The translations under genes were made by a program, and so were the position numbers. 64,000 nucleotides of DNA, taken from positions 186,001 through 250,000 of the forward strand of contig NZ_CP026994.1 in NCBI RefSeq assembly GCF_013407165.1. The letters run 5' to 3'. The DNA comes from Nitrosopumilus oxyclinae. GTDB taxonomy: Archaea > Thermoproteota > Nitrososphaeria > Nitrososphaerales > Nitrosopumilaceae. The notes beneath the pieces are model-generated. The model saw only the letters and a program-made list of their open reading frames with translations, ran no database searches and had not been told where the DNA came from. Below are positions 1-64,000 of the stretch, one piece after another (the stretch's first letter is position 1; each line of letters starts with the position of its first letter).

Positions 1-578
1 TTATCAATGTTTGATAGTTCCTCAATCGTATCAGGATTTACTGAATCTAGAGGATCTGTAAGTGAGAGTTTTTTTTCATTTTTCTTCTTTACAAATTGCT
101 TTACTACCATTATTCCAATGACTATTGCAATTATGGCATAGTTGATTGGCGGCTTTAGTAATTGTGTGATATATCCTACTTGAGGTAAAGTATATGCTAC
201 TTTTCCTATGTACTCTTCATCTGTGATTGGAAAGTCAGTTCCTGGAATTGATGCTGGATTTGCATCTCCTTTAGTTCTAATTGTTTTAGGATCATCTTCC
301 ATTATTGACGCTACTCTGTGAACAATCACTCTGTCATGATCTGATGGCCGATTAAACACAATGATGTCGCCTACCTCAATTTCTTCAAAAGATACATGAC
401 CTGAAACTATCAATACATCATATACTTCTAAAACTGGAATCATACTCCCACTTGCTACAACATAAAATGGATTTTGTGTTCCAAATGCTACTTGTAGACC
501 AATCCAAATTACTAAAACCCCTACTGCGACAATTATGATGTCTTTTACTACTCCTTTAGGGATTGATCTTTTTGCCAA
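1..578 (-). CDS. signal peptidase I, archaeal (S26B) type, C-terminus cut by window
   Basis: Membrane protease that removes signal peptides from exported proteins. The reading frame is open from a TTG at 578 to the window edge. It has an N-terminal membrane segment (about residues 10-27), then SGSM with the catalytic Ser, an HRV motif with the His that replaces the bacterial Lys in archaeal/eukaryotic enzymes, and a GDAN box. A second hydrophobic segment follows near residue 135-150, then a charged tail that continues beyond the window. The many secreted proteins in this window are its likely substrates. The start is TTG because the only nearby ATG is followed at once by a stop. The family call is firm; the full length is unknown. 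Confidence 0.9.
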   Translation of the reverse strand, partial: MAKRSIPKGVVKDIIIVAVGVLVIWIGLQVAFGTQNPFYVVASGSMIPVLEVYDVLIVSGHVSFEEIEVGDIIVFNRPSDHDRVIVHRVASIMEDDPKTIRTKGDANPASIPGTDFPITDEEYIGKVAYTLPQVGYITQLLKPPINYAIIAIVIGIMVVKQFVKKKNEKKLSLTDPLDSVNPDTIEELSNID

Positions 579-619
579 TTACATTATCGCCTTAGTATCA
601 TTGATTAATTTACTAGTTA

Positions 620-1354
620 TCAGATTTTGTTACCGCAGTCTTCACAGAATTTGGAACCTTCTTTGTTTACAAATCCACAGCTAGAACATTTTCCTGGTTG
701 AGTTGCAACTTCAGGTTTTCCTAAAAGAACCACTTCACCAATTTTTTTAATACTGCTCCATGGAATACTTCCTTCTGTTCCATCTTCTTTAGTAATTACT
801 AAAACCATAGATTGTGTAGAGTCAATTCCAACTTGCTTTGCAGTTCCTAACTTGTTTGCATTCTCATCAAATACAGGTTTTCCTTCAATAGATGTAACTG
901 AAGTGGATGAACCTGGTTGTGTTACTGTTGGTTCTGGGGTTGTTTGAGGTTCTGAAACTTGTTGCTTTATTTCTGGTTGTGTACTTTGAACTTGAGGTTC
1001 TAGGGGTTTTGCAACTCCGACTTCACCTGCTTCATCTTGTTTCTTAAAGTCTCTATATTCTGCAATTGATGCATTACATGAATTACAAATGTATTGACCT
1101 CGTTCTGCAAGAATTAAATTTTCTGCAACTTCTTCATTTGGATTCTCAAACTCAATTTTTGGAGGACCCTCAAATTCTTTCTCACAAGTATTGCAAAAAT
1201 GTTTAGTAATTTTATCTGTATCCAATCTTCCTATTGGTGCTAAAAATAGATCAGGCCCGCCTAGATTCCCTTTCATCTGTTGTTCATCAGTAACGGTTGC
1301 CATAACATAGCCTCCAGATCCTCTTAATTTTTTAAGTCTAAGTTCAGAACTCAT
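620..1354 (-). CDS. PRC-barrel-like protein with zinc-binding N-terminus and C-terminal zinc ribbon
   Basis: Unknown function. Three parts can be seen. Residues about 50-100 carry two CxxC pairs (CNTC and CNSC), a probable zinc site. A Pro/Gln/Thr-rich linker spans about 115-155. Residues about 155-215 resemble a PRC-barrel (GKPVFDENANKLGTA with a SIPWSSI segment). The C-terminus is a short zinc ribbon, CSSCG then FCEDCG. The same ending occurs in two neighbours, at 1863-2396 and 2421-2777. PRC-barrels often mediate protein or RNA contacts, so an adaptor role is an inference. It is divergent from the thioredoxin at 1470. Confidence 0.75.
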   Translation of the reverse strand: MSSELRLKKLRGSGGYVMATVTDEQQMKGNLGGPDLFLAPIGRLDTDKITKHFCNTCEKEFEGPPKIEFENPNEEVAENLILAERGQYICNSCNASIAEYRDFKKQDEAGEVGVAKPLEPQVQSTQPEIKQQVSEPQTTPEPTVTQPGSSTSVTSIEGKPVFDENANKLGTAKQVGIDSTQSMVLVITKEDGTEGSIPWSSIKKIGEVVLLGKPEVATQPGKCSSCGFVNKEGSKFCEDCGNKI

Positions 1355-1469
1355 AACTGAGATTTAGCAAAACGTCATTTAAGTATATATCAAAATTAAT
1401 TTTCCAACTAAAAATACGGTGTTAATTCTGGTGAACGTTTTTAGGTACGTGCAATAAATTAATCTTAGA

Positions 1470-1796
1470 ATGGCTGTAACACAAATTTCAGATGCAAAAT
1501 CATGGGAAGTCGATGTGATAAATTCTGACATTCCTGTATTTGTAGACTTTTGGGCCGAATGGTGTGGTCCATGTAGAATGGTAGGTCCAGTAGTTGAAGA
1601 ACTGGCAGCTGACTATGATGGCAAAGTAAAATTTGTCAAGGTTAACGTTGATGAGGCCAATGAACTGGCATCGAAATACAATGTATTTAGTATTCCAACT
1701 TTAATCCTCCTTAACAAAGGAGAAATCGTTAGTCAGCAAGTTGGTGCTGCATCTAAAGAATCATACCAAAGTATGATTGATAGAGCACTCGCATAA
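1470..1796 (+). CDS. trxA: thioredoxin
   Basis: Small cytosolic disulfide reductase. The 108-residue protein has the classic active site WCGPC with redox cysteines at 32 and 35, the buried Asp at 26, and a cis-Pro in the SIPT segment near residue 76. Its length is normal for the family. It lies between zinc-ribbon proteins and is transcribed with the one at 1863 or separately. A second thioredoxin with an N-terminal extension is encoded at 14352-14753. No signal peptide is present. Confidence 0.95.
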   Translation: MAVTQISDAKSWEVDVINSDIPVFVDFWAEWCGPCRMVGPVVEELAADYDGKVKFVKVNVDEANELASKYNVFSIPTLILLNKGEIVSQQVGAASKESYQSMIDRALA

Positions 1797-1862
1797 TTTC
1801 AAACACGTTTTTCCTCTTTTTTGATCCTAAAGTAATTAATATTCCAAAAATTAACTGAGATT

Positions 1863-2396
1863 ATGTCATTTGGTGAAGTAGATACTCTCAACATGCTCTT
1901 TGACAAATTACAGAATTTGTTTGATGAATCCCAAGGATACTATGAATCATTTCTAGATACAAACAACATGTACAAGAAAGGTCAACTCAGTGACAAAGAA
2001 TTCTTTCAAAAATTAGGTGATTATACAGTAGCATATTCTGCATTAGAGTTTCTAGCTATCAAAGTGATCTTTGAATTAAAAAAATCAATAGGTTCTGGTT
2101 CTGGAAGTACACAATCTCCAGGATTGATGCCTGGAATGGGACAACCTGGAATGATGGCAGGTGGGATGGGACAACCACCAAGATCAGGAACTGCTGCAAA
2201 TCCAGTAGGTGGCGGACCTCCAGGAATTGTTTCTGCACAAGAAGCATTTGGAGATCCTGGAACTTTACCAACACCTGATCCTGCATTGATGCCAAGACAA
2301 ACTATTTCACCACAGGGTGGAAATGGATGTTCTTCATGTGGAGCTGCACTTAGAGAAAACGCAAAGTTTTGTACAAAGTGTGGCGCAAAGGCATAA
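1863..2396 (+). CDS. zinc-ribbon protein with Gly/Met/Pro-rich linker
   Basis: Function not recognised. Residues 1-75 look like a compact helical domain. A low-complexity linker rich in Gly, Met and Pro follows (several MPGMGQP-like units, about 80-150). The C-terminus is a zinc ribbon, CSSCGAAL then FCTKCG. The ribbon is very close to those at 620-1354 and 2421-2777, so these three genes form a local family around the thioredoxin. The helical domain plus tethered ribbon suggests a binding adaptor, which is inference only. The end is convergent with the gene at 2421. Confidence 0.75.
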   Translation: MSFGEVDTLNMLFDKLQNLFDESQGYYESFLDTNNMYKKGQLSDKEFFQKLGDYTVAYSALEFLAIKVIFELKKSIGSGSGSTQSPGLMPGMGQPGMMAGGMGQPPRSGTAANPVGGGPPGIVSAQEAFGDPGTLPTPDPALMPRQTISPQGGNGCSSCGAALRENAKFCTKCGAKA

Positions 2397-2420
2397 AATT
2401 ACTAAATTAAAAATTATTTT

Positions 2421-2777
2421 TTATTGTGTTGTTCCGCATTCAGGACAGAACTTTGCAGTAGCTGATAAACTATTACCGCATTCAGAACAAAAGTTTCCAT
2501 CTGGAATTTGTTCTTTAAATGCATTTCCAACGTTTGCTGAACTTTTTACTGCACCTGATGGAACATATGTCTCATCATCAATTAAGACCGGTTCAAAGTC
2601 TTGTTCTACCAAATATGTCATCATTCTTGGAATTCCTTTTTCCTTATTCTTTGGATCTGGTACAGAATCCCCTAACCAGAATGCAAATCTCATTAGTGTT
2701 AATTCTGGAGTTGAGAATGCTAATGTGTGCTTTGACATGTAATCTTGTGCAGCTTTTTTGCCGTCAAAAACTTCCAT
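2421..2777 (-). CDS. small C-terminal zinc-ribbon protein
   Basis: 118 residues, unknown function. About 90 residues form an uncharacterised domain with the segment TLMRFAFWLGDSVPDP, followed by the zinc ribbon FCSECG then FCPECG at the C-terminus. The ribbon is shared with the proteins at 620 and 1863. It is convergent with the 1863 gene (25 nt apart), and a tRNA-Ala gene lies upstream on the same strand. Confidence 0.75.
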   Translation of the reverse strand: MEVFDGKKAAQDYMSKHTLAFSTPELTLMRFAFWLGDSVPDPKNKEKGIPRMMTYLVEQDFEPVLIDDETYVPSGAVKSSANVGNAFKEQIPDGNFCSECGNSLSATAKFCPECGTTQ

Positions 2778-2821
2778 AAAAAATAGTATTTTTCATTTAT
2801 GTATAATAGTTTCTGGAAAAG

Positions 2822-2893
2822 TGGACCGGGAGGGAATCGCACCCTCGACATCCTCGTTGCGAACGAGGCATTATACTCCTAAACCACCGGCCC
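2822..2893 (-). tRNA. tRNA-Ala(CGC)
   Basis: Full cloverleaf of 72 nt on the minus strand. The acceptor pairs GGGCCGG with CCGGTCC and includes the G3:U70 wobble that identifies alanine tRNA. The anticodon stem CCTCG/CGAGG encloses the loop TTCGCAA (anticodon CGC), and the T loop is TGCGATT. The discriminator is A and CCA is not encoded. Confidence 0.93.
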
Positions 2894-2968
2894 TCAGAAT
2901 ACCCTTTTGTGTTGTTCTTTTATTCATTTTCTCAACGCATAATAGCCTGCATTTCGTAAAATTTTCAG

Positions 2969-4372
2969 ATGACGTATGATACTATAATCACTGACTCACA
3001 TGTTATCCTCCCAAATGGTATGGTTGAGAAAAATATTCTCATAGATGAGGGAAAAATTGTTGGATTTACTACTGATACGCCTGCATGTGATCATAAAATT
3101 AATGGTGCAGGATTAGTTTCAATTCCAGGACCTATTGACACTCATGTTCATTATGGTGTATATTCTCCAATTAACGAGGCAGCAAAAACTGAATCTCATG
3201 CTGCAGCAATTGGTGGAATTACTACTATGATGAGAATGCTTAGACTAGGTGATCCATTTACAAGTTCTTTACAAGATCAACTTGATTCAGCATCTCAAAA
3301 CCATTATGTTGATTATGCAATACATGCTTCAATTTTTACGCCACAACAAATTAGTGAGATGAATTATTGTATTGAAAAAGGAATTACATCTTTTAAAATT
3401 TACATGAATCTTGGCGGTGAAGTGGGTCACGTGTACATGGATATGCCACCAAATTCCCCTAATCTTGTTGCAGCTGAAGTAAATGTTACTGATGAAATAG
3501 TTGAACAAACAGTAAAAGCAGCAGCTGAACTTGGCTGTCCTGTACTTGTTCATGCTGAAGATTATGAGTCATGTGGATGTGGAATTAAAACTGCAAAAGA
3601 AAAAAATCAAGATGGATTATCAGCTTGGTCTTCTAGTCGTTCTCCAGAATTTGAAGCTAAAGCAATAAAAACTGTATCAAAGTTTGGACGAGACTATGAT
3701 TGTGTTATTTATTTTGTTCATATTGGTTCAGAGCGTGCACTAAAACAAATTGAAGAAGAAAAAAAACTTGGAACTAAAATTTTTGTTGAGACATGTCCTC
3801 ATTACTTGACACTCTCTTATGAAAAACAATCTGGATATCTTGCAAAGGTAATGCCTCCTATTAGAACAGAAAATGATAGAAAAGCTGTATGGAATGCATT
3901 ATCTAATAATCAAATTGATACAATAGGCACTGATCACGTAGCAAATCAACTCAAACTCAAACTGGGTGGTGATGATGTTTGGGGTGCTCTTGCTGGATTC
4001 CCAGGGATAGGCACGGTAATTCCTATTTTACTTAATGATGGAGTAAATCAAAAGAAAATATCATTAGAACAATTTGTTCGATTTACTAGCCAAAATGCCG
4101 CTCAAATTTTTGGCATGTATCCACACAAAGGAACTCTTGAGAAAGATTCTGATGCTGATATTACAATGATTGATTTGAAAAAAGAAAAAACTGTTACTTC
4201 AGATCTGTTTGGAGGATTTTCTGATTATATTGTATATGAGGGAAGAAATCTAACTGGATGGCCTGTTAAAACAATGGTTAGAGGAGAATTAGTTGCTGAG
4301 AACTTTGAAGTGATTGGAAAACTTGGTCATGGTAAACTAGTTGATAGAAAAATTAACTTGTTTTCAAAATAA
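2969..4372 (+). CDS. cyclic amidohydrolase (dihydroorotase/hydantoinase superfamily)
   Basis: Metal-dependent hydrolase of cyclic amides. The 467 residues show the ordered metal ligands of the superfamily: DTHVH near residue 58, a Lys in SFKIYMN near 150 (the usual carbamylated Lys), His in VLVHAED, His in FVHIGS, and the catalytic Asp in GTDH near 325. The N- and C-terminal strands (IITDSHVI, the ADITMID segment) form the typical composite domain. Length and motifs fit both dihydroorotase class I and dihydropyrimidinase/allantoinase. The substrate cannot be fixed from sequence and no pyr genes are adjacent. Confidence 0.85.
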   Translation: MTYDTIITDSHVILPNGMVEKNILIDEGKIVGFTTDTPACDHKINGAGLVSIPGPIDTHVHYGVYSPINEAAKTESHAAAIGGITTMMRMLRLGDPFTSSLQDQLDSASQNHYVDYAIHASIFTPQQISEMNYCIEKGITSFKIYMNLGGEVGHVYMDMPPNSPNLVAAEVNVTDEIVEQTVKAAAELGCPVLVHAEDYESCGCGIKTAKEKNQDGLSAWSSSRSPEFEAKAIKTVSKFGRDYDCVIYFVHIGSERALKQIEEEKKLGTKIFVETCPHYLTLSYEKQSGYLAKVMPPIRTENDRKAVWNALSNNQIDTIGTDHVANQLKLKLGGDDVWGALAGFPGIGTVIPILLNDGVNQKKISLEQFVRFTSQNAAQIFGMYPHKGTLEKDSDADITMIDLKKEKTVTSDLFGGFSDYIVYEGRNLTGWPVKTMVRGELVAENFEVIGKLGHGKLVDRKINLFSK

Positions 4373-4434
4373 TATATTCACAAATTTGATTTTTTACGAT
4401 TGCTTTTTAAGTACAAAAAGATGATTTTTTCTTA

Positions 4435-5328
4435 TTGAATTTCCAGTTTGTATTTCTATTTGTTATGATTTTAACAATTGTAGTTAGTCCTTTACTCTTT
4501 GAGAATTCTTTTGCACAACAAATGTCTGTTCATCAACAATGGAAAAAATTTACAGATGTTGATATGTTAACTTGTAAATCTGGAAATTTATTGATCCAAA
4601 AAAGTAATGGTAATCCTGCATGTGTGATGCCATCTACGTATCTAAAATTAATTGATAGAGGATATGGTGTATACGATCAATCTTTGATGAATAAAAATCC
4701 CGAAATGATGAATAATTTAATGAATAGCATGGCTTCAAATGAAAAATTAATGTCCCATTGGCATGAAATGATGCAAAACGATTCTACTATGATGATGGAG
4801 ACTTTGAATGATTGGGTTTTACAAATGAAAAATAATCCTGAATTACTCAAAAATATGTTGTCCCCTATGACTAGTGATCCTGAATTACGTAAAAAAATGA
4901 TTGATGCAATGAAGAACCACCCTCAGATGGAAACTCATCTAAAATTAGATTCAGCATGGATGGATTCAATACATCAACCCATGATGGATTCTGGAATGGG
5001 ACAAGAAATGCATCAATCAGGATGTATCTGGTGTTCTCATTATGAACATAATTCTATGAAATCTCATGGAATGATGATGTCTGGTTCTAGTAAAATGATG
5101 GATATGATTCATCATGTATGGATAAATTCTGAAATGACTAAAGACATACATACCTTAATGCTTGAAGATCCATCTCATATGGCTATGATGTCTAATCAGA
5201 TGATGGAGCCTATTCTTAATGCTGTGATGAATGATGAAGATTTACGAGAAGAAATGATTGAATTAATGTTACAACATAAAGATTTCATGAATTCGATTAG
5301 ACATGAGAGTCCAGAAACAGCTCACTAG
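4435..5328 (+). CDS. secreted Met/His-rich protein
   Basis: Unknown function. A signal peptide covers residues 1-28, ending FENSFAQ. Next comes a Cys-bounded module (CKSGNLLIQKSNGNPAC to LKLIDRG, about residues 46-77), which also closes the secreted protein at 27445-29226. The remainder is helical and very rich in Met (45 of 297 residues) and His (17), with clusters such as HGMMMSGSSKMM and a CIWC pair near residue 200. Met and His clusters in exported proteins often bind copper. That is a reasonable idea for a copper-dependent thaumarchaeon but is not shown here. The start is a TTG about 29 nt after a TATA-like TTTTTAAG, which suggests a leaderless mRNA. Confidence 0.75.
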   Translation: MNFQFVFLFVMILTIVVSPLLFENSFAQQMSVHQQWKKFTDVDMLTCKSGNLLIQKSNGNPACVMPSTYLKLIDRGYGVYDQSLMNKNPEMMNNLMNSMASNEKLMSHWHEMMQNDSTMMMETLNDWVLQMKNNPELLKNMLSPMTSDPELRKKMIDAMKNHPQMETHLKLDSAWMDSIHQPMMDSGMGQEMHQSGCIWCSHYEHNSMKSHGMMMSGSSKMMDMIHHVWINSEMTKDIHTLMLEDPSHMAMMSNQMMEPILNAVMNDEDLREEMIELMLQHKDFMNSIRHESPETAH

Positions 5329-5390
5329 TATTAAAATCAAAATGAAATTTACCGAGTGTTTTTAATCATAAAAAATCTAAATTATACTAA

Positions 5391-6050
5391 TTGACAAAAA
5401 TTGAGAAAAAATATCAAAAACAAATTAATGATTTGATCGTGTATTTGAAAAATTCAAAATTTCTAACTGATGACCATGTAGAATCTGCTTTACGAAATAT
5501 TCCAAGACATGAATTTGTTCTAGAATCAGAATTAGAGTATGCATACGATAATGAACCATTATCTTTAATGAAAAAACAAACTATCTCTCAACCTGGAGTT
5601 GTAACTAGAATGACTGAGTGGTTGGATGTCAAAAATGGTCAAAATATTCTTGAGATTGGTACAGGGTCTGGTTGGCAAAGTGCAATTCTTTCTTATCTAG
5701 TTGGATCAGGTACTGTTTATTCAATTGAAAGACATCCAGAATTAGTAAAATTTGCACAAGAAAATTTAAAAAAATTGAATATAGGCAATGTTCAAGTAAT
5801 TTTAGGTGACGGCACTCTTGGATATTCTCAAAGATCACCTTATGATAGGATAATTGTTACTGCTGCATGTAATGAAATTCCTTTACCATTATTTGATCAG
5901 CTAAGTGAAAATGGGCTCATAATTGCACCTGTAGGGGATTCTTCTCAATCATTGGTCTTGTTACAAAAAACATCTAAAGGAATGATAGAAATTAAAAAGC
6001 AATCAAAGTATGTCTTTGTTCCTCTTGTAGGAAAATTTAGTACAAAATAG
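5391..6050 (+). CDS. pcm: protein-L-isoaspartate O-methyltransferase
   Basis: Repairs damaged proteins by methylating L-isoaspartyl residues with S-adenosylmethionine. The 219 residues are the usual length. The SAM-binding motif I ILEIGTGSGWQSAIL lies near residues 85-100, followed by the acidic end of strand 2 (YSIERHPEL) and GDGTLGY. The N-terminal PRHEF segment and TISQPGVVTRM are characteristic of PCMT. The start is a TTG; a convergent rpiA lies only 4 nt past its stop. Confidence 0.93.
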   Translation: MTKIEKKYQKQINDLIVYLKNSKFLTDDHVESALRNIPRHEFVLESELEYAYDNEPLSLMKKQTISQPGVVTRMTEWLDVKNGQNILEIGTGSGWQSAILSYLVGSGTVYSIERHPELVKFAQENLKKLNIGNVQVILGDGTLGYSQRSPYDRIIVTAACNEIPLPLFDQLSENGLIIAPVGDSSQSLVLLQKTSKGMIEIKKQSKYVFVPLVGKFSTK

Positions 6051-6054
6051 AATT

Positions 6055-6729
6055 CTAAATAATGTCAAATTTCCCATTTTCTTTGGCTTTGTAAATTACA
6101 TCTGGTTTTCTCAAAAATATTCCTGACTCTAAAACTCCTACTGTTTGCTTTATTTTCTGAGTTAATACTTTGGGATTTTTTATTGTCCCGAAATCACAAT
6201 CCAAAATTATGTTTCCATTTTCTGTAAAGAATGGATACCCTCTGTCAAGAGAACGAATTTGTGCATTGCCTCCTAATTTTTTAATTGATTTTATAACTGA
6301 GTTTCTTGCTAGTGGATGAATTTCAACTGGAACAGTTCTTGTAAAATTTCTTACAAACTTTGTCTTATCTGCCATCACTATGACCTTTTTTGCAAGACTA
6401 AACAAAATATTCTCTCTTAACAATGCACCTCCTCCACCTTTGATTACATACTTTTGTGAATCAATTTGATCTGCACCATCAAATACAACATCGATATGTT
6501 CTACCTGATCAGCTTCTAATAGTGGAATGCCTGCTTTTTCTGCAATTAATTTGATCTGCAATGAAGTTGGAACTCCTCGTATGTTGTAGTCTTTTAGTTT
6601 TATGAACTTTGAAAGTGATTTCACAAGCGAAGTAGCTGCTCGTCCACTTCCTAATCCAATGATATGATCATCTTTGACAAATTTTAATGCGTCACTTGAT
6701 AATGCCTTGATGGCATCATCATAAGTCAA
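6055..6729 (-). CDS. rpiA: ribose-5-phosphate isomerase A
   Basis: Interconverts ribose-5-phosphate and ribulose-5-phosphate in the pentose phosphate/ribulose monophosphate routes. The 224 residues contain the family motifs GLGSGRAATSLVKSL (phosphate loop), GVPTS, the catalytic DGADQID and KGGGGALLRE, and a late Cys-free C-terminus of usual length. Its ATG directly follows the stop of the upstream coiled-coil gene (6730-7716), so the two are probably co-transcribed. Confidence 0.95.
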   Translation of the reverse strand: MTYDDAIKALSSDALKFVKDDHIIGLGSGRAATSLVKSLSKFIKLKDYNIRGVPTSLQIKLIAEKAGIPLLEADQVEHIDVVFDGADQIDSQKYVIKGGGGALLRENILFSLAKKVIVMADKTKFVRNFTRTVPVEIHPLARNSVIKSIKKLGGNAQIRSLDRGYPFFTENGNIILDCDFGTIKNPKVLTQKIKQTVGVLESGIFLRKPDVIYKAKENGKFDII

Positions 6730-7716
6730 TTACTCTACCTCTACTTGATCCAGTTTTGATAATACTCTCATGATATCGCCTTTGATTTTATCTAAATCAT
6801 CTGCATCATCATCAAAGTCATCATCTGATGTAACTGGTTTTGATTTAATTGGCTCTGGAAGTGCTTTATGTTCTGTAATCTTGGCAACTTCTTTGTTCAG
6901 GTCTGGTTTAGTTCCAAGGTTAATCTCTGGTTTTGGTGCTACTGACTGTATAATTTCAATTTTATCTTCAACTTTTGGTTTTTGTTGGATAATATCTTGA
7001 ACGATTTCATCTTTTGGTTTAATTACTTCTGTTGGAATAACTTCCTTTGGAATAACTTCAGTTGGAACAACCCTTGGCTGAGGCATTGGTTTTACTTCTT
7101 GTTTTGGTTCGTTTTCAAATTGAGGGAATTTTGGTTCTCCTCTTGAAATATTTGTTAGAGTTGTTAATTCAAATGATTGCCTTGATTTTCTTGGAGGAAT
7201 TACAATAGGATCCATTTTGTTTTCTTTTGGTTTATCAAAGTTGAACACATTGGAAATCTTTTGTTTAGTTTCTTGTTTTACTTCAGGTTTTTCTACCTTT
7301 GGTGCTTCAACTTTACTGCTTACCATCTTTGATGATAATTCATATAATCTATCATCTAATTTTGATAGTTTTTGATCCATCAATGTGATCAAACCATCGC
7401 CAACTGGACCCAAGTCTGGATGGTGACTTGCTTGCTCTAGTTTCTCTAGTTTAGCTAGTACGATTCCTAACTGGTGTTGATATTTTAGTAATAATTTGTC
7501 TTTTTGAATTTTAGAAAATTCTGATTCTGCTTGGTATAGTCTTGAAATTGTTTTAGTTAGAATATCTTTTTCAATTTTTAATGAATTGATTTGACTCTTG
7601 ATGTGAGAACTGGCACCAAGACTAAGTAATTGATTTTTGTCTCTTGGCATTTTACGTACAGCCGCGGCTGTAGCAACACCTGCTAATGAACTAAGAATTA
7701 ATACAATTTCTTGCAT
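6730..7716 (-). CDS. membrane-anchored coiled-coil protein
   Basis: Function not recognised. The N-terminus has one hydrophobic segment (residues 4-20, LILSSLAGVATAAAV). A long helical, probably coiled-coil region follows (about 35-135), and then a Lys/Pro/Glu-rich low-complexity linker (about 140-290). The acidic tail includes DDDFDDDADDLDKI. The gene starts immediately after the stop of rpl37e (7717) and is followed without a gap by rpiA, so the order L37e, this gene, RpiA is a compact operon. A scaffold role is only a guess. Confidence 0.7.
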   Translation of the reverse strand: MQEIVLILSSLAGVATAAAVRKMPRDKNQLLSLGASSHIKSQINSLKIEKDILTKTISRLYQAESEFSKIQKDKLLLKYQHQLGIVLAKLEKLEQASHHPDLGPVGDGLITLMDQKLSKLDDRLYELSSKMVSSKVEAPKVEKPEVKQETKQKISNVFNFDKPKENKMDPIVIPPRKSRQSFELTTLTNISRGEPKFPQFENEPKQEVKPMPQPRVVPTEVIPKEVIPTEVIKPKDEIVQDIIQQKPKVEDKIEIIQSVAPKPEINLGTKPDLNKEVAKITEHKALPEPIKSKPVTSDDDFDDDADDLDKIKGDIMRVLSKLDQVEVE

Positions 7717-7884
7717 CTAAGTGTACCATTTAATCCAAGAATACTTTCTTCGTTTAGCCTCTGGGAATCCACAACTTGCACATTGGTGGTGACGTTTGTG
7801 AAGTGAGTTTTTACCACATCTTCTGCATCTAATGTGAACTTTCTTCTTTGTAAAACCACCCATAGAAGTTGTACCTTTAGTCAT
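7717..7884 (-). CDS. rpl37e: 50S ribosomal protein L37e
   Basis: Small zinc-binding protein of the large ribosomal subunit. This 55-residue frame has two CxxC pairs, CRRCG at about 20-24 and CASCG at about 37-41, separated by a basic [10 protein letters not shown] segment that is typical of L37e. It starts MTKGTTSMG and ends [12 protein letters not shown]. The gene lies just downstream of the Sm-like protein gene (10 nt apart). This L37e/Sm pairing is common in archaea and supports co-expression of RNA-binding proteins. Confidence 0.93.
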
Positions 7885-7894
7885 TGCAAATCAC

Positions 7895-8134
7895 CTAATT
7901 TTGTGCTGGTGGAGGAGAAATCATTACTACATTATCTCCTCTTACCACAATGCTTCCGAGGCTTTTAGAATCGCCTTCAGTAGGAATTTCCTCTGAAGAA
8001 TCGAGTAGCAGGTTCATGTGTTGGTCAAAACCTAAAAGAGTACCTCTAATGGTCTTGTTTCCTTTGAGTTTTATCAATACAACTTGACTGATACTCTCAT
8101 CCAATACTTTTACTGCCATATCAACGGACATCAA
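7895..8134 (-). CDS. Sm-like archaeal protein (LSm)
   Basis: RNA-binding protein that forms heptameric or hexameric rings. The 79 residues hold a complete Sm fold: Sm1 with [20 protein letters not shown] (about 29-48) and Sm2 with [12 protein letters not shown] (about 64-75). Two in-frame ATGs (8134 and 8131) are both possible starts. It precedes rpl37e by 10 nt on the same strand, the usual archaeal arrangement. Confidence 0.93.
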
Positions 8135-8189
8135 TAATCACTTATTGACATGGATATCGAGGCGTTATATTAAATTTCCATTGGTGAAA

Positions 8190-8912
8190 CTATGAGCTTC
8201 GCCCAGTAAGGCAAGTTTGACACTTTTTTCCGAGATTTTTAACGATTTTAGCTAAAATCACTTGTCCGTCTCTCTTTGTAGCTTTTCTAGGATCACCCCA
8301 TATTCCGTTTTTGGTAGCTTTGGGAAATGATTGATTTGCTAGTCTTCCAAGTTTTTTGATTTCTTGTTTTGTCATTCCTTCTGTATCTAATCCTTTTTTT
8401 GCCAAGTTCATTTTGACATTTTTTGAAATTGCCAGCATTAGTGACGTTTCAACAAATCCTGCGTGGTCAAACTCTCTTTCCATAAAATACCAGTAAGAGA
8501 GTGGGAATACTTTGAGTTTATTTTTTGTAATTTTCTTTAGTTTGACATCTAGATTTTTTATTGGTTTTAGATTTCCATGATGACCATTAATTATGAAAAT
8601 AGTTTTGATGTTATTTGATAATAACGATGTGCACAAATCAGTTAGAATAGTTCGTAAAGTTGATTCTCTTATACTCAGATTAAAAAATGGTGCATGCTCA
8701 TACGAAACTCCATAGTTTAGTGTAGGTAGTAATAGATATCCATATTTTTCTGAGATCTTTTTTGCAACTTCAGTTACAATATCTGAATCAGTTGATACTG
8801 GTAAGTGTGGTCCATGTTGCTCAATTGAGCCTACTGGAATAACTGCAACTTGCTTTTTATTTGAAATTAATTTCCTTAAATTAGGATCAAACTGTGATTT
8901 GATATCTACCAT
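8190..8912 (-). CDS. creatininase-family amidohydrolase (ArfB-like)
   Basis: Metal-dependent amidohydrolase. The 240 residues show the family's ligand set: GSIEQHGPHLPVSTDSDI near residue 28 (Glu, His, His, Asp), NGHHGN near residue 110, and a late Glu in HAGFVETSLM. In archaea, members of this family include the formamidohydrolase ArfB of riboflavin and F420 synthesis, which is the most plausible role. The family also includes mycofactocin and creatinine enzymes, so the substrate is inferred. It begins 5 nt after the stop of the PurU-like gene. Confidence 0.8.
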   Translation of the reverse strand: MVDIKSQFDPNLRKLISNKKQVAVIPVGSIEQHGPHLPVSTDSDIVTEVAKKISEKYGYLLLPTLNYGVSYEHAPFFNLSIRESTLRTILTDLCTSLLSNNIKTIFIINGHHGNLKPIKNLDVKLKKITKNKLKVFPLSYWYFMEREFDHAGFVETSLMLAISKNVKMNLAKKGLDTEGMTKQEIKKLGRLANQSFPKATKNGIWGDPRKATKRDGQVILAKIVKNLGKKCQTCLTGRSS

Positions 8913-8917
8913 TTAAT

Positions 8918-9760
8918 TCACTTAGATTTGATGTGAACCTTTCTCCAGCGAACTTCAAGTTTGTTTTCTAAATGCATTTTCATTGCTTTTAGTAAAGTAT
9001 CTGCTTCTAATTTTTGTCCTTTAGTTTTCATTTTTTCTAATGTATCATTTGGATCAACTTTGAAAGAGTCTTGGAATATAATTGGTCCTTGATCCAAGTT
9101 CTCCGTTACATAGTGGGATGTAACACCGACAATCTTTGTACCTCTTTCAAAAGCTTGTGCATATGCTGATGCTCCTGGAAATGCTGGTAGTAATGATGGA
9201 TGAATGTTAATTATTCTATCTGGATATCTCCAAACAAAGTTAGGACTGAGAATTCTCATGTATCTTGCAAGTGAGATTAAATCAATATCATACTTTTTAC
9301 ATATTTGAATAATTTTATCTTCAGCCTTGTCTTGCACTTTGTCCTCTACTAAAACAAATGGAATTTTTGCTTTTTTTGCTAGAGGTTCTAATGTTTTTTC
9401 AGTTCCAATTATCACTGAAATTTTTCCTTTGAGTGATTTTGCATTTGCAAGAATTGTTTGAAGACAAAGTGGTTCTTTGGTCACTAAAACTGCAATATTT
9501 TTCTGTGAATTTGTTTCATGGTGAGTACTAACATCCATCTTTTCTTTTTTGGCAATACTTTGAATATCTGAATCAAATTTCTTTACATCAACTACTTTTG
9601 AAAATGATACTTCTAGATACATACCAAAAAGACCCTTGATTACATTTTGATTCACTTTCTCAATGTTTCCGCCTTTAGAAAATGCAAAATTTGTAAATGT
9701 AGCTACAATTCCCTCTCTGTCTTTGCCTACTACTGTAATTCCTACTACTGTTTTTTTCAT
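8918..9760 (-). CDS. purU: formyltetrahydrofolate deformylase-like protein (ACT + formyltransferase)
   Basis: Likely hydrolyses 10-formyl-THF to formate and THF. An N-terminal ACT domain (KKTVVGITVVGKDREGIVA) is followed by a GAR-transformylase-type domain. That domain has YMRILSPNFV, the catalytic Asn-His in RIINIHPSLLPAFPGA, SHYVTENLDQGPII with the catalytic Asp, and QD. This order is that of PurU. I chose the ATG at 9760, just ahead of the ACT domain. An AT-rich box lies about 26 nt upstream, whereas the earlier ATG at 9796 would put its promoter inside the tRNA-Leu gene. A transformylase role in purine synthesis is a less likely alternative. Confidence 0.85.
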   Translation of the reverse strand: MKKTVVGITVVGKDREGIVATFTNFAFSKGGNIEKVNQNVIKGLFGMYLEVSFSKVVDVKKFDSDIQSIAKKEKMDVSTHHETNSQKNIAVLVTKEPLCLQTILANAKSLKGKISVIIGTEKTLEPLAKKAKIPFVLVEDKVQDKAEDKIIQICKKYDIDLISLARYMRILSPNFVWRYPDRIINIHPSLLPAFPGASAYAQAFERGTKIVGVTSHYVTENLDQGPIIFQDSFKVDPNDTLEKMKTKGQKLEADTLLKAMKMHLENKLEVRWRKVHIKSK

Positions 9761-9814
9761 GACTTGTTTGCTGAAGATTTTCTCATTATTAATCATTCAC
9801 AGAAATCTAAATGG

Positions 9815-9899
9815 TGCGGGAGGTGGGATTTGAACCCACGAAATCCTAAGATATAGGGTCCTAAGCCCTACGCCTTTGACCAGGCTGGGCGACTCCCGC
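9815..9899 (-). tRNA. tRNA-Leu(TAG)
   Basis: 85-nt class II tRNA. The acceptor is GCGGGAG/CTCCCGC and the anticodon stem TAGGG/CCCTA encloses loop CTTAGGA (anticodon TAG). It has the long variable arm of leucine tRNAs and the T loop TTCAAAT. Discriminator A (the usual leucine identity base); CCA is not encoded. Confidence 0.93.
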
Positions 9900-9946
9900 A
9901 ACGGATTTGCCATTAAACACAAATTTATCTATTATTGCACAGTATT

Positions 9947-11296
9947 ATGGCGAAATTTTTTGGGACTAATGGAATTCGTGGAGTCTTTGATGAAGATTTT
10001 ACATTGGAATTCGTTCACGATATGACACTTGCAATTGGTACATATTTTGGAAAAGGGCCTGTATTGATAGGATATGATGGACGAGAATCAAGTCCTGTTA
10101 TATCTAAAGTAGTTAGTTCTGCTCTTAATTCTATTGGAATTGATTGTAATGTTGCAGGGATTGTTCCAACACCGTGTCTAGAATTTGCAGTAAAGAGTTT
10201 AGGATATTCTGGAGGATTAATGATTACAGCATCACACAATCCCTCTCAATACAATGGAATCAAACCATGTGCAAGTGACGGAGTTGAGATTTCACGAGAA
10301 GATGAATTAATAATTGAAGATATTTACTTGCAAAAAAAGTGGTTAGAGAAACCTGTTAAATGGGGAGTTACAGGAACAGAAAATAGGGCAATTGAAGCAT
10401 ATCTTAAAGGAATTATTTCTCATGTTGATTCTAAACTAATAGAATCAAAACATTTCAAAGTTGTTTTAGATTTAGGTAATGGTGCACAAGCAGTATCAGC
10501 TCCCAATTTTTGTGAATTACTTGATTGTGAAACATTTCTTATTAACCAAAAAATTGATGGTGCATTTCCAGGACGTGGATCAGAACCGACACCACAAAAT
10601 CTTTCTGAACTATCAAAAATAGTGCGAGAAAATAATGCAGATGTAGGAATAGCTTTTGATGGTGATGGTGATAGAAGTATTTTTTGTGATAACAAAGGAG
10701 ATATTCTTACAGGTGACAAGTCTGCACTAGTTCTTACACAACATATTCTAAAGAAAAATCCAAATTCTCTAGTTGTAACTTGTTTGAATTCTGGTTCTAA
10801 CATTGAAGTGTTAGCTGAAAAGTTTGACTCTAAAGTAATTCGAACCAAAGTAGGTAGTGTGGAGGTTTCAAGAAAAATGGTTCCAACTGGTGCGTTGATT
10901 GGATTTGAAGAGAATGGTGGTTTCATGTATGGTAAACATAATCAAGTAAGAGATGGATGTATGACATTGGCTTTGATGCTAGACCTGTTGGCAACATCTG
11001 GAAAACCTCTTACTGAAGAAATTGCAAGTTTGCCCCCTTCCTTTACTACTAAAGACAAGATACCATGTTCTGCTGAAAAAATTCCAAAACTAATTTCGTC
11101 ACTTAAGGAGGAATTTCCTAATTCTGATATTTCTGATGGTATCAAAATTACCCTTGATTCTAAAAACTGGGTAATGATTAGACCAAGTGGAACAGAACCT
11201 ATTGTTAGAATCTATGCCGAATCTGAAAGTCAGGAGAAATTGGATACATTAATGTCTGAATATCTTGAAAAAGTAAGCTCAATAATTTCCAGATAA
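9947..11296 (+). CDS. glmM: phosphoglucosamine mutase / phosphomannomutase
   Basis: Alpha-D-phosphohexomutase that supplies glucosamine-1-P or mannose-1-P for nucleotide sugars. Motifs in order: FFGTNGIRG at the start, the active Ser in TASHNPSQYNG, the Mg loop DGDGDRS, the sugar loop GFEENGG, and the phosphate loop RPSGTEPIVRIY. Length is about 449. The ATG at 9947 is preferred over the TTG at 9935, because a TATA-like AAATTTATC sits about 26 nt upstream and the conserved N-terminus begins there. GlcN-1-P would feed the GlcNAc-1-P transferase pathway encoded at 44187. GlmM and PMM cannot be separated with certainty. Confidence 0.9.
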   Translation: MAKFFGTNGIRGVFDEDFTLEFVHDMTLAIGTYFGKGPVLIGYDGRESSPVISKVVSSALNSIGIDCNVAGIVPTPCLEFAVKSLGYSGGLMITASHNPSQYNGIKPCASDGVEISREDELIIEDIYLQKKWLEKPVKWGVTGTENRAIEAYLKGIISHVDSKLIESKHFKVVLDLGNGAQAVSAPNFCELLDCETFLINQKIDGAFPGRGSEPTPQNLSELSKIVRENNADVGIAFDGDGDRSIFCDNKGDILTGDKSALVLTQHILKKNPNSLVVTCLNSGSNIEVLAEKFDSKVIRTKVGSVEVSRKMVPTGALIGFEENGGFMYGKHNQVRDGCMTLALMLDLLATSGKPLTEEIASLPPSFTTKDKIPCSAEKIPKLISSLKEEFPNSDISDGIKITLDSKNWVMIRPSGTEPIVRIYAESESQEKLDTLMSEYLEKVSSIISR

Positions 11297-11325
11297 CACT
11301 TTTAAAACCAAACTCATCGATGGAT

Positions 11326-11358
11326 AGAATGGAGAATGAACCCCTAGGGTGACGAAGT
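11326..11358 (+). promoter_or_regulatory. possible kink-turn/k-loop in the L7Ae leader
   Basis: Upstream of rpl7ae, GA (11338-11339) is followed by ACCC (11340-11343), loop CTA, GGGT (11347-11350) and GA (11351-11352). A short stem is therefore flanked on both sides by GA, as in the tandem sheared pairs of kink-turns. The GGTGA inside it (11348-11352) is also the only Shine-Dalgarno-like sequence before the ATG at 11359. A TATA-like TTTTAAAA at about 11299-11306 predicts a short leader beginning near 11328. L7Ae binds such motifs, so self-repression is a plausible inference; the outer stem is not convincing. Confidence 0.4.
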
Positions 11359-11745
11359 ATGGGAAAATCATATTATGTTAAATTTGAGACGCCAGAAGAC
11401 CTCGTTAGTCCAATCTTAGAAGCCGTAAGAGTAGCATCTACTAGCGGTAAAGTCAAGAAAGGAACAAACGAAGCAACTAAGGCAATTGAACGTGGTACTA
11501 GTAAACTAATTGTAATCGCTGAAGATGTTGAACCTCCAGAGGTAGTAGCCCATCTTCCAATTCTATGTGAGGAACAAGGTGCAGCATATGCATTTGTACC
11601 AAGCAAAGAGGAATTAGGCAAATCATTAGGTATTGATATTACTTCTGCCGCTGCAGCAATTTTGGATGCAGGTGATGCACAACACATTGTAGACCAAGTT
11701 GTATCATCCATCGCTAAAATTAAAGGCGGTAAGACTGAAGAATGA
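11359..11745 (+). CDS. rpl7ae: ribosomal protein L7Ae
   Basis: Kink-turn RNA-binding protein of the large ribosomal subunit, box C/D and H/ACA sRNPs, and RNase P. The 128 residues contain the RNA-contact region [14 protein letters not shown] (about 33-46) and the [21 protein letters not shown] segment seen across the family. The C-terminus is acidic. It heads the operon with rps28e (4-nt ATGA overlap), rpl24e, ndk and infB. Its leader contains a possible kink-turn (see 11326-11358). Confidence 0.96.
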
Positions 11746-11954
11746 GTCAAAACGCTGAAGAAGTAGTTCAATCTGAAATTATTCAAATTGTTGGTAGAAC
11801 CGGTATTGCTGGTGAAGTAATTCAAGTTAGAGTTAAAGTTCTTACTGGTAAGGATAAAGGTAGAATTCTTACAAGAAACGTCAAAGGTTCTGTTAGAATG
11901 GGAGAAATTCTAATGCTAAGAGAAACCGAGAGAGAAGCAAAGAAAATTCATTAG
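11742..11954 (+). CDS. rps28e: 30S ribosomal protein S28e
   Basis: Small OB-fold protein of the small ribosomal subunit. The 70 residues include the family features VVGRTG-type [21 protein letters not shown] in the first half and the conserved C-terminal [22 protein letters not shown]. The ATG overlaps the L7Ae stop as ATGA, which indicates translational coupling. Confidence 0.96.
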
Positions 11955-11962
11955 GTGTTAAG

Positions 11963-12163
11963 ATGAGTCTTTTAGTTAAACCCTGTAATTTCTGTGATAG
12001 ACCAGTTGCAAAAGGATCTGGTACTATGCTTGCTAAAAATGATGGAACAGTTCTATGGTTCTGTTCTGCAAAATGTAAAAAGAATGCACTAGTCTTAAAA
12101 CGTGATCCAAGAAAACTAAAGTGGACAAAAAAATACGTTAAAGGCGGAATTAGAAAGAAGTAG
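11963..12163 (+). CDS. rpl24e: 50S ribosomal protein L24e
   Basis: Zinc-finger protein of the large subunit. The 66 residues have CNFCDRPV near residue 8 and FCSAKCKKN near residue 33, the four-Cys site of L24e, then the basic segment RDPRKLKWTKKY. It lies 8 nt after rps28e and 2 nt before ndk, inside the same operon. Confidence 0.96.
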   Translation: MSLLVKPCNFCDRPVAKGSGTMLAKNDGTVLWFCSAKCKKNALVLKRDPRKLKWTKKYVKGGIRKK

Positions 12164-12165
12164 AA

Positions 12166-12567
12166 TTGACTGAACAATCATTATTCATTGTAAAGCCGGA
12201 TGCAGTAGCTAGAAATCTAGTTGGTGAGGTTGTAACAAGATTTGAAAAAAAAGGATTCAAACTTTTGAAACTAAAGATGTTTACATTTACTCAAGCACAG
12301 GCTGAAAATTTCTATGGGGTTCACAAAGACAAACCCTTCTTTGGTGAGTTAACATCATTTATCACATCAGGACCTGTTGTTGCTGCTATTATTGAAGGAA
12401 ACAATGCAATTGCAACTACAAGAATTATGATTGGTGCAACAAAGTCTTTTGAAGCAGAGCCTGGTTCTATCAGAGGTGACTTTGGATTAGGATTTAGTGA
12501 AAATATTATTCACGCATCGGATTCACAAGAAAGTTTTGATCACGAATCGAGGGTAGCATTTGAGTGA
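12166..12567 (+). CDS. ndk: nucleoside diphosphate kinase
   Basis: Transfers the terminal phosphate from ATP to NDPs through a phosphohistidine. The 133 residues show the N-terminal TLVKPDA-type motif (LFIVKPDAV), the substrate loops around GPVVAAIIEG, and the active-site His in NIIHASDS near residue 115. The start is a TTG 2 nt after the rpl24e stop, and the frame ends 6 nt before infB. It ends slightly shorter than the usual 140-150 residues. Confidence 0.95.
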   Translation: MTEQSLFIVKPDAVARNLVGEVVTRFEKKGFKLLKLKMFTFTQAQAENFYGVHKDKPFFGELTSFITSGPVVAAIIEGNNAIATTRIMIGATKSFEAEPGSIRGDFGLGFSENIIHASDSQESFDHESRVAFE

Positions 12568-12573
12568 TCTGAT

Positions 12574-14355
12574 TTGCATATTCGTCAGCCCATAGTGGCA
12601 GTTCTTGGTCATGTAGACTCTGGAAAAACATCTCTTTTAGATAGAATTCGTGGAACAGGTGTTCAAGGTAGAGAAGCAGGTGGAATTACTCAACATATTG
12701 GTGCAAGTTTTCTTCCAACTGAGACTATCAAAGAAATGTGTGGTCCTCTATACAAAAAACTAGAACAATCAGAAAATAAAGTTCCAGGTCTATTAGTAAT
12801 TGATACACCCGGACACGAAGTGTTTACAAATCTTCGTTCAAGAGGTGGATCTGCTGCTGATATTGCAATCCTTGTCGTTGATGTTAATCGAGGATTTCAA
12901 CCTCAAACAAATGAAAGTTTAAAAATTTTACAAAGTAGAAAAGTTCCATTTGTTGTTGCACTAAACAAATGTGATCAAATTTCAGGATGGCGAAAATCTG
13001 AAACTAAATTCATTTCACAAGCAATCAAAGAACAAGATGCGTCAATTCAAGCTGATTTGGATCAAAAAGTGTATGATGTTGTTGGAACTTTGTCTATTTT
13101 GGGATACAAATCAGAAGCATTTTACCGTGTAGAGGACTTTAAATCAGAAATAGCTATAGTTCCAATCTCTGCTCGTTCAGGAGTTGGAATTCCTGAATTA
13201 CTTAGTGTTTTAGTTGGGTTGACTCAACAATATCTTCAGAAAAGACTCAATCAAGATGAAAAAGAACCACGTGGTATTATTCTAGAAGTTAAAGATGAAG
13301 TTGGTTTGGGCCAAACTGCAAATGTAATCCTAATTGATGGTATTATAAAAAAAGAAAATAGCATTGTTGTTGCAAAACGTGATGGTGTAATTGTTACAAA
13401 ACCTAAGGCGTTACTTTTACCAAAACCTCTTGATGAGATGCGTGATCCTCGTGATAAATTCAAACCTGTCCCTCAAGTAGAAGCAGCAGCTGGATTCAAA
13501 ATTGCATCACCTGATTTAGAGGGCGTATTGCCTGGAAGTACTCTTTATGTTGCATCAAATGATGAGGAGATTGCAAAGTATACTGAACTCATAGAGTCTG
13601 AGATGAAATCTGTATTTGTTGATACTGAAACTAATGGAGTTATTCTAAAATGCGATACTATAGGCTCACTTGAGGCAATAATGGAAATGCTAAAACGATC
13701 TCAAGTTCCTGTCGCAAAAGCTGACATTGGTCCTGTAACAAGACGAGATGTAATTGAAGCTAAAGCCATCAAAGAAAAAGACAGACATCTAGGTGTAGTT
13801 TTAGCATTTAATGTTAAGATGTTAGAAGATGCACAAGATGAATCAGAAACAAGCCACATCAAATTGTTTGAGAACAAAGTAATTTACAGTTTAATTGACA
13901 ACTATAACGCTTGGGTAGAAGAAGATTCTGCCAACGAAGAAGATGCAATGTTTGCAGAGTTGACACCCATATCAAAATTCTCATTTATGAAAGGAATGGT
14001 GTTTAGAAACAATAATCCTGCGGTCTTTGGTGTACGTGTAGATGTTGGAAATCTAAAACACAAAATCCCGTTTATGAATATGAAAGGACATAAGGTTGGA
14101 TACATCCATCAATTACAATTAGATAAAAAAACAGTATCTACTGCAAAAACAGGAGATGAGGTTGCATGTTCTGTAAAAGATGTCACAATTGGAAGACAAA
14201 TTTTTGAAGAAGAAGTGTACTATACATTTCCACCATCACATGAGGCAAAACAAATTTTAAAAAAATTCATGCACAAACTAAGTTCTGAAGAACAAGAAGT
14301 GTTTAATGATATTGTCAGAATTCAAAGAGAAATAGAACCCGTATACGGCTACTAA
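12574..14355 (+). CDS. infB: translation initiation factor aIF5B (IF-2 homologue)
   Basis: GTPase that joins ribosomal subunits and positions initiator tRNA. The 593 residues are the archaeal length. The GTPase motifs are G1 GHVDSGKT (12-19), G3 DTPGHE (about 79) and G4 NKCD (about 131). Domain II follows near residue 225, then the IF2-like domain III, and the C-terminal domain contains HKVGYIHQLQ. The start must be this TTG: the preceding in-frame GTG is separated by a stop. The 3' end overlaps the convergent thioredoxin gene by 4 nt. Confidence 0.95.
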   Translation: MHIRQPIVAVLGHVDSGKTSLLDRIRGTGVQGREAGGITQHIGASFLPTETIKEMCGPLYKKLEQSENKVPGLLVIDTPGHEVFTNLRSRGGSAADIAILVVDVNRGFQPQTNESLKILQSRKVPFVVALNKCDQISGWRKSETKFISQAIKEQDASIQADLDQKVYDVVGTLSILGYKSEAFYRVEDFKSEIAIVPISARSGVGIPELLSVLVGLTQQYLQKRLNQDEKEPRGIILEVKDEVGLGQTANVILIDGIIKKENSIVVAKRDGVIVTKPKALLLPKPLDEMRDPRDKFKPVPQVEAAAGFKIASPDLEGVLPGSTLYVASNDEEIAKYTELIESEMKSVFVDTETNGVILKCDTIGSLEAIMEMLKRSQVPVAKADIGPVTRRDVIEAKAIKEKDRHLGVVLAFNVKMLEDAQDESETSHIKLFENKVIYSLIDNYNAWVEEDSANEEDAMFAELTPISKFSFMKGMVFRNNNPAVFGVRVDVGNLKHKIPFMNMKGHKVGYIHQLQLDKKTVSTAKTGDEVACSVKDVTIGRQIFEEEVYYTFPPSHEAKQILKKFMHKLSSEEQEVFNDIVRIQREIEPVYGY

Positions 14356-14753
14356 CTAGAGTGTTTCTTACAGATCATATGAATTCCAGGAGCACCAACT
14401 GCTCCCATCATCTTATCTACAATTTGCCCTGACTTGAACATGATGAATGTAGGAATTGATTGTACTGCATATTTTGTAGATATGTTTTGATTATTATCGA
14501 CGTTAACTCTTGCAAATTTTACATTTGGATATGTCTTTGATAGACTCTCAAAAATTGGATGCATTGATTTGCATGGGCCACACCATTCTGCCCAAAAATC
14601 AACCAGCGTTGGATTCTCAGCAGATATTGTCTGGTCAAAATTAGTATCGTTCAAATCAATAATTCCAGGCTCGATTTTAGGCTCTGGTTTTGGTTTGAGC
14701 ATTTCTTCCATCTTTTTTTGCATAATTTTTGCTATTTCTGGGTCTTCAGACAA
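14352..14753 (-). CDS. thioredoxin with N-terminal extension
   Basis: A 133-residue thioredoxin fold with active site WCGPCK (redox Cys 58 and 61) and cis-Pro in SIPTFIMF. Unlike the 108-residue TrxA at 1470, it carries about 28 extra N-terminal residues: a charged helix AKIMQKKMEEMLK followed by a Lys/Pro spacer. The extension may be a docking helix (inference). The start is a TTG; the gene converges with infB, sharing 4 nt. Confidence 0.9.
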   Translation of the reverse strand: MSEDPEIAKIMQKKMEEMLKPKPEPKIEPGIIDLNDTNFDQTISAENPTLVDFWAEWCGPCKSMHPIFESLSKTYPNVKFARVNVDNNQNISTKYAVQSIPTFIMFKSGQIVDKMMGAVGAPGIHMICKKHSS

Positions 14754-14796
14754 TACTATTGAAAATTCTGTTCTACTAAAAAATCTATGTTGAAAA

Positions 14797-14943
14797 CTAA
14801 TCGTCTTCTGTTTTTATTGGAATTGCTTCAAATCTTCGAGATTTACAAATTGGGCACTGATCAATATATTTAGTAAAACTAACAGAAGTATATGCAATTC
14901 CACATTCTCCACAAATTCTAAGATTTCTTGCTAGTTTACCCAT
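14797..14943 (-). CDS. 48-residue zinc-ribbon protein
   Basis: Small frame starting MGKLARNLRICGECG and ending IPIKTEDD. Two CxxC pairs, CGEC at about 11-14 and CPIC at about 31-34, make a complete zinc-ribbon knuckle. Basic residues surround the second pair. Function is unknown; RNA or protein binding would fit. It lies between the large secreted protein gene (14990) and the extended thioredoxin on the same strand, with 43 nt to the latter. Confidence 0.7.
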   Translation of the reverse strand: MGKLARNLRICGECGIAYTSVSFTKYIDQCPICKSRRFEAIPIKTEDD

Positions 14944-14989
14944 TGTTTATTGAAAAAAGTATTGTGATTAAAACTTAGCTTTTATTTTT

Positions 14990-17746
14990 TTACCAGAATT
15001 GCCACCAAGGTTTTACGGATGGTTTTTCCACAATTGTGCAAATTCCATCAATTAATTTTGTTCCAGGACCACAAACCCCAAATTTTTTCTCTTTAACAAT
15101 TGGTTCTTCTAGTCCTACTGCTTGGTAAATTGAATCATATTCTGAAAAGTTTTCATCAAACCATTCCTTGTAAGTTGCTTCATTATTGTATCTGTCAACA
15201 TAACTCTGTGGATCTTTAGTCTTATCGACAAATGATGCTGGGATTCGTAATGGTTCTTCTAGTCCTACTGCTTGGTAAATTGAATCATATTCTGAAAAGT
15301 TTTCATCAAACCATTCCTTGTAAGTTGCTTCATTATTGTATCTGTCAACATAACTCTGTGGATCTTTAGTCTTATCGACAAATGATGCAATTCCTAGTTC
15401 TTCTGGCTCCGTTGTTGTATTTGTTGTTGGCTCTGGATCTGTTGTTGGCGTACTAAGTGCATCATTGACAGTAATAGTTAGTGCTTCACTGTCAGAAAGT
15501 CCATCTTTTTTTGCAACAACATCAAATGTGTATGTCTTTCCTCCATCAGAACTAGATGGTGTCCATGAAAAGACACCTGTGTTTGAAATGATTTTGGCTC
15601 CTCCAGGTGGATTATTTGCTAAACTAAATACAACATCTGTAACTGAGTTATCTACTAATTTGACTGTAAATAGGAGTAATTTGCCTTCATCTATGTTCAA
15701 TTTACCTAGTGGACTAATTTGGATATTTGTTGATTTTGGGGTTGCTGTAAACTCATTTGATGGGCTACTTGTTCCTGCATCATTAATTGCTGAAACTCTG
15801 TAAGTATACATGGAATTTATTGAAAGATTCTTGTGTGAATAAGTTCTAGTCGCACTTTCTGTGTCTGCAACTAGTGTTGTGTATGAACCTCCATCTTTCT
15901 TTACTTCAATTTTGTAACCAATAATTGGGGAATTGCCATCCTCTACTGGTGCACTCCATGCTAGATTAATCTGAGATGATGAAACAATTGTTGCTGTTAA
16001 TTTTATTGGTGGTGATGGAATTGATACATCAACTGCAGTTGATGTTATTGGCTCTTCTGTAGTATCAGTAGAATCATCTCGTGGTGTAGCAGAAGCTGTT
16101 GGTGATTCACCTGTCTGGCCAAATCCAATTTCTGCACTAACTGCAAACGTGTACTCCTTGTCAGTTGCTAAACTTGATACAATAAATGATGTTGTTCCAG
16201 CATTTGTATTTCCTATTGGATCATATACTCCTGGAATTACTTCTCGTTTGATTTCATATCCGCTTATTGATTGACCAAATGTTTCAGATGGTGGCAACCA
16301 AGAAAGTTTGATTTGACTAGGTGAAATTGCAGATGCTGTTAATGCAGTTGGTGTAGTTGTATGTTGAGGTTTTGCTGAAACGCTAGATGTTGAGTCACTA
16401 GTACCTGCTGAATTTATTGAATAAACACGATAATAGTAAGTGTCACTAGAGTCTAATCCTTGATGAATAAATGATGTTGATGTACTACCGGAATTCTCTA
16501 CTGCTGTGATATAATCTTCTGAGCCAATTTTATACTCAATTTTGTAACCTGTTATATCTGGAATATTGTCATCCATTTCAGGCGCATTCCATGAAATAAT
16601 TATTGATGTTGGAGATACTGGTTTTGCTTTAAGATTCTCAGGTCTGTCTGGGAGCAGGATTGTGGGGCCTGAATTAAGATCAAAAACTTGAATTCTGTCA
16701 TTGTCTGAATCTGCAACCAACAACAGATCATTTGTTGTATCAAGTGCTATTCCCAAAGGTGTATCAAAATCACCATTTCCTGTTCCTGAGGAACCAAATT
16801 CTTCAACGAAACAAACACCATCAACAACTTCTTCTGTACTTGATGGGCAGGTATTACCATCCACTATCTCAAAAATCTGAATTCTGTTGTTATCAGAATC
16901 TGCAACATAGAGTAAATTATTTGCAGAGTCATATGCAAGTCCTGCAGGATCATCAAATTCTCCCTCATCTGTTCCAGAAGTTCCAAATTCTTTTACGAAA
17001 CAAACACCATCAATTACTTCGTCTGTCCCATTGGGACAAGTAGTTCCTGTAACTAGCTCAAAGACTATGATTCTGTCATTGCCAGAATCTGATACATATA
17101 GCATTTGTTCAGAATTATCAATTGTCATAAATGTTGGATTTTGAAAATCATCATTCCCATCAAAAGAATCAAACTCAAACATAAAGTCACCATCTTCATC
17201 AAATACAGAAATTGAATCTGTATCTGTACTAGAAACTAGGATCTCATTTGTTGATTCTTGAATTACAATTCCTTTGGCAGAACCAAGGTATTCATCTAAA
17301 CCACTATCTGATGAACCAAATTTTAACTGAAACTCTCCATCATCATCAAAGATTTGAACTCTTTCATTACTTGAATCTACAACAAAAAATTTCCCCAAGG
17401 CATCACGAGCTATTGCAAGTGGGTTGTTAAACTGGCCATCTCCATCCTCATCTGCTCCATCTGCATTATCATTACAGTCATTAATTGATGCAATGTTACA
17501 AAATGTTCCATATTTAAAATCAAAATCTCCATCGTCCTCAAAAACACTAATTCTATCATTATTACTATCTACGACATAGAATTTATTTCCATTAATATCC
17601 ACTATCACATCTGTTGGATTGTCAAATTCATCTTCATCTGTACCAGTTGTACCAAATTTGAAAGAAAATTCAGGTTCTGCATATGCTATTTGTATTGATA
17701 CAAAGCAGAGTGTGAGTAAGAAACCAAGAATTATTTTATTTTTCAA
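14990..17746 (-). CDS. large secreted NHL-propeller / fibronectin III protein with terminal repeats
   Basis: 918-residue surface or secreted protein. A signal peptide (1-23) is followed by six NHL blades (about 25-375; signatures such as YVVDSNNDRISVF and YVADSDNNRIQIF), enough for a complete six-bladed propeller. Three fibronectin type III domains follow (about 380-670), then an Ig/cadherin-like domain (about 680-765). Two near-identical repeats with DPQSYVDRYNNEATYK complete the array, and a final Cys pair CGPGTKLIDGICTIV precedes an aromatic end PWWQFW. There is no C-terminal membrane anchor. Cys pairs of the same type interrupt blades 4-6. Adhesion or binding at the cell surface is the likely role. 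The next gene (17842) shares the repeat and the Cys motif. Confidence 0.85.
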   Translation of the reverse strand: MKNKIILGFLLTLCFVSIQIAYAEPEFSFKFGTTGTDEDEFDNPTDVIVDINGNKFYVVDSNNDRISVFEDDGDFDFKYGTFCNIASINDCNDNADGADEDGDGQFNNPLAIARDALGKFFVVDSSNERVQIFDDDGEFQLKFGSSDSGLDEYLGSAKGIVIQESTNEILVSSTDTDSISVFDEDGDFMFEFDSFDGNDDFQNPTFMTIDNSEQMLYVSDSGNDRIIVFELVTGTTCPNGTDEVIDGVCFVKEFGTSGTDEGEFDDPAGLAYDSANNLLYVADSDNNRIQIFEIVDGNTCPSSTEEVVDGVCFVEEFGSSGTGNGDFDTPLGIALDTTNDLLLVADSDNDRIQVFDLNSGPTILLPDRPENLKAKPVSPTSIIISWNAPEMDDNIPDITGYKIEYKIGSEDYITAVENSGSTSTSFIHQGLDSSDTYYYRVYSINSAGTSDSTSSVSAKPQHTTTPTALTASAISPSQIKLSWLPPSETFGQSISGYEIKREVIPGVYDPIGNTNAGTTSFIVSSLATDKEYTFAVSAEIGFGQTGESPTASATPRDDSTDTTEEPITSTAVDVSIPSPPIKLTATIVSSSQINLAWSAPVEDGNSPIIGYKIEVKKDGGSYTTLVADTESATRTYSHKNLSINSMYTYRVSAINDAGTSSPSNEFTATPKSTNIQISPLGKLNIDEGKLLLFTVKLVDNSVTDVVFSLANNPPGGAKIISNTGVFSWTPSSSDGGKTYTFDVVAKKDGLSDSEALTITVNDALSTPTTDPEPTTNTTTEPEELGIASFVDKTKDPQSYVDRYNNEATYKEWFDENFSEYDSIYQAVGLEEPLRIPASFVDKTKDPQSYVDRYNNEATYKEWFDENFSEYDSIYQAVGLEEPIVKEKKFGVCGPGTKLIDGICTIVEKPSVKPWWQFW
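15101..15388 (-). repeat. exact tandem 138-bp repeat, period 150 bp
   Basis: Bases 15101-15238 and 15251-15388 are identical over 138 bp by direct reading, separated by a 12-bp spacer. Each encodes one copy of the 49-50 residue module FVDKTKDPQSYVDRYNN...YQAVGLEEP in the secreted protein. No silent differences have accumulated, so the duplication is recent or kept uniform by gene conversion. Confidence 0.95.
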
Positions 17747-17841
17747 TTGTAACTATACACCTAAATTCAAATCTAATAAATCAGATAATAAATTTCACTA
17801 CCTATTTGATCAATTGAGATTTACTATTTTTGGAGATTTTT

Positions 17842-19467
17842 CTAGATTCTAATGTATTTTCTAGTTTTAAAAATAATTATTGCTGGTACAGCTACATACA
17901 TTCCCAAATTCATCAAAATCACACCTATTCCATATCCTAGTACCTCAGAGTCTGTTTCTGCATATGACATTACAGATAGGGTTGATAGTAATGGAGTGAT
18001 TCCAATTTTTACCATCTCTTTGAAAATAGGGCTCTCTCTTTCCATGTTTGCGATATGTGGTGAGAATGAATAGTAGAATTCATTGAATCCAGTCATAAAT
18101 GATATTCCTGAATCAGTACTCATCAATTGATTGTCTCTGATTTCTCTTAACAATTGAACTTGTGGAGCCATCTCAGAACCATATGTAGCCGTTGCAATAA
18201 GGCAACCTCCACCTTTAGAATTATCTACAATTACACACATTCCATCAACAAGATCAGTTCCAACTCCACATTCACCAAACTCTTCTTCTACAATCTCTTC
18301 TTCATCTAGTCCAACTGCTTCGTAAATTGTAATGTCTGGATATGTTTTATCAAACCATGCTTTGTAAGTTGCTTCATTATTGTATCTGTCAACATAGTAT
18401 TGTGGATCCAAGTTTGGATCAACAAATGGTGCCAACTCTTTAGGTGCTTTTAGTCCTACTGCTTGGTAAATTGAATCGTATTCAGGAAAGTTTTCATCAA
18501 ACCATGCTTTGTAAGTTGCCTCATTATTGTATCTGTCAACATAACTCTGTGGATCTTTAGTCTCATCAACAAATGATGCTAATGCAATTGGTGCTTTTAG
18601 TCCTACTGCTTGGTAAATTGAATCGTATTCAGGAAAGTTTTCATCAAACCATGCTTTGTAAGTTGCCTCATTATTGTATCTGTCAACATAACTCTGTGGA
18701 TCTTTAGTCTCATCAACAAATGATGCAATTCCTAATTCTTTAGGTTCTGTTGGAGGCTCTGGAGTTGTTTCTTTAGGTTCTGTTTTTGGTTCTTTTACTG
18801 GTTCAACATATGCTTGCTTTACTGTAATTGTAATTGATTCTTTGTCCTCTTGACTTCCATGAGTCACTATGACATCAAAATTGTAATGTACATCTTGAAT
18901 ATTTCCTTGTGATTTTGATGGAGTCCAAACAAATTTCCCAGTGGTTGAATCAATTGTAGCTCCGGTTGGTGCATTCTTTAAACTAAAAACTGGATTTTCA
19001 ATTGAACTATCTGTAATGCTAGCTGTAAATGTTATAGTTTTTTCAACGTCTACTGTTTTGTTTGGAATTGCATTTAATTGTAAAATTGCATCTGGAACAA
19101 TGAACACTTTATCCCCATCATATTCTAGTTTGATTGTAAAACCATCTTTTTCTTGTTGTGAATCTACAAATCCAGTTGCATTGTAGATTCCTTCACTCTT
19201 GAAGAAATTTGTTACTGGTCTTGGAATTACTGAAAACTCTCCCTCTTGAGGAGTTGGATCTGATAGCATTCCCTCAAAGTTTCCATTATTATCACGAATT
19301 ATGACAAAAATAACTTCTGTACCATTTTGAGTTCCAATGAATTTGATATTTTCTTGGTCAGTGTAAAAGCTCTTTTCTAGAGTCATTGAAGTGACTATGG
19401 CATAAGCTGGAGTTAACATTAGGAAAAATAATGAAAATACTGCCAAAATTCCTATCTGCGTTCTCAC
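17842..19467 (-). CDS. secreted/membrane protein with three repeats and C-terminal anchor
   Basis: 541 residues. Signal peptide 1-23; a beta-rich domain (about 25-125); an Ig/cadherin-like domain (about 130-215, with TFTASITDSSIENPVFSLK). A Pro/Glu linker leads to three copies of the module seen in the neighbour, (S/P)FVD...DPQSYVDRYNNEATYKAWFD (about 245-380). A Cys motif CGVGTDLVDGMCVIV follows, then GGGCLIATATYGSEMAPQV, a CFI-box-like domain. The C-terminus is a transmembrane helix with a basic tail FKTRKYIRI. The third module is diverged, the first two nearly identical. With the gene at 14990 it forms a pair of related surface proteins. Confidence 0.82.
   Translation of the reverse strand: MRTQIGILAVFSLFFLMLTPAYAIVTSMTLEKSFYTDQENIKFIGTQNGTEVIFVIIRDNNGNFEGMLSDPTPQEGEFSVIPRPVTNFFKSEGIYNATGFVDSQQEKDGFTIKLEYDGDKVFIVPDAILQLNAIPNKTVDVEKTITFTASITDSSIENPVFSLKNAPTGATIDSTTGKFVWTPSKSQGNIQDVHYNFDVIVTHGSQEDKESITITVKQAYVEPVKEPKTEPKETTPEPPTEPKELGIASFVDETKDPQSYVDRYNNEATYKAWFDENFPEYDSIYQAVGLKAPIALASFVDETKDPQSYVDRYNNEATYKAWFDENFPEYDSIYQAVGLKAPKELAPFVDPNLDPQYYVDRYNNEATYKAWFDKTYPDITIYEAVGLDEEEIVEEEFGECGVGTDLVDGMCVIVDNSKGGGCLIATATYGSEMAPQVQLLREIRDNQLMSTDSGISFMTGFNEFYYSFSPHIANMERESPIFKEMVKIGITPLLSTLSVMSYAETDSEVLGYGIGVILMNLGMYVAVPAIIIFKTRKYIRI
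18443..18726 (-). repeat. exact tandem 137-bp repeat, period 147 bp
   Basis: Bases 18443-18579 and 18590-18726 read identically over 137 bp. They encode two copies of the DPQSYVDRYNNEATYKAWFD module in the anchored secreted protein. They differ from the pair at 15101-15388 at several positions, so each pair is homogenised within its own gene. Confidence 0.95.
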
Positions 19468-19546
19468 AGTTCTGATTTTGTAACTTTGGCTTTTAAAAAA
19501 TACGACTAATTTGTTCTATGCATTTGAGAATAATATTTCACCATTT

Positions 19547-19963
19547 TTACAAATCTAGTAAAAATCTCATATAGACGCCGTTATCCTGTTTAATCTCCAT
19601 GTCGTAAAATGTTGGTGCTTTAATTTCGACTTTGAAATTGTGCTTTTTGACATCTAGTGGTTCCCCATAAGCTACTCCGTTTATGATGTAACCATCGTCT
19701 TCTTTGATATCAAATTCTATTCTTTTAATTGCAAATCCTTCAGTAATTAGCAGAAATGGAATTTCTTCTAACCAGCTATACAAAAGATAACGAATATCTT
19801 TTCCGTTTGCTGAAAATTCTTTATGTTCTTTCTCTTCAACCTTATCTTGATCTAATGTTAGATTAATTTCTGCATCTGCTGCTACTGCAAATGCTTCCTT
19901 TAGATCTTTAGCTGTAACTTCGATTATTGCATCAGTTGCATGATCTAAAAACTTGTAACTCAA
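19547..19963 (-). CDS. archease
   Basis: Cofactor that activates the RNA ligase RtcB in tRNA splicing. The 138 residues match the family throughout: YKFLDHATDAIIEV at the N-terminus, the helix LKEAFAVAADA, LLYSWLEEIPFLL, the HNFKVEIKAPTFYDMEI segment, and the C-terminal metal-binding Asp in RFLLDL. RtcB is not in the window. Confidence 0.93.
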   Translation of the reverse strand: MSYKFLDHATDAIIEVTAKDLKEAFAVAADAEINLTLDQDKVEEKEHKEFSANGKDIRYLLYSWLEEIPFLLITEGFAIKRIEFDIKEDDGYIINGVAYGEPLDVKKHNFKVEIKAPTFYDMEIKQDNGVYMRFLLDL

Positions 19964-20004
19964 TTGAAAATTTGTAATCTTTCTGATTATTAATTTAGAT
20001 GGTA

Positions 20005-20370
20005 TTATTCTGCTTTCTCATCCATTTCTATGATGCCAAACATGTTTCCTTCAGTATCTGTGCATTGTGCAAACCATCCTATTTTTGCTATTGCCATTTT
20101 AGGAATTAGTAGATGTCCTCCATTTTCTGTAATTTTTTTTGCAAATTCATCAACTGATGGAACAGTAATTGTGTTAGTCATTCCCATCTGTCCTGGCATT
20201 CTTTTTGACATTCCTCCATCTATTCCTGGTTGTTCTGTTCCAGTTTTTGCCATCCAATAATCCATTGGACCATCCCATTTCTCAAATTTCCAATCAAACA
20301 CATCACCGTAGAACTTTTGTGCTCTCTCTGGATTATCAACTGGAACATCAAACCATGAGACTCTTGGCAT
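20005..20370 (-). CDS. VOC-family (glyoxalase-like) protein
   Basis: Vicinal-oxygen-chelate fold of about 121 residues: WFDVPVDNPERAQKFYGDVFDW at the start of the first beta-alpha-beta module and FAQCTDTEGNMFGII at the end of the second. It resembles the predicted lactoylglutathione-lyase-like group. The substrate is unknown. I start it at the ATG at 20370 (MPRVSWFDV), because a TATA box AATATTTAAAA sits about 25 nt upstream; a longer frame reaches 20391 but would lack a promoter. Confidence 0.85.
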   Translation of the reverse strand: MPRVSWFDVPVDNPERAQKFYGDVFDWKFEKWDGPMDYWMAKTGTEQPGIDGGMSKRMPGQMGMTNTITVPSVDEFAKKITENGGHLLIPKMAIAKIGWFAQCTDTEGNMFGIIEMDEKAE

Positions 20371-20462
20371 GATAATTTTATTTTTTAACAATATTTAAAA
20401 CTGATCTTATTTCATTTGGAAATTTCACTATTTTAAAATTAGATTACATTTTGATTCATTCA

Positions 20463-21413
20463 ATGAAGGCAACGTGTTTTGATGGAAAAAATATGATTTA
20501 TGATGATAATTACCCTGATCCTAAACCTGGCGAGGTATTGGTTAGAGTCAATTTAGCTGGAATTTGTGGAACTGATTTGGAAATTTTAGATGGATATATG
20601 GCATATGATGGGGTATTGGGCCATGAGTTTGTTGGAACTGTGGAAAAATCTGAAAATTCTAATTTAATTGGAAAACGAGTTGTAGGTGAGATTAATGCAG
20701 GATGTGGTATTTGTAAATCATGTGAGATAGGAATGGCTAGACATTGTCCAAATAGAACTGTTCTTGGAATTTTAAAACGAGATGGCGCATTTGCAGAATT
20801 CCTTTCACTCCCTGAAAAAAACTTACACGTGATTCCTGATAGTATATCTGACGAGCAAGCAGTTTTTGTTGAACCACTAGCTGCTGCTTTTGAAATTAAA
20901 GAACAGGTGGCATTACAACCACAATGGAGTGTAGCTGTAGTTGGTGATGGACGATTAGCTCAATTAATTATTCAAGTTTTAAAATTAACATGTCCCAATC
21001 TAACATGCTTTGGTAGACATGCAAGTAAACTTGAGAGTTTAGTAAATACTGGAATTAAAATCAAAATTGGTATAGAGTCTTCTGATGAACAATCTTTTGA
21101 TTTAGTAGTAGAAGCTACTGGAAGTAATTCTGGATTTCCAGATACTATGAAATTGATTAAACCTCGTGGGACTGTAATCTTAAAATCAACTATTGCATCC
21201 AGAGAAAACCTTGATTTGACTCCTACAATAGTTAATGAAATCACCTTGATTGGTTCTCGCTGCGGATTATTCAAACCCGCAATAGATGCATTAGCAACTA
21301 GACTTGTTTCAGTCGATTCTATGATTGATTCTACATTTCCATTAGAAAAATTCTCAGATGCAATTGAGCATGCAAAAAAACCCAATACTTTGAAAGTTTT
21401 TCTCAAGCCTTGA
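20463..21413 (+). CDS. zinc-dependent alcohol/threonine dehydrogenase family protein
   Basis: MDR-superfamily dehydrogenase. The catalytic zinc site shows as CGTD and GHEFVG (about residues 35 and 53), and a structural zinc lobe as CGICKSCEIGMARHC (about 81-95). The Rossmann nucleotide-binding part is VAVVGDGRLAQLI (near 160), a GDGxxA variant of the usual GxGxxG. The 316 residues make it shorter than most. The ATG at 20463 fits a TATA box TTTTAAAATT about 27 nt upstream. The substrate (a sugar or an alcohol) is undetermined. Confidence 0.87.
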   Translation: MKATCFDGKNMIYDDNYPDPKPGEVLVRVNLAGICGTDLEILDGYMAYDGVLGHEFVGTVEKSENSNLIGKRVVGEINAGCGICKSCEIGMARHCPNRTVLGILKRDGAFAEFLSLPEKNLHVIPDSISDEQAVFVEPLAAAFEIKEQVALQPQWSVAVVGDGRLAQLIIQVLKLTCPNLTCFGRHASKLESLVNTGIKIKIGIESSDEQSFDLVVEATGSNSGFPDTMKLIKPRGTVILKSTIASRENLDLTPTIVNEITLIGSRCGLFKPAIDALATRLVSVDSMIDSTFPLEKFSDAIEHAKKPNTLKVFLKP

Positions 21414-21491
21414 TTTTTACATAAATTATGACTAGAATGTCGTAGTTTTTACTCGTAAGGTAATTTAGTAAGATTTCATTGCCAGAAGCAA

Positions 21492-22040
21492 ATGGAACCA
21501 ATTGATTCTTTTTTAATATGGATTGCAGAGTTTTTAGGAGATCATCTCTATGAGGGAATTTTTCTTGCTGCACTACTTGAAACTATAATTCCGCCTATTC
21601 CAACATTGGCAATATTTCCAACTGCTGGATTTCTTGCATCCCAACAGGGTATTTCTTTACTGGGTTTAATTCCAATGATAATACTTGGTGCAATTGGTGC
21701 AACAATTGGAACATCTGCAATCTATCTTATTGCATTAAAACTAGGACGTGTTGTCTTACTTCGATATTTGAAATACGTTAAGGTCAATGAGAAAAAACTA
21801 GCTCGAGTTGAGATTTGGTTTGAAAAATATGGGGACAAGGCAGTATTTTTAGGAAGAATGGTACCTGTAATGAGGGAAATGATTTCTGTTCCTGCAGGAT
21901 TATTAAAAATGAAAATTCCTAAATTTGTAACATACACATTTGCAGGTTCATGTGTTTGGTCTACAGGAACAATACTGTCAGGTTATTATTTTGGCGAAGC
22001 AATTGGTCTTGGCACTAGTGGAATTTCATCATTGCCTTAA
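21492..22040 (+). CDS. DedA-family membrane protein
   Basis: Polytopic membrane protein of the DedA/SNARE-associated (VTT) family; recent work links such proteins to lipid carrier flipping. The 182 residues show four or five hydrophobic segments, the re-entrant Pro-rich loop LLETIIPPIPTLAIFPTAGF, and the family signature FLGRMVPVMREMISVPAG near residues 118-135. The length is at the short end for the family. Confidence 0.88.
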   Translation: MEPIDSFLIWIAEFLGDHLYEGIFLAALLETIIPPIPTLAIFPTAGFLASQQGISLLGLIPMIILGAIGATIGTSAIYLIALKLGRVVLLRYLKYVKVNEKKLARVEIWFEKYGDKAVFLGRMVPVMREMISVPAGLLKMKIPKFVTYTFAGSCVWSTGTILSGYYFGEAIGLGTSGISSLP

Positions 22041-22067
22041 ATATTAAAAATAACAAAAGGAGTTTGA

Positions 22068-22138
22068 CATCCTATTTGTTTGGCTGGATGCTGACAGGGA
22101 TTCTTCAATACTCCCCCCAGTATTTGAGGAATTTCTGT
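22068..22138. other. intergenic hairpins between dedA and DUF72 gene
   Basis: The 100-bp gap contains CATCC...GGATG (22068-22072 with 22086-22090). A second hairpin pairs AATACT (22107-22112) with AGTATT around a six-C loop, extended by wobble pairs. It lies between convergent genes, so a bidirectional terminator is the simplest reading. A small RNA is possible. No U-tract follows the second stem directly. Confidence 0.35.
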
Positions 22139-22140
22139 TT

Positions 22141-22932
22141 TTAAAAACTACCTAATGTTTTTTGTTTCTTTTCTTCCCAAATTAATTCACGCATTCCCAA
22201 TTGCATCCTCAATGAATTTGCAGTGTGTGGACCAAACCCTTCAAAGTGATTATTTGTCATTATCATTGCGTTTGGAATATCTTTGATGTCTTGAAGTTTT
22301 TTTGCCCAATTTGAAATCAATTTATCTTTATTTTTTACAACTTTTCCAAATTCAGAATCTGGGATGGATCTGTCTCCAATTAATCTAACGTAAAGATAGT
22401 CTGATGTTATTGGCATTGGGTTATTCACTCCTGCAACTTCGTTCCATACAAGACAATGTTTATGTTGTTTAAGATATGCAATTGCATCATCAGAAAACCA
22501 CGATTCATGTCTGCCTTCTATAGGGTATAGAAAATCATCAGGAAGCAGTTCAAATAATTCTTCTAGTCTTGGTCTTGCTTCTTCAAATGTTAATGATGGG
22601 GGGAGCTGCAAAACTAGTGCTGAAATTTTTTCATGAATTGGAGAAAGTGATGCCAAAAATGAAAAAACCTCTGAATTTACTCTTTCAAGTCTCTTTTCAT
22701 GCGTAATAATTGATGGAAATTTCGCTGTAAATCTAAAATGTCTGGGGGTATCAGCATTCCAACGCCTGACAATTTCTTGTGCAGGAATTCTGTAAAATGT
22801 TGAATTAATTTCTGTGATCTCAAAAAGTTGAGAATAGTATTTGAGCCATTCTGAACTTTTTAGATTTTTAGGATAAAATATGCCTGACCATCCTTGATAA
22901 CTCCACCCTGTACATCCAATTTTGATATTCAT
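22141..22932 (-). CDS. DUF72 family protein
   Basis: TIM-barrel-like protein of unknown biochemical role, widespread in bacteria and archaea. The 263 residues carry the family's N-terminal IGCTGWSYQGWSGIFYP, the EINSTFYRIP motif, FTAKFP, and LVLQLPPS, then EGRHESWF and the C-terminal MTNNHFEGFGPHTANSL. Some members are suspected nucleases or sugar-binding proteins, but nothing in the sequence decides this. Confidence 0.9.
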   Translation of the reverse strand: MNIKIGCTGWSYQGWSGIFYPKNLKSSEWLKYYSQLFEITEINSTFYRIPAQEIVRRWNADTPRHFRFTAKFPSIITHEKRLERVNSEVFSFLASLSPIHEKISALVLQLPPSLTFEEARPRLEELFELLPDDFLYPIEGRHESWFSDDAIAYLKQHKHCLVWNEVAGVNNPMPITSDYLYVRLIGDRSIPDSEFGKVVKNKDKLISNWAKKLQDIKDIPNAMIMTNNHFEGFGPHTANSLRMQLGMRELIWEEKKQKTLGSF

Positions 22933-23124
22933 TGTACAAAATACAATGAATTTGTTTTTACAATTAAGGCTAACTAATTATAAAAATAATTGGAACTTAA
23001 GACCAGCAACGATTAGTTGTTTGGTGAGAGCTCCAACTAAATATGATGATGTGAATTTTGTATTTAGAACATACTGATCAATTCTACGTGTTGGTTATAT
23101 GTAAAGTCTAGTTTGATCCAATCT

Positions 23125-23793
23125 ATGAGGAAACTGGCAATATTGATGATGTTTCTCTTTACTATATCAATAATACCTGCTTTTGCTCAAAATACCCATT
23201 TAGATGAAGAGGATGAAAAAATTAGAGCAGAAATTCTAGAATGTGAAGATAGAGTTTTTAATGATACTTCTTTAACTGTTGCATCAAAAACTGTGCAAAA
23301 AAGAAACTGTTCATCTGAAATTCGAAAAATATATGCTGAAATTGCATTAACACATGAGGATCAAGATGAAATGAAAATTAAATATCAAAATTTACAAAAA
23401 TGTGAGGATTGGAAATTTCAATATGAATTCCTAGATGAGGCTAACTTTAAGATTCAAAAAAATGCGCAAATGGTTCAAAGCTGCATCACACTATACAATG
23501 ATCCATTGTGGACATATGATGGAGATGACAGAAAAAAAATATTATCAGATAGATTAGCTGCTATTCTAGTTGATAATCCTATAAAGAATAATTTCTCTGA
23601 TACATTGATAGATAATTTACAATATGATGTTGATAGAATATCTTCTTTGGAGAAGAGAATTGCTGTCTTAGAGGGTAAACTAGATGACAAAGACTTGATA
23701 ATTAGAGAGCAGATGAATGTAATTGTAAATCTAGCCAATTCATTGAAAAATGTAATATTTGATGGGATGCAATTTGTATATCCATTTGTTTAG
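23125..23793 (+). CDS. secreted coiled-coil protein, unknown
   Basis: About 222 residues with a clear signal peptide (MRKLAILMMFLFTISIIPAFAQ). The mature part is charged and helical, with five Cys residues (segments EILECEDR, KRNCSSEIRK, LQKCEDWKF, VQSCITL) suggesting disulfides. A C-terminal coiled coil (SSLEKRIAVLEGKLDDKDL) is followed by a hydrophobic end. ATG 23125 is preferred over an upstream TTG-type extension because the signal peptide begins there. No family recognised. Confidence 0.7.
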   Translation: MRKLAILMMFLFTISIIPAFAQNTHLDEEDEKIRAEILECEDRVFNDTSLTVASKTVQKRNCSSEIRKIYAEIALTHEDQDEMKIKYQNLQKCEDWKFQYEFLDEANFKIQKNAQMVQSCITLYNDPLWTYDGDDRKKILSDRLAAILVDNPIKNNFSDTLIDNLQYDVDRISSLEKRIAVLEGKLDDKDLIIREQMNVIVNLANSLKNVIFDGMQFVYPFV

Positions 23794-24077
23794 AATTAAA
23801 AACGAAATAGGAAACGAGGTATGCTAGAAAACCAAACGAATTTTGGATACATCTACCCTTTTCGTGTTTTCCTTTTTACTATCTGCCCACTTCCTCAAAG
23901 TTTCTCCTCTGAATCTTAGCAGGTATGATAATCCTCGTCAAGTAAATCTAGGTAAGAATAAAATTTAAAGAGTACTGGAGTGATTACTAAAATTTGTTTA
24001 TAAATATATTAAAAAATAAACATATGTACATGATCTTGTTGATCTGCTTTATTATTAATTATCACATATGAATAATG
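23794..24077. other. gene-free stretch with weak secondary-structure potential
   Basis: No convincing ORF. A long-range pair ACGAGG (23814-23819) with CCTCGT (23933-23938) encloses CCAAA/TTTGG (23832-23836 with 23842-23846), compatible with a structured RNA of about 125 nt. A strong TATA-like TTTATAAATATAT lies at about 23997-24010 and could drive the RNA candidate downstream. Confidence 0.35.
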
Positions 24078-24190
24078 AAGACAGAATATTGGGATATTCA
24101 AGCACAATATCCTATTGTCGTGTTACATGCCAACGCATACTGCTTGGCATTGTAAAGGATAACCCACAGAAAACTTCTGTCTTTTATTTT
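24078..24190 (+). ncRNA. candidate structured RNA ending in a U-tract
   Basis: A 9-bp outer stem AAGACAGAA (24078-24086) pairs with TTCTGTCTT (24175-24183) and runs into TTTTATTTTTTT. Inside are GGATATT/AATATCC (24092-24098 with 24106-24112) and an 11-bp hairpin with one bulge, TTACATGCCAA/TTGGCA-T-TGTAA (24123-24133 with 24144-24155). ACAATA/TATTGT (24104-24109 with 24113-24118) competes with the first inner stem. The plus strand is favoured by the U-tract. It could also be a strong terminator for either neighbour. Confidence 0.45.
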
Positions 24191-25653
24191 TTTGATTGAT
24201 TAATCTTTTTTGGTAATTCAATGATGAATCGAGTTGGGTTATTTTTCACAGATATTTTTCCGTTATGTTGTTCTATGATTGACTTGCAACTAGCAAGACC
24301 CAATCCTGTTCCTTCTTGTTTTGTAGTGTATAGTGGCTCAAAGATTTTTTCTAGTTTTTCTTTTGGAATTCCAGGACCACTATCTTCAATCTGAATAATT
24401 ACTTTATCTCCTCTGACTTTGGAATTAATTTTAATCTTCCCTTCATCTTCTATTGCATGCATTGAATTAATTACTAAATTAATTAATACAACTTTCATTG
24501 CTTCAAAATCACATTCTATTTCTGAATCTTCAGAAACAATCTCCATACTAATTTTATTTGATTTGGGTAGATCATTAATTACAGAATCTAATATTTCTTT
24601 AATTTTGTGATTAACAAATTCCATTGGTTTTCCTTTGATAAAATCAAGTACGTTGTCAATTTGATGTGTAATTCTATACATTGCATCCTCTATCCTTTCA
24701 AATTTTTCAATATCTTCAGTAGACAAATTTTTGTTAGTTGATTTTATTAAATCTAAAGATACTTTGATTACAGTTAGTGGATTCTTTATGTCATGTGCAA
24801 GACGAGATGCAAGCTCACCAATTGATGATAACTTTTCTTGCATTATGATTTTTGATTTATATTTTTCAAGTTCTTCTGACATATTATTTAAGGAAATAGA
24901 TATTTCATTTACATCTGAATTTATTGATTTAATTTCTTTTTTGTTAAAATTCCCCATTGAAATTTCTTTAGTTATTTCAATTAATTCAGAAATTGGTTTT
25001 GAAATAAATCTAGATGTGAACATAATTATTATGATTGCAGTGATGATTGCAGCAACTGATGAACCTAGAAATACATTTTTCATATTTTCTTCAATTTTAT
25101 TTACATTACTTTGAACTTGCTCCATTGTACTTATCTCCATTCTAGAGTTTTTGTCAATAACATTATGAAAATCTATTTCTGCTTTTTCTATTAGTGGTAT
25201 AATTTCAGTACTACTAATTTGATTATTTTGAAATTGTGTAAATATTTTATCATGATCTTCTACTGATTGTCTTATCAATGATACACAATCTAGAATTTGT
25301 TCTTGAGTTTCAGCTGATGCAAGATATTCTCCATTTGGATTTTGTTTATAGGCAATGGCAAAATAATCGTCAATTTTCTCGTTTAACTCATTTTTTGATT
25401 TTTGATATTTTTCTTCAATTTTTTTAGTGTCTTCTAATCCGTTTTCATTAATAATCATCATATTTGTCATATGCATTTCTTGAAAGTTTGTCTTGATTTG
25501 TTGAAGTACTGTGATAGATGGAATGCTCATTATTTTATGGTACTCTGAAATAGCTTTGATTTCTTGAGAATATTGCCACTGCATAAAACTTGAAATCCCA
25601 AATATTACAAAGAGTATTGTAAATCCTATTATGATTATAGATTTTGTTCTCAA
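24184..25653 (-). CDS. membrane sensor histidine kinase
   Basis: Two-component sensor of 489 residues. Transmembrane helix about 6-23, extracytoplasmic helical sensor about 25-190, second transmembrane helix about 192-214 (AAIITAIIIIMFTS), then a HAMP-type linker. HisKA carries the phosphoacceptor His287 in SRLAHDIKNPLTVIKV. The ATPase domain shows an N box NLVINSMHAI, G1 EDSGPGIP, an F box IFEPLYTTK and G2 GTGLGL. All catalytic boxes look intact. No response regulator gene adjoins it, so its partner is elsewhere. The helical sensor resembles four-helix-bundle (MCP-type) sensing domains. Confidence 0.93.
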   Translation of the reverse strand: MRTKSIIIIGFTILFVIFGISSFMQWQYSQEIKAISEYHKIMSIPSITVLQQIKTNFQEMHMTNMMIINENGLEDTKKIEEKYQKSKNELNEKIDDYFAIAYKQNPNGEYLASAETQEQILDCVSLIRQSVEDHDKIFTQFQNNQISSTEIIPLIEKAEIDFHNVIDKNSRMEISTMEQVQSNVNKIEENMKNVFLGSSVAAIITAIIIIMFTSRFISKPISELIEITKEISMGNFNKKEIKSINSDVNEISISLNNMSEELEKYKSKIIMQEKLSSIGELASRLAHDIKNPLTVIKVSLDLIKSTNKNLSTEDIEKFERIEDAMYRITHQIDNVLDFIKGKPMEFVNHKIKEILDSVINDLPKSNKISMEIVSEDSEIECDFEAMKVVLINLVINSMHAIEDEGKIKINSKVRGDKVIIQIEDSGPGIPKEKLEKIFEPLYTTKQEGTGLGLASCKSIIEQHNGKISVKNNPTRFIIELPKKINQSKK

Positions 25654-25718
25654 TTATTCCTTTGTTATTTTACTAAATGTAATAAAGTAATGTGTAAATT
25701 TCTAGTTAACAGTTTAAA

Positions 25719-26375
25719 TTATTTTGACAATTTTTTTGCTTTTGCAAACACTGCAGACCATTGACTCCAGACTAGTCTGCCTGTCTGTGTGTTTTGTTTT
25801 GATGGATGATAAGATGTGAGAATTTTGAAATTCTCATAAGAAAATAATATGTTATGACCAAATTTTTCTGGTTTTACTTTGTATAATTTACAGGTAGCAT
25901 CATATGCAATTTTTCCAAGACACAAAACCACTGTAACATTTTTTAGAATTTCTTTTTCTTGTTCTAAATAATTAAAACATGTATTCATTTCTTCACGTGT
26001 TGGTTTGTTTTGTGGCGGTGCACATCTTACTGCTGCAGTAATGTATGCATTGTGTAAAATTAATCCATCATCTGCAGTTTGACTAGTTGGAATTGATGCA
26101 AATCCATGCTTATGCATTACTTTGAATAACCAATCCCCTGATGAATCCCCTGTGAACATGCGGCCTGTTCTGTTTCCTCCATGAGCGGCTGGTGCCAATC
26201 CTACGATTAGTAATTTTGCATTAACATCTCCAAACCCGGAAAGTGGTTTGCCATAGTATTTCTCCTCCTTGAATCTTCTTACCTTGTTTTTTGCAACATC
26301 TCTAATGTATTGTGATAACCTTGGGCATTTTTTGCAGTTTGCAATTTTTTTGTTTAGTGATTGTAATGTTTTCAA
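25719..26375 (-). CDS. uracil-DNA glycosylase, family 5 (UDGb)
   Basis: Base-excision repair enzyme removing uracil and related damaged bases. The 218 residues have the family 5 signature GLAPAAHGGNRTGRMFTGD near residue 60, with Ala where other families have the catalytic Asp or Asn. The C-terminal motif YHPSKQNTQTG follows near residue 190. N-terminal Cys residues (CKKCPRL) plus later Cys (AAVRCAPP, NTCFNYL) fit the 4Fe-4S cluster of this family. Confidence 0.92.
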   Translation of the reverse strand: MKTLQSLNKKIANCKKCPRLSQYIRDVAKNKVRRFKEEKYYGKPLSGFGDVNAKLLIVGLAPAAHGGNRTGRMFTGDSSGDWLFKVMHKHGFASIPTSQTADDGLILHNAYITAAVRCAPPQNKPTREEMNTCFNYLEQEKEILKNVTVVLCLGKIAYDATCKLYKVKPEKFGHNILFSYENFKILTSYHPSKQNTQTGRLVWSQWSAVFAKAKKLSK

Positions 26376-26385
26376 CTGAAATTCC

Positions 26386-26991
26386 CTATGTAAATTTATC
26401 AGTAAACACTACTTTATCTAGAGAAAGCTGTCCACCACGTGGCATTGCAGGTTTTGTTTGTTTTCCAACTGCTATTAACATTGAAATTATATGATCTTGT
26501 GGAAGTTTAATTATTTCTGCTACTTTATCAGGATCAAAACCTATCATTGGGTTTGAATCATACCCCATTGATTTTGCTGCAAGCATAATGGTTTGAGCTG
26601 CAATTCCACATGAACGCATTGCTTCATCTCTTTGTACTTGATCTTTTCCCTCATAAAATGGTCCCATTGCAGAGACTAGAAACTCTTGAGCTTCTTTTGG
26701 AGCATTAACCCAATACTGGCTTGGATTATTTTTCCATGATTTTAAATCAGCACATAACACTATGAGTACGGATGAATCTGTAACTTGAGCTTGATCCCAT
26801 GCTGCTGCACGAAGTTGTTTTCTAATTTCAGGATCTTTTACTAGAACAAATCTCCAATTTTGCATGTTAAATGAAGTTGGAGACAAAACTGCTAATGACA
26901 TTAGTTTGTTTATTTCATCATCTGAAAGTTTATGATTGGTATCATAGTGCTTTACAGAACGTCGTTCTTTAATGGCATCAAATGTATCCAT
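26386..26991 (-). CDS. nitroreductase-family flavoprotein
   Basis: FMN-dependent NAD(P)H oxidoreductase fold, 201 residues. The FMN-binding N-terminus is seen as IKERRSVKHYD and SPTSFNMQNWRFVLV; the middle helix has SCGIAAQTIMLAAKSMGYDS, and the C-terminus has the IAVGKQTKPAMPRGG segment. The physiological substrate is unknown. Only 10 nt separate its stop from the start of the UDG gene downstream, so the two may be co-transcribed. Confidence 0.9.
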   Translation of the reverse strand: MDTFDAIKERRSVKHYDTNHKLSDDEINKLMSLAVLSPTSFNMQNWRFVLVKDPEIRKQLRAAAWDQAQVTDSSVLIVLCADLKSWKNNPSQYWVNAPKEAQEFLVSAMGPFYEGKDQVQRDEAMRSCGIAAQTIMLAAKSMGYDSNPMIGFDPDKVAEIIKLPQDHIISMLIAVGKQTKPAMPRGGQLSLDKVVFTDKFT

Positions 26992-27041
26992 GTTATTTTC
27001 TAATTTATTCTCTGTAAGAACTTTTTGTATGTTTAGAATTT

Positions 27042-27143
27042 TTATGAATCATTTTCAATAAAATGTGACTCGATGTTGCCACAATTATTTTCATAATGCA
27101 TTACTACTCCATGCTCTAGTTTGGTTGTTCCGATATATTTCAT
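27042..27143 (-). CDS. possible 33-residue protein
   Basis: A short frame MKYIGTTKLEHGVVM...SHFIENDS inside the 450-bp gap between the nitroreductase and the Cys-repeat protein gene. The frame stays open upstream to a TTG, giving about 43 residues. There is no recognised motif and no clear promoter. The rest of the gap (26992-27444) shows only AT-rich DNA with the promoter of the next gene at its right end. Confidence 0.25.
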   Translation of the reverse strand: MKYIGTTKLEHGVVMHYENNCGNIESHFIENDS

Positions 27144-27413
27144 GATGTTTCTTACAATTTTTCTACTTAACAAAATGTGTGTTCAAAAAATACACTATTT
27201 TTTTCAAAAATAACAAGCCTAACTATATGGTTTCTCAACAATTACTCTCTTCTAATGTAGACTTGAAATAACAAGTAATTTTTCACTAAAAAAATCAGCA
27301 CACCTGGTTTTATTTAACATATTTTTTATGCCTATATTGTTTGAAATTCACAAAAATTCACTTCATTTGTAATAAAGGATCCGTCACAATGTTACGTCAT
27401 AATGTTCCGATAT

Positions 27414-27424
27414 CCTTTATATTC
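27414..27424 (+). promoter_or_regulatory. TATA box of the Cys-repeat secreted protein
   Basis: CTTTATATTCA is centred about 26 nt before the ATG at 27445, the spacing expected for a leaderless archaeal transcript. Just upstream, GTTACGTCATAATGTTCCG partly repeats itself (27392-27410). Confidence 0.65.
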
Positions 27425-27444
27425 AATAATCTGAAAAAATCGTA

Positions 27445-29226
27445 ATGAAAAGTACACAACTTCTAAGCGTTGTTTTTTCGCTGATTATGTTTACTGGCGT
27501 TACTGCTGGAAACACAGCATTTGCTGAATCAGATGACATTGATGATATTCTAGAAGATTTTTGTGAGATGACACTTGATGAACGTAGCGACATCATATCA
27601 AAATATGAGCTAGATGAGTATGCAGAAAAACTTGCAATCATCTGTGATATTGAAGATAAGGATGATCGTGAAAATTCACTTGACAGCGTCATTGATGCAA
27701 TATATCTAGAAACAGATGTTTACGATGAAACATATGACGACTTTGATGATATCATTGAAGATTTTGAAGACTGTGTTGAAGCTGGATATCCTGTAATGGA
27801 ATCATACCCAGAACAATGCATGACCGATGACGGTAAAGTCTTTACAAATACAGACGATGATGATTCAGATATAGACGATGACAGATACGAAGATGATTTT
27901 GATCTTGATGACTTGCTTGATAGATACTGTGAGCTAACTACTGACAAAAAACGTCAATTACTTGCAGACCATCCAAGACTTGCACCATTTACTGACAGAC
28001 TAGCAAACTATTGTGATTTGTCTGAAGATGAACAAGATGCAATCGATGATTTAATCGAAGAGCATGGAGACAAAATTAGATCAGAACTGAAAGATTATGC
28101 TAAAGACTATCGTGTGGATCATTCAAGAGATATGAGAATGGTGCTTGACAAATACTGTGGCATGACAGATGCTGAGAAAAAAGCATATGTTGCAGAGCAT
28201 GACAAAGCAGCAGAACATGTTGATAAGATGAATCGATTTTGTGCATTAACTGATGAGGATTCCAGAATGGATTTCATTCAAGAGCACAAGGCAGAATACA
28301 TGATACACATGAAAGACAAAATGTCAGATAAAATGCATGATAAGATGACTGACAAAAAACACATGGACTATGATAGACTGTGTGCAATGACAGATTCTGA
28401 ACGTGCAGCAGAAATTGATGATTCTGAATTACTTGATAGGATCTCTAAATGGTGTCAAATGACCCCTGAGGAGAGAAAAGAGTACAAAAAAGATCACATC
28501 AAAGATACAGTCAAAGATCACATGAAAGATAAATTCTCTCATATGGAATTTGACCGATTCTGTAAAATGACTGATTCTGAACTAGCATCTGCTACCTTTG
28601 ATGCAGAATTTGTAGATAGAGCCTCCAAATGGTGTGATATGACACCTGATGAGAGAGCAGACTACAAAAAAGATCACATGAAAGACAAAATGTCTGATGT
28701 TGCAAAAGACAAAATTGCAATGAAACTATCTGACAAATCTGATAGACTCAAAGCAATGATCATGAACAAACAAGATATTTCTGATGAGAGAAGAGATGAA
28801 ATAAAACAAAAATTCATTGAGAAACATGGTGATTTGACTGACAAGAAAAAGTCTGAACTCAAAATGAAGTTCAAAGATCATATGAAACGAATGGATGTCA
28901 AAATCTCTGATGAAAGAAAATCTGCAATTCATGATAGACTAGCTGAGATGAAAGCCTTCAAGGCAGATCTCCGTGAAAGATCATCTGATTTAACCGTCGA
29001 GGAAAAACAAGAACTTAGAGCCCAATTCATTGAAAAGGCAAAAGACATGCAATTAGCATGGATTAATCCACGTGTTCAAATGACTGCTGGCATTGATGCT
29101 GCAGAAGTTGAATGTAGAGAAGGATTTAGCCTTGTGATGAAAGCATCAAACGGTGTAGCTATGTGTCTCAAAGCAGATACCGCACTTAAGATGATAGATA
29201 GAGGACAAGTAGTTCCTGCTAACTAA
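27445..29226 (+). CDS. secreted highly charged protein with five Cys-bearing repeats
   Basis: 593 residues, unknown function. Signal peptide 1-27 (ends TAFAES). About 28-430 holds five related units of 45-65 residues, each with two Cys about 25-30 apart in settings like DRYCELT, DKYCGMTDAEKK, SKWCQMTPEER and SKWCDMTPDER. These are probably helical hairpins clamped by disulfides. About 430-550 is a long, highly charged Lys/Asp/Met-rich helix. The C-terminus (CREGFSLVMKASNGVAMC to LKMIDRG) repeats the module found near the N-terminus of the Met-rich secreted protein at 4435. It has a good TATA box and a strong U-rich terminator, which suggests high expression. Metal or envelope binding is a guess. 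Confidence 0.78.
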   Translation: MKSTQLLSVVFSLIMFTGVTAGNTAFAESDDIDDILEDFCEMTLDERSDIISKYELDEYAEKLAIICDIEDKDDRENSLDSVIDAIYLETDVYDETYDDFDDIIEDFEDCVEAGYPVMESYPEQCMTDDGKVFTNTDDDDSDIDDDRYEDDFDLDDLLDRYCELTTDKKRQLLADHPRLAPFTDRLANYCDLSEDEQDAIDDLIEEHGDKIRSELKDYAKDYRVDHSRDMRMVLDKYCGMTDAEKKAYVAEHDKAAEHVDKMNRFCALTDEDSRMDFIQEHKAEYMIHMKDKMSDKMHDKMTDKKHMDYDRLCAMTDSERAAEIDDSELLDRISKWCQMTPEERKEYKKDHIKDTVKDHMKDKFSHMEFDRFCKMTDSELASATFDAEFVDRASKWCDMTPDERADYKKDHMKDKMSDVAKDKIAMKLSDKSDRLKAMIMNKQDISDERRDEIKQKFIEKHGDLTDKKKSELKMKFKDHMKRMDVKISDERKSAIHDRLAEMKAFKADLRERSSDLTVEEKQELRAQFIEKAKDMQLAWINPRVQMTAGIDAAEVECREGFSLVMKASNGVAMCLKADTALKMIDRGQVVPAN

Positions 29227-29227
29227 C

Positions 29228-29250
29228 TTTTTTTCTTTTTTATTTTTTTA
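29228..29250 (+). terminator. U-rich terminator
   Basis: Right after the stop of the Cys-repeat protein, the plus strand runs CTTTTTTTCTTTTTTATTTTTTT-like. Such T-tracts are the usual archaeal termination signal. Confidence 0.7.
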
Positions 29251-29299
29251 AAAATTATAGTTTTAGAAATTTTTGAATCAAAAAAACTCTACGATGATT

Positions 29300-29899
29300 T
29301 TATGTTTGTGTTGCATTTGATTCTGAAATCGCACACCCAAACCTTTGAGCCCATGAATAATCTGAAAATTCACTTGTACTACAATACCGTGTGGAAATCT
29401 CTGCATGACCGTTATTTAGTAAAGCAGAGTTTAGTGATTTTCCATTACAGAAAACGTTTGCAAGTAACCTATCATACTGGTCATAAGGCTGTAAATCATC
29501 TTGATCAATTGTAACAAAACTCCCTATTGGACACATTTTAGCAGTAAATGAAGTAGCTTCAGAAAATCCAGACTCATTTTTTTCAGGTGTATCTACAAGG
29601 GATAATCTAATTTTATAATTTGTAGTGTAGATAGTATCACCATCCACAATTTCTGTAATTAACTGTGAAACACATTTGGCATTTCCAATGCATTTATGAG
29701 AATCAAAATCTTGTTTGGATTGAACTGGTTCATTTTTGTAAATATTATCAAATTGTTCTTGTCCAACTTCTTTAGCTGCAAGTCCTGTCTTTTCACCTGT
29801 GACAATGTCTGATCCAGTTTGTGATTGATACACTAATCCTGCTGCAATGAATAGCACAAAGGGCACTACAACTAGTGCTGCAATGGATAATGGTTTCAC
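29300..29899 (-). CDS. membrane-anchored staphylococcal-nuclease-like protein
   Basis: Thermonuclease (SNase) domain exported behind a single N-terminal membrane helix (residues 6-24). The nuclease core starts at ITEIVDGDTIY. It keeps the catalytic Arg and Glu in IRLSLVDTPEKNESGF and the second Arg in YDRLLANVF, so it looks active. Five Cys residues lie in and around the domain. Extracellular nucleic acid degradation or nutrient salvage is likely. It has the same orientation as the Kazal-like protein downstream of 30379, with a 54-nt gap. Confidence 0.87.
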   Translation of the reverse strand: MKPLSIAALVVVPFVLFIAAGLVYQSQTGSDIVTGEKTGLAAKEVGQEQFDNIYKNEPVQSKQDFDSHKCIGNAKCVSQLITEIVDGDTIYTTNYKIRLSLVDTPEKNESGFSEATSFTAKMCPIGSFVTIDQDDLQPYDQYDRLLANVFCNGKSLNSALLNNGHAEISTRYCSTSEFSDYSWAQRFGCAISESNATQT

Positions 29900-29953
29900 A
29901 AGGATTTTCTAAAAGGTATAAACTTAAGATTTTCTACTATTCTATCTGCCTAA

Positions 29954-30379
29954 TTATGGAGTGGGTGTTGAAACAATACATTCTCCTTCATATTCAATTT
30001 TAACTCCATGACATACTGCATCTTCAACACCGCAACCATAAGTAATTCCATCTTCACCGCAAACAGGATCATAAACAAGACATTGAATTGAACAATCTGG
30101 TACAAATTCTGATTCTTGAGGGTTGATAGGTGGATTCAATCTTTGTTCTTCATCAATCCTCTCATAGCATTTTTCTAATTCATCTACTTGCCCAATGTAT
30201 TGCTCTCTACATTCTTGCTCTAGGTATGTTTTTTGATATAATTGCCATGTGGCCTCATCACGTGTTTCTTCAGATGTATTTTTAAAATTTTGCTGTGGTA
30301 TTGATTGTACAAAAAAAACTGCAAAAATTATAGCAACAATAATTGGAATAACTATAGCAATAATTAGGAATGGTTTCAT
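29954..30379 (-). CDS. membrane-anchored Kazal-like domain protein
   Basis: 141 residues: transmembrane helix 5-25, a charged helical stalk (about 30-90, with CREQYIGQVDELEKC), and a C-terminal Cys-rich domain CSIQCLVYDPVCGEDGITYG...EGEC. The VYDPVCGxDGxTYG core is the Kazal serine-protease-inhibitor signature, although the spacing after the Tyr is not the classical one. An outward-facing protease inhibitor is the reasonable reading. Its ATG overlaps the stop of the 40-residue frame upstream as ATGA, indicating coupling. Confidence 0.75.
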   Translation of the reverse strand: MKPFLIIAIVIPIIVAIIFAVFFVQSIPQQNFKNTSEETRDEATWQLYQKTYLEQECREQYIGQVDELEKCYERIDEEQRLNPPINPQESEFVPDCSIQCLVYDPVCGEDGITYGCGVEDAVCHGVKIEYEGECIVSTPTP

Positions 30380-30498
30380 TTCTTTTCCTTGTTATCTTTT
30401 TTATTAAATATAAGATCAGAATCCCCTTCTTTCTTTTGATATTCCTCAAATTCTTTTTTTTGTTTTATCATGATTTCTCTATAATCCTCATCTTCCAT
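30376..30498 (-). CDS. 40-residue charged protein
   Basis: Frame MEDEDYREIMIKQKKEFEEY and onward, strongly Lys/Glu-rich and probably a single helix. Its stop overlaps the start of the Kazal-like gene by 4 nt (ATGA). That overlap and the absence of another start nearby support it as real. No function can be suggested. Confidence 0.5.
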   Translation of the reverse strand: MEDEDYREIMIKQKKEFEEYQKKEGDSDLIFNKKDNKEKK

Positions 30499-30538
30499 GA
30501 TTTTTTAGAATAAATTCTAAACATAAGCGTATTGGAAT

Positions 30539-30976
30539 CTAACTCTCTGAATCTGTTTTCTCATTAATTATGTGATTATGAATTATTCTTGCTTCTTGCC
30601 ATGAATGCCACACAAAATTCCATATTAGATCATCAATGTCTTGTCTGTGTTTTTCTGTTAATTGCATGTTTTGTAAATTGTAAATTATCTTCCCTCTCAT
30701 TGTTCCCAATCGTACGCCTAACATCACACATTCTCTATTGTTTTTTGGTAGTTCTTTACCTCTAAAATTTTCAGGCTCTGAATCAAAATTCTCAAAATGT
30801 TCTTTTTGCCATCGAAACTTTGATTTCTCAAAAACTTGAAGAATCATAGATATTGTATCATAGTCTAAGTTTTTTTTATCTAATTTTTTTTTGATTAAAT
30901 TTTCAGATACTTCCTTTCGTTGTCTACTAAGTTTTTTCTCTAGTTCTTTTAGAGATTTTGATTTTTCATCATTCAT
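30539..30976 (-). CDS. hypothetical cytoplasmic helical protein
   Basis: About 145 residues from the ATG at 30976 (MNDEKSKSLKELEKK). The N-terminal half is a charged coiled coil; the second half is helical and Trp-rich (FVWHSWQEARIIH). No membrane segment, no Cys cluster, no known family. It overlaps the upstream 45-residue zinc protein gene by 8 nt, so the pair is probably translated together; a longer frame to 31042 would run through that gene. Confidence 0.6.
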   Translation of the reverse strand: MNDEKSKSLKELEKKLSRQRKEVSENLIKKKLDKKNLDYDTISMILQVFEKSKFRWQKEHFENFDSEPENFRGKELPKNNRECVMLGVRLGTMRGKIIYNLQNMQLTEKHRQDIDDLIWNFVWHSWQEARIIHNHIINEKTDSES

Positions 30977-31106
30977 GATATTCTGTATGGTCACATTTTG
31001 GGCAATAATATTCAGTAGGAATATTTTTTGTTTTATTTCCACGTCTTTTGATTTTGAGTGATGTGATGTTCATGTCAACATCACACTTTTTACAAATTTT
31101 AACCAT
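30969..31106 (-). CDS. 45-residue zinc-binding protein
   Basis: Frame MVKICKKCDVDMNI...EYYCPKCDHTEYHE. Two CxxC pairs (CKKC at 5-8 and CPKC near 36-39) separated by a basic stretch make a zinc ribbon. It overlaps the next gene on the same strand (ATG at 30976). One of several tiny zinc proteins in this 2-kb stretch; role unknown. Confidence 0.6.
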   Translation of the reverse strand: MVKICKKCDVDMNITSLKIKRRGNKTKNIPTEYYCPKCDHTEYHE

Positions 31107-31166
31107 GAATTATCTAGAAAAATAATGAACTTAAGCATATTGGAGTTTGCAATTTTTTTTAAAATA

Positions 31167-31361
31167 CTAATACTGTTCTAAAATTGATATCTTGTCATTC
31201 TTTTTTTTATTCAAATCAGGATCTTCATACTTTTCCCAAATTCCCATCTTTAACCAACAACTGTTACAAGTAGTTAGTTTATCTTTTACTTGTTCATGTG
31301 AGATGGAATGGTTTTCGTGGCAAATTTTACAGGTAAAATATTCTGTAATTAACTCTGACAT
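31167..31361 (-). CDS. 64-residue Cys/His zinc-binding protein
   Basis: Contains CKICHENHSISHEQ near residues 11-24 and CNSCW near 32-36, so two CxxC pairs with nearby His. Charged tail. No domain recognised beyond a small zinc knuckle. Same strand as its neighbours. Confidence 0.6.
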   Translation of the reverse strand: MSELITEYFTCKICHENHSISHEQVKDKLTTCNSCWLKMGIWEKYEDPDLNKKKNDKISILEQY

Positions 31362-31409
31362 GCCTAAATTTTGAAATCATTCCATTAAAGCATCACTATA
31401 CAATGTAAA

Positions 31410-31595
31410 CTAGACACCAAATGATTTGGATTTTTTTTCACATTTAGGACAATTCATCCCTCTTGTCTCTAACCCACACTTTTTACAAAATGCATCAATT
31501 CCTGCAACTTCACGTGGATTGGTCCTTGAAATTTTTACAATTAGAATTAATACTATCAAAACTCCTATTGCAATTCCAATGTATGCAAGAACCAT
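31410..31595 (-). CDS. 61-residue membrane protein with zinc ribbon
   Basis: A single N-terminal transmembrane helix (residues 3-22, IGIAIGVLIVLILIV) is followed by a cytoplasmic tail with CKKCG and CPKCEKK, a compact zinc ribbon. The architecture suggests a membrane-tethered binding module; partners unknown. Confidence 0.65.
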   Translation of the reverse strand: MVLAYIGIAIGVLIVLILIVKISRTNPREVAGIDAFCKKCGLETRGMNCPKCEKKSKSFGV

Positions 31596-31630
31596 GTATA
31601 CAATACTACTTCATATCTTAAAAATCCATT

Positions 31631-31849
31631 CTATACTGTCAAAACATACTGATTTGCCAAAATTCTCTTAATATCATCCAAGTATAGGCGCCTTGTACTG
31701 CTAACAAATTTCCAACGTGTTTGCATTTCATCTTCTAATATTTCATAAACCAGATCAATCTCTTCACCTGAATCAATTTCACGTTTAGCAATGACCATTA
31801 GTTCTTGTAGTCGTAGTTTCTTTCTCCAAGTGTGTGCACAATCAGTCAT
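31631..31849 (-). CDS. hypothetical 72-residue protein
   Basis: Starts MTDCAHTWRKKLRLQEL. Helical, charged, ending LYLDDIKRILANQYVLTV. No recognised family. It lies in line with the small zinc proteins and could belong to the same transcription unit. Confidence 0.55.
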   Translation of the reverse strand: MTDCAHTWRKKLRLQELMVIAKREIDSGEEIDLVYEILEDEMQTRWKFVSSTRRLYLDDIKRILANQYVLTV

Positions 31850-31913
31850 TTTATTTTTTAACTCAGTAATACTCTAAAAGGATCACTATACATTGAATCT
31901 ATTTTTTGCAGAC

Positions 31914-32633
31914 TCAAATGGAGATATTATTTCCAGGAACCAACTTGTTAATTTTAGGAATGTCATGAATTTCCAATCCTTCTAAATATTCTATCTGTTC
32001 TGAAATTAATTCTGAATCTCCAAATGAAATTAAAATTCTATCATTATGTCTTATTTCATAGATATTGATATTTGGGATTGATTTTCCATTCACTAAAAAT
32101 ATCATAGAATTATTTTTATCAACACAGTGTTGATTTGTACCTGATTGATAGTTTGACTCTATACAATTCTCCGTTATTTTTAATCCAAAAGATGCAAACA
32201 ACATATCCAATGGAACATTAGTTGCATGTTTGTGAATTAGGTACGGATTGTTATTTTCGAAATGAATGTATTTACTTTGAATCTGAAACTGTGGATGGGA
32301 AAAATCTACCTGATCCCCGTTTACAAAAACTGCTAATGCTGCATGCGCATGTTCACTACCAAATTGTCCGACTCCATAATGCTTTGCCATCTTTTCCTCT
32401 AATGTCTTAAAGGTAGTATTATCAAGAATTTGTGAATCAATTTCACTTTGATTTAGAAAATAATATGCAAATACTCCTGCAGAAATTAAGACAAATGCTA
32501 TTCCAAATATTGCAAGTGACTTACCTTTTGATTTTGATTCTATTTCTACTCCAAAATATGCGGCATCGCTCTCATCTATTCTTCCTGGAAGACTAAAATC
32601 AGAATCCTCTTTTGGTAAAGCCCCTTCATTCAA
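31914..32633 (-). CDS. single-pass membrane protein with HxH-containing outer domain
   Basis: 239 residues. A short cytoplasmic N-terminus, one transmembrane helix (about 41-59, LAIFGIAFVLISAGVFAYYF), then a roughly 175-residue outer domain. The domain has EHAHAALAVFVNG, YIHFENN and LIHKHATNVPL, conserved-looking His pairs that could bind metal, and two Cys (ENCIES, HCVDK) that may form a disulfide. Similar exported domains seem common in Thaumarchaeota, but no function is known to me. Confidence 0.7.
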   Translation of the reverse strand: MNEGALPKEDSDFSLPGRIDESDAAYFGVEIESKSKGKSLAIFGIAFVLISAGVFAYYFLNQSEIDSQILDNTTFKTLEEKMAKHYGVGQFGSEHAHAALAVFVNGDQVDFSHPQFQIQSKYIHFENNNPYLIHKHATNVPLDMLFASFGLKITENCIESNYQSGTNQHCVDKNNSMIFLVNGKSIPNINIYEIRHNDRILISFGDSELISEQIEYLEGLEIHDIPKINKLVPGNNISI

Positions 32634-32678
32634 GTAATTCCTATAGTCTTTTAATCGTATAAATTTCCATATCTAGAA

Positions 32679-33659
32679 TTATCTATATTCTCCACCACAA
32701 TCTCCAATGACATCAAAGAGATCATTTGATTTTGCAGTAATTGAATCAATTAATGAAATGTCTTGAGAATCAAGTTTTACATCAAAGACTTTGGCATTGT
32801 CTTCTCTGTGTTCAGCAATGCCTAATCTTGCTCCGATAATTACACCTGCAACTTGCGGTTTATCTAATACAAACCGAGTTGCAATATTTGCAATGCTGCA
32901 ATGGTGTTTTTCTCCAATTTTATTCAGTACGGATAATAATTCTTGGAATAATTGCCATCCACCCCATACATCAATCATGTTTTTGTATTTTTGAAGACTA
33001 GATGTCGTTAAATCACCTCTATGTGGTTCATCAACTCCTATGTATTTCTCAGAGAAAAACCCCCCAAGCAACGTTCCATAAGATAGAATCTTTATTCCAT
33101 GTTTTGCAAAAAATGGAGTCATAATCTTTTGAGGTCTCTGATCTAAAATAGAATATTGGACTTGGTTTGATACAATGTTATGCCCATGCTCTTTCATTAT
33201 TTTAACTCGTTCAGTATCAAAATTTGTTAGGCCAATGTGTTTGATTTTACCCTCACCTTGTAATTTTGATAAATTATTCATTGCATCAAGATAACTTGAA
33301 TCACTATAATCCCACCAGTGAAACTGAAGCAAATCAATAGATTCTGTTTTCATTTTTTCTAATGACTGATCAATATAGTGTGAAACAATACTTTTACTCA
33401 TTGGACCTGGATTTGGAACAAACTTTGTTAGTGATTGAAAATTATTTCCAACTGAATCTCTGAATTTTCCAATTAAAGATTCTGCAGGACCGTAAATGTC
33501 TGCCAAATCCCATGTTGTAAATCCTAAATCTTGATATTTTTCCATATCTGTTACTGCTGATTCTGAATCAATTTGACCATGGCCTCCAGCAACTTGCCAC
33601 ATTCCATTAAGAATTCTACAAATTTCTAAATCTCCTAGGAGTGTTTTCTCAATTGGCAT
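32679..33659 (-). CDS. aldo/keto reductase
   Basis: NAD(P)H-dependent reductase with a TIM barrel. The 326 residues show the AKR pattern: DLADIYGPAESLIG (catalytic Asp and Tyr) near residue 50, LLQFHWWDYSD with the catalytic-site His, IKHIGLTNFDTERV, and the nucleotide-binding end VAGVIIGAR. The ATG at 33659 (MPIEKTLLG) is preferred because a TATA-like TATATT lies about 27 nt upstream. Substrate unknown. Confidence 0.9.
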   Translation of the reverse strand: MPIEKTLLGDLEICRILNGMWQVAGGHGQIDSESAVTDMEKYQDLGFTTWDLADIYGPAESLIGKFRDSVGNNFQSLTKFVPNPGPMSKSIVSHYIDQSLEKMKTESIDLLQFHWWDYSDSSYLDAMNNLSKLQGEGKIKHIGLTNFDTERVKIMKEHGHNIVSNQVQYSILDQRPQKIMTPFFAKHGIKILSYGTLLGGFFSEKYIGVDEPHRGDLTTSSLQKYKNMIDVWGGWQLFQELLSVLNKIGEKHHCSIANIATRFVLDKPQVAGVIIGARLGIAEHREDNAKVFDVKLDSQDISLIDSITAKSNDLFDVIGDCGGEYR

Positions 33660-33735
33660 AGTCTGATACAATTTTTCTTTGGAATATAGTTTACTTGGCT
33701 AATATTGAACAAAACACTGAGAAATTTAGAATATT

Positions 33736-34296
33736 TTGGATCTAGTAAAAAGTGTAGAATTATTTGCAAAGAGCAAACATGCAGGACAATTCAGAGAAGA
33801 TGGTATCACACCATATTCAAAACATCTTGATGATGTTGTAAATAGACTCAAAAGTTTGGGTATTATTGATGAGCAAATATTTTGTGCAGGATGGCTACAT
33901 GATACAATAGAGAAAACAGAAACAACTTTTGATGATCTGTATGAACAATTTGAAAGTGAAATTGCAGTATTGGTTTCATCAATATCTAAAGACATGAAAT
34001 TAACTAGAAAAAAAAGAGAGCGAGCATATACAACACAACTCAAAGAATCATCATTTAGTGCAAAATTAATCAAACTCTGTGATATTTCTGCAAATCTGGG
34101 AGAATTGAAAAACTCTACATCATCAAAATCAAAAAAATTACGACTAGTTAAACAACAAAGACATTATCTTAGTATTATTAAAAATGATATTTTGGGAAAT
34201 CCAAACTACCCATATGTTCAATCACTCATAGAGAGTGCAAATGTAATTTTTATAAAATTTAATCAAAGACCCATTTCAGTCCAGTTAAAGTCATGA
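33736..34296 (+). CDS. HD-domain hydrolase, MESH1/RelA-SpoT hydrolase-like
   Basis: 186 residues with the HD metal-site order of (p)ppGpp hydrolases: His in SKHAGQFREDGITPYSKH, the HD pair in AGWLHDTIEKTE, and a late Asp in IKLCDISANLGEL. All four ligands are present and there is no synthetase domain, so it is a stand-alone small hydrolase like MESH1. Hydrolysis of ppGpp or another pyrophosphate-bearing nucleotide is inferred. The start is a TTG after an AT-rich promoter. Confidence 0.82.
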   Translation: MDLVKSVELFAKSKHAGQFREDGITPYSKHLDDVVNRLKSLGIIDEQIFCAGWLHDTIEKTETTFDDLYEQFESEIAVLVSSISKDMKLTRKKRERAYTTQLKESSFSAKLIKLCDISANLGELKNSTSSKSKKLRLVKQQRHYLSIIKNDILGNPNYPYVQSLIESANVIFIKFNQRPISVQLKS

Positions 34297-34350
34297 ACTA
34301 GCCTCAAATTATTTCAATAATCTTAAATTCCCAAATTCCTTAGTAAATAC

Positions 34351-34749
34351 ATGAGTGAAAATAAAGATTTTGAAATTCTAGATAAACTAAACAACAAGTA
34401 TTTCACAGAACTAGAATCTTCAGTTCCACACATACAACAAACATTATTTGATTTACAAAACGAATGCTACAAGACATGGAGAAATACAATCACTGCAAAT
34501 ACATCTCTGTACAAAGAATTCTTGACTGATTCTGGATTAACTTTTCCAAAAAGTGCACAAGATATTGTAGAGAGTATGAGTGAGGAGGCTCTAAAATTTA
34601 GATCTATCTACAATAAACTTGCAATATCCAATATTGAATCAATAAAAAATACTGCAAAGACATGGAATGACAATGCAGAGGGATTTACAGAGTTGAATAG
34701 AAAAATTATGCACTATTGGCTATCAGCATTTTCGCCAAAAAGAAACTAG
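34351..34749 (+). CDS. helical protein, possibly phasin-like
   Basis: 132 residues, almost entirely helical, with no membrane segment. The pattern (long amphipathic helices, KTWNDNAEGFTELNRK) recalls phasins and PhaE-like granule proteins, but the resemblance is weak. Several Thaumarchaeota carry polyhydroxyalkanoate synthases, though none is in this window. It converges with a 34-residue membrane protein gene, sharing 4 nt. Confidence 0.5.
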   Translation: MSENKDFEILDKLNNKYFTELESSVPHIQQTLFDLQNECYKTWRNTITANTSLYKEFLTDSGLTFPKSAQDIVESMSEEALKFRSIYNKLAISNIESIKNTAKTWNDNAEGFTELNRKIMHYWLSAFSPKRN

Positions 34750-34850
34750 TCAAATATTACAACTGCAGTTATTGCTAAAAGACTTCCAATTATGGCAATT
34801 ATTGCTAACTTACTTGTATCACTCCATCCTTCTTTTACGGTAACTTTCAT
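34746..34850 (-). CDS. 34-residue single-pass membrane protein
   Basis: Frame MKVTVKEGWSDTSKLAIIAI and onward: a charged N-terminus then one transmembrane helix to the end (VVIFD). It fills the gap between the gene at 34351 and hisS; a CTTAAG-type box lies about 25 nt upstream. Small, but a clean signal of a membrane micro-protein. Confidence 0.5.
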   Translation of the reverse strand: MKVTVKEGWSDTSKLAIIAIIGSLLAITAVVIFD

Positions 34851-34941
34851 GATATATGCATGACATTTTTTGAGTTCACTTAAGCCTATTGCTAGTTATC
34901 ACAGAAATATCTAAATCACTACTATCTAAGATCTAATTATC

Positions 34942-36225
34942 TTGGAATTACCGCGAGGAATGAAAGACTTTGAGGGTGAGGAAAATGCAAACATTGAACA
35001 CATTAGGAATCATTTCAAGAAATTATCAAATTTATATGGATTTTCATTTATGGACCCATCTCCAATTGAATTATTGTCTACCTTGGAAACTAAATCTGGT
35101 CCAGGAATTAGAGATGAAATTTACTTTTTCAAAGATAAGGGTGATAGAGAAGTAGCATTACGTTTTGATTTTACAATGGGACTCACAAGATATGCTACAT
35201 CTCAAAAATCAATAAAGCTTCCAGCAAAAATATCTGCATTTGGAGGTGTGTTTAGATATGATGAACCACAAAAGGGCAGATATCGATACTTTCACCAATG
35301 GGATATTGAAATTTATGGTAAAGCTAGCCTTGAATCAGAAGCTGAAATCATAGAAATTACATCTAGATTATTTGATTCACTCTTACTCAAAGATATTACA
35401 ATTGATATCAACCATAGAAATCTTGTAGAATCATTTATCAACAAAATCTTTGATTCAAAAGATCCAGAATTAGTTGCTGATATTTTACGTGCAGTAGATA
35501 AAATTGCAAAAAAATCAAAAGAGCAAATTCTAAAAGAATTTCAAGAAAAGGGATATGCAACTGAAAAACTAGAAAAAATTCTAGAGTTTTCTCAAATCAA
35601 AGGGTCAATTACTGAAGTTGAAAAAGCATTTGATGTTTCACAACTAGAATCATGGGATGAACTCAAAGCATTAATTGATTCACTAGAGAATAGAGGAGTT
35701 TCAAATGTTAGAATTAATTTTGGAATTGTTAGAGGATTAGATTACTATTCAGGGATTGTTTTTGAAGTATTTGATAAAAATTCAACATTAGGTGCTTTAG
35801 CTGGTGGAGGAAGATATGATACTTTGACTAAGGCATTCAACAGAGAAGATATTGGTGCAACAGGAGTTGCTGGAGGAGTTGAGAGAATAATTTTAACAAT
35901 GCAAGAACAAAAAATAATTTCAGAAACTAAACAAAAAAGAGTTGCAGTATTGTATATCAATGAAGAGATGCAAAAAGTTGCTCACTCAATTGCATCATTA
36001 CTTAGACTTAACAACATTCCAACTGACATTGATTTGGTAGGACGTAACATGAAAAAACAAATGGATATTGCAACAAATTCACAATTTGCAATTATAGTTG
36101 GACCTCAGGAATTGGAAAATGGAAATGTAGTTCTAAAAGATATGGTGAATGGAACTGAAGGAACTATCTCTTTAGAAAAACTAACTGAGGATCCAAAATC
36201 TATTCTTAATTTAGAAAAGCTCTAG
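34942..36225 (+). CDS. hisS: histidyl-tRNA synthetase
   Basis: Class II synthetase charging tRNA-His. The 427 residues show motif 1 near PIELLSTLETKSG, motif 2 FGGVFRYDEPQKGRYRYFHQ, the histidine-specific GIVRGLDYYSGIVFEVF, motif 3 GGRYDTL...GVAGGVERI, and the C-terminal anticodon-binding domain (VAVLYINEEMQK). The start is a TTG giving MELPRGMKDFEG, the conserved N-terminus. Its 3' end overlaps the convergent eif6 by 20 nt. Confidence 0.95.
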   Translation: MELPRGMKDFEGEENANIEHIRNHFKKLSNLYGFSFMDPSPIELLSTLETKSGPGIRDEIYFFKDKGDREVALRFDFTMGLTRYATSQKSIKLPAKISAFGGVFRYDEPQKGRYRYFHQWDIEIYGKASLESEAEIIEITSRLFDSLLLKDITIDINHRNLVESFINKIFDSKDPELVADILRAVDKIAKKSKEQILKEFQEKGYATEKLEKILEFSQIKGSITEVEKAFDVSQLESWDELKALIDSLENRGVSNVRINFGIVRGLDYYSGIVFEVFDKNSTLGALAGGGRYDTLTKAFNREDIGATGVAGGVERIILTMQEQKIISETKQKRVAVLYINEEMQKVAHSIASLLRLNNIPTDIDLVGRNMKKQMDIATNSQFAIIVGPQELENGNVVLKDMVNGTEGTISLEKLTEDPKSILNLEKL

Positions 36226-36871
36226 TCAACATCATAATCTCAGGTCCACTTGTTAACGAACCAACCACTACACAGTGATTATTTACCAAAATCCCTGATG
36301 ACACATATGGAACTCCATTGTTGATTGAACTCTGTTCAATATTTGTGCCTAATAGATTGGCTATTGTCTTCATATCTTCCTCATCTGCTTCTGGATGTAT
36401 TGCAGCACCAGTTGCATTTGCAACAAGTACTACTCCTGTCTGATTAAATCCTGCAATTTTTTTCTGAATTACCTCTACTCCTAATACATCTGAAATTGTT
36501 TGGCAATCTTGTTTTGATAACCAAGGTGATACAACTGCTCCTTTGTCATTTGCACAGATTACATTTCCTAGTGCATTAAACTTAGTATCAAGCACACCAA
36601 CTTCTAAATCTGTTTCATCTTTTAGATAATCATATTCATTTTGATATGCAGTATTTGGAAGTAAGATTCCTTTATTGTTCATAACTGATAATGCACCGAT
36701 AAGTCTAGTGTTTGCAATTGCAGTATGATGAATTTGAATATCTAGATACTTTGCAAGCTTATCAGCTTTGGTTTGAGCAAATCCCATTGGAACTAGACCA
36801 ATACTATCGTTAACAGTAATGTACACTCCAAGGTTTGGTCCCCTATACACATCATATTTGATAATATCCAT
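36206..36871 (-). CDS. eif6: translation initiation factor aIF6
   Basis: Anti-association factor bound to the large ribosomal subunit. The 221 residues make the family's five-fold pseudo-symmetric repeat, with recurring segments such as NTRLIGALSVMNNKGILLP and GNVICANDKGAVVSPWLS, and VLVANATGAAIHPEADEED. It converges with hisS, overlapping by 20 nt. Confidence 0.95.
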   Translation of the reverse strand: MDIIKYDVYRGPNLGVYITVNDSIGLVPMGFAQTKADKLAKYLDIQIHHTAIANTRLIGALSVMNNKGILLPNTAYQNEYDYLKDETDLEVGVLDTKFNALGNVICANDKGAVVSPWLSKQDCQTISDVLGVEVIQKKIAGFNQTGVVLVANATGAAIHPEADEEDMKTIANLLGTNIEQSSINNGVPYVSSGILVNNHCVVVGSLTSGPEIMMLTRAFLN

Positions 36872-36964
36872 ATCCAGAGAATTAACACTTGATCGTTATG
36901 AACGTAAGGAAATTTTTCGTTCCTAATTGATCGATTCTTCACTTGCCTGTTAGAAAAACAGCTG

Positions 36965-36981
36965 TCTAGCTTTAAATAATA
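36965..36981 (+). promoter_or_regulatory. promoter of ferredoxin 1
   Basis: TCTAGCTTTAAATAATA, with TATA core TTTAAATA centred 26 nt before the ATG at 37001. The identical 17 bp precede ferredoxin 2 (37580-37596) at the same distance. Confidence 0.8.
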
Positions 36982-36982
36982 A

Positions 36983-37510
<528 letters not shown>

Positions 37511-37560
37511 TCTCTAGAATCTAAACCTAAAAATTTTTAATTTTTATATTATTTTTGAAT
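37511..37560 (+). terminator. T-rich terminator after ferredoxin 1
   Basis: AAAATTTTTAATTTTTATATTATTTTT-type sequence (about 37530-37556) follows the stop, separating the two ferredoxin units so that each has its own promoter and end. Confidence 0.5.
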
Positions 37561-37579
37561 TTAGTCCCAACTAATTTTC

Positions 37580-37596
37580 TCTAGCTTTAAATAATA
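37580..37596 (+). promoter_or_regulatory. promoter of ferredoxin 2
   Basis: The same 17 bp as at 36965 (TCTAGCTTTAAATAATA). The TATA core is centred about 25.5 nt before the ATG at 37615, a leaderless arrangement. Confidence 0.8.
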
Positions 37597-37614
37597 TTCT
37601 ACAAGTATAATATT

Positions 37615-38163
37615 ATGGTAGATCTACAAATTCCTGAAGACTTTTGTCATAATGACGTAAAGCCAAAAGGAAAAACAAGTCACGCAGATGGTGAAAACCT
37701 TCATTTTATCTGGGGTGACGGAAGATCCGATGGTGCAGCATTCTCAAACGACGATGTAAAAGCAGCCTATGAAGCAAGAGGAGAAACACAAGTTCCTCTA
37801 GGAATTCATGGTACTACTGTTGCAGTCGATTGGGATTCATGTGTTGCAGCCGGTTCATGCATGAGTGTATGTCCTGTTCAAACCTTCCAATGGTACAGAA
37901 CTGAAAAAGATATTCCAGCAGACAAATGTTTGGGAGAAACTTTTGAAGGTACTGGTAAAACAGAACAAGATGAAAGATTAGATTATACAGACAAATCACA
38001 ACCAATCAGAGAACATGATTGTACAGTTTGTATGGCATGTCAAGAAATCTGTCCTGAAGGAGCTATTCGAATTGAAGCATCAAATCAAGAATGGCACGAG
38101 AAAGCAGCAGGAACATATGTTAAAATGCCATCAAGTGGTGGCGGACCTCACGCACACGATTAA
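37615..38163 (+). CDS. Sulfolobus-type ferredoxin 2
   Basis: 182-residue paralogue of ferredoxin 1, sharing the segments [16 protein letters not shown] and [12 protein letters not shown]. Cluster I reads CVAAGSCMSVCP: the position that is Asp in ferredoxin 1 is Ala here, so only three Cys remain and a 3Fe-4S centre is expected with no route to a fourth iron. Cluster II, CTVCMACQEICP, is complete. The C-terminus has a Gly/His tail (SSGGGPHAHD) absent from ferredoxin 1. The tandem duplication suggests specialised redox partners. Confidence 0.92.
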   Translation: MVDLQIPEDFCHNDVKPKGKTSHADGENLHFIWGDGRSDGAAFSNDDVKAAYEARGETQVPLGIHGTTVAVDWDSCVAAGSCMSVCPVQTFQWYRTEKDIPADKCLGETFEGTGKTEQDERLDYTDKSQPIREHDCTVCMACQEICPEGAIRIEASNQEWHEKAAGTYVKMPSSGGGPHAHD

Positions 38164-38200
38164 AGAAAATTTTTCTTTTTTCTTATTTTTCTATTTTACA
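38164..38200 (+). terminator. terminator after ferredoxin 2
   Basis: AAAGAAAATTTTTCTTT is a short near-palindrome followed by further T-tracts (to about 38196), just before the tRNA-Ser promoter region. Confidence 0.6.
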
Positions 38201-38236
38201 TCAACAGATTTTAACCTCTATTGATCAACATTTTTT

Positions 38237-38320
38237 GCAGAGGTCGCCTAGCTCGGTAGGGCGCGGGCCTTGAGAGCCTGTGTGCGCAAGCATACGGGGG
38301 TTCAAATCCCTCTCTCTGCG
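38237..38320 (+). tRNA. tRNA-Ser(TGA)
   Basis: 84-nt class II tRNA. The acceptor is GCAGAGG/TCTCTGC with a G:U at its base. The anticodon stem CGGGC/GCCTG encloses loop CTTGAGA (anticodon TGA), the long variable arm is TGTGCGCAAGCATAC-like, and the T loop is TTCAAAT. Discriminator G as expected for serine; CCA not encoded. Confidence 0.93.
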
Positions 38321-38323
38321 TTT

Positions 38324-39274
38324 TTAATTTTCTACTTTAGCTAATTCTGCTAACATTGCAGATAATTGAATTTCAGAATTTGCTCCAACTAGAACTCTAT
38401 AATCGTACTTTGCAATTATCTCTAAAATGTCTGCCAATTTTTCATGTTTTGATTTGAATACTGCAGAGTTGATGTATTTTAGAAAATCCGATTCTGACAT
38501 TCCATAAACTTTGATTAACTCAATCATTTTTTCTCTAGCTTCTGGAACTTTTCCAGACAATGCAATTTTTAGAACTTCATCAACATCAGAAGTTTTTGTC
38601 AAACCTGCTGAAGAAATTACGTTCTCTTCAGTAATTCCGCCAAGACTTGCTGTTGCTTGCATTAAGTTAATTGCATGCCTCAAATCTCCTTCAGAATAAT
38701 CATAAATTGCTTTGAGACCTTTTTTGTCCGTTTTTACTTTCTCCTTTTTAGCAATCTCTTCTAGTCTTCCGATTATATCTGCTTCAGGAATTGATGTAAA
38801 TTTGAAGGTGGCACACCTACTTTGAATGGGGTCTATAATTTTTGAAATATTATTTGCAATGAAAATAAATCTGCATATTTTTGCAGTATCTTCTATAATT
38901 CGTCTTAGAGCTGTTTGTGCATCATTTGTCATTTCATCAGCTTCATCCAAAATAATGATTTTGAATGGAACTTCAGCCATTCCTGCAAATCTTGAGAATT
39001 TCTTTACTTTCTCTCTGACCATCCCTATTCCTCTCTCATCAGATGCATTAAGCTCTAGTGTGTAGTCTTTAGCATAATCTCCTAGAATTTGTCTTGCAAT
39101 ACATAATGCAACTGTTGTCTTTCCGACACCTGCAGAACCTGAAAACATCAAGTGTGGCATGTCTGTTGGATCTTTGATTAAAGCTTCTAGACTACCAATA
39201 ATTTCTGTTTGATTTACAACCTCTGATAGTTTCATTGGTCGATATTTTTCTACCCACATTCCAGTTGCAGTCAT
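38324..39274 (-). CDS. rfcS: replication factor C small subunit
   Basis: AAA+ subunit of the clamp loader that places PCNA on DNA. The 316 residues have the RFC box WVEKYRPMKLSEVV, Walker A SGSAGVGKTT, Walker B IILDEADEM, the sensor 1 region FIFIANN, and the SRC motif IQSRCATFKF carrying the arginine finger. The ATG at 39274 fits a TATA-like TTTATTA about 26 nt upstream. Its stop lies 3 nt from the 3' end of the convergent tRNA-Ser. Confidence 0.95.
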   Translation of the reverse strand: MTATGMWVEKYRPMKLSEVVNQTEIIGSLEALIKDPTDMPHLMFSGSAGVGKTTVALCIARQILGDYAKDYTLELNASDERGIGMVREKVKKFSRFAGMAEVPFKIIILDEADEMTNDAQTALRRIIEDTAKICRFIFIANNISKIIDPIQSRCATFKFTSIPEADIIGRLEEIAKKEKVKTDKKGLKAIYDYSEGDLRHAINLMQATASLGGITEENVISSAGLTKTSDVDEVLKIALSGKVPEAREKMIELIKVYGMSESDFLKYINSAVFKSKHEKLADILEIIAKYDYRVLVGANSEIQLSAMLAELAKVEN

Positions 39275-39363
39275 GAGTATCAAAGACTAAATCCCATTAA
39301 TAAATCCGAATTGGTTATTGTCATATGCATCATATTAAAATCAAATTTAGCATAATTGTATGC

Positions 39364-39460
39364 GATCAGCCTGGAATTAATTAGGATCAATTGATCTCAC
39401 TAAATTGTTAACAGAATTGATCGATCCGGTACTTGTGGATCTAAATCAGAAAAAGTGATC
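39364..39460 (+). promoter_or_regulatory. GATC-rich stretch upstream of the GINS-MCM operon
   Basis: Seven GATC sites occur in 97 bp (39364, 39385, 39393, 39419, 39423, 39438, 39457), including the palindromes GATCAATTGATC (39385-39396) and GATCGATC. It lies just before the replication operon, so it may be an operator or a methylation-sensitive promoter; nothing proves a function. Confidence 0.4.
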
Positions 39461-39464
39461 TCAA

Positions 39465-39995
39465 ATGGAAATAGATAAAGTAGAAAAAGTGCATTCAATT
39501 GGATATCGCCTAAAGGATGCTAAAGTTACGATTAATCAAGATTTCAAGTATAATGTTGCAGGTATGAAAATTGAGGGTACTCAAGGCGATACAAATAACA
39601 TGCCTCAATGGATAGGAAAAATTCTCTCAGAGAATAAAATAGGGACATTAAATTCTCCAGATATGATCACACAACTAAAACAAGCTTTATCAAAAGAAAA
39701 AATGGTTGGTGAATATCAAATCTCTACACTTGATCCGCACTTTTACATAAAACTGAAAGAATCAATGAAGGAACTAAACCACGATGATTTTGATAAAGTT
39801 GAAAGTATGATGTTGGAATTATTTAGAATGAGAAGGGGTAAGCTAGTAAAGATTGCAGACTCTATGAAACTTAATTCAGAACTATACAACAAATTAACTG
39901 TTGAGGAGAGTATCTTTTACAAAACAATTCATGAAAACAGTGTAGAGTTTGAAAAGCAGATAAGAGGAGAACGAAATGAGCATGGCTCAAGCTAG
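39465..39995 (+). CDS. GINS complex subunit (B-A domain order, Gins23-like)
   Basis: Replication helicase cofactor: GINS with Cdc45/RecJ activates MCM. The N-terminal 55 residues fit a small B domain ending in MPQWIGKILSENKIGTL, as in Psf2/Psf3-type subunits. The helical A domain follows, with LDPHFYIKLKESM and ESMMLELFRMRRGKLVKIA. Its 3' end overlaps mcm by 20 nt, the classical archaeal gins-mcm pairing. Confidence 0.85.
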   Translation: MEIDKVEKVHSIGYRLKDAKVTINQDFKYNVAGMKIEGTQGDTNNMPQWIGKILSENKIGTLNSPDMITQLKQALSKEKMVGEYQISTLDPHFYIKLKESMKELNHDDFDKVESMMLELFRMRRGKLVKIADSMKLNSELYNKLTVEESIFYKTIHENSVEFEKQIRGERNEHGSS

Positions 39996-42063
39996 CACAT
40001 TTACAGATTCTGCTTTATCAGATAAAGTAAAAGAATTCTTAACTCGATTCAAGGATAGAGATGGCAACTACAAGTATGTAGATGCAATCGACGAGATGAT
40101 GCCAAAGAATGCAAAATTCATCATAGTTGATTACAATGATTTGGTGGTAGAACCACAAATTGAGATTATATTTTCTCAAAACCCTGATAGATTGTTTGAA
40201 GCATTTGGAAGGGCAATTAAAGAAGCACTTCAAACAAGATTTCCTGAATATGCAGAAAAAATTAAAGATGAAATTCGTGTTAGATTAATTAATTTCCCAT
40301 TAGAGCGAAGTCTAAGGCAAATTACTGCTGAAACTATTGGAAAGATTACAAGTGTTTCAGGAATGGTGGTAAGGGCATCTGAAGTAAAACCTCTTGCAAA
40401 AGAACTAGTCTTTGTATGTCCTGATGAACATCCAACTAAAGTAATTCAGCTAAAGGGCATGGATGTTAAGATGCCGATTGTTTGTGATAATCCTAGTTGC
40501 AAACATAGAGACTTTGAGTTAAAGCCTGAATCTAGCAAGTTTATCGATTTTCAAATTTTGAGATTACAAGAACTTCCTGAAGATTTACCTCCTGGACAAT
40601 TACCTCACTATATTGATGTCACAACTAGGCAGGATCTGGTAGATAATTCAAGACCTGGAGATAGAATTATTCTAACTGGTGTAGTACGAGTTGAGCAGGA
40701 ATCTGTGGCAGGAGTTCAGAGAGGACATAGTGGGCTATACAGATTAAGAATTGAAGGTAATAATATTGAATTTTTAAGTGGACGTGGTTCTAAAACTGAC
40801 AGAAAAATTGGTAGAGAAGAAATTTCGCCTGAAGAAGAAAAATTAATCAAATCACTTAGTCAAAGCTCCGATGTCTATCAAAGATTAATTGATTCATTTG
40901 CACCACACATTCAAGGTCAAGCACTAATCAAAGAAGCTATTCTATTACTAATTGTTGGTTCTAATCAAAGATTGCTTGGTGATGGAAGTAAGATTAGAGG
41001 TGACATTAACGTATTTTTAGTTGGAGATCCAGGTACTGCAAAATCTGAAATGCTAAAGTTTTGTGCAAGAATTGCACCCCGAGGTTTGTATACTTCTGGT
41101 AGAGGTTCTACAGCTGCAGGTCTTACGGCTGCTGTAGTTCGAGATAAAACTGGAATCATGATGTTGGAAGCTGGTGCAGTTGTACTAGGTGATCAGGGTT
41201 TAGTAAGTATAGACGAATTTGATAAAATGAAACCTGAAGACAGAAGTGCATTGCACGAAGTTATGGAACAACAGTCTGCAAGTATTGCAAAAGGTGGTAT
41301 TGTAGCTACACTAAATGCAAGAACTTCAATCTTGGCTGCCGCAAACCCTATGTATGGAAAATATGATCCTTTCAAAAATATCACAGAAAATGTTAACTTG
41401 CCAATTCCACTGCTTACAAGATTTGATTTGATCTTTGTAGTTCGAGATATTCCAACTAAAGAAAGAGATATGATGATTGCAAAGCACATTATTAAAAGAA
41501 ATTCTTCACAAGGAACAGACAAAAAATCTGTCATTGAAGTTGATTTACTAACAAAATATCTATCATATGCAAAACGTGGAGAACCTGAATTAACACCTGA
41601 AGCTGAGGCTAAAATCCTTGATTACTATCTTCAAATGAGAAATGTAGAATCTGAAGAGATGATTACAGTTACTCCTAGACAATTAGAAGGAATTATCAGA
41701 CTTTCAACTGCTAGGGCAAGATTACTCATGAAAGACCAGGTCGAGGAAGAGGATGCTGAACGTGCAATCTTTCTAATTCAGAGTATGCTTCAAGATGCAG
41801 GAGTCGATGTTAATACTGGTAAAGTCGATCTTGGTGTGTTACAAGGAAAACCAAGAAGTGAGGTTTCCAAGATGCAACTATTCATGGATGTTCTTAAGGG
41901 TCTTGAAGGTGATAACAAAGTTCCAGTTGAAGAGAAGACATTTGTAAAAGAACTTGAAAAGAGTGAAAAATTCACTGAAGAAGAGGCAAGAAACTACATT
42001 AGAAGAATGCTCAGAGAAGCATCTATTTATGAATCAAAACCCGGTCACTATAACCGAGTATGA
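39976..42063 (+). CDS. mcm: replicative DNA helicase MCM
   Basis: AAA+ helicase that unwinds replication forks. The 695 residues contain the N-terminal OB/zinc domain (CPDEHP and CDNPSCKHRDF), Walker A GDPGTAKSE near residue 350, Walker B SIDEFDKM near 413, and the arginine finger in LLTRFDLIFV. A C-terminal winged helix completes the protein. The frame starts at ATG 39976 (MSMAQ), with 39982 as an alternative; both lie inside the gins gene. The stop overlaps the next gene as ATGA. Confidence 0.97.
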   Translation: MSMAQASTFTDSALSDKVKEFLTRFKDRDGNYKYVDAIDEMMPKNAKFIIVDYNDLVVEPQIEIIFSQNPDRLFEAFGRAIKEALQTRFPEYAEKIKDEIRVRLINFPLERSLRQITAETIGKITSVSGMVVRASEVKPLAKELVFVCPDEHPTKVIQLKGMDVKMPIVCDNPSCKHRDFELKPESSKFIDFQILRLQELPEDLPPGQLPHYIDVTTRQDLVDNSRPGDRIILTGVVRVEQESVAGVQRGHSGLYRLRIEGNNIEFLSGRGSKTDRKIGREEISPEEEKLIKSLSQSSDVYQRLIDSFAPHIQGQALIKEAILLLIVGSNQRLLGDGSKIRGDINVFLVGDPGTAKSEMLKFCARIAPRGLYTSGRGSTAAGLTAAVVRDKTGIMMLEAGAVVLGDQGLVSIDEFDKMKPEDRSALHEVMEQQSASIAKGGIVATLNARTSILAAANPMYGKYDPFKNITENVNLPIPLLTRFDLIFVVRDIPTKERDMMIAKHIIKRNSSQGTDKKSVIEVDLLTKYLSYAKRGEPELTPEAEAKILDYYLQMRNVESEEMITVTPRQLEGIIRLSTARARLLMKDQVEEEDAERAIFLIQSMLQDAGVDVNTGKVDLGVLQGKPRSEVSKMQLFMDVLKGLEGDNKVPVEEKTFVKELEKSEKFTEEEARNYIRRMLREASIYESKPGHYNRV

Positions 42064-44186
42064 ATATAGATAAGCTAAAACTTTCAGAATCAGCAATTGA
42101 ATTTTTAAAATCACAAGGTTTTACAAAATTATATCCTCCACAATCTGATAGTGTAAAGTCTGGATTGCTAGATGGTCAAAGCATTCTAGTATCAGCTCCT
42201 ACTGCCAGTGGAAAAACTTTGATTGCAATGCTTGCGATGTTGAGTTATTTATCTAAAAATAAAGGGAAGGTGATCTATCTTAGTCCATTACGTGCATTAG
42301 CTGCTGAAAAGTTTACAGAATTTAAAAAATTGGAAAAAATTGCACTAGGAAACAAAGTAAAAGTTGCAATATCTACAGGTGACTTTGAAAATATTGAAAA
42401 AAACTTGGAAAAAAGTAATGTGTTAATTTTAACAAATGAAAAAATGGATTCTATAATTAGACATGGTGCTGAATGGGTTGATGAAATTGGATTAGTGATT
42501 TCTGATGAAGTTCATTTGATTGGAGATGAGAATAGAGGTCCGACACTTGAGATGATTCTTACACAACTCAAACTATTAGAAACAAAACCTCAGATTGTAG
42601 GTCTTAGTGCAACGATTACAAATTCAGATGAGATTGCAGACTGGCTTGAATGCAAATTAGTAAAAAATGATTGGAGACCTGTTCCACTTTCTGAAGGGGT
42701 ATGTGACGGAGGTCAAGTTACAATGAGTGATGGTAAAACCTTTGAAGTTGAGCGTAGTTTAATGGGAACACCTATTGATTTAGGCGTGCAATCAGTACAT
42801 CAGGGAGGACAATCCTTAGTTTTTGCTGAGACTAGAACTCGCTCAAAATCTCTTGCAACAAAAGCAGCAGATGCAATTTTTCAGATATTAGAAAAAAAAG
42901 AAATTACAGAATTAGAAAAAACATCAAAAAAACTTCTATCAGAAAATGAGCATACTGAATTAGTCAAAACATTGGCATTATTAGTAAAAAAAGGAGTTGC
43001 ATTTCATCATGCAGGACTAAATCAAAAATGCAGAGAAACTATAGAGGCAGAATTTCGTAAAGGCACCATCAAACTTTTATCATCTACTCCAACTTTAGCT
43101 GCTGGTGTCAATCTTCCAGCAAGACGAGTTGTTATATCAAACATTAACAGGTATAATGCCAAAGTAGGTGCTAATAGACCAATTAGTATTTTAGAATACA
43201 AACAACTTTGTGGCAGAGCTGGAAGACCACAATACGATGATTATGGGGAATCAATTATTGTTGGAAATGGTAATGCAGAAGATCTAATAGAATATTACAT
43301 TAATGGAGAACCTGAAGCAATCGTATCTAAAATAACAGATGATAAATCTCTACGAACTCATATTCTAAGTGTTATAGTCACACATCCAGGAATTAAAAAA
43401 GAAGAGATTTTAGAATTCTTTTTACAAACATTGGGTGGACTACAATCAAGAAAACCTACAATTAAATTTGCAATTGATATTTCATTACGTTTTCTTTCTA
43501 GTAAGTTTTTGATTATTAAAAAAGGTGAAAGATATGCCGCTACTGAATTTGGAAAAAAGACATCAATGTTGTATATTGATCCATTAACTGCAACATACTT
43601 TAGAGATTCAATTGAAAATGTATCTCAAGAAAGAAAACATACTTTTGGATTTTTACACATGATCACAAATTGTGAAGAATTTTTCCCAAAGTTCACCTTA
43701 CGTCAAAAAGATTACGAAACTGCAAGTTTAATGATTGATAACAATTCATCACAACTCTTAGAACCAATATCAGAGTATGATTGTTCAAGAAGCCTTTTGG
43801 CATTACAATCTTGGATTGCTGAATCTACTGAATTATCTCTTTCAGATAGCCTCGGAATTGAGTCTGGGGATATGCATAGGATGACTGAGAATGCAAATTG
43901 GCTATCTTATTGTCTTAGGGAAATTTCCAAGCACGTTGAGAGGGCAGATTTACTTGAAGAATTGAGTGATTTGAGAAATAGAATAGTCTATGGAATTAGA
44001 GAGGAACTGCTTGATTTAGTCAGAGTTAAGGGCATTGGAAGGGTTAGAGCTAGAATTCTATTCAAACACGGTGTCAAGAATTTGGATGATTTGAGAAAAA
44101 TTCCTGTGAATAAATTAGCAGAATTTGATAAAATTGGTTCAACCATTGCGGATAACATAAAGGCAGAGTTACGAAAGGTTAGATAA
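42060..44186 (+). CDS. hel308: Hel308-type (Ski2-like) DNA helicase
   Basis: Superfamily 2 helicase acting at stalled replication forks. The 708 residues carry a Q-motif region (LYPPQSDS), Walker A APTASGKT (46-53), motif Ib-type regions, DEVH near 147, motif III GLSATITN, motif IV-VI including FHHAGL and QLCGRAGRPQYD, then the ratchet domain and a C-terminal helix-hairpin-helix (VKGIGRVRARILF). It is coupled to mcm by a 4-nt overlap and to the following transferase with no gap, so it belongs to the replication operon. Confidence 0.94.
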   Translation: MNIDKLKLSESAIEFLKSQGFTKLYPPQSDSVKSGLLDGQSILVSAPTASGKTLIAMLAMLSYLSKNKGKVIYLSPLRALAAEKFTEFKKLEKIALGNKVKVAISTGDFENIEKNLEKSNVLILTNEKMDSIIRHGAEWVDEIGLVISDEVHLIGDENRGPTLEMILTQLKLLETKPQIVGLSATITNSDEIADWLECKLVKNDWRPVPLSEGVCDGGQVTMSDGKTFEVERSLMGTPIDLGVQSVHQGGQSLVFAETRTRSKSLATKAADAIFQILEKKEITELEKTSKKLLSENEHTELVKTLALLVKKGVAFHHAGLNQKCRETIEAEFRKGTIKLLSSTPTLAAGVNLPARRVVISNINRYNAKVGANRPISILEYKQLCGRAGRPQYDDYGESIIVGNGNAEDLIEYYINGEPEAIVSKITDDKSLRTHILSVIVTHPGIKKEEILEFFLQTLGGLQSRKPTIKFAIDISLRFLSSKFLIIKKGERYAATEFGKKTSMLYIDPLTATYFRDSIENVSQERKHTFGFLHMITNCEEFFPKFTLRQKDYETASLMIDNNSSQLLEPISEYDCSRSLLALQSWIAESTELSLSDSLGIESGDMHRMTENANWLSYCLREISKHVERADLLEELSDLRNRIVYGIREELLDLVRVKGIGRVRARILFKHGVKNLDDLRKIPVNKLAEFDKIGSTIADNIKAELRKVR

Positions 44187-45179
44187 TTGATTGATTTACT
44201 GATTCCGACAATAATTTCTTGTATTGTGGCATTCTTTGTAGTATTTCTTTTGACTCCTCCTTTAATTAAAATTTTAGAAAAAAGAAATTTTGCAGTCAAG
44301 GATATGAATAAAAAAGAAGATGTAATGGTAGTAAGACCTGGTGGCCCTGCAATTCTTGCAGGAATCATTGCATCTGAATTAGTTCTTTATGCATTTTTAC
44401 AAATGAATGAAATTCTTGCTATACTAATTACAACATCGGCTGCATGTGTTATCGGATATGTTGATGATAGAAAAGTAATGGGTGGTTGGTTTAAGCCATT
44501 GACATTAGCAATTGCTGCAATTCCAATCATTGCACTTGGTGCATATGATACTGATCTTGCATTTCCATTATTTGGGACAGTACAAATTCCTGCCTTGTAT
44601 CTTGCATTAATTATATTTATGATCCCAATTACTGGAAATACAATTAATTCGATTGATGTTCTAAATGGTGTTGCAAGTGGATTTATGGTCATTGCTAGTT
44701 TCTCATTGTCAATTTGCTTATTCATTGTACAAAACTATGAAATTGCAATTGTAAGTTTACCGCTTGGATTTGTTTCATTAGCATTTTACAAATATCATAA
44801 AATCCCAAGTAAAATTTTTCCAGGAGATTCTGGCGCATTAACTTTAGGTGCAATGTATGGTGCAATTGCAATTGTAGGTGGTGTTGAAATAATTGCAGCA
44901 ATTGCACTTTTGCCTGCAGTGATCAACTCATTTTTGTTCCTATCAAGCGTAAAACGAGTAGTAGAACATAGACAAATCAAGGGAAAACCTGTAGAACATA
45001 CTGAAGACTTTCTACTAAAGGCAACTAATGACAAAAAGGCCCCTGTTACTTTGGTTAGACTGATTCTTGCAGGTGGACCAATGTCTGAAAAAAATGTAGG
45101 ATTGGCAATTTTTAAACTAACAATATTTTCAGGAATTTTAGCAGTGATTACTGCGTTTATGATGGGAGTAACATTTTGA
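44187..45179 (+). CDS. UDP-GlcNAc:polyprenyl-phosphate GlcNAc-1-P transferase (MraY/WecA/Alg7 family)
   Basis: Polytopic membrane enzyme that starts N-glycan assembly on dolichyl phosphate. The 330 residues have about ten hydrophobic segments and the family's catalytic motifs: the Asp pair in GYVDDRKVMGGW, the NTINSIDVLNG loop, FPGDSGALTLGAMYG, and a C-terminal HxxED-like cytoplasmic loop (PVEHTEDFL). It starts at a TTG directly after the hel308 stop. The exact nucleotide sugar is inferred. Confidence 0.87.
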   Translation: MIDLLIPTIISCIVAFFVVFLLTPPLIKILEKRNFAVKDMNKKEDVMVVRPGGPAILAGIIASELVLYAFLQMNEILAILITTSAACVIGYVDDRKVMGGWFKPLTLAIAAIPIIALGAYDTDLAFPLFGTVQIPALYLALIIFMIPITGNTINSIDVLNGVASGFMVIASFSLSICLFIVQNYEIAIVSLPLGFVSLAFYKYHKIPSKIFPGDSGALTLGAMYGAIAIVGGVEIIAAIALLPAVINSFLFLSSVKRVVEHRQIKGKPVEHTEDFLLKATNDKKAPVTLVRLILAGGPMSEKNVGLAIFKLTIFSGILAVITAFMMGVTF

Positions 45180-45406
45180 AATCTGGACTTTTTATTTTCT
45201 TGTTTGCAATGTGGGGGTTGATAATTGTAGGTGGTGGAATTATAGTTATGATTCTAGGACCAATTTCAATTTCAGGATTTGGTGAACTTAATTGGTTTAT
45301 TGCATCTGTCATAAAAGCTGTTATTGCAATAGTTCTAGTTGTAATTTGGGTTTTAATTTTATCAAAGATGAAAAATTGGATATTTAGAAACGAAATTAAA
45401 CTTTAA
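45176..45406 (+). CDS. small two-helix membrane protein
   Basis: 76 residues with two transmembrane helices (about 3-30 and 42-65) and a basic end (KMKNWIFRNEIKL). The TTG start overlaps the stop of the transferase gene, so it is translationally coupled to it. It converges with the acetyltransferase gene (4-nt overlap). Function unknown; it may assist the transferase. Confidence 0.65.
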   Translation: MKSGLFIFLFAMWGLIIVGGGIIVMILGPISISGFGELNWFIASVIKAVIAIVLVVIWVLILSKMKNWIFRNEIKL

Positions 45407-45879
45407 CTTTCTTTCCACTGTCTTTGTTTCTTGTCATATTCGTCTCTACTGTATCTAATTGAAGCAGGAGAACCTATCACTACTGTATTTTCAGGAACAT
45501 CTTTTGTCACAACTGCTCCCATTGCAACAACACTATTTTTTCCTACAGTGACACCTGCTTTGATTACTGCACGTGCACCAATAATTGCATTATCTTCAAT
45601 TGTTACTCCTATCATTTTATTACACATTGGATAAGGATCATTTGTTAATACTGCTGCAGGTCCAATGAATACATTTTTTCCAATTCTTGAAAGTGGTGGT
45701 ATGTATGCTTGACCTTCGATTTTGGTATTTTCACCAATCTTTACATCATAATCAACATGTGCTAAAGAACCAATTTTGACATTATCTCCAATTTCTACAT
45801 TATCTCCTACATATGAAAAATGCCAAATCTGAACATTTTCACCAATCTTTGCTTTCTCTGAAATAAAATTAGTAACCAT
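45403..45879 (-). CDS. hexapeptide N-acetyltransferase (WlbB/WbpD-like)
   Basis: 158-residue left-handed beta-helix acyltransferase with many hexapeptide turns (IGENVQIWHF, VEIGDNVKIG, VKIGENTKIEG). The ending TKDVPENTVVIGSPASI is typical of sugar N-acetyltransferases. Likely acetylates an amino-sugar nucleotide for surface glycans, as in the UDP-2,3-diacetamido-uronic acid pathway. Last gene of a four-gene minus-strand operon. Confidence 0.85.
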   Translation of the reverse strand: MVTNFISEKAKIGENVQIWHFSYVGDNVEIGDNVKIGSLAHVDYDVKIGENTKIEGQAYIPPLSRIGKNVFIGPAAVLTNDPYPMCNKMIGVTIEDNAIIGARAVIKAGVTVGKNSVVAMGAVVTKDVPENTVVIGSPASIRYSRDEYDKKQRQWKES

Positions 45880-45883
45880 TATC

Positions 45884-46153
45884 TCACAAGTGCCATGGGT
45901 TTGCCTTTGTAATAATTTTTTCAGGTAATCTATCCTTAAATTTTTTCAGAAATTCTATTTCTTGTTTCTTATCTCGAAGTTCATCTGGTAACATTATTGG
46001 AATCTCTTCAATTATTGGGTAAAATCTAGAACATTTTGGGCAAAAAATAACCCCTTCGGAAATAACATTGTCTTTTTCCTTTATTTCAAATAATTCTAAA
46101 GGATGTGTTTTGTCAATCGGACAAGCCAAAATATCCATCATAGTTTTGTTCAT
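45884..46153 (-). CDS. Trm112-like zinc protein
   Basis: 89 residues with the Trm112/YcaR-type zinc site: DILACPIDKTHPLEL at the start and FCPKCSRFYPIIEEIPIMLP in the middle. In eukaryotes and archaea Trm112 activates methyltransferases; the bacterial YcaR group is less understood. Its ATG overlaps the stop of the upstream dehydrogenase (ATGA), and the acetyltransferase follows after 4 nt. Its place among sugar genes suggests either a metabolic partner role or incidental co-expression. Confidence 0.8.
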   Translation of the reverse strand: MNKTMMDILACPIDKTHPLELFEIKEKDNVISEGVIFCPKCSRFYPIIEEIPIMLPDELRDKKQEIEFLKKFKDRLPEKIITKANPWHL

Positions 46154-47085
46154 TTTAGATCCAGATAGATTGGTATTCCCTTTTGACTAGATAAAAGTGC
46201 AGCTTCGGCAATTTTTGTAACATTTACTGCCTCTTGAGATTTTACCACTTGGTTGTTTTTCCCTTCAATTGCCCCAAGAAAACTTTGAATTTCTAATAAC
46301 AATGGTTCTTGTTTTTCATTTTGTATAATTTCTGAATTTTCATCTTTTTCTACGACAATTTCTTGGGTGATAAAATCAGATGAAATAATTGCATCTGTAC
46401 AAACTGCATTAAATTTCCTTAATTTTTTAGGGGTTATCCAATTGGATGTTATGATTGCAACTTTATCATTTTTGTATCCTAACATGATACTTGTAAAGTC
46501 TTCATGTTCATGTTTTATTTTCCCTGCTCTGGCAAATACTACCTGAGGCATTTCATCAAATAACCAATTTGCAGTATCGATATCATGAACTGATGTATCA
46601 TAAATAATCCCCACATCTTTGATGTGCAGAGGCATTCTATTTTCTCTGTGAAATTCAAGCATTACTAAATCACCGTATTTTTTCTCTTTGACCATTTTTT
46701 TAACTACGTCAACTGCAGGATTGAATCTTTCAATATATCCACATGTTAGAATAACTTTATTTTTTTCTGCAATTTTAACAAGGTTTTGACCATCTTCAGA
46801 TTTGTATGTCATTGGTTTTTCAACAAAGACATGTTTTTTTGCATCTAACAACTTATGTGTAATTGCAGTATGAGTTGATGTAGGTGTTACTACAAATGCA
46901 CCATCAAATTCCTCTTTAACTAATAATTCATCTAATGATGTATAATGATTAACCGAATACTTTTCTCCATATTCTTTACTTTTTTGAGAATCTGAATCAC
47001 ATACAGCTACTAGTACTCCTAATTGTGATAAAATTCTTGTATGGTTTTTCCCCCATCCGCCTGTTCCAATTTGAATAATTTTCAT
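46150..47085 (-). CDS. Gfo/Idh/MocA-family sugar dehydrogenase (WlbA-like)
   Basis: NAD(P)-dependent oxidoreductase of 311 residues. The Rossmann start is IIQIGTGGWGKNH, the catalytic Lys lies in VEKPMT near residue 96, and there is a GYIERFNPAV segment and the typical C-terminal beta-sheet domain. The order dehydrogenase, Trm112-like, acetyltransferase matches bacterial and methanococcal nucleotide-sugar 3-oxidation/acetylation pairs, so oxidation of a UDP-GlcNAc-uronate-type substrate is inferred. Confidence 0.87.
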   Translation of the reverse strand: MKIIQIGTGGWGKNHTRILSQLGVLVAVCDSDSQKSKEYGEKYSVNHYTSLDELLVKEEFDGAFVVTPTSTHTAITHKLLDAKKHVFVEKPMTYKSEDGQNLVKIAEKNKVILTCGYIERFNPAVDVVKKMVKEKKYGDLVMLEFHRENRMPLHIKDVGIIYDTSVHDIDTANWLFDEMPQVVFARAGKIKHEHEDFTSIMLGYKNDKVAIITSNWITPKKLRKFNAVCTDAIISSDFITQEIVVEKDENSEIIQNEKQEPLLLEIQSFLGAIEGKNNQVVKSQEAVNVTKIAEAALLSSQKGIPIYLDLK

Positions 47086-48003
47086 CTAATATACCTCAGT
47101 TAACCAATGAGTATAATCATCATTTTTGTTCATTACTATCTCTGTATACATTTCCATCATTTTTTTAGTAATGTCTCCAGGTTTGCCATTTCCAATTTGT
47201 TTTGAATCCATTTTAATGATTGGTGTAATTTCAGCTGCAGTTCCAGTTAGGAAAATTTCTTCTGATGTTATCAATTCACTTCTTGTAATCTCTCGCTCAA
47301 TCATATCTATATCCAAATCTTTTGCAATTTTGATAATTGCATCTCGTGTAATTCCTTCAAGTGCTGATGATGCAAGCGAAGGAGTGATCAATTGACCATT
47401 TCTAACAATGAAGATATTCTCACCTGGGGCTTCACTGACATTTCCATTATGATCAAGTAAAATTGCCTCATCAAACCCATTTCGCTTTGCCTCTTGGGTT
47501 GCAATGATAGAATTTAGATAATTTCCTCCCATTTTGGCTTGAGGTGGGGTTGACATGTCTGAGAATTTTCTCCAAGATACGACTCCTGCTGTAATTCCAT
47601 TTTTATTAAACAAATCCCCAAAAGGAAAAGTAAAGATTGCAACATTTGTTGGAGCTTTTTCAGTAACATGGAGATTAATTCCGTAATCACCTACAAAGTA
47701 AAACGGTCTTATGTAACATGATTTTTTTATTTTATTTTTTTTACAAATCCCAATAATTGCATTAGTAATTTCATCATCTGAAAAATTAAGTGAAATATTA
47801 TAAAATTGTCCTGATCTTCTAAATCGCTTTACATGTTCATCTAATCTGAAAACATTGAGATTTTTCCCATTCCAGTATGCTCTAATTCCTTCAAATATTG
47901 ATGTCCCATAATGAATTGCATGTGTTGTAATTGGAACTTGTGCTTTTTCTGTAGGGACATATTTTCCATCAAACCAAACATATTTTGAAAGAGGAATTGC
48001 CAT
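47086..48003 (-). CDS. ilvE: branched-chain amino acid aminotransferase
   Basis: Class IV PLP enzyme for the last step of Val, Leu and Ile synthesis. The 305 residues show GTSIFEGIRAYW, YIRPFYFVGDYG, the PLP Lys in AKMGGNYLNSI, and the cofactor-binding EAPGENIFIV and TGTAAEITPI. It heads the minus-strand operon; the sugar dehydrogenase starts at the very next base. A D-amino-acid or aminodeoxychorismate role is less likely. Confidence 0.92.
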   Translation of the reverse strand: MAIPLSKYVWFDGKYVPTEKAQVPITTHAIHYGTSIFEGIRAYWNGKNLNVFRLDEHVKRFRRSGQFYNISLNFSDDEITNAIIGICKKNKIKKSCYIRPFYFVGDYGINLHVTEKAPTNVAIFTFPFGDLFNKNGITAGVVSWRKFSDMSTPPQAKMGGNYLNSIIATQEAKRNGFDEAILLDHNGNVSEAPGENIFIVRNGQLITPSLASSALEGITRDAIIKIAKDLDIDMIEREITRSELITSEEIFLTGTAAEITPIIKMDSKQIGNGKPGDITKKMMEMYTEIVMNKNDDYTHWLTEVY

Positions 48004-48037
48004 GGAAAAATTCTACCACGAGTGTATTAATCTCTAC

Positions 48038-48640
48038 TTATTTTGAATACCCTTCTTTAGGAAATTTCATTCCTACAATCCGTGTAGTTTGATCTTCTTC
48101 TTTTGCAAATTTTTCAACAGTCTTCCATTCTTCATCAATAATTTTGACTATCTCTTCAGGAACATCTTCTTTCCAAGCAGATTTTTTCCCTAATGCTACA
48201 TCATACAATTTTTCTTTAACTGATGTTGCAGAGAGTGCTTTACGTTCACCAATTTTTGGTCTTAATCTGTACATTTTCAACATGTAACCTTCTGCCTTGT
48301 CACCGGTATATGAAAAATAATCACCTTCAACTCCATCAAGAATTTGTTTTCTTAGTTTCCATGATTTCCTTCTTACCAGTGGCGGAAGATATTTTTTGAA
48401 TGGTGCTTGAAATGCGTAATCATCAGTTATTTTGATTGAATCTCCAAAAATAGATTCAAGCATTTTTTTCCTAGTTTTAAAATCAAACGGAAAACTCTTA
48501 CTGTTTATTTCTCTGTCTTCATCTTTGAAGACTACTGGCATTACTTTAACTACATCTGCTTGTTTTTTTAATTCTTTAATAATTTCAACATGTGCATTCG
48601 TTACTGGATTTAGATGTGCGAGATATAGTGCCGTAATCAA
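48038..48640 (-). CDS. nucleotidyltransferase-fold protein (CoaD/NadM-like)
   Basis: 200 residues of the HxGH nucleotidyltransferase superfamily. The N-terminal YLAHLNPVTNAHVEII matches the NPVTxGH motif, with Ala for the usual Gly, and LSATSVKEKL corresponds to the C-terminal ISxTxxR motif. Adenylyl or cytidylyl transfer to a phosphorylated substrate is likely. It resembles archaeal NadM and CoaD but matches neither exactly. The start is a TTG. Confidence 0.75.
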   Translation of the reverse strand: MITALYLAHLNPVTNAHVEIIKELKKQADVVKVMPVVFKDEDREINSKSFPFDFKTRKKMLESIFGDSIKITDDYAFQAPFKKYLPPLVRRKSWKLRKQILDGVEGDYFSYTGDKAEGYMLKMYRLRPKIGERKALSATSVKEKLYDVALGKKSAWKEDVPEEIVKIIDEEWKTVEKFAKEEDQTTRIVGMKFPKEGYSK

Positions 48641-48691
48641 TTACATCACGTAAATAATTCTCATATTTCAATGATTGAATTTAAAAAAGTT

Positions 48692-49537
48692 TTATCCGTA
48701 TGATTCGTATTTAACTTCAAAGCTTCCATCTTCACGTTTGTCATGGTCTGTGACAAAACCTTTGGGATTCAAGAAATCCATTACCCCATCAATGGTTCCT
48801 TGCCATCCACAAACATAGAAAATTGTATTTTCTTTAGTTATTTTATCATCAATTAATTCTTCTAATGGTGAAATTCCATTGTCTCTTGGTCTTAGGAATG
48901 TCTCAACTCTACCAACTTGACCTGCCCATGATCTGTTAAACCATTCTTGTGGTCTACTAATTGCAGCTCTGTACCTGAAATTCCATTGATCTTTTCCTTT
49001 AGCAATACTTTCATTTTCAAGATTAGTTAGCAAATCTTTGTAACTTAATTCATCAACATAACTGGCACCATGTAAAACTATGATTTCACGTTTATCTCCA
49101 GTATCATGAAGATGTTGTGCAAAACTTACAAATGGTGCAAGACCTGTTCCTCCACCAATACAAACAATTCTACGGTTATCTTTTTCCCCATTTGCCAATT
49201 CTTCATTAATTAGTAAAGCTCTACCTGTTGGTTTTAACCAGAGAATTTCATCTCCTTCTTTTACATTAAATAATTGAGTAGTTAATCTACCTGGAAGTGG
49301 TTTTCTAACCCATCTGATAACTAATTCAATATAGTCTCTATTTTCTGGATGTGATGCAATTGAATATGCACGTCTAACAATTTTTCCATTTTCCACAGGA
49401 TTTGGTAATCCTAAAGTGATGAATTGACCTGCTTGATATTCTGGAACAGGTCCATCATTTGGAACCATTCTAATAATTACAAGATCTTCTTTTAATAATT
49501 GGACATAAGTGACAGTTGCTTTGTTATCTACGACCAT
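48692..49537 (-). CDS. ferredoxin-NADP reductase-like flavoprotein 1
   Basis: FAD- and NAD(P)H-binding reductase of 281 residues. The FAD site is RRAYSIASHPEN near residue 54; the nucleotide-binding part has CIGGGTGLAPFVSF near 125 and the C-terminal VCGWQGTIDGVMDFL. It is a close paralogue of the protein at 62634-63476. Both have a TTAAATATAT-type TATA box at the leaderless distance. Electron transfer between NADPH and the ferredoxins at 37001 and 37615 is a reasonable inference. Confidence 0.88.
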   Translation of the reverse strand: MVVDNKATVTYVQLLKEDLVIIRMVPNDGPVPEYQAGQFITLGLPNPVENGKIVRRAYSIASHPENRDYIELVIRWVRKPLPGRLTTQLFNVKEGDEILWLKPTGRALLINEELANGEKDNRRIVCIGGGTGLAPFVSFAQHLHDTGDKREIIVLHGASYVDELSYKDLLTNLENESIAKGKDQWNFRYRAAISRPQEWFNRSWAGQVGRVETFLRPRDNGISPLEELIDDKITKENTIFYVCGWQGTIDGVMDFLNPKGFVTDHDKREDGSFEVKYESYG

Positions 49538-49662
49538 AACGATTGAATCAGCATTTGCACGGTTAAATATATTGTGTTAATTTCATAACACGATTTCCTA
49601 ATTGACCGCTAAACGTTAATAACCAATTTGTAAAACTTATTTCAATCAGATTTCTGATTATT

Positions 49663-49736
49663 GGGCCGGTCGTCTAGTCCGGTAGGATATGTGCATGGCA
49701 TGCATGGGATCGAGGGTTCAAATCCCTTCCGGTCCA
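49663..49736 (+). tRNA. tRNA-Ala(GGC)
   Basis: 74-nt cloverleaf. The acceptor GGGCCGG/CCGGTCC has the alanine-specific G3:U70, and the anticodon stem TGTGC/GCATG encloses loop ATGGCAT (anticodon GGC). The T loop is TTCAAAT. Discriminator A; CCA not encoded. The acceptor is identical to that of tRNA-Ala(CGC) at 2822. Confidence 0.93.
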
Positions 49737-49737
49737 T

Positions 49738-50277
49738 TTATTTTTTAATTGCAGATAAAATCATTTTTTCAATTTCTGGATCTTTTTCTTTTAAAATATC
49801 ATTGATTTTTTCTTCTGATAATGCAATTTTCAAGTTAATTATTGCTTGGAGCGCACTTTTCTTTACTTCTATGTTGGAATCTGATAATGCTTCAAGAAAA
49901 ATCTCTTTAGCTTCAATGGCTTTTAGATGACCTAAGGCTCCAAGAGCACATGATCTGACCATAGAACGTTCATCATTTACAAGTTTAATTATTTCAGGTA
50001 TTGCAGATGTTTCATTTCTATTTGCTAGTACTAGTGATACAAAACTTCTGATGTTTTTATTTGCGGTACTCAAATTATTGATCAAAAAATTCGAAATTTT
50101 ATTTTTATTTAATAATAGTGAACTAAATGCTTCCCCTCTAACTGCAAGATCATCGTCATCTAATTTTGAAATTATTTTTTCTAATAAATTGGGATTGTCC
50201 TCATTATCTAGAGTCTCTAAAATTTTGATTTTTTCTTTACTGTTTCCAAATTCTAAAACTTTTAAAATATTTTCCAA
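49738..50277 (-). CDS. HEAT-repeat protein
   Basis: 179 residues made of about four HEAT/PBS-lyase-like helical repeats (for example LAVRGEAFSSLLL, MVRSCALGALGHLKA, EVKKSALQAIINL). Such proteins are binding scaffolds; no catalytic residues are seen. Its stop lies 1 nt beyond the convergent tRNA-Ala gene. Confidence 0.82.
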   Translation of the reverse strand: MENILKVLEFGNSKEKIKILETLDNEDNPNLLEKIISKLDDDDLAVRGEAFSSLLLNKNKISNFLINNLSTANKNIRSFVSLVLANRNETSAIPEIIKLVNDERSMVRSCALGALGHLKAIEAKEIFLEALSDSNIEVKKSALQAIINLKIALSEEKINDILKEKDPEIEKMILSAIKK

Positions 50278-50358
50278 GTTCTGACTAAATTCCTTCTTTC
50301 TAGTTAATAATGCTTCAAATTTTTCAATTTTTTTTCATTTATTTTGAAAATCCCCTTT

Positions 50359-50370
50359 TAGCTTTAAATT
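50359..50370 (+). promoter_or_regulatory. promoter of alba
   Basis: TAGCTTTAAATT, TATA centre about 26.5 nt before the ATG at 50393. It shares AGCTTTAAAT with the two ferredoxin promoters (36965, 37580), evidently a strong BRE-TATA type in this genome. Confidence 0.75.
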
Positions 50371-50392
50371 ATCCTAAAATACCAAATTTTGC

Positions 50393-50680
50393 ATGTCAAA
50401 TGAAACCCGAGACACCGTATTCATTGGTAAGAAACCATTGATGGCATATGTAACATCAACGCTAATTCAATTGGCAAACTTACCTGCCGTAAGCATCAAA
50501 GCTAGAGGACTCAGCATAGGTCGTGCTGTAGATGTAGCTCAAATCATTGCTAGAAAGACAGAAAATGCAGGCTACACTATCGGAGAAATTAAAATTGGCT
50601 CCGAATCATTAGAGTCTCAAGACGGTAGAACAAGAAACGTTTCAACAATAGAAATTGAAGTAAAGCGAAATACAAGCTAG
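50393..50680 (+). CDS. alba: Alba chromatin / RNA-binding protein
   Basis: Abundant archaeal DNA/RNA-binding protein. The 95 residues contain the FIGKKPLMAYVTS motif with the acetylatable Lys pair, KARGLSIGRAVDVAQII, and the C-terminal RTRNVSTIEIEVKR beta-hairpin. A strong leaderless promoter precedes it. Confidence 0.96.
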   Translation: MSNETRDTVFIGKKPLMAYVTSTLIQLANLPAVSIKARGLSIGRAVDVAQIIARKTENAGYTIGEIKIGSESLESQDGRTRNVSTIEIEVKRNTS

Positions 50681-50709
50681 TTGTACTTTACTTGAAATTT
50701 TTTATTTTA

Positions 50710-51573
50710 TTATTTCTTTGATCTTTTATACTTATTTTCCATTTTTTCAAACTTTGAAAGTTCAACCAAGTCATTAAACTGATTAAAATTGACAACTTTT
50801 TGTTTATACTTTGAAGTATTACCTGACTTTTTTAATTCAGTTAGGATATTCATTGTTGCAAATGTATTTGCATACAAAACAGATAATGGATAGAGAATAA
50901 TGTTAAACCCCATTTTACTTAATAATTCTGCTGAACTTAATGGAGTTGCTCCACCTTCTATCATATTTGCAACAAGTGGGGCGTTGATTTCTTTTCCGAT
51001 CTTCTTCATTTCATCAATTGATCTTGGTGCTTCAACAAATACAGCATCTGCACCTGTTTTCTTGTTTTGTTTTCCACGTTCAATTGCTTCATCTAATCCT
51101 TCAGTTGCCCTTGCATCAGTTCTGGCAACAATGATGAAATTTTTATTTTCTCTTGCATCAATTGCAGCAGATAATTTTTCTGTATATTCTTCTTGAGAAA
51201 TTACTTCTTTTCCTTGCATGTGACCACATCGTTTAGGCCATCGTTGGTCCTCTAAGAATATGCCTGATGCTCCTGCTAATTCTAATTCCTTTACTAATTT
51301 CCAAACGCTTAGTGCATTTCCATATCCAGTATCTGAATCAACAATTACAGGAACCTGTACTGCTCTACATATTCTTCTGGCATTATCTATAGTTTCCGTG
51401 GCACCAATAAATCCATAATCTGGCATTCCAAATAATGTGGCAGATGTTCCATACCCTGTTTGAAACATTGCATCAAATCCTACTTTTTGAGCAATTTTAG
51501 CACCTAAAGCATCATAGACACCTGGAATGACAAGTGGCTTTTTTGATTTTAACATGCTTTTCAAATTTTTCAT
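50710..51573 (-). CDS. isocitrate lyase / PEP mutase superfamily lyase (PrpB-like)
   Basis: 287-residue TIM-barrel enzyme. The metal and substrate site shows as VIVDSDTGYGN near residue 85. LEDQRWPKRCGHMQGK near residue 122 has the KRCGH loop with the catalytic Cys used by isocitrate and 2-methylisocitrate lyases, and VARTDAR and EAPRS follow. The Cys loop argues for a C-C lyase such as methylisocitrate lyase rather than a phosphonate mutase; the substrate is undetermined. Confidence 0.85.
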   Translation of the reverse strand: MKNLKSMLKSKKPLVIPGVYDALGAKIAQKVGFDAMFQTGYGTSATLFGMPDYGFIGATETIDNARRICRAVQVPVIVDSDTGYGNALSVWKLVKELELAGASGIFLEDQRWPKRCGHMQGKEVISQEEYTEKLSAAIDARENKNFIIVARTDARATEGLDEAIERGKQNKKTGADAVFVEAPRSIDEMKKIGKEINAPLVANMIEGGATPLSSAELLSKMGFNIILYPLSVLYANTFATMNILTELKKSGNTSKYKQKVVNFNQFNDLVELSKFEKMENKYKRSKK

Positions 51574-51636
51574 AATTGTGTTCTTTTTCTGAATTATTTA
51601 TGATTTTAATTGAATTGATGATAAAGTAGAATCAAA

Positions 51637-52146
51637 TCATTCGATCTCAATCTTTTTACTTTTTTTCTTTATTTCTTTCTCTTGAACTTTTTTTAGTTCT
51701 GATTCTAGAAATTGCTTGTATTTTTTGGTTTCATCCTCTGTCATGTTGGCAAAATTAGAACTTAGTATAGATCCCATTGCAGCAATCTTTTCTAGTAGAT
51801 CTAAAGCAACAAATCTTCCAACATTTCCTAATCGAAATAAAACCTCAAGTTGTTTTTTAACAATGTCATTTACTTTGTCTACATCTTCTGCCGTATCTTT
51901 CCCTTTTTGTGTTAATTGATATTTCCCATCCTTTGTTTCTTCAATTAATCCTTCATCTAGTAATCTACCCAACAAAGGATAAATTAATCCAGGTGATGGT
52001 TTCCAAATTCCATTACTTTGTTCAACGGCATAATCGATAATCTCTTTCCCAGTATGCGGAGTTTTTTTTAATAATTCTAAAATGAAATATCTTGAAAATC
52101 CTCTTGGGACTGAGCTTCCTACTCTTTGAAACCACTCAGAAATCAT
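51637..52146 (-). CDS. PadR-family transcriptional regulator
   Basis: About 169 residues. The winged helix (PRGFSRYFILELLKKTPHTGKEIIDY, GLIYPLLGRLLDEGLIEETKDG) is followed by a helical dimerisation part and a Lys-rich tail. I start at ATG 52146 (MISEWFQRV), because the alternative GTG at 52161 lies within the operator and would leave no room for a promoter. A double palindrome covers the start, so the protein very likely represses itself. The target besides itself is unknown; the flanking genes are candidates. Confidence 0.87.
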   Translation of the reverse strand: MISEWFQRVGSSVPRGFSRYFILELLKKTPHTGKEIIDYAVEQSNGIWKPSPGLIYPLLGRLLDEGLIEETKDGKYQLTQKGKDTAEDVDKVNDIVKKQLEVLFRLGNVGRFVALDLLEKIAAMGSILSSNFANMTEDETKKYKQFLESELKKVQEKEIKKKSKKIEIE

Positions 52147-52168
52147 CACTAGTGATATCACTAGTGAT
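52145..52168 (-). promoter_or_regulatory. tandem palindromic operator of the PadR gene
   Basis: ATCACTAGTGAT occurs twice back to back (52145-52156, 52157-52168), each a perfect 12-bp palindrome. It occupies the space between the AT-rich TATA region (about 52166-52182) and the start codon at 52146, ideal for autorepression. Confidence 0.85.
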
Positions 52169-52374
52169 ATATTTTAATATTTTGGATCATAGTTCTGCTA
52201 CGAAAATGGCTGATTTCTTCTCGTGCTTCAATTCGGCTGATATGAGTAAACAGATCGTCATTTTTTAAAATGACATATATTTCATATATTAAGAAAAATT
52301 AAGTCAAGCTAATTTTATCAAAAGTGCAAATTAGAAATCATAGTTTAATATAACCACATTCTAGAATTATCATT
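52169..52374. other. intergenic region with inverted repeat and promoter
   Basis: Contains the inverted repeat GTCATTTT-TT-AAAATGAC (52257-52274). A TATA-like TTTAATAT (52345-52352) lies about 26 nt before the HicB-like start at 52375. No open frame of interest. Confidence 0.5.
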
Positions 52375-52572
52375 ATGCAAATAACATATCGTGTAGAGCA
52401 TGACGATAAATCAGATGGATTCATAGCATATTGTCCAGTGATGAAACCCGTCAGTATTTACGCAAAAACTAGAGATGAGGTTGCACCAAAAATTAGAGAT
52501 GCAATTGAGTTGTATTTGCAAAAACATCCTGAATTCCAAGACAAACTACAAACTGAAACCATTGAAATGTGA
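52375..52572 (+). CDS. HicB-like protein
   Basis: 65 residues with the HicB antitoxin core: ITYRVEHDDKSDGFIAYCPVM, then KTRDEVAPKIRDAIELYLQKHPE. It lacks the C-terminal DNA-binding domain that many HicB antitoxins carry. A leaderless start is supported by TTTAATAT 26 nt upstream. It precedes a HicA-sized protein by 7 nt, suggesting a toxin-antitoxin-like pair in the order B-A. The stand-alone UPF0150-type role is an alternative. Confidence 0.7.
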   Translation: MQITYRVEHDDKSDGFIAYCPVMKPVSIYAKTRDEVAPKIRDAIELYLQKHPEFQDKLQTETIEM

Positions 52573-52579
52573 CAGTACA

Positions 52580-52834
52580 ATGAAACGGAATGAGTACAGA
52601 GTAGACGTATTGCTAAGTGTTTTTAATCGCTTAGGTTATAGTAACTGGAAAACAATGAATGGAATACAACTGTTAACTCACACCGTATCTGGAAATGAAA
52701 TTATTCTGGATACGTCCTACCCTGTTTTACCTGCTTCTCTAATTGAAAGAAAGGTAGATGATTTAGACATCAGTGAAATTTATTTTGATTCCATCTTTGA
52801 TGCTGAAATAAATATGATGTCAGCTTCAAATTAA
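52580..52834 (+). CDS. small HicA-like partner protein (tentative)
   Basis: 84 residues from the ATG at 52580. The layout VDVLLSVFNRLGYSNWKTMNG, a short beta-hairpin (THTVSGNEIILD), then LPASLIERKVDDLDISEIYF recalls the small dsRNA-binding fold of HicA. The His of the usual GSHH segment is missing (GIQLL here), so mRNA interferase activity is doubtful. The last four codons coincide with a 10-bp inverted repeat of the neighbouring transposase unit, so the C-terminus may have been altered by insertion. It converges with the transposase, sharing TTAA. Confidence 0.45.
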   Translation: MKRNEYRVDVLLSVFNRLGYSNWKTMNGIQLLTHTVSGNEIILDTSYPVLPASLIERKVDDLDISEIYFDSIFDAEINMMSASN

Positions 52835-54036
52835 TTTTGTGTTGCAATCTTAAACAAAGATTCAATTTTATTTTCACCTAATTCTAATTTAATTCCAGCT
52901 TGTTCAGCTGGAGTTTTACCCAAGCTTGAATGTTCTCTTATGAAATTATAATGAATCCTCATGGCTTCAATTATCTTCTGTGAAGATTCTCTAGTATTCA
53001 TTCCACGCATTACTTTTTCTCTATCTCTCATAGTTCCGTTAAGGCGTTCTACTCTAGAATTCAATCCCTCATTTCTTACAGAAATAGAACGAATATTTTT
53101 CACTCTTGGATTTTTGATAGTGTAAAATTCCTTTTGGAAAGCTTCGTTGTATGATGGTAGACCATCATGTATTACTGCATGAGTTGTACCTATCTTTGAT
53201 TTTGCATCTGCAAATACATTTCTTGCATCTGATACTTCTCTACGTTGACTTACCATACTACTTACCCAAAAACGGGTAGAATCATCCATAAAATTCCATA
53301 ACCACTGATAGTGTCCTTTTCCTATTTCCTCTCGTCTTACGTGTACTACCATTTCATCTACCTGAAATACTCCTCCTAAATGAGGAGGAGAAAGAGAATT
53401 TACAAAAGGAGACACTACATCAGCAAATCTTTGCACCCATCTTAATACAGATACATTTGAGATACTTACACCATAGAACTGCTTTACATGATCAGCTACT
53501 TTTCTTAATGACATTCCTTTGAAATACAGGTCAATACAGGCACAAATTAGCTTGGGTTCTTTCTTTGAATTTTCAAACCCAGTATTCACTACGAATCTAT
53601 ATCCACATTCACGACAAAGATACTTTTGAGATAATCCTTTCTTGTTGTGACGATTGCCATCTTTTACTATTTTTTCTGATTTACACTTTAGACATTCTAT
53701 GCTATCAGATGACCCGATAATGATTGGTGCAACATCTTGGGAGATTACTTTCCCTCGAATTTTTTTCGAAAATAAAATTGCACAAATGTGCTTGCATTGA
53801 ATTTGTCGGAATCGATAATCTGGACAGGTACAAATCCATTGACCGTCTTGACGAGAACCTAAATTGCTTCCGTACTTTTTTGTGACGTTGTACCATATTT
53901 CTTCATTAGATTGAGAACGAATCTTGTAATTTAACTTGTTGATTCTTTTGATAGGGTGATTAACAGATGCAATTTCCATGCCTCTAACTTGTCTTTCTAA
54001 TTCTTGCTTTGTCTGTTGGTACATACTATGGTACAT
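52831..54036 (-). CDS. IS6-like transposase with SWIM zinc finger
   Basis: 401-residue DDE transposase. The N-terminal SWIM finger CTCPDYRFRQIQCKHICAIL (about 69-88) is followed by a zinc ribbon CLKCKSEKI...CRECGYRF. The IS6/IS240-type catalytic core has first Asp in FQVDEMVVH, second in VIHDGLPSYNEAF and Glu in RVERLNGTMRDRE, so the triad is intact. The C-terminus HSSLGKTPAEQAG is typical. The N-terminus (MYHSMYQQTKQ) is encoded by a repeat-rich operator region shared with the divergent AbrB-like gene. It appears intact and possibly active. Confidence 0.9.
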   Translation of the reverse strand: MYHSMYQQTKQELERQVRGMEIASVNHPIKRINKLNYKIRSQSNEEIWYNVTKKYGSNLGSRQDGQWICTCPDYRFRQIQCKHICAILFSKKIRGKVISQDVAPIIIGSSDSIECLKCKSEKIVKDGNRHNKKGLSQKYLCRECGYRFVVNTGFENSKKEPKLICACIDLYFKGMSLRKVADHVKQFYGVSISNVSVLRWVQRFADVVSPFVNSLSPPHLGGVFQVDEMVVHVRREEIGKGHYQWLWNFMDDSTRFWVSSMVSQRREVSDARNVFADAKSKIGTTHAVIHDGLPSYNEAFQKEFYTIKNPRVKNIRSISVRNEGLNSRVERLNGTMRDREKVMRGMNTRESSQKIIEAMRIHYNFIREHSSLGKTPAEQAGIKLELGENKIESLFKIATQN

Positions 54037-54078
54037 ACCATTAATGTATATAAATTTTAATATACCATGGTATATACC
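54018..54078. promoter_or_regulatory. shared divergent promoter with palindromic GGTA(C/T)ATAC sites
   Basis: GGTACATAC occurs at 54018-54026 and 54030-54038, GGTATATACC at 54069-54078, and the palindrome ATACCATGGTAT at 54062-54073. The AT-rich core AAATTTTAATATA (about 54052-54064) lies about 25 nt from both divergent starts (54036 and 54086), so one TATA region may serve both genes. The repeats are likely operators, perhaps for the AbrB-like protein. Confidence 0.6.
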
Positions 54079-54085
54079 AATAAGT

Positions 54086-54247
54086 ATGGTTAGTGAAGCT
54101 GACGTTAAAATTTACAAGGTTGGGAATCGACATAGTATGAATTTACCTAGTACATTAGTTACAGATAGTTTATTTCCATTTGCACCTAATGAGAGCCTAA
54201 AAATCAAGGTTGAAGGTAAGAAGCTAATAGTCACAAAAGCGAGATAA
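54086..54247 (+). CDS. AbrB/MazE-like DNA-binding protein
   Basis: 53 residues, MVSEADVKIYKVGNRHSMNL at the start, then LPSTLVTDSLF and LKIKVEGKKLIVTKAR. This is the swapped-hairpin AbrB/SpoVT fold seen in MazE-type antitoxins and small regulators. No toxin gene adjoins it. It diverges from the transposase across a repeat-rich promoter, so control of the transposase is a reasonable guess. The start at 54086 fits the leaderless spacing. Confidence 0.75.
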   Translation: MVSEADVKIYKVGNRHSMNLPSTLVTDSLFPFAPNESLKIKVEGKKLIVTKAR

Positions 54248-54282
54248 AATATATTAGATTGTGAAAATATCTGTAACCATAC

Positions 54283-54370
54283 CAAAGGAAGACAGGATCA
54301 ACTTGACACCCCGTCGTGTTAGCACAGGTCGACATTATCAAGTTGGCTGACTACTGTCTTTTTTCCTTTG
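54283..54370. other. 88-nt imperfect hairpin
   Basis: Nested arms: CAAAGGAA (54283-54290) with TTCCTTTG (54363-54370), GACAG (54291-54295) with CTGTC (54354-54358), CAACTTGA (54299-54306) with TCAAGTTG (54338-54345), and GTCG (54313-54316) with CGAC (54330-54333), closing on a GTG/CAC tip. It lies beside the transposase/AbrB-like pair. It could be a small RNA, a transposon end or a regulatory structure; it encodes no protein. Confidence 0.6.
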
Positions 54371-54415
54371 ATATGATTACTAAAAATTGGGTAAACAGCT
54401 TGTGCTGTAATTATA

Positions 54416-54847
54416 TTATTTCTTAACATCTGAATCTTTTTTCCTTTTACCATTAATTTTTTCTATATGGTTATCTTGATTTTCATCACGAAATAGATTT
54501 TCGTAAGCATCAGACAAGCTTTGTTCTTGTAGAGCTATTCTTTCACCTACAAGTTTACTGATTTCTTCATTGTCTTCATCGTCTGCTTCATATTTTTGAA
54601 TAAAATTAATGCCCCACCCCATAAGATAATTTGCGGCTGTTGTGTAATCTATCTCCTCCATAGGATCATCTTGCATCATTTTTCCACGCAGTATCTGTAT
54701 CCACTTGTTAATTTCAGGAGCTACGCTGATGGTCTTCCTTACAAATTCTGGTTTCTCTGATGTCATACACACTTCATCTCTACATACATCATCTAATGTA
54801 CTAAGATATAAGGCTGGCGATCGGGGTTTAGGAATACGTTTTTGCAT
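54416..54847 (-). CDS. ribbon-helix-helix-like protein, unknown
   Basis: 143 residues. The segment EFVRKTISVAPEINKWIQIL followed by a helix and DYTTAANYLMGWGINFI fits a ribbon-helix-helix DNA-binding domain (about residues 35-90). The C-terminal half is acidic, then basic. Unusually for this window, translation is set by a perfect Shine-Dalgarno (54851-54861) rather than a leaderless start, which suggests a horizontally acquired or plasmid-type gene. Confidence 0.5.
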   Translation of the reverse strand: MQKRIPKPRSPALYLSTLDDVCRDEVCMTSEKPEFVRKTISVAPEINKWIQILRGKMMQDDPMEEIDYTTAANYLMGWGINFIQKYEADDEDNEEISKLVGERIALQEQSLSDAYENLFRDENQDNHIEKINGKRKKDSDVKK

Positions 54848-54850
54848 TAA

Positions 54851-54861
54851 ATCACCTCCTC
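54851..54861 (-). promoter_or_regulatory. perfect Shine-Dalgarno of the RHH-like gene
   Basis: GAGGAGGTGAT reads as the full complement of the anti-Shine-Dalgarno (ATCACCTCC), 3 nt before the ATG at 54847. Confidence 0.9.
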
Positions 54862-54988
54862 AGATCCTCAAAATAGGTATCAGTCGAATTGAAGCACGAC
54901 AATTTTTCAGCCGTCTCCGTAGCAGAACTTGGATCATGCCTGCCAATTACTACATATTTATCCTGTACAAAGCAAGTTTGACTGAAAT

Positions 54989-56701
54989 ATGGTAGATTCC
55001 ATAGAATTTGACTTAATCATTTGTGGTTCTGGTTTAGCCGGTTTACGAGCTGCAATTGCTGCAGCCAAAAAAGGACCTCATCTCAAAATTGGAATTGTTT
55101 CTAAAGTTCAAGTCATGCGTTCACATTCAGTTTCAGCAGAAGGTGGAACTGCAGCAGTTCTTTTTGAAGATGAAGGTGATACAATTGAATCTCATGTTTA
55201 TGATACTGTGAAAGGAAGTGATTTTCTTGCAGACCAAGATGTTGCTGAAAGACTTTGTGTTGAAATGCCACAGGAAATTCATCAATTAGATCATTGGGGA
55301 ATGCCATGGTCAAGACGAGATGATGGTAGAATTGATCAACGAAATTTTGGTGGATATAGTTTTCCTAGAGCTACATATGCATCTGATAAAGTTGGTTTCT
55401 TTGAAATGCAAACTTTGTATGATACATGTCTAAAATTTGAAAATATTGAATATCTTAACGAATGGTTTGTCACATCAATTATTCATGATGGAAAACGATT
55501 CATGGGTGTCACTGCAATTGAATTAAGTTCTGGTACATTTTACACTATCAAAGGAAAAGCTCTCATCATTGCAACTGGAGGTGCTGGAAGATTGTACAGC
55601 TTTTCTACTTATGCCCTTTCTTCAACTCCTGATGGTTTGGATATGGGATTACGTGCTGGTATGGCGCTCAAGGATATGGAGTTTGTTCAATTCCATCCGA
55701 CTGGAATTTTACCTTCTGGTATTCTAATTACTGAAGGTGCAAGAGGTGAGGGTGGATATCTTCTTAACAACAAAGGTGAACGATTTATGAAAACATATGC
55801 AGCTGGTAAAATGGAATTAGCTCCACGTGATATTGTATCAAGATCAATAATGACTGAAATTCAAGAGGGTAGGGGATTCAAACATGAAACTGGCGTAGAT
55901 TGCATGAAACTTGATTTACGACATCTTGGAGATGAGAAGATTAAAGAGAAATTAGGTGGAATTAGAGAAATATCAATTAAATTTTCAGGTCAAGATCCTG
56001 CAAAGGATTTGCTTGACATCAGACCTGTATGTCATTACATGATGGGTGGACTACATACTGACATTGATGGTGCAACTGAAATTCAAGGAGTTTGGGCTGC
56101 CGGAGAGGCTGCTTGTAATAGTGTTCATGGTTCTAATCGTTTAGGCGCAAATTCAACGTCTGAATGTATTGTTTGGGGTAAAATTACAGGTGAATTGGCA
56201 ATTGACTATATTCAAAAGAATGAATCTACGAATCCATGGCCTCATCACCTTGTAGCTGCTGAAGAAAAGAGAATCTATGATGGAATCTTTAGAGGAAATG
56301 GTGATGTCAATCCCTATGAAATTAGACAACAACTAACTGATACAATGAATGATAAAGCATATGTTTACAAAAATGAAACTAATCTAATTGAAGGTCTTAA
56401 AATAATTCGAGATTTAAAGAAACAGACTTGGAAACACGTCGATGATAAAGCAAAAGAGTATAACACTAATTTTGCAAATGTGATGGAACTTGATTCTATG
56501 TTTAGAGTAGCTGAGATTGTTTTACTTGGTGCAATTAATAGAAAAGAATCTCGTGGAGCACATTCAAGAACTGATTATCCAAAACGAGATGATGTCAACT
56601 TTTTACATCATACTCTTGCTTACTATGATCCAAATGAACCAATAATGAAAACACATCCAGTCACAATTACTAAGTACCAGCCAGTGGAGAGGAAATACTA
56701 G
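54989..56701 (+). CDS. sdhA: succinate dehydrogenase flavoprotein subunit
   Basis: FAD subunit of respiratory complex II. The 570 residues have the dinucleotide site ICGSGLAGLRAAIAA and HSVSAEGG with the His (46) that binds FAD covalently. Catalytic regions include QFHPTGILPSG, TEGARGEGGYL and RPVCHYMMGGLHTDIDG, and the final FAD motif is GSNRLGANSTSE. A TATA box TATTTATC lies about 27 nt upstream. First gene of sdhA-C-D-B, each gene following within a few bases. Confidence 0.96.
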   Translation: MVDSIEFDLIICGSGLAGLRAAIAAAKKGPHLKIGIVSKVQVMRSHSVSAEGGTAAVLFEDEGDTIESHVYDTVKGSDFLADQDVAERLCVEMPQEIHQLDHWGMPWSRRDDGRIDQRNFGGYSFPRATYASDKVGFFEMQTLYDTCLKFENIEYLNEWFVTSIIHDGKRFMGVTAIELSSGTFYTIKGKALIIATGGAGRLYSFSTYALSSTPDGLDMGLRAGMALKDMEFVQFHPTGILPSGILITEGARGEGGYLLNNKGERFMKTYAAGKMELAPRDIVSRSIMTEIQEGRGFKHETGVDCMKLDLRHLGDEKIKEKLGGIREISIKFSGQDPAKDLLDIRPVCHYMMGGLHTDIDGATEIQGVWAAGEAACNSVHGSNRLGANSTSECIVWGKITGELAIDYIQKNESTNPWPHHLVAAEEKRIYDGIFRGNGDVNPYEIRQQLTDTMNDKAYVYKNETNLIEGLKIIRDLKKQTWKHVDDKAKEYNTNFANVMELDSMFRVAEIVLLGAINRKESRGAHSRTDYPKRDDVNFLHHTLAYYDPNEPIMKTHPVTITKYQPVERKY

Positions 56702-57133
56702 ATGGCAAACGATGAACACAGAGAAGGTATTGGAGGTATGATCAATCCTCGTAGATATGGAATTGAACGAGTAGCATATTTGCTAATGAGATTAAGTGGA
56801 TTGGGATTATTGGCATATTTTATAGGCCATATTTATGAAACCAGTAATATTTTACGAGGTCAGGTTGGCTGGGATGATTTCATGGAACTCATCTCTGGTA
56901 CTGAAGGTCATATCGTAATGTCAATTGTAATTGCAATGTGTGTATTTCATACTGTAAATGGTGTTAGAGTAATGTTGGGACATGGTGGAGTAGGTGTAGG
57001 AAAACCTGCAAGACCTGATTATCCATATGATCCAGCATCACAAAATTATAGACATAAAATTGGAATTTATTCTGCAATAGTTCTTGCAGCAGTTGCAATG
57101 ATGTATGGTTTAGCGGTAATGTTTGGTGAATAA
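56702..57133 (+). CDS. sdhC: succinate dehydrogenase membrane anchor subunit 1
   Basis: 143 residues with three transmembrane helices (about 26-45, 68-88, 118-140). His residues in YFIGHIYETSN and CVFHTVNGVRVMLGH are candidate haem ligands. The C-terminal hydrophobic segment ends MFGE. The ATG follows the sdhA stop directly. The assignment as SdhC-type is by position and helix pattern. Confidence 0.87.
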   Translation: MANDEHREGIGGMINPRRYGIERVAYLLMRLSGLGLLAYFIGHIYETSNILRGQVGWDDFMELISGTEGHIVMSIVIAMCVFHTVNGVRVMLGHGGVGVGKPARPDYPYDPASQNYRHKIGIYSAIVLAAVAMMYGLAVMFGE

Positions 57134-57134
57134 A

Positions 57135-57479
57135 ATGAGAGAAAGTACAATAATGAAAATCCACTATGGGACTGCTTTGGCAGCCGTAGCGTTGGTGGCA
57201 GTTCACATTTTGATGCGTCTTACAATGGGATATGCAGAATCTTTAGAATATGAAAATGTTTTAGCAAATTACAAATTTGTTCCATATGCTATAATGTTGG
57301 AAATAATTCTAGTCCTACTTGCTGTTCATGGATTTAATGGATTAAGGGTAATTTTACTTGAATTAAAACAAGGAAGACTATATGAAAAAGCTGTATCTTA
57401 TGGTTGCCTTGTTGGAATGATTGGGTTAATAGCATATGGCTCAAGAACAATTATTATGACAAACATGGGGATGGTATAG
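57135..57479 (+). CDS. sdhD: succinate dehydrogenase membrane anchor subunit 2
   Basis: About 114 residues from the ATG at 57135, 1 nt after the sdhC stop; a TTG at 57123 is a less likely start. Three hydrophobic helices, with His in VAVHILMRL and LAVHGFNGLRV, the latter like the pattern in the other anchor. It ends just before sdhB. Confidence 0.85.
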   Translation: MRESTIMKIHYGTALAAVALVAVHILMRLTMGYAESLEYENVLANYKFVPYAIMLEIILVLLAVHGFNGLRVILLELKQGRLYEKAVSYGCLVGMIGLIAYGSRTIIMTNMGMV

Positions 57480-57481
57480 GA

Positions 57482-58237
57482 ATGGCTCAAGTTTCTAGTA
57501 TTTCAAATGAACAATCATCAACGGCAAAATCTATCACTCTTAAAATTTCAAGATTCAATCCTGAACATGATGAATCAAGTCAATTTATGGAGTTTAATGT
57601 CAAATATGAAAAATGGACAACTGTTCTAGAAGCAATCCTTGATGTCAAAAAACATTTTGATCATTCTGTTGCAGTACGTTATTCTTGTAGACAAGCTACA
57701 TGTGGTTCATGTGGAATGATAATTAATGGAAAACCAAGATTGGCATGTTTTACAAAAATTAGTGAATTAGATTCTAACGTTGTCACCGTTGAACCCATGA
57801 ATAATTTCCCTGTAATTCGAGATTTAGCAGTAAAGTTTGAAAAATTATTTGATTCTCATCAAAAAATTAAACCGTATCTAATTAGAGATGATACAGAACT
57901 AGTATCTGACGAAAAAGAATTCTTACAAACTCCTGAAGAAGTAGAACAATACATTCAATTTGCAAATTGTATCAAATGTGGTTTGTGTAATTCTGCATGT
58001 CCTACAATGGCAACTGATTCATCATTTGTTGGACCTCAAGCATTAGCCCAAGCATATCGATATGTTGCAGATAGTAGAGATAAGGGTAAAGATTCTAGAT
58101 TAAAAATGATTGATGACTCTCATGGTATTTGGCGATGTCATTTTGCTGGCTCTTGTAGTCAAGTATGTCCAAAAGGAGTTGATCCTGCTATGGGAATTCA
58201 ACTACTTCGAGGATATATGCTAGGTTTTAGAAGTTAA
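57482..58237 (+). CDS. sdhB: succinate dehydrogenase iron-sulfur subunit
   Basis: 251 residues carrying three clusters. The 2Fe-2S site is CRQATCGSCG near residue 70. A ferredoxin-type CIKCGLCNSACP lies near 161, and a 3Fe-4S-type CHFAGSCSQVCPKGVDP near 220. Electrons pass from FADH2 in SdhA to the membrane anchors. The start is taken at ATG 57482, 2 nt after the sdhD stop. It converges with the DUF59 gene, sharing 4 nt. Confidence 0.95.
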   Translation: MAQVSSISNEQSSTAKSITLKISRFNPEHDESSQFMEFNVKYEKWTTVLEAILDVKKHFDHSVAVRYSCRQATCGSCGMIINGKPRLACFTKISELDSNVVTVEPMNNFPVIRDLAVKFEKLFDSHQKIKPYLIRDDTELVSDEKEFLQTPEEVEQYIQFANCIKCGLCNSACPTMATDSSFVGPQALAQAYRYVADSRDKGKDSRLKMIDDSHGIWRCHFAGSCSQVCPKGVDPAMGIQLLRGYMLGFRS

Positions 58238-58557
58238 CCTAGTTTTTTTGGATTTGGGCTATTGTTTACTTGATTGTTAATCTGTTCTGCCATGAAATGA
58301 TTTGAGACATTAACTTTAACATCTTTTACACCCTCTACTTTCAAAAGATTATCGTGTACGTCTTGGCAAATTTTAAAACCAAATACTGCTGGACAGAATG
58401 GACTTGTAAGATGTAAATCTACTTTGACATTACTGTCGTTGATATCAACTTCATCAATTAATTCTAATTCTACAATTGATGTGTTAATTTCTGGATCTAC
58501 AATCTTTGATAGCTCATCAAATATTTTAACTCGCATCAGTTTGATATCTTGGCTCAT
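58234..58557 (-). CDS. DUF59 / MIP18-family protein
   Basis: 107 residues of the family linked to iron-sulfur cluster assembly (SufT, CIA2). It shows IVDPEINTSIVELELIDEV, the TSPFCPAVFGFKI segment with its conserved Cys, and VEGVKDVKVNV. The ATG at 58557 is chosen because TATATATA is centred 24.5 nt upstream. Convergent with sdhB, whose clusters such a protein could help mature; that link is only positional. Confidence 0.87.
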   Translation of the reverse strand: MSQDIKLMRVKIFDELSKIVDPEINTSIVELELIDEVDINDSNVKVDLHLTSPFCPAVFGFKICQDVHDNLLKVEGVKDVKVNVSNHFMAEQINNQVNNSPNPKKLG

Positions 58558-58577
58558 GTCGTGAAAACCATCGTTGC

Positions 58578-58585
58578 TATATATA
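58578..58585. promoter_or_regulatory. palindromic TATATATA shared by two divergent leaderless genes
   Basis: TATATATA is centred at 58581.5, about 24.5 nt from the DUF59 start (58557) and 25.5 nt from the argH start (58607). It may therefore serve as the TATA box in both directions. Confidence 0.65.
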
Positions 58586-58606
58586 ACCATTATAGAACCT
58601 TAGGTA

Positions 58607-60064
58607 ATGTATCGTTCACGTCTTGGTACTGATTTGAGTGATATTACTTTGGATTATGTTTCATCAATTAATGATGATTCTGAAATTGCACTTTATGATA
58701 TTCTTGGAAGTCAAGCTCACGCCTTGATGTTATTTCAACAAAATATCATAACAAATACTGATGCAAAAAAAATTTTGAGTGCTTTAGAGAATTTGAAAAA
58801 TGAAAAATTTGATGCCTCATCTGGTGCAGAAGATATTCATGAGCTTATTGAAACTTTGGTGATAAAAAAAGCTGGAATGGCCAGTGGAGGAAAAATGCAT
58901 ACTGCAAGATCTCGAAACGATCAAGTTGTCTTAGATATTCGAATGAAAATAAGAGATGATATCAATATCATTTGTAATTGTCTTTTAGATACCATTGAAG
59001 CCCTTGTATCTGTGGCTAAAAATCACCAAAAAACAATCATGCCACTATACACTCATCTCCAACAAGCACAAGCTGGTTTATTTTCTCATTATCTTTTAGC
59101 TCATGCTGATGCTTTGACACGAGATTTTGAAAGATTGTTTGGAACGTTTGAACGAATAAACCAAAGTCCACTTGGAGCAGGCCCTGTCGGAGGAACAAGT
59201 ATCCCTATTGATAGACATAGTACTGCAAAGATGTTGGGTTTTGATGGTCTTGTTGAAAATTCAATTGATGCAACTAGTACACGCGATTTTGTGGCAGAAT
59301 ATGTGGCAATGATTTCTATTTTAATGACGAACCTAAGTAAAATTTCTGAAGATTTCGTAATCTGGTCTACTTCTGAATTTTCATTTATTGAACTATCAGA
59401 TGAATTTACATCTCCATCTAGTGTAATGCCTCAAAAAAAGAATCCAGATATTTTGGAACTTACACGAGGTAAAACTGCAGAAGTTATAGGGAATTTAACT
59501 GCAATTTTAACAACTGTAAAGGGACTAGCATCAGGATATGGGCGAGATTTACAACAAATTAAATCATCTATTTGGTCTACATCAAAAATTTCTATCAGTG
59601 CATTATTAATTTTAAAATCAATTCTTCTAACTTTAAAAGTAAATGAAAAACAAATGAAAAAAGTTACAGAGTCTAGTAATCTAATTGCGTTAGATATTGC
59701 TGAAAAATTAGTTCAAGAAGGAATTCCATTTAGAGTAACCCATAAAATTTCCGGGGCATTAGTTCAATTGGCTCATAATTTAAAAAAACCTATTTCAAAA
59801 TTAAGCTTGTCTGAAATAAAAAAATCAGTGGCTGACACAAAAGTTGATCCAAAGATAGTCTCAAAAATCATATCTTCTACAACTGTTGTTTCATCTCTTA
59901 AAGACAGAAAATCTTTTGGTTCTTCAGGCTATGATGAACAGAAAAGAATGATATCTGATAGAACTCTAAAAATTAATCAATACAGATCTGATGTATTGCA
60001 AAGAGAAAATAAAATTAATGCATGTATTGATGATTTGAAAAAGCAAGTTAAAGCAATCATTTGA
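58607..60064 (+). CDS. argH: argininosuccinate lyase
   Basis: Last step of arginine synthesis: argininosuccinate to arginine and fumarate. The 485 residues show the superfamily motifs: GGKMHTARSRNDQV near residue 100, the TPLYTHLQQAQ-type segment, GAGPVGGTSIPIDR, and the signature SSVMPQKKNPD near residue 275. Fumarate produced here enters the same pool as that made by the SDH operon just upstream. No other arg genes are in the window. Confidence 0.95.
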   Translation: MYRSRLGTDLSDITLDYVSSINDDSEIALYDILGSQAHALMLFQQNIITNTDAKKILSALENLKNEKFDASSGAEDIHELIETLVIKKAGMASGGKMHTARSRNDQVVLDIRMKIRDDINIICNCLLDTIEALVSVAKNHQKTIMPLYTHLQQAQAGLFSHYLLAHADALTRDFERLFGTFERINQSPLGAGPVGGTSIPIDRHSTAKMLGFDGLVENSIDATSTRDFVAEYVAMISILMTNLSKISEDFVIWSTSEFSFIELSDEFTSPSSVMPQKKNPDILELTRGKTAEVIGNLTAILTTVKGLASGYGRDLQQIKSSIWSTSKISISALLILKSILLTLKVNEKQMKKVTESSNLIALDIAEKLVQEGIPFRVTHKISGALVQLAHNLKKPISKLSLSEIKKSVADTKVDPKIVSKIISSTTVVSSLKDRKSFGSSGYDEQKRMISDRTLKINQYRSDVLQRENKINACIDDLKKQVKAII

Positions 60065-60082
60065 TGAATAAAGAATAGAGAG

Positions 60083-60157
60083 CGGGTCTAAAGGGATTCG
60101 GACCCTTGACAACCGGATTAAAAGTCCGGTGCGCTACCTGGCTGCGCCATAGACCCT
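60083..60157 (-). tRNA. tRNA-Lys(TTT)
   Basis: 75-nt cloverleaf. The acceptor is GGGTCTA/TAGACCC and the anticodon stem CCGGA/TCCGG encloses loop CTTTTAA (anticodon TTT). The T arm is AGGGT/ATCCC-like with loop CCGAATC-type. Discriminator G; CCA not encoded. Confidence 0.92.
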
Positions 60158-60252
60158 CGTAAAAAATGCCTTAATTGTATAATTTAGTCTTTTACAAAAG
60201 ATTTTGTTGTGACAGAAACTTTTAATCTGGCATTTTGACTCTAAGAATTTGT

Positions 60253-60330
60253 GCCCTTGTAGTATAGCCCGGTCTAGAATTCGGCCCTGTCACGGCTGAG
60301 ACGCGTGTTCAAATCCCGCCGAGGGCGCCA
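60253..60330 (+). tRNA. tRNA-Asp(GTC), CCA encoded
   Basis: The acceptor is GCCCTTG/CGAGGGC with one T:G pair. The anticodon stem CGGCC/GGCTG encloses loop CTGTCAC (anticodon GTC). The T stem GCGTG/CCCGC has a T:C mismatch. Discriminator G is followed by an encoded CCA (60328-60330), unlike the other five tRNAs here. Confidence 0.92.
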
Positions 60331-60466
60331 TTATTTTCATTTTATACATTTTGATATCATTTACACCGATCAGAATAAAATTTCTAGAAAATATTGTTGA
60401 ATAAGGAATAGATTGCTGATGAATCTCACAAGAATATTAAAATTCAGGCAATTTTAGTAAATTTTG

Positions 60467-61270
60467 ATGTCTGAGGAGAAAAAAGAATCTAAAGTTGAAG
60501 CAAAATCTACTGACGATTCAACATCTAAAAAGTCATCTACAGATGAAACTGTAAGTTTAGAATCTAAAGCAACAGAAAAAGCAATATCCAAAACTGAAGT
60601 TGCAGACGTAGCAGTTGAAGAAGCAGAAATTGTTGTAAAAGATGCTATTGATGAAGTTAAAGTTGCCCAAGTTAAGGTGGCAGAAGAAGCAACATCAAAA
60701 GCTGAAGCTGCAGCTAAAGCAGTTGAAGAAGCAGAAATGGCAGTAAAAGAGGCCCTCGCTAAAGCAAATGCAGCAAAAGCAGAAGCCGAAGCAGCAGCTG
60801 AAGAAGAATACAAAGCAATAGCAGCTGAAGTAAAAGCAGATGCTGCTGCAAAATCAGATTACACATTCAAGAGACAAGGTGAAGAAATTTTTAGACGAGA
60901 TATGGGTGAGCCTGAATTTTGGTTAGATAAAAAAGACCGTTTCCCAAGACCTATTCTTTCAGCAGATGAACAGGAATCACTTACTAGAATAGCTGAAATT
61001 CCACAGGATCAAACTCCTGCATATGTTCCTCAACATGTTCTTAGTCCCGAATTTGCTGGTGTTTCAAATTATGAACGTGGAGTTGGTTCATTCCTAGAAG
61101 AAATGAAACAGAAACTTGAACAATTAAAAAATAATCCTGATCCAGACGAAAAAGAAATTAAAGAAACAGAGAATCAAATTATTTACTTGGAATCTTTACA
61201 TGAAAATTTCTATTTAGGGATGAATGTTTTTAGAACTGCCAAAGGTGGTCGGGACAAGATTAAAGCATAG
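60467..61270 (+). CDS. Ala/Glu/Lys-rich coiled-coil protein
   Basis: 267 residues. The first 130 are low-complexity Ala/Glu/Lys/Val sequence forming a long charged helix (VEEAEIVVKDAIDEVKVAQ, then EAAAKAVEEAEMAVKEAL). The second half is a conserved-looking domain with FKRQGEEIFRRDMGEPEFWL, a Pro-rich stretch and a final coiled coil. No membrane segment. The ATG at 60467 is taken; its stop touches the GTG of the GluTR-like gene, so the two proteins are made together. Function not recognised. Confidence 0.65.
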   Translation: MSEEKKESKVEAKSTDDSTSKKSSTDETVSLESKATEKAISKTEVADVAVEEAEIVVKDAIDEVKVAQVKVAEEATSKAEAAAKAVEEAEMAVKEALAKANAAKAEAEAAAEEEYKAIAAEVKADAAAKSDYTFKRQGEEIFRRDMGEPEFWLDKKDRFPRPILSADEQESLTRIAEIPQDQTPAYVPQHVLSPEFAGVSNYERGVGSFLEEMKQKLEQLKNNPDPDEKEIKETENQIIYLESLHENFYLGMNVFRTAKGGRDKIKA

Positions 61271-62356
61271 GTGAATGATTTGAGTCAAATCTCTTTTGAT
61301 GTAATAAATGCACGAGTAACTTTCAAAAATGTTCCAATTCATACAATATCCAAATTTACTTTCAAAGATGTTCCTGCAGCATGTGCAGAATTTAAAAAAA
61401 TACCTGGTGTTGAAGAATGTATTATTATTCAAACTGCAACTAGAGTAGAAATATTTACAGTAAGTAATGTTGAAACTGATGATTCTCCTGATGCAAGAAG
61501 AGCAGAAGGTAAAGCACTTGTTTTAAATCAAGTTAAAGATACTTGGGTATCTCTGTCATCATTAGAACAAATTGACATAGATCACTTTGATCAAACACTT
61601 GAAGTTTACAAGGGAGATGATGTTTATTTGAATCTATTAAGACTCGCATCTGGATTGGATTCGTTAGTTGTTGGATGGCAAAGTGTTTTTGATGATATTG
61701 TAAAGGCCTTAACGGATGCAAAGAATGCGGGTGTTTCAGGTAATATTCTCAATAAATTATTTGAAAGTGTTATTAGATTAGCTACTAGGATGAGAGATAC
61801 TACTGGTATTGCAAAAGATGTTGTCTCATTAGGTGATGTTGCAGTAAAACTTGTTGATGAAAAAGCAGGTCTTGATTCCAAAAAGAAAGTGTTGATAATT
61901 GGTACTGGTGAGCCTGCAGCTATGCTTGCAAAAACTTTGAGTAAAAAAGAAATTCCTTTTGATGTTGCAAGTCGAAGTTTAGAGCGTGCTACTGGATTTT
62001 CAACAATTCTTGGAGGAACCCCTGTTGATTTCAATGATGTTTTAATAGGATTTGATAAATACGACATTATTTTTGTTGCAACAACTTGTGATTATTTCTT
62101 AATTACATATGATCGAATTCGATTAGTTATGGAAGAAAAGAAAAAAGGTACGCTCATTTTAGATTTATCAGAACCACGAACTGTTGATGAGGGAATTACA
62201 GCACTACCTGGAATCAAATTATTGTTCCGAGATCAAATAGCAGAACTTTATGAAGAAAGCGTAAAAGCTAGAGTGGGTATTGTTCCTGCAGTAGAGAAAA
62301 TCATAGAAAAAGAACTACCTGTTTTATCTGCTAGAATGAAAAGATTGGACGCTTAA
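61271..62356 (+). CDS. glutamyl-tRNA reductase homologue lacking catalytic residues
   Basis: 361 residues aligned with GluTR (HemA) in order: N-terminal catalytic-type domain, LRLASGLDSLVVG, the helix FESVIRLATRMRDTTGI, and the Rossmann domain KKVLIIGTGEPAAMLAKTL. Key residues differ. The TCNR motif with the active Cys is TATR; the catalytic His before the LASGLDS segment is Tyr (VYLNLLRLASGLDS); and the GExQI segment is GWQSV. It should not catalyse the usual reaction, so a repurposed or regulatory role is inferred. The GTG start directly follows the stop of the coiled-coil gene. Confidence 0.75.
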   Translation: MNDLSQISFDVINARVTFKNVPIHTISKFTFKDVPAACAEFKKIPGVEECIIIQTATRVEIFTVSNVETDDSPDARRAEGKALVLNQVKDTWVSLSSLEQIDIDHFDQTLEVYKGDDVYLNLLRLASGLDSLVVGWQSVFDDIVKALTDAKNAGVSGNILNKLFESVIRLATRMRDTTGIAKDVVSLGDVAVKLVDEKAGLDSKKKVLIIGTGEPAAMLAKTLSKKEIPFDVASRSLERATGFSTILGGTPVDFNDVLIGFDKYDIIFVATTCDYFLITYDRIRLVMEEKKKGTLILDLSEPRTVDEGITALPGIKLLFRDQIAELYEESVKARVGIVPAVEKIIEKELPVLSARMKRLDA

Positions 62357-62361
62357 ATCTT

Positions 62362-62529
62362 CTATATTCCTTGTTTTCTTAAGAGGAATTGCATAACTGC
62401 TTCTTTAGAATAATCTATTCCATGCTCTTCATCTGTGTGTTTTCTAAATTCGTCAATAACTGACTCTGTTTCTCCCTCAGATACAAAATCACACTCAAAC
62501 CCATAATCATTACACTTGAGTTTTGTCAT
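62362..62529 (-). CDS. DUF1059 family small protein
   Basis: About 55 residues from the ATG at 62529: MTKLKCNDYGFECDFVSEG with the typical Cys pair, then VIDEFRKHTDEEHGI. DUF1059 proteins are small, often archaeal, of unknown function; the Cys/His pattern suggests metal binding. A TATA-like TTATATT lies about 25 nt upstream of 62529, so the longer frame to 62550 is not preferred. It converges with the GluTR-like gene (5-nt gap). Confidence 0.82.
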   Translation of the reverse strand: MTKLKCNDYGFECDFVSEGETESVIDEFRKHTDEEHGIDYSKEAVMQFLLRKQGI

Positions 62530-62633
62530 ATCTTTGTGAAAAATTATCAATATAAAAATCCACAGGTAAGTTATTTGAAATGAGTTACATCAGAAATCTC
62601 TAAGAGAAAAATTGACTAAAATTAATTGAATTT

Positions 62634-63476
62634 CTATCCGTATGATTCGAACTTGATACCAAAGCTTCCATCTGGTTTCTTTTCATGCTCAGTAACAAAT
62701 CCTTTTGGACCTAGGTGTTCAATTACCCCATCAATTGTTCCTTGATACCCACAAATGTAGATGATGGTATTATCTGGCGTTAATTCTTCTCCTACCATTT
62801 CTTCAACAGGTGATAATCCTGATTTTTTATCCGGCTTGAAGAATGATTCAACTCTGCCTACATGACCATTCCAAGATCTATTGAAAAATTCTTTTGGTCT
62901 ACTAATTGCTGCTCTATATCGAAAATTCCATTTATCCCTACCTTTTTTCTCACTTTCTAATTCTAAATCTGTTAATAGTCGTTTGTAGCTTAACTCATCG
63001 ACATAACTTGCCCCATGAAGAATAACTACTTCTCGTTTATCATTGGTATCGTGAAAATGCTTTGCAAATGCAATGAATGGTGCTAAACCTGTGCCTCCAC
63101 CTACACAAATTATTCTTCTGTTATCTTTTTGTCCGTTAGGTAACTTGTCACTAATTTGCAATGCAGCTCCAGTTGGATCTCCGAGAGATACTTCATCACC
63201 AACACTTAGATAAAATAATTCAGTAGTTACACGACCTGGAAGTGGTTTTCTTACCCATCTAATTACAAATTCAAAATAATCTCTATTTTCTGCATGTGAT
63301 GCAATAGAATATGCTCTTCTGACAACTTTTTTTTCTGCAGGAATTGGAAGACCTATCGTCAAAAATTGACCTGTCTTGTATTCTGGCATTCCTTTTTCTG
63401 GAACTAATCTGATAATTACCAGATCTTCTTTAAGTAACTCCCTATAGACGACTTTTGCTTTCATCTCAGTTACCAT
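62634..63476 (-). CDS. ferredoxin-NADP reductase-like flavoprotein 2
   Basis: 280-residue paralogue of the protein at 48692-49537, with RRAYSIASHAENRDY, WVRKPLPGR, CVGGGTGLAPFIAF and CGYQGTIDGVI at matching places. The main differences are in the FAD-side loop after the first domain (LGDPTGAAL versus WLKPTGRAL) and near the C-terminus. An AAATATATTT box lies about 26 nt before the ATG at 63476. Two copies suggest distinct ferredoxin partners or conditions. Confidence 0.88.
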   Translation of the reverse strand: MVTEMKAKVVYRELLKEDLVIIRLVPEKGMPEYKTGQFLTIGLPIPAEKKVVRRAYSIASHAENRDYFEFVIRWVRKPLPGRVTTELFYLSVGDEVSLGDPTGAALQISDKLPNGQKDNRRIICVGGGTGLAPFIAFAKHFHDTNDKREVVILHGASYVDELSYKRLLTDLELESEKKGRDKWNFRYRAAISRPKEFFNRSWNGHVGRVESFFKPDKKSGLSPVEEMVGEELTPDNTIIYICGYQGTIDGVIEHLGPKGFVTEHEKKPDGSFGIKFESYG

Positions 63477-63608
63477 ACAAGAAGTTTTTTCCTGACTTTG
63501 GTTAAATATATTTCTCTTAGTATCTAACTTGTGAGATCTATTAGAAACCCAGAAATGTCAATAATTTATCAAACTGTTCATGATTTTTCAATTTTTTATT
63601 CTAAAAAT

Positions 63609-64000
63609 TTAACTATTGATTTGTGACATTATTTCATCAAGAATTTCTTGATTTGCAGCAGCAATGAAAGAAACTCTTGTTTCATAACTTAGATCTGTAT
63701 CAAGTGGATTCAAATTTGCATCTAGTAACATTCCTCCTGCCTCTTTAACAATTACATATCCTGCTGCAATATCTTGAATTCTAATTTTATTTCTTAAATC
63801 AATAAAAATATCCATTAGTCCTCTTGCAAACATTGCCATTTCAAGTGCATTTGCACCAAAATGTCTAGTATGATTATAATTTTCAAAAATTGGATGTAAT
63901 TTATTCATTAATTCAATTGATGAGCCTGATGTGTTAATTCCAACTATTTTGTAGATTGGATCTTTTTTATGAACTTTAATTTGTTTATTGTTATAAAATG
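63609..64000 (-). CDS. inositol monophosphatase / FBPase-family protein, N-terminus beyond window
   Basis: The frame stays open to the window edge; only the C-terminal 130 or so residues are visible. They contain GINTSGSSIEL, FARGLMDIFID and QDIAAGYVIVKEAGGMLLD, the second metal-binding motif of the IMPase fold with its Asp (family form W/QDxAAG). Archaeal members dephosphorylate inositol-1-P or fructose-1,6-bisphosphate. The sub-function cannot be set from this fragment. Confidence 0.82.
   Translation of the reverse strand, partial: FYNNKQIKVHKKDPIYKIVGINTSGSSIELMNKLHPIFENYNHTRHFGANALEMAMFARGLMDIFIDLRNKIRIQDIAAGYVIVKEAGGMLLDANLNPLDTDLSYETRVSFIAAANQEILDEIMSQINS

Follow-up and report, generated by a model that had tools for sequence, protein, structure and literature searches.

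The locus and its genes

The analysed window is a stretch of 64,000 nucleotides from the complete genome (1.585 Mb) of Nitrosopumilus oxyclinae (NZ_CP026994.1, positions 186,001-250,000). Close to its end, an open reading frame on the forward strand (61271-62356, start codon GTG) encodes a protein of 361 amino acids, which profile searches and alignment identified as a paralog of glutamyl-tRNA reductase (GluTR) without the catalytic Cys and without the dimer domain (A56, T57, R58, N121, W136). It is referred to as pseudo-GluTR in the following. Directly upstream on the same strand lies the gene of a coil partner (60467-61270, with an alternative TTG start at 60464), comprising a variable Ala/Glu-rich N-terminus and a conserved C-terminal domain (60869-61267). 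The stop codon of this gene (61268-61270) abuts the GTG of pseudo-GluTR, as had been seen in the initial annotation. Downstream on the reverse strand, FNR2 (62634-63476) encodes a second FNR-like flavoprotein with FAD_binding_6 and NAD_binding_1 domains, which belongs to a clade linked to pseudo-GluTR. The other FNR-like flavoprotein gene of the window (48695-49537, reverse strand) is 67% identical to it. A DUF1059 gene (62362-62550, reverse strand) is convergent with pseudo-GluTR; it is often part of the block within the genus and is present in many loci, but not in all. Between argH and the coil gene, genes for tRNA-Lys(TTT) (60082-60156, reverse strand) and tRNA-Asp(GTC) (60253-60330, forward strand) are located.

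The same genome contains a canonical HemA of 423 amino acids (G000:C1:485.6-486.8 kb), which keeps TCNR, HH, GEDQI and the GlutR_dimer domain and is situated in a heme-gene cluster, flanked by a SirC-like gene and hemB. Pseudo-GluTR is 45% identical to it over the common part of 352 residues. The possibility that pseudo-GluTR is the sole HemA of the genome is thereby ruled out. In one 95%-complete draft genome (G284, contig C62), the Cys-less paralog was found and canonical HemA was not, probably due to a missing contig.

Family, fold and altered active site

In the Pfam searches, pseudo-GluTR matched GlutR_N with an E-value of 1.7e-26 (93.2 bits, cut-off 27) and the Rossmann domain Shikimate_DH (PF01488) with an E-value of 1.9e-18 (67.3 bits, cut-off 24.3). 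No Pfam match was obtained for GlutR_dimer, and PF00745 occurs in this genome in canonical HemA only. The M. kandleri enzyme 1GPJ was matched by phmmer with an E-value of 1e-34, and it was also the top PDB fold match (E 6.5e-23) of the predicted model, which has a pLDDT of 79. Together, the Pfam domains and both matches to 1GPJ confirm the proposed homology to GluTR, including the conserved fold order. A comparison with GluTRs of the HemA/GtrR type (TIGR01035; M. kandleri 1GPJ; Arabidopsis 4N7R, 5CHE and 5YJL) showed homology over residues about 10-359 with an identical domain order, while the nucleophilic Cys, the Asn and the GE motif are absent, an insert is present, and the score of 182.2 bits against NCBIfam hemA (TIGR01035) stays below the cut-off of 209.55 bits. 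Window-type paralogs (about 358 amino acids) also lack the C-terminal dimer region, whereas the deep members of the group (412-426 amino acids) align over the canonical C-terminus.

The alignment bore out the initially described changes from TCNR to TATR (A56, T57, R58; codons of residues 55-58 at 61433-61444) and from GExQI to GWQSV (W136, S138). In contrast, a proposed replacement of the essential His by Tyr has to be corrected, as the residue aligned with H84 of M. kandleri is Asn121 and not Tyr119. After the TATR strand, the paralog contains an insert of approximately 18 residues (residues about 64-82, 61460-61516); D74 and R76 in this region are conserved in at least 95% of the paralogs, and the positions are gapped in HemA.

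Across the clade, Cys was found at the catalytic site in 0 of 94 aligned copies (Ala in 66, Ser in 17, others in the remainder), while the neighbouring Arg (R58) was kept in all 94. The Asn of TCNR is replaced in every aligned paralog, and so is the Glu of the GE motif (Lys in 58, Trp in 22, others). The site of the essential His is variable, with His in 55 copies, Asn in 34, Arg in four, and Ser, Leu and Gln in one each. The chemistry of GluTR requires a Cys thioester (PMC7242693; PMC6399207), which makes a GluTR activity of pseudo-GluTR very unlikely. It could be considered that pseudo-GluTR is still active as a GluTR, through another Cys or by a water-based route, since C50 is present in 97% of the paralogs. 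However, 78% of canonical HemAs also contain this residue, alongside the real nucleophile, and C50 as the replacing nucleophile was consequently rejected. Moreover, the loss extends to the GE motif, to N53 and often to the His, and a canonical HemA is present, so that such an activity is considered highly improbable.

The presence of another HemA, the absence of a paralog-specific replacement Cys and the clade-wide loss lend good support to the initial view of a pseudo-enzyme made together with the coil protein. Pseudo-GluTR is almost certainly a pseudo-enzyme with respect to the GluTR reaction. According to this interpretation, it would be unable to form the glutamyl thioester, so that we infer a pseudo-enzyme for ALA synthesis.

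Descent, conservation and selection

Relatives of the paralog were found across genera of the same (Nitrosopumilaceae-like) family and in named records of Nitrosopumilus, Nitrosarchaeum and Nitrosopelagicus. In the other families of the order, a single HemA-like match each was obtained, except for two drafts (G276 and G381) with two matches. In a tree of 67 proteins, all 37 paralogs formed a single clade with a support of 100/100, nested among the HemAs of the family (f1). The Cys-less form was thus born by a duplication of HemA inside this family. The same tree settled in the affirmative whether the TATR form is a clade of its own, as the loss of Cys is clade-wide and not unique to the sequence in the window.

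Within the genus, the pairwise dN/dS of the paralog ranged from 0.04 to 0.13, and the paralog is under strong purifying selection. A decaying pseudogene was rejected based on these values and on the intact frames throughout the clade. In genus g16 (L054, about 1229-1409), none of the codons ATG, GTG and TTG occurs where pseudo-GluTR would be expected to start, and probably CTG or another rare start codon is used. A real N-terminal truncation was rejected in this case: since the frame is open upstream without ATG, GTG or TTG, the apparent N-terminal loss is a start-codon issue.

Altogether, 39 sites are conserved in HemA and the paralog alike, including the Rossmann glycines G211 and G213. The sites C52, N53, E114, Q116, S167 and P252 are changed in the paralog compared to HemA, and D74, R76, L83, H105, Q108 and D274 are new, near-invariant residues of the paralog. 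The retained Arg, the Rossmann glycines and the fold suggest a binding role. The conserved Rossmann glycines would also fit an NAD(P)-dependent enzyme of a new kind, either a dehydrogenase or a reductase, which acts on another substrate without Cys chemistry and uses the co-inherited FNR2 as electron partner; D74, R76, H105, Q108 and D274 could build its new site. Contrary to this explanation, both the His site (H/N/R/S/L/Q) and the Arg of the second Rossmann strand are variable, and D74, R76, H105 and Q108 are positioned in or at loops of low confidence in the predicted model, which are more reminiscent of binding segments. A new dehydrogenase is therefore regarded as unlikely. In GluTRs, the Arg of the second Rossmann strand contacts the phosphate of NADPH. 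It is present in just 14 of 42 paralogs, and this variability across the clade also weakens a fixed role as NADPH sensor.

Coil partner, FNR2 and the carboxylase operon

In all 74 loci with both genes annotated, coil and pseudo-GluTR are direct neighbours with the same orientation, nearly all with gaps of -4 to 20 bp. While the N-terminus of the coil partner is variable, its C-terminal domain is strongly conserved (IFRR.MGEPEF ... SNYE ... ENY..GMNVFRTAKGGR). The partner matched no Pfam family, and a search with its core at E-values up to 10 gave chance matches only, with no match to ACC epsilon. No convincing relative of solved structure was found by sequence or by fold, the query for the latter being a model of low confidence (pLDDT 63) with predicted disorder. 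Outside of the AOA lineages, only matches with E-values of about 0.002-0.004 elsewhere in the phylum were obtained, which were taken as noise.

Co-inheritance was determined in 76 genomes of the family (f1) with a completeness of at least 90% from outside the window genus. According to presence calls, which were read by hand from match counts and E-values and are not phylogenetically independent, the long coil partner (E 1e-35 or better) was present in 41 of 41 genomes with the paralog and in 0 of 35 without it, where a short form or no match was found. At least two FNR-like copies were present in 33 of the 41 genomes with the paralog, compared to 0 of the 35 without it (Fisher p 4e-14, uncorrected for kinship). 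Since both states occur within g2 and also within g16, the match between paralog and partner is not merely one between genera. Apart from one extra FNR copy in L069, the FNRs of the block formed one clade in a quick tree (SH-aLRT 85), which also includes the unlinked FNR2 of G082, located away from the block. FNR2 is often encoded on the strand opposite to pseudo-GluTR. Coil partner, pseudo-GluTR and FNR2 are a co-inherited three-gene block of duplicated or enlarged housekeeping genes. The abutting genes on the same strand and the co-inheritance also speak well for the proposal that pseudo-GluTR is made together with the coil protein, and the two likely form a physical pair.

In relatives without the paralog, the last approximately 65 residues of the coil partner recur as a stand-alone protein of 67-193 amino acids. 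In nearly all loci of these genomes with complete context, its gene lies directly before the genes for carboxyltransferase, biotin carboxylase and BCCP; the naming of the carboxylase is based on sequence reading, gene order and one Pfam search in the window genome (PF01039, E 1.5e-190). The C-terminal domain of the coil partner is an enlarged form of this small protein from the operon of the acetyl-/propionyl-CoA carboxylase. The stand-alone core is a candidate for a small subunit of this CO2-fixing enzyme. The Epsilon/AccE subunits of actinobacterial acyl-CoA carboxylases offer an analogy, being likewise small proteins encoded with carboxylase genes, whereas the partner core showed no Pfam match to ACC epsilon in the search described above.

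In genera g10, g11, g12 and g16, the gene order is (primase-)RFC-zinc protein-coil-pseudo-GluTR-FNR2-carboxylase, so that the coil gene fills the exact slot of the stand-alone protein. At L055 (g11), the FNR2 frame was unlabelled in the gene-order run and was located at G132:C1:1649050, and L061 lacks the upstream part due to the end of the contig. In g1, g3, g4 and g9, the block is found upstream of the carboxylase, whose operon lacks the stand-alone core, and no copy other than the coil protein is present. The same arrangement was found in the window genome: its carboxylase gene begins at 253.3 kb, shortly past the end of the window, with the block about 6 kb upstream. In g2, g20, g22 and the deep part of g9, the block is located away from the carboxylase genes, though mostly still together in g2, g20 and deep g9. 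In two genomes of g2, the short core is retained alongside the long coil. Membership in a defence system was rejected, as no PADLOC match was found.

The stand-alone core beside the carboxylase and the position of the block inside the operon in several genera favour, as context, a role at the carboxylase over one in tetrapyrrole synthesis. A regulator of the latter would be a dead paralog that binds HemA, HemL or Glu-tRNA and tunes the formation of ALA, like plant GBP and FLU do on GluTR. The descent from HemA as well as the retained fold and substrate-side Arg (R58) agree with such a function, and the dimer-domain C-terminal region in the deep members indicates that heterodimers with HemA were once possible. 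Plant GluTR is indeed under the control of bound proteins; however, GBP and FLU bind it as separate proteins and are not duplicates of GluTR, so that these non-catalytic proteins, which likewise affect tetrapyrrole flux, provide a functional analogy only (PMC4726326). Against a tetrapyrrole regulator, no heme genes were found near pseudo-GluTR at any locus seen, the dimer domain is lost in window-type members, partner and FNR2 have no known link to tetrapyrroles, and HemA is unchanged in genomes without the paralog. Judged from gene context, the tetrapyrrole regulation or tRNA binding suggested in the initial annotation finds no direct support and has less backing than a carboxylase role, and a tetrapyrrole regulator is improbable.

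Rather than a heme enzyme, pseudo-GluTR is probably a protein with a regulatory or accessory role. A function at the carboxylase, as inferred from gene context, is a real possibility, if still short of probable. As a mechanism, pseudo-GluTR would fold as the catalytic and Rossmann body of GluTR and form a complex with the coil protein, whose C-terminal helical hairpin would dock it on the CO2-fixing carboxylase of the 3-hydroxypropionate/4-hydroxybutyrate cycle. At this enzyme, pseudo-GluTR would, together with FNR2, most likely serve as an accessory or regulatory subunit, with a nucleotide or redox ligand sensed in its retained Rossmann pocket. Taken as a whole, the reading of Cys-less HemA paralog, coil and FNR2 as an accessory or regulatory unit at the carboxylase is put forward tentatively, while the sensing of a nucleotide or redox ligand by pseudo-GluTR is rather doubtful. 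Without ligand sensing, pseudo-GluTR and coil could act as a pure structural scaffold that holds an assembly together. The Ala-rich coil, the disorder in the partner model and the variable pocket residues would suit this, but the Rossmann glycine motif is conserved throughout the clade, and a mere scaffold is considered quite unlikely. The most far-reaching version, in which a HemA duplicate was recruited, along with a small carboxylase subunit in enlarged form and a flavin reductase that had also been duplicated, into a carboxylase accessory complex that links CO2 fixation to the redox state of cofactors in marine ammonia-oxidizing archaea, is speculative and somewhat unlikely in its entirety. 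Dead-paralog regulators such as the trypanosome AdoMetDC prozyme are likewise duplicated enzymes kept after the loss of catalysis; the prozyme activates its own parent enzyme, whereas the context of pseudo-GluTR points to a different enzyme (PMC5201418).

Pseudo-GluTR is a real and conserved GluTR pseudo-enzyme and apparently undescribed, as no description was found in the open-access literature searched, including a search by Nmar locus tags guessed from gene order. A Cys-less second GluTR copy is present in many marine ammonia-oxidizing archaea. Archaea of the Nitrosopumilus type are among the most abundant cells of the ocean, and their CO2-fixation cycle is very energy-efficient. A function of pseudo-GluTR in CO2 fixation is plausible, and the joint inheritance of a conserved dead GluTR, a protein of the carboxylase operon and an additional flavoprotein suggests that an accessory complex acting at the carboxylation step, or close to it, has gone unrecognised. 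Pathway reconstructions would be misled by database entries that name the products of the paralog genes 'glutamyl-tRNA reductase'. The stand-alone core itself represents an unannotated family in AOA without the paralog (L178-L192 and L194-L197; e.g. L178:4983-5255).
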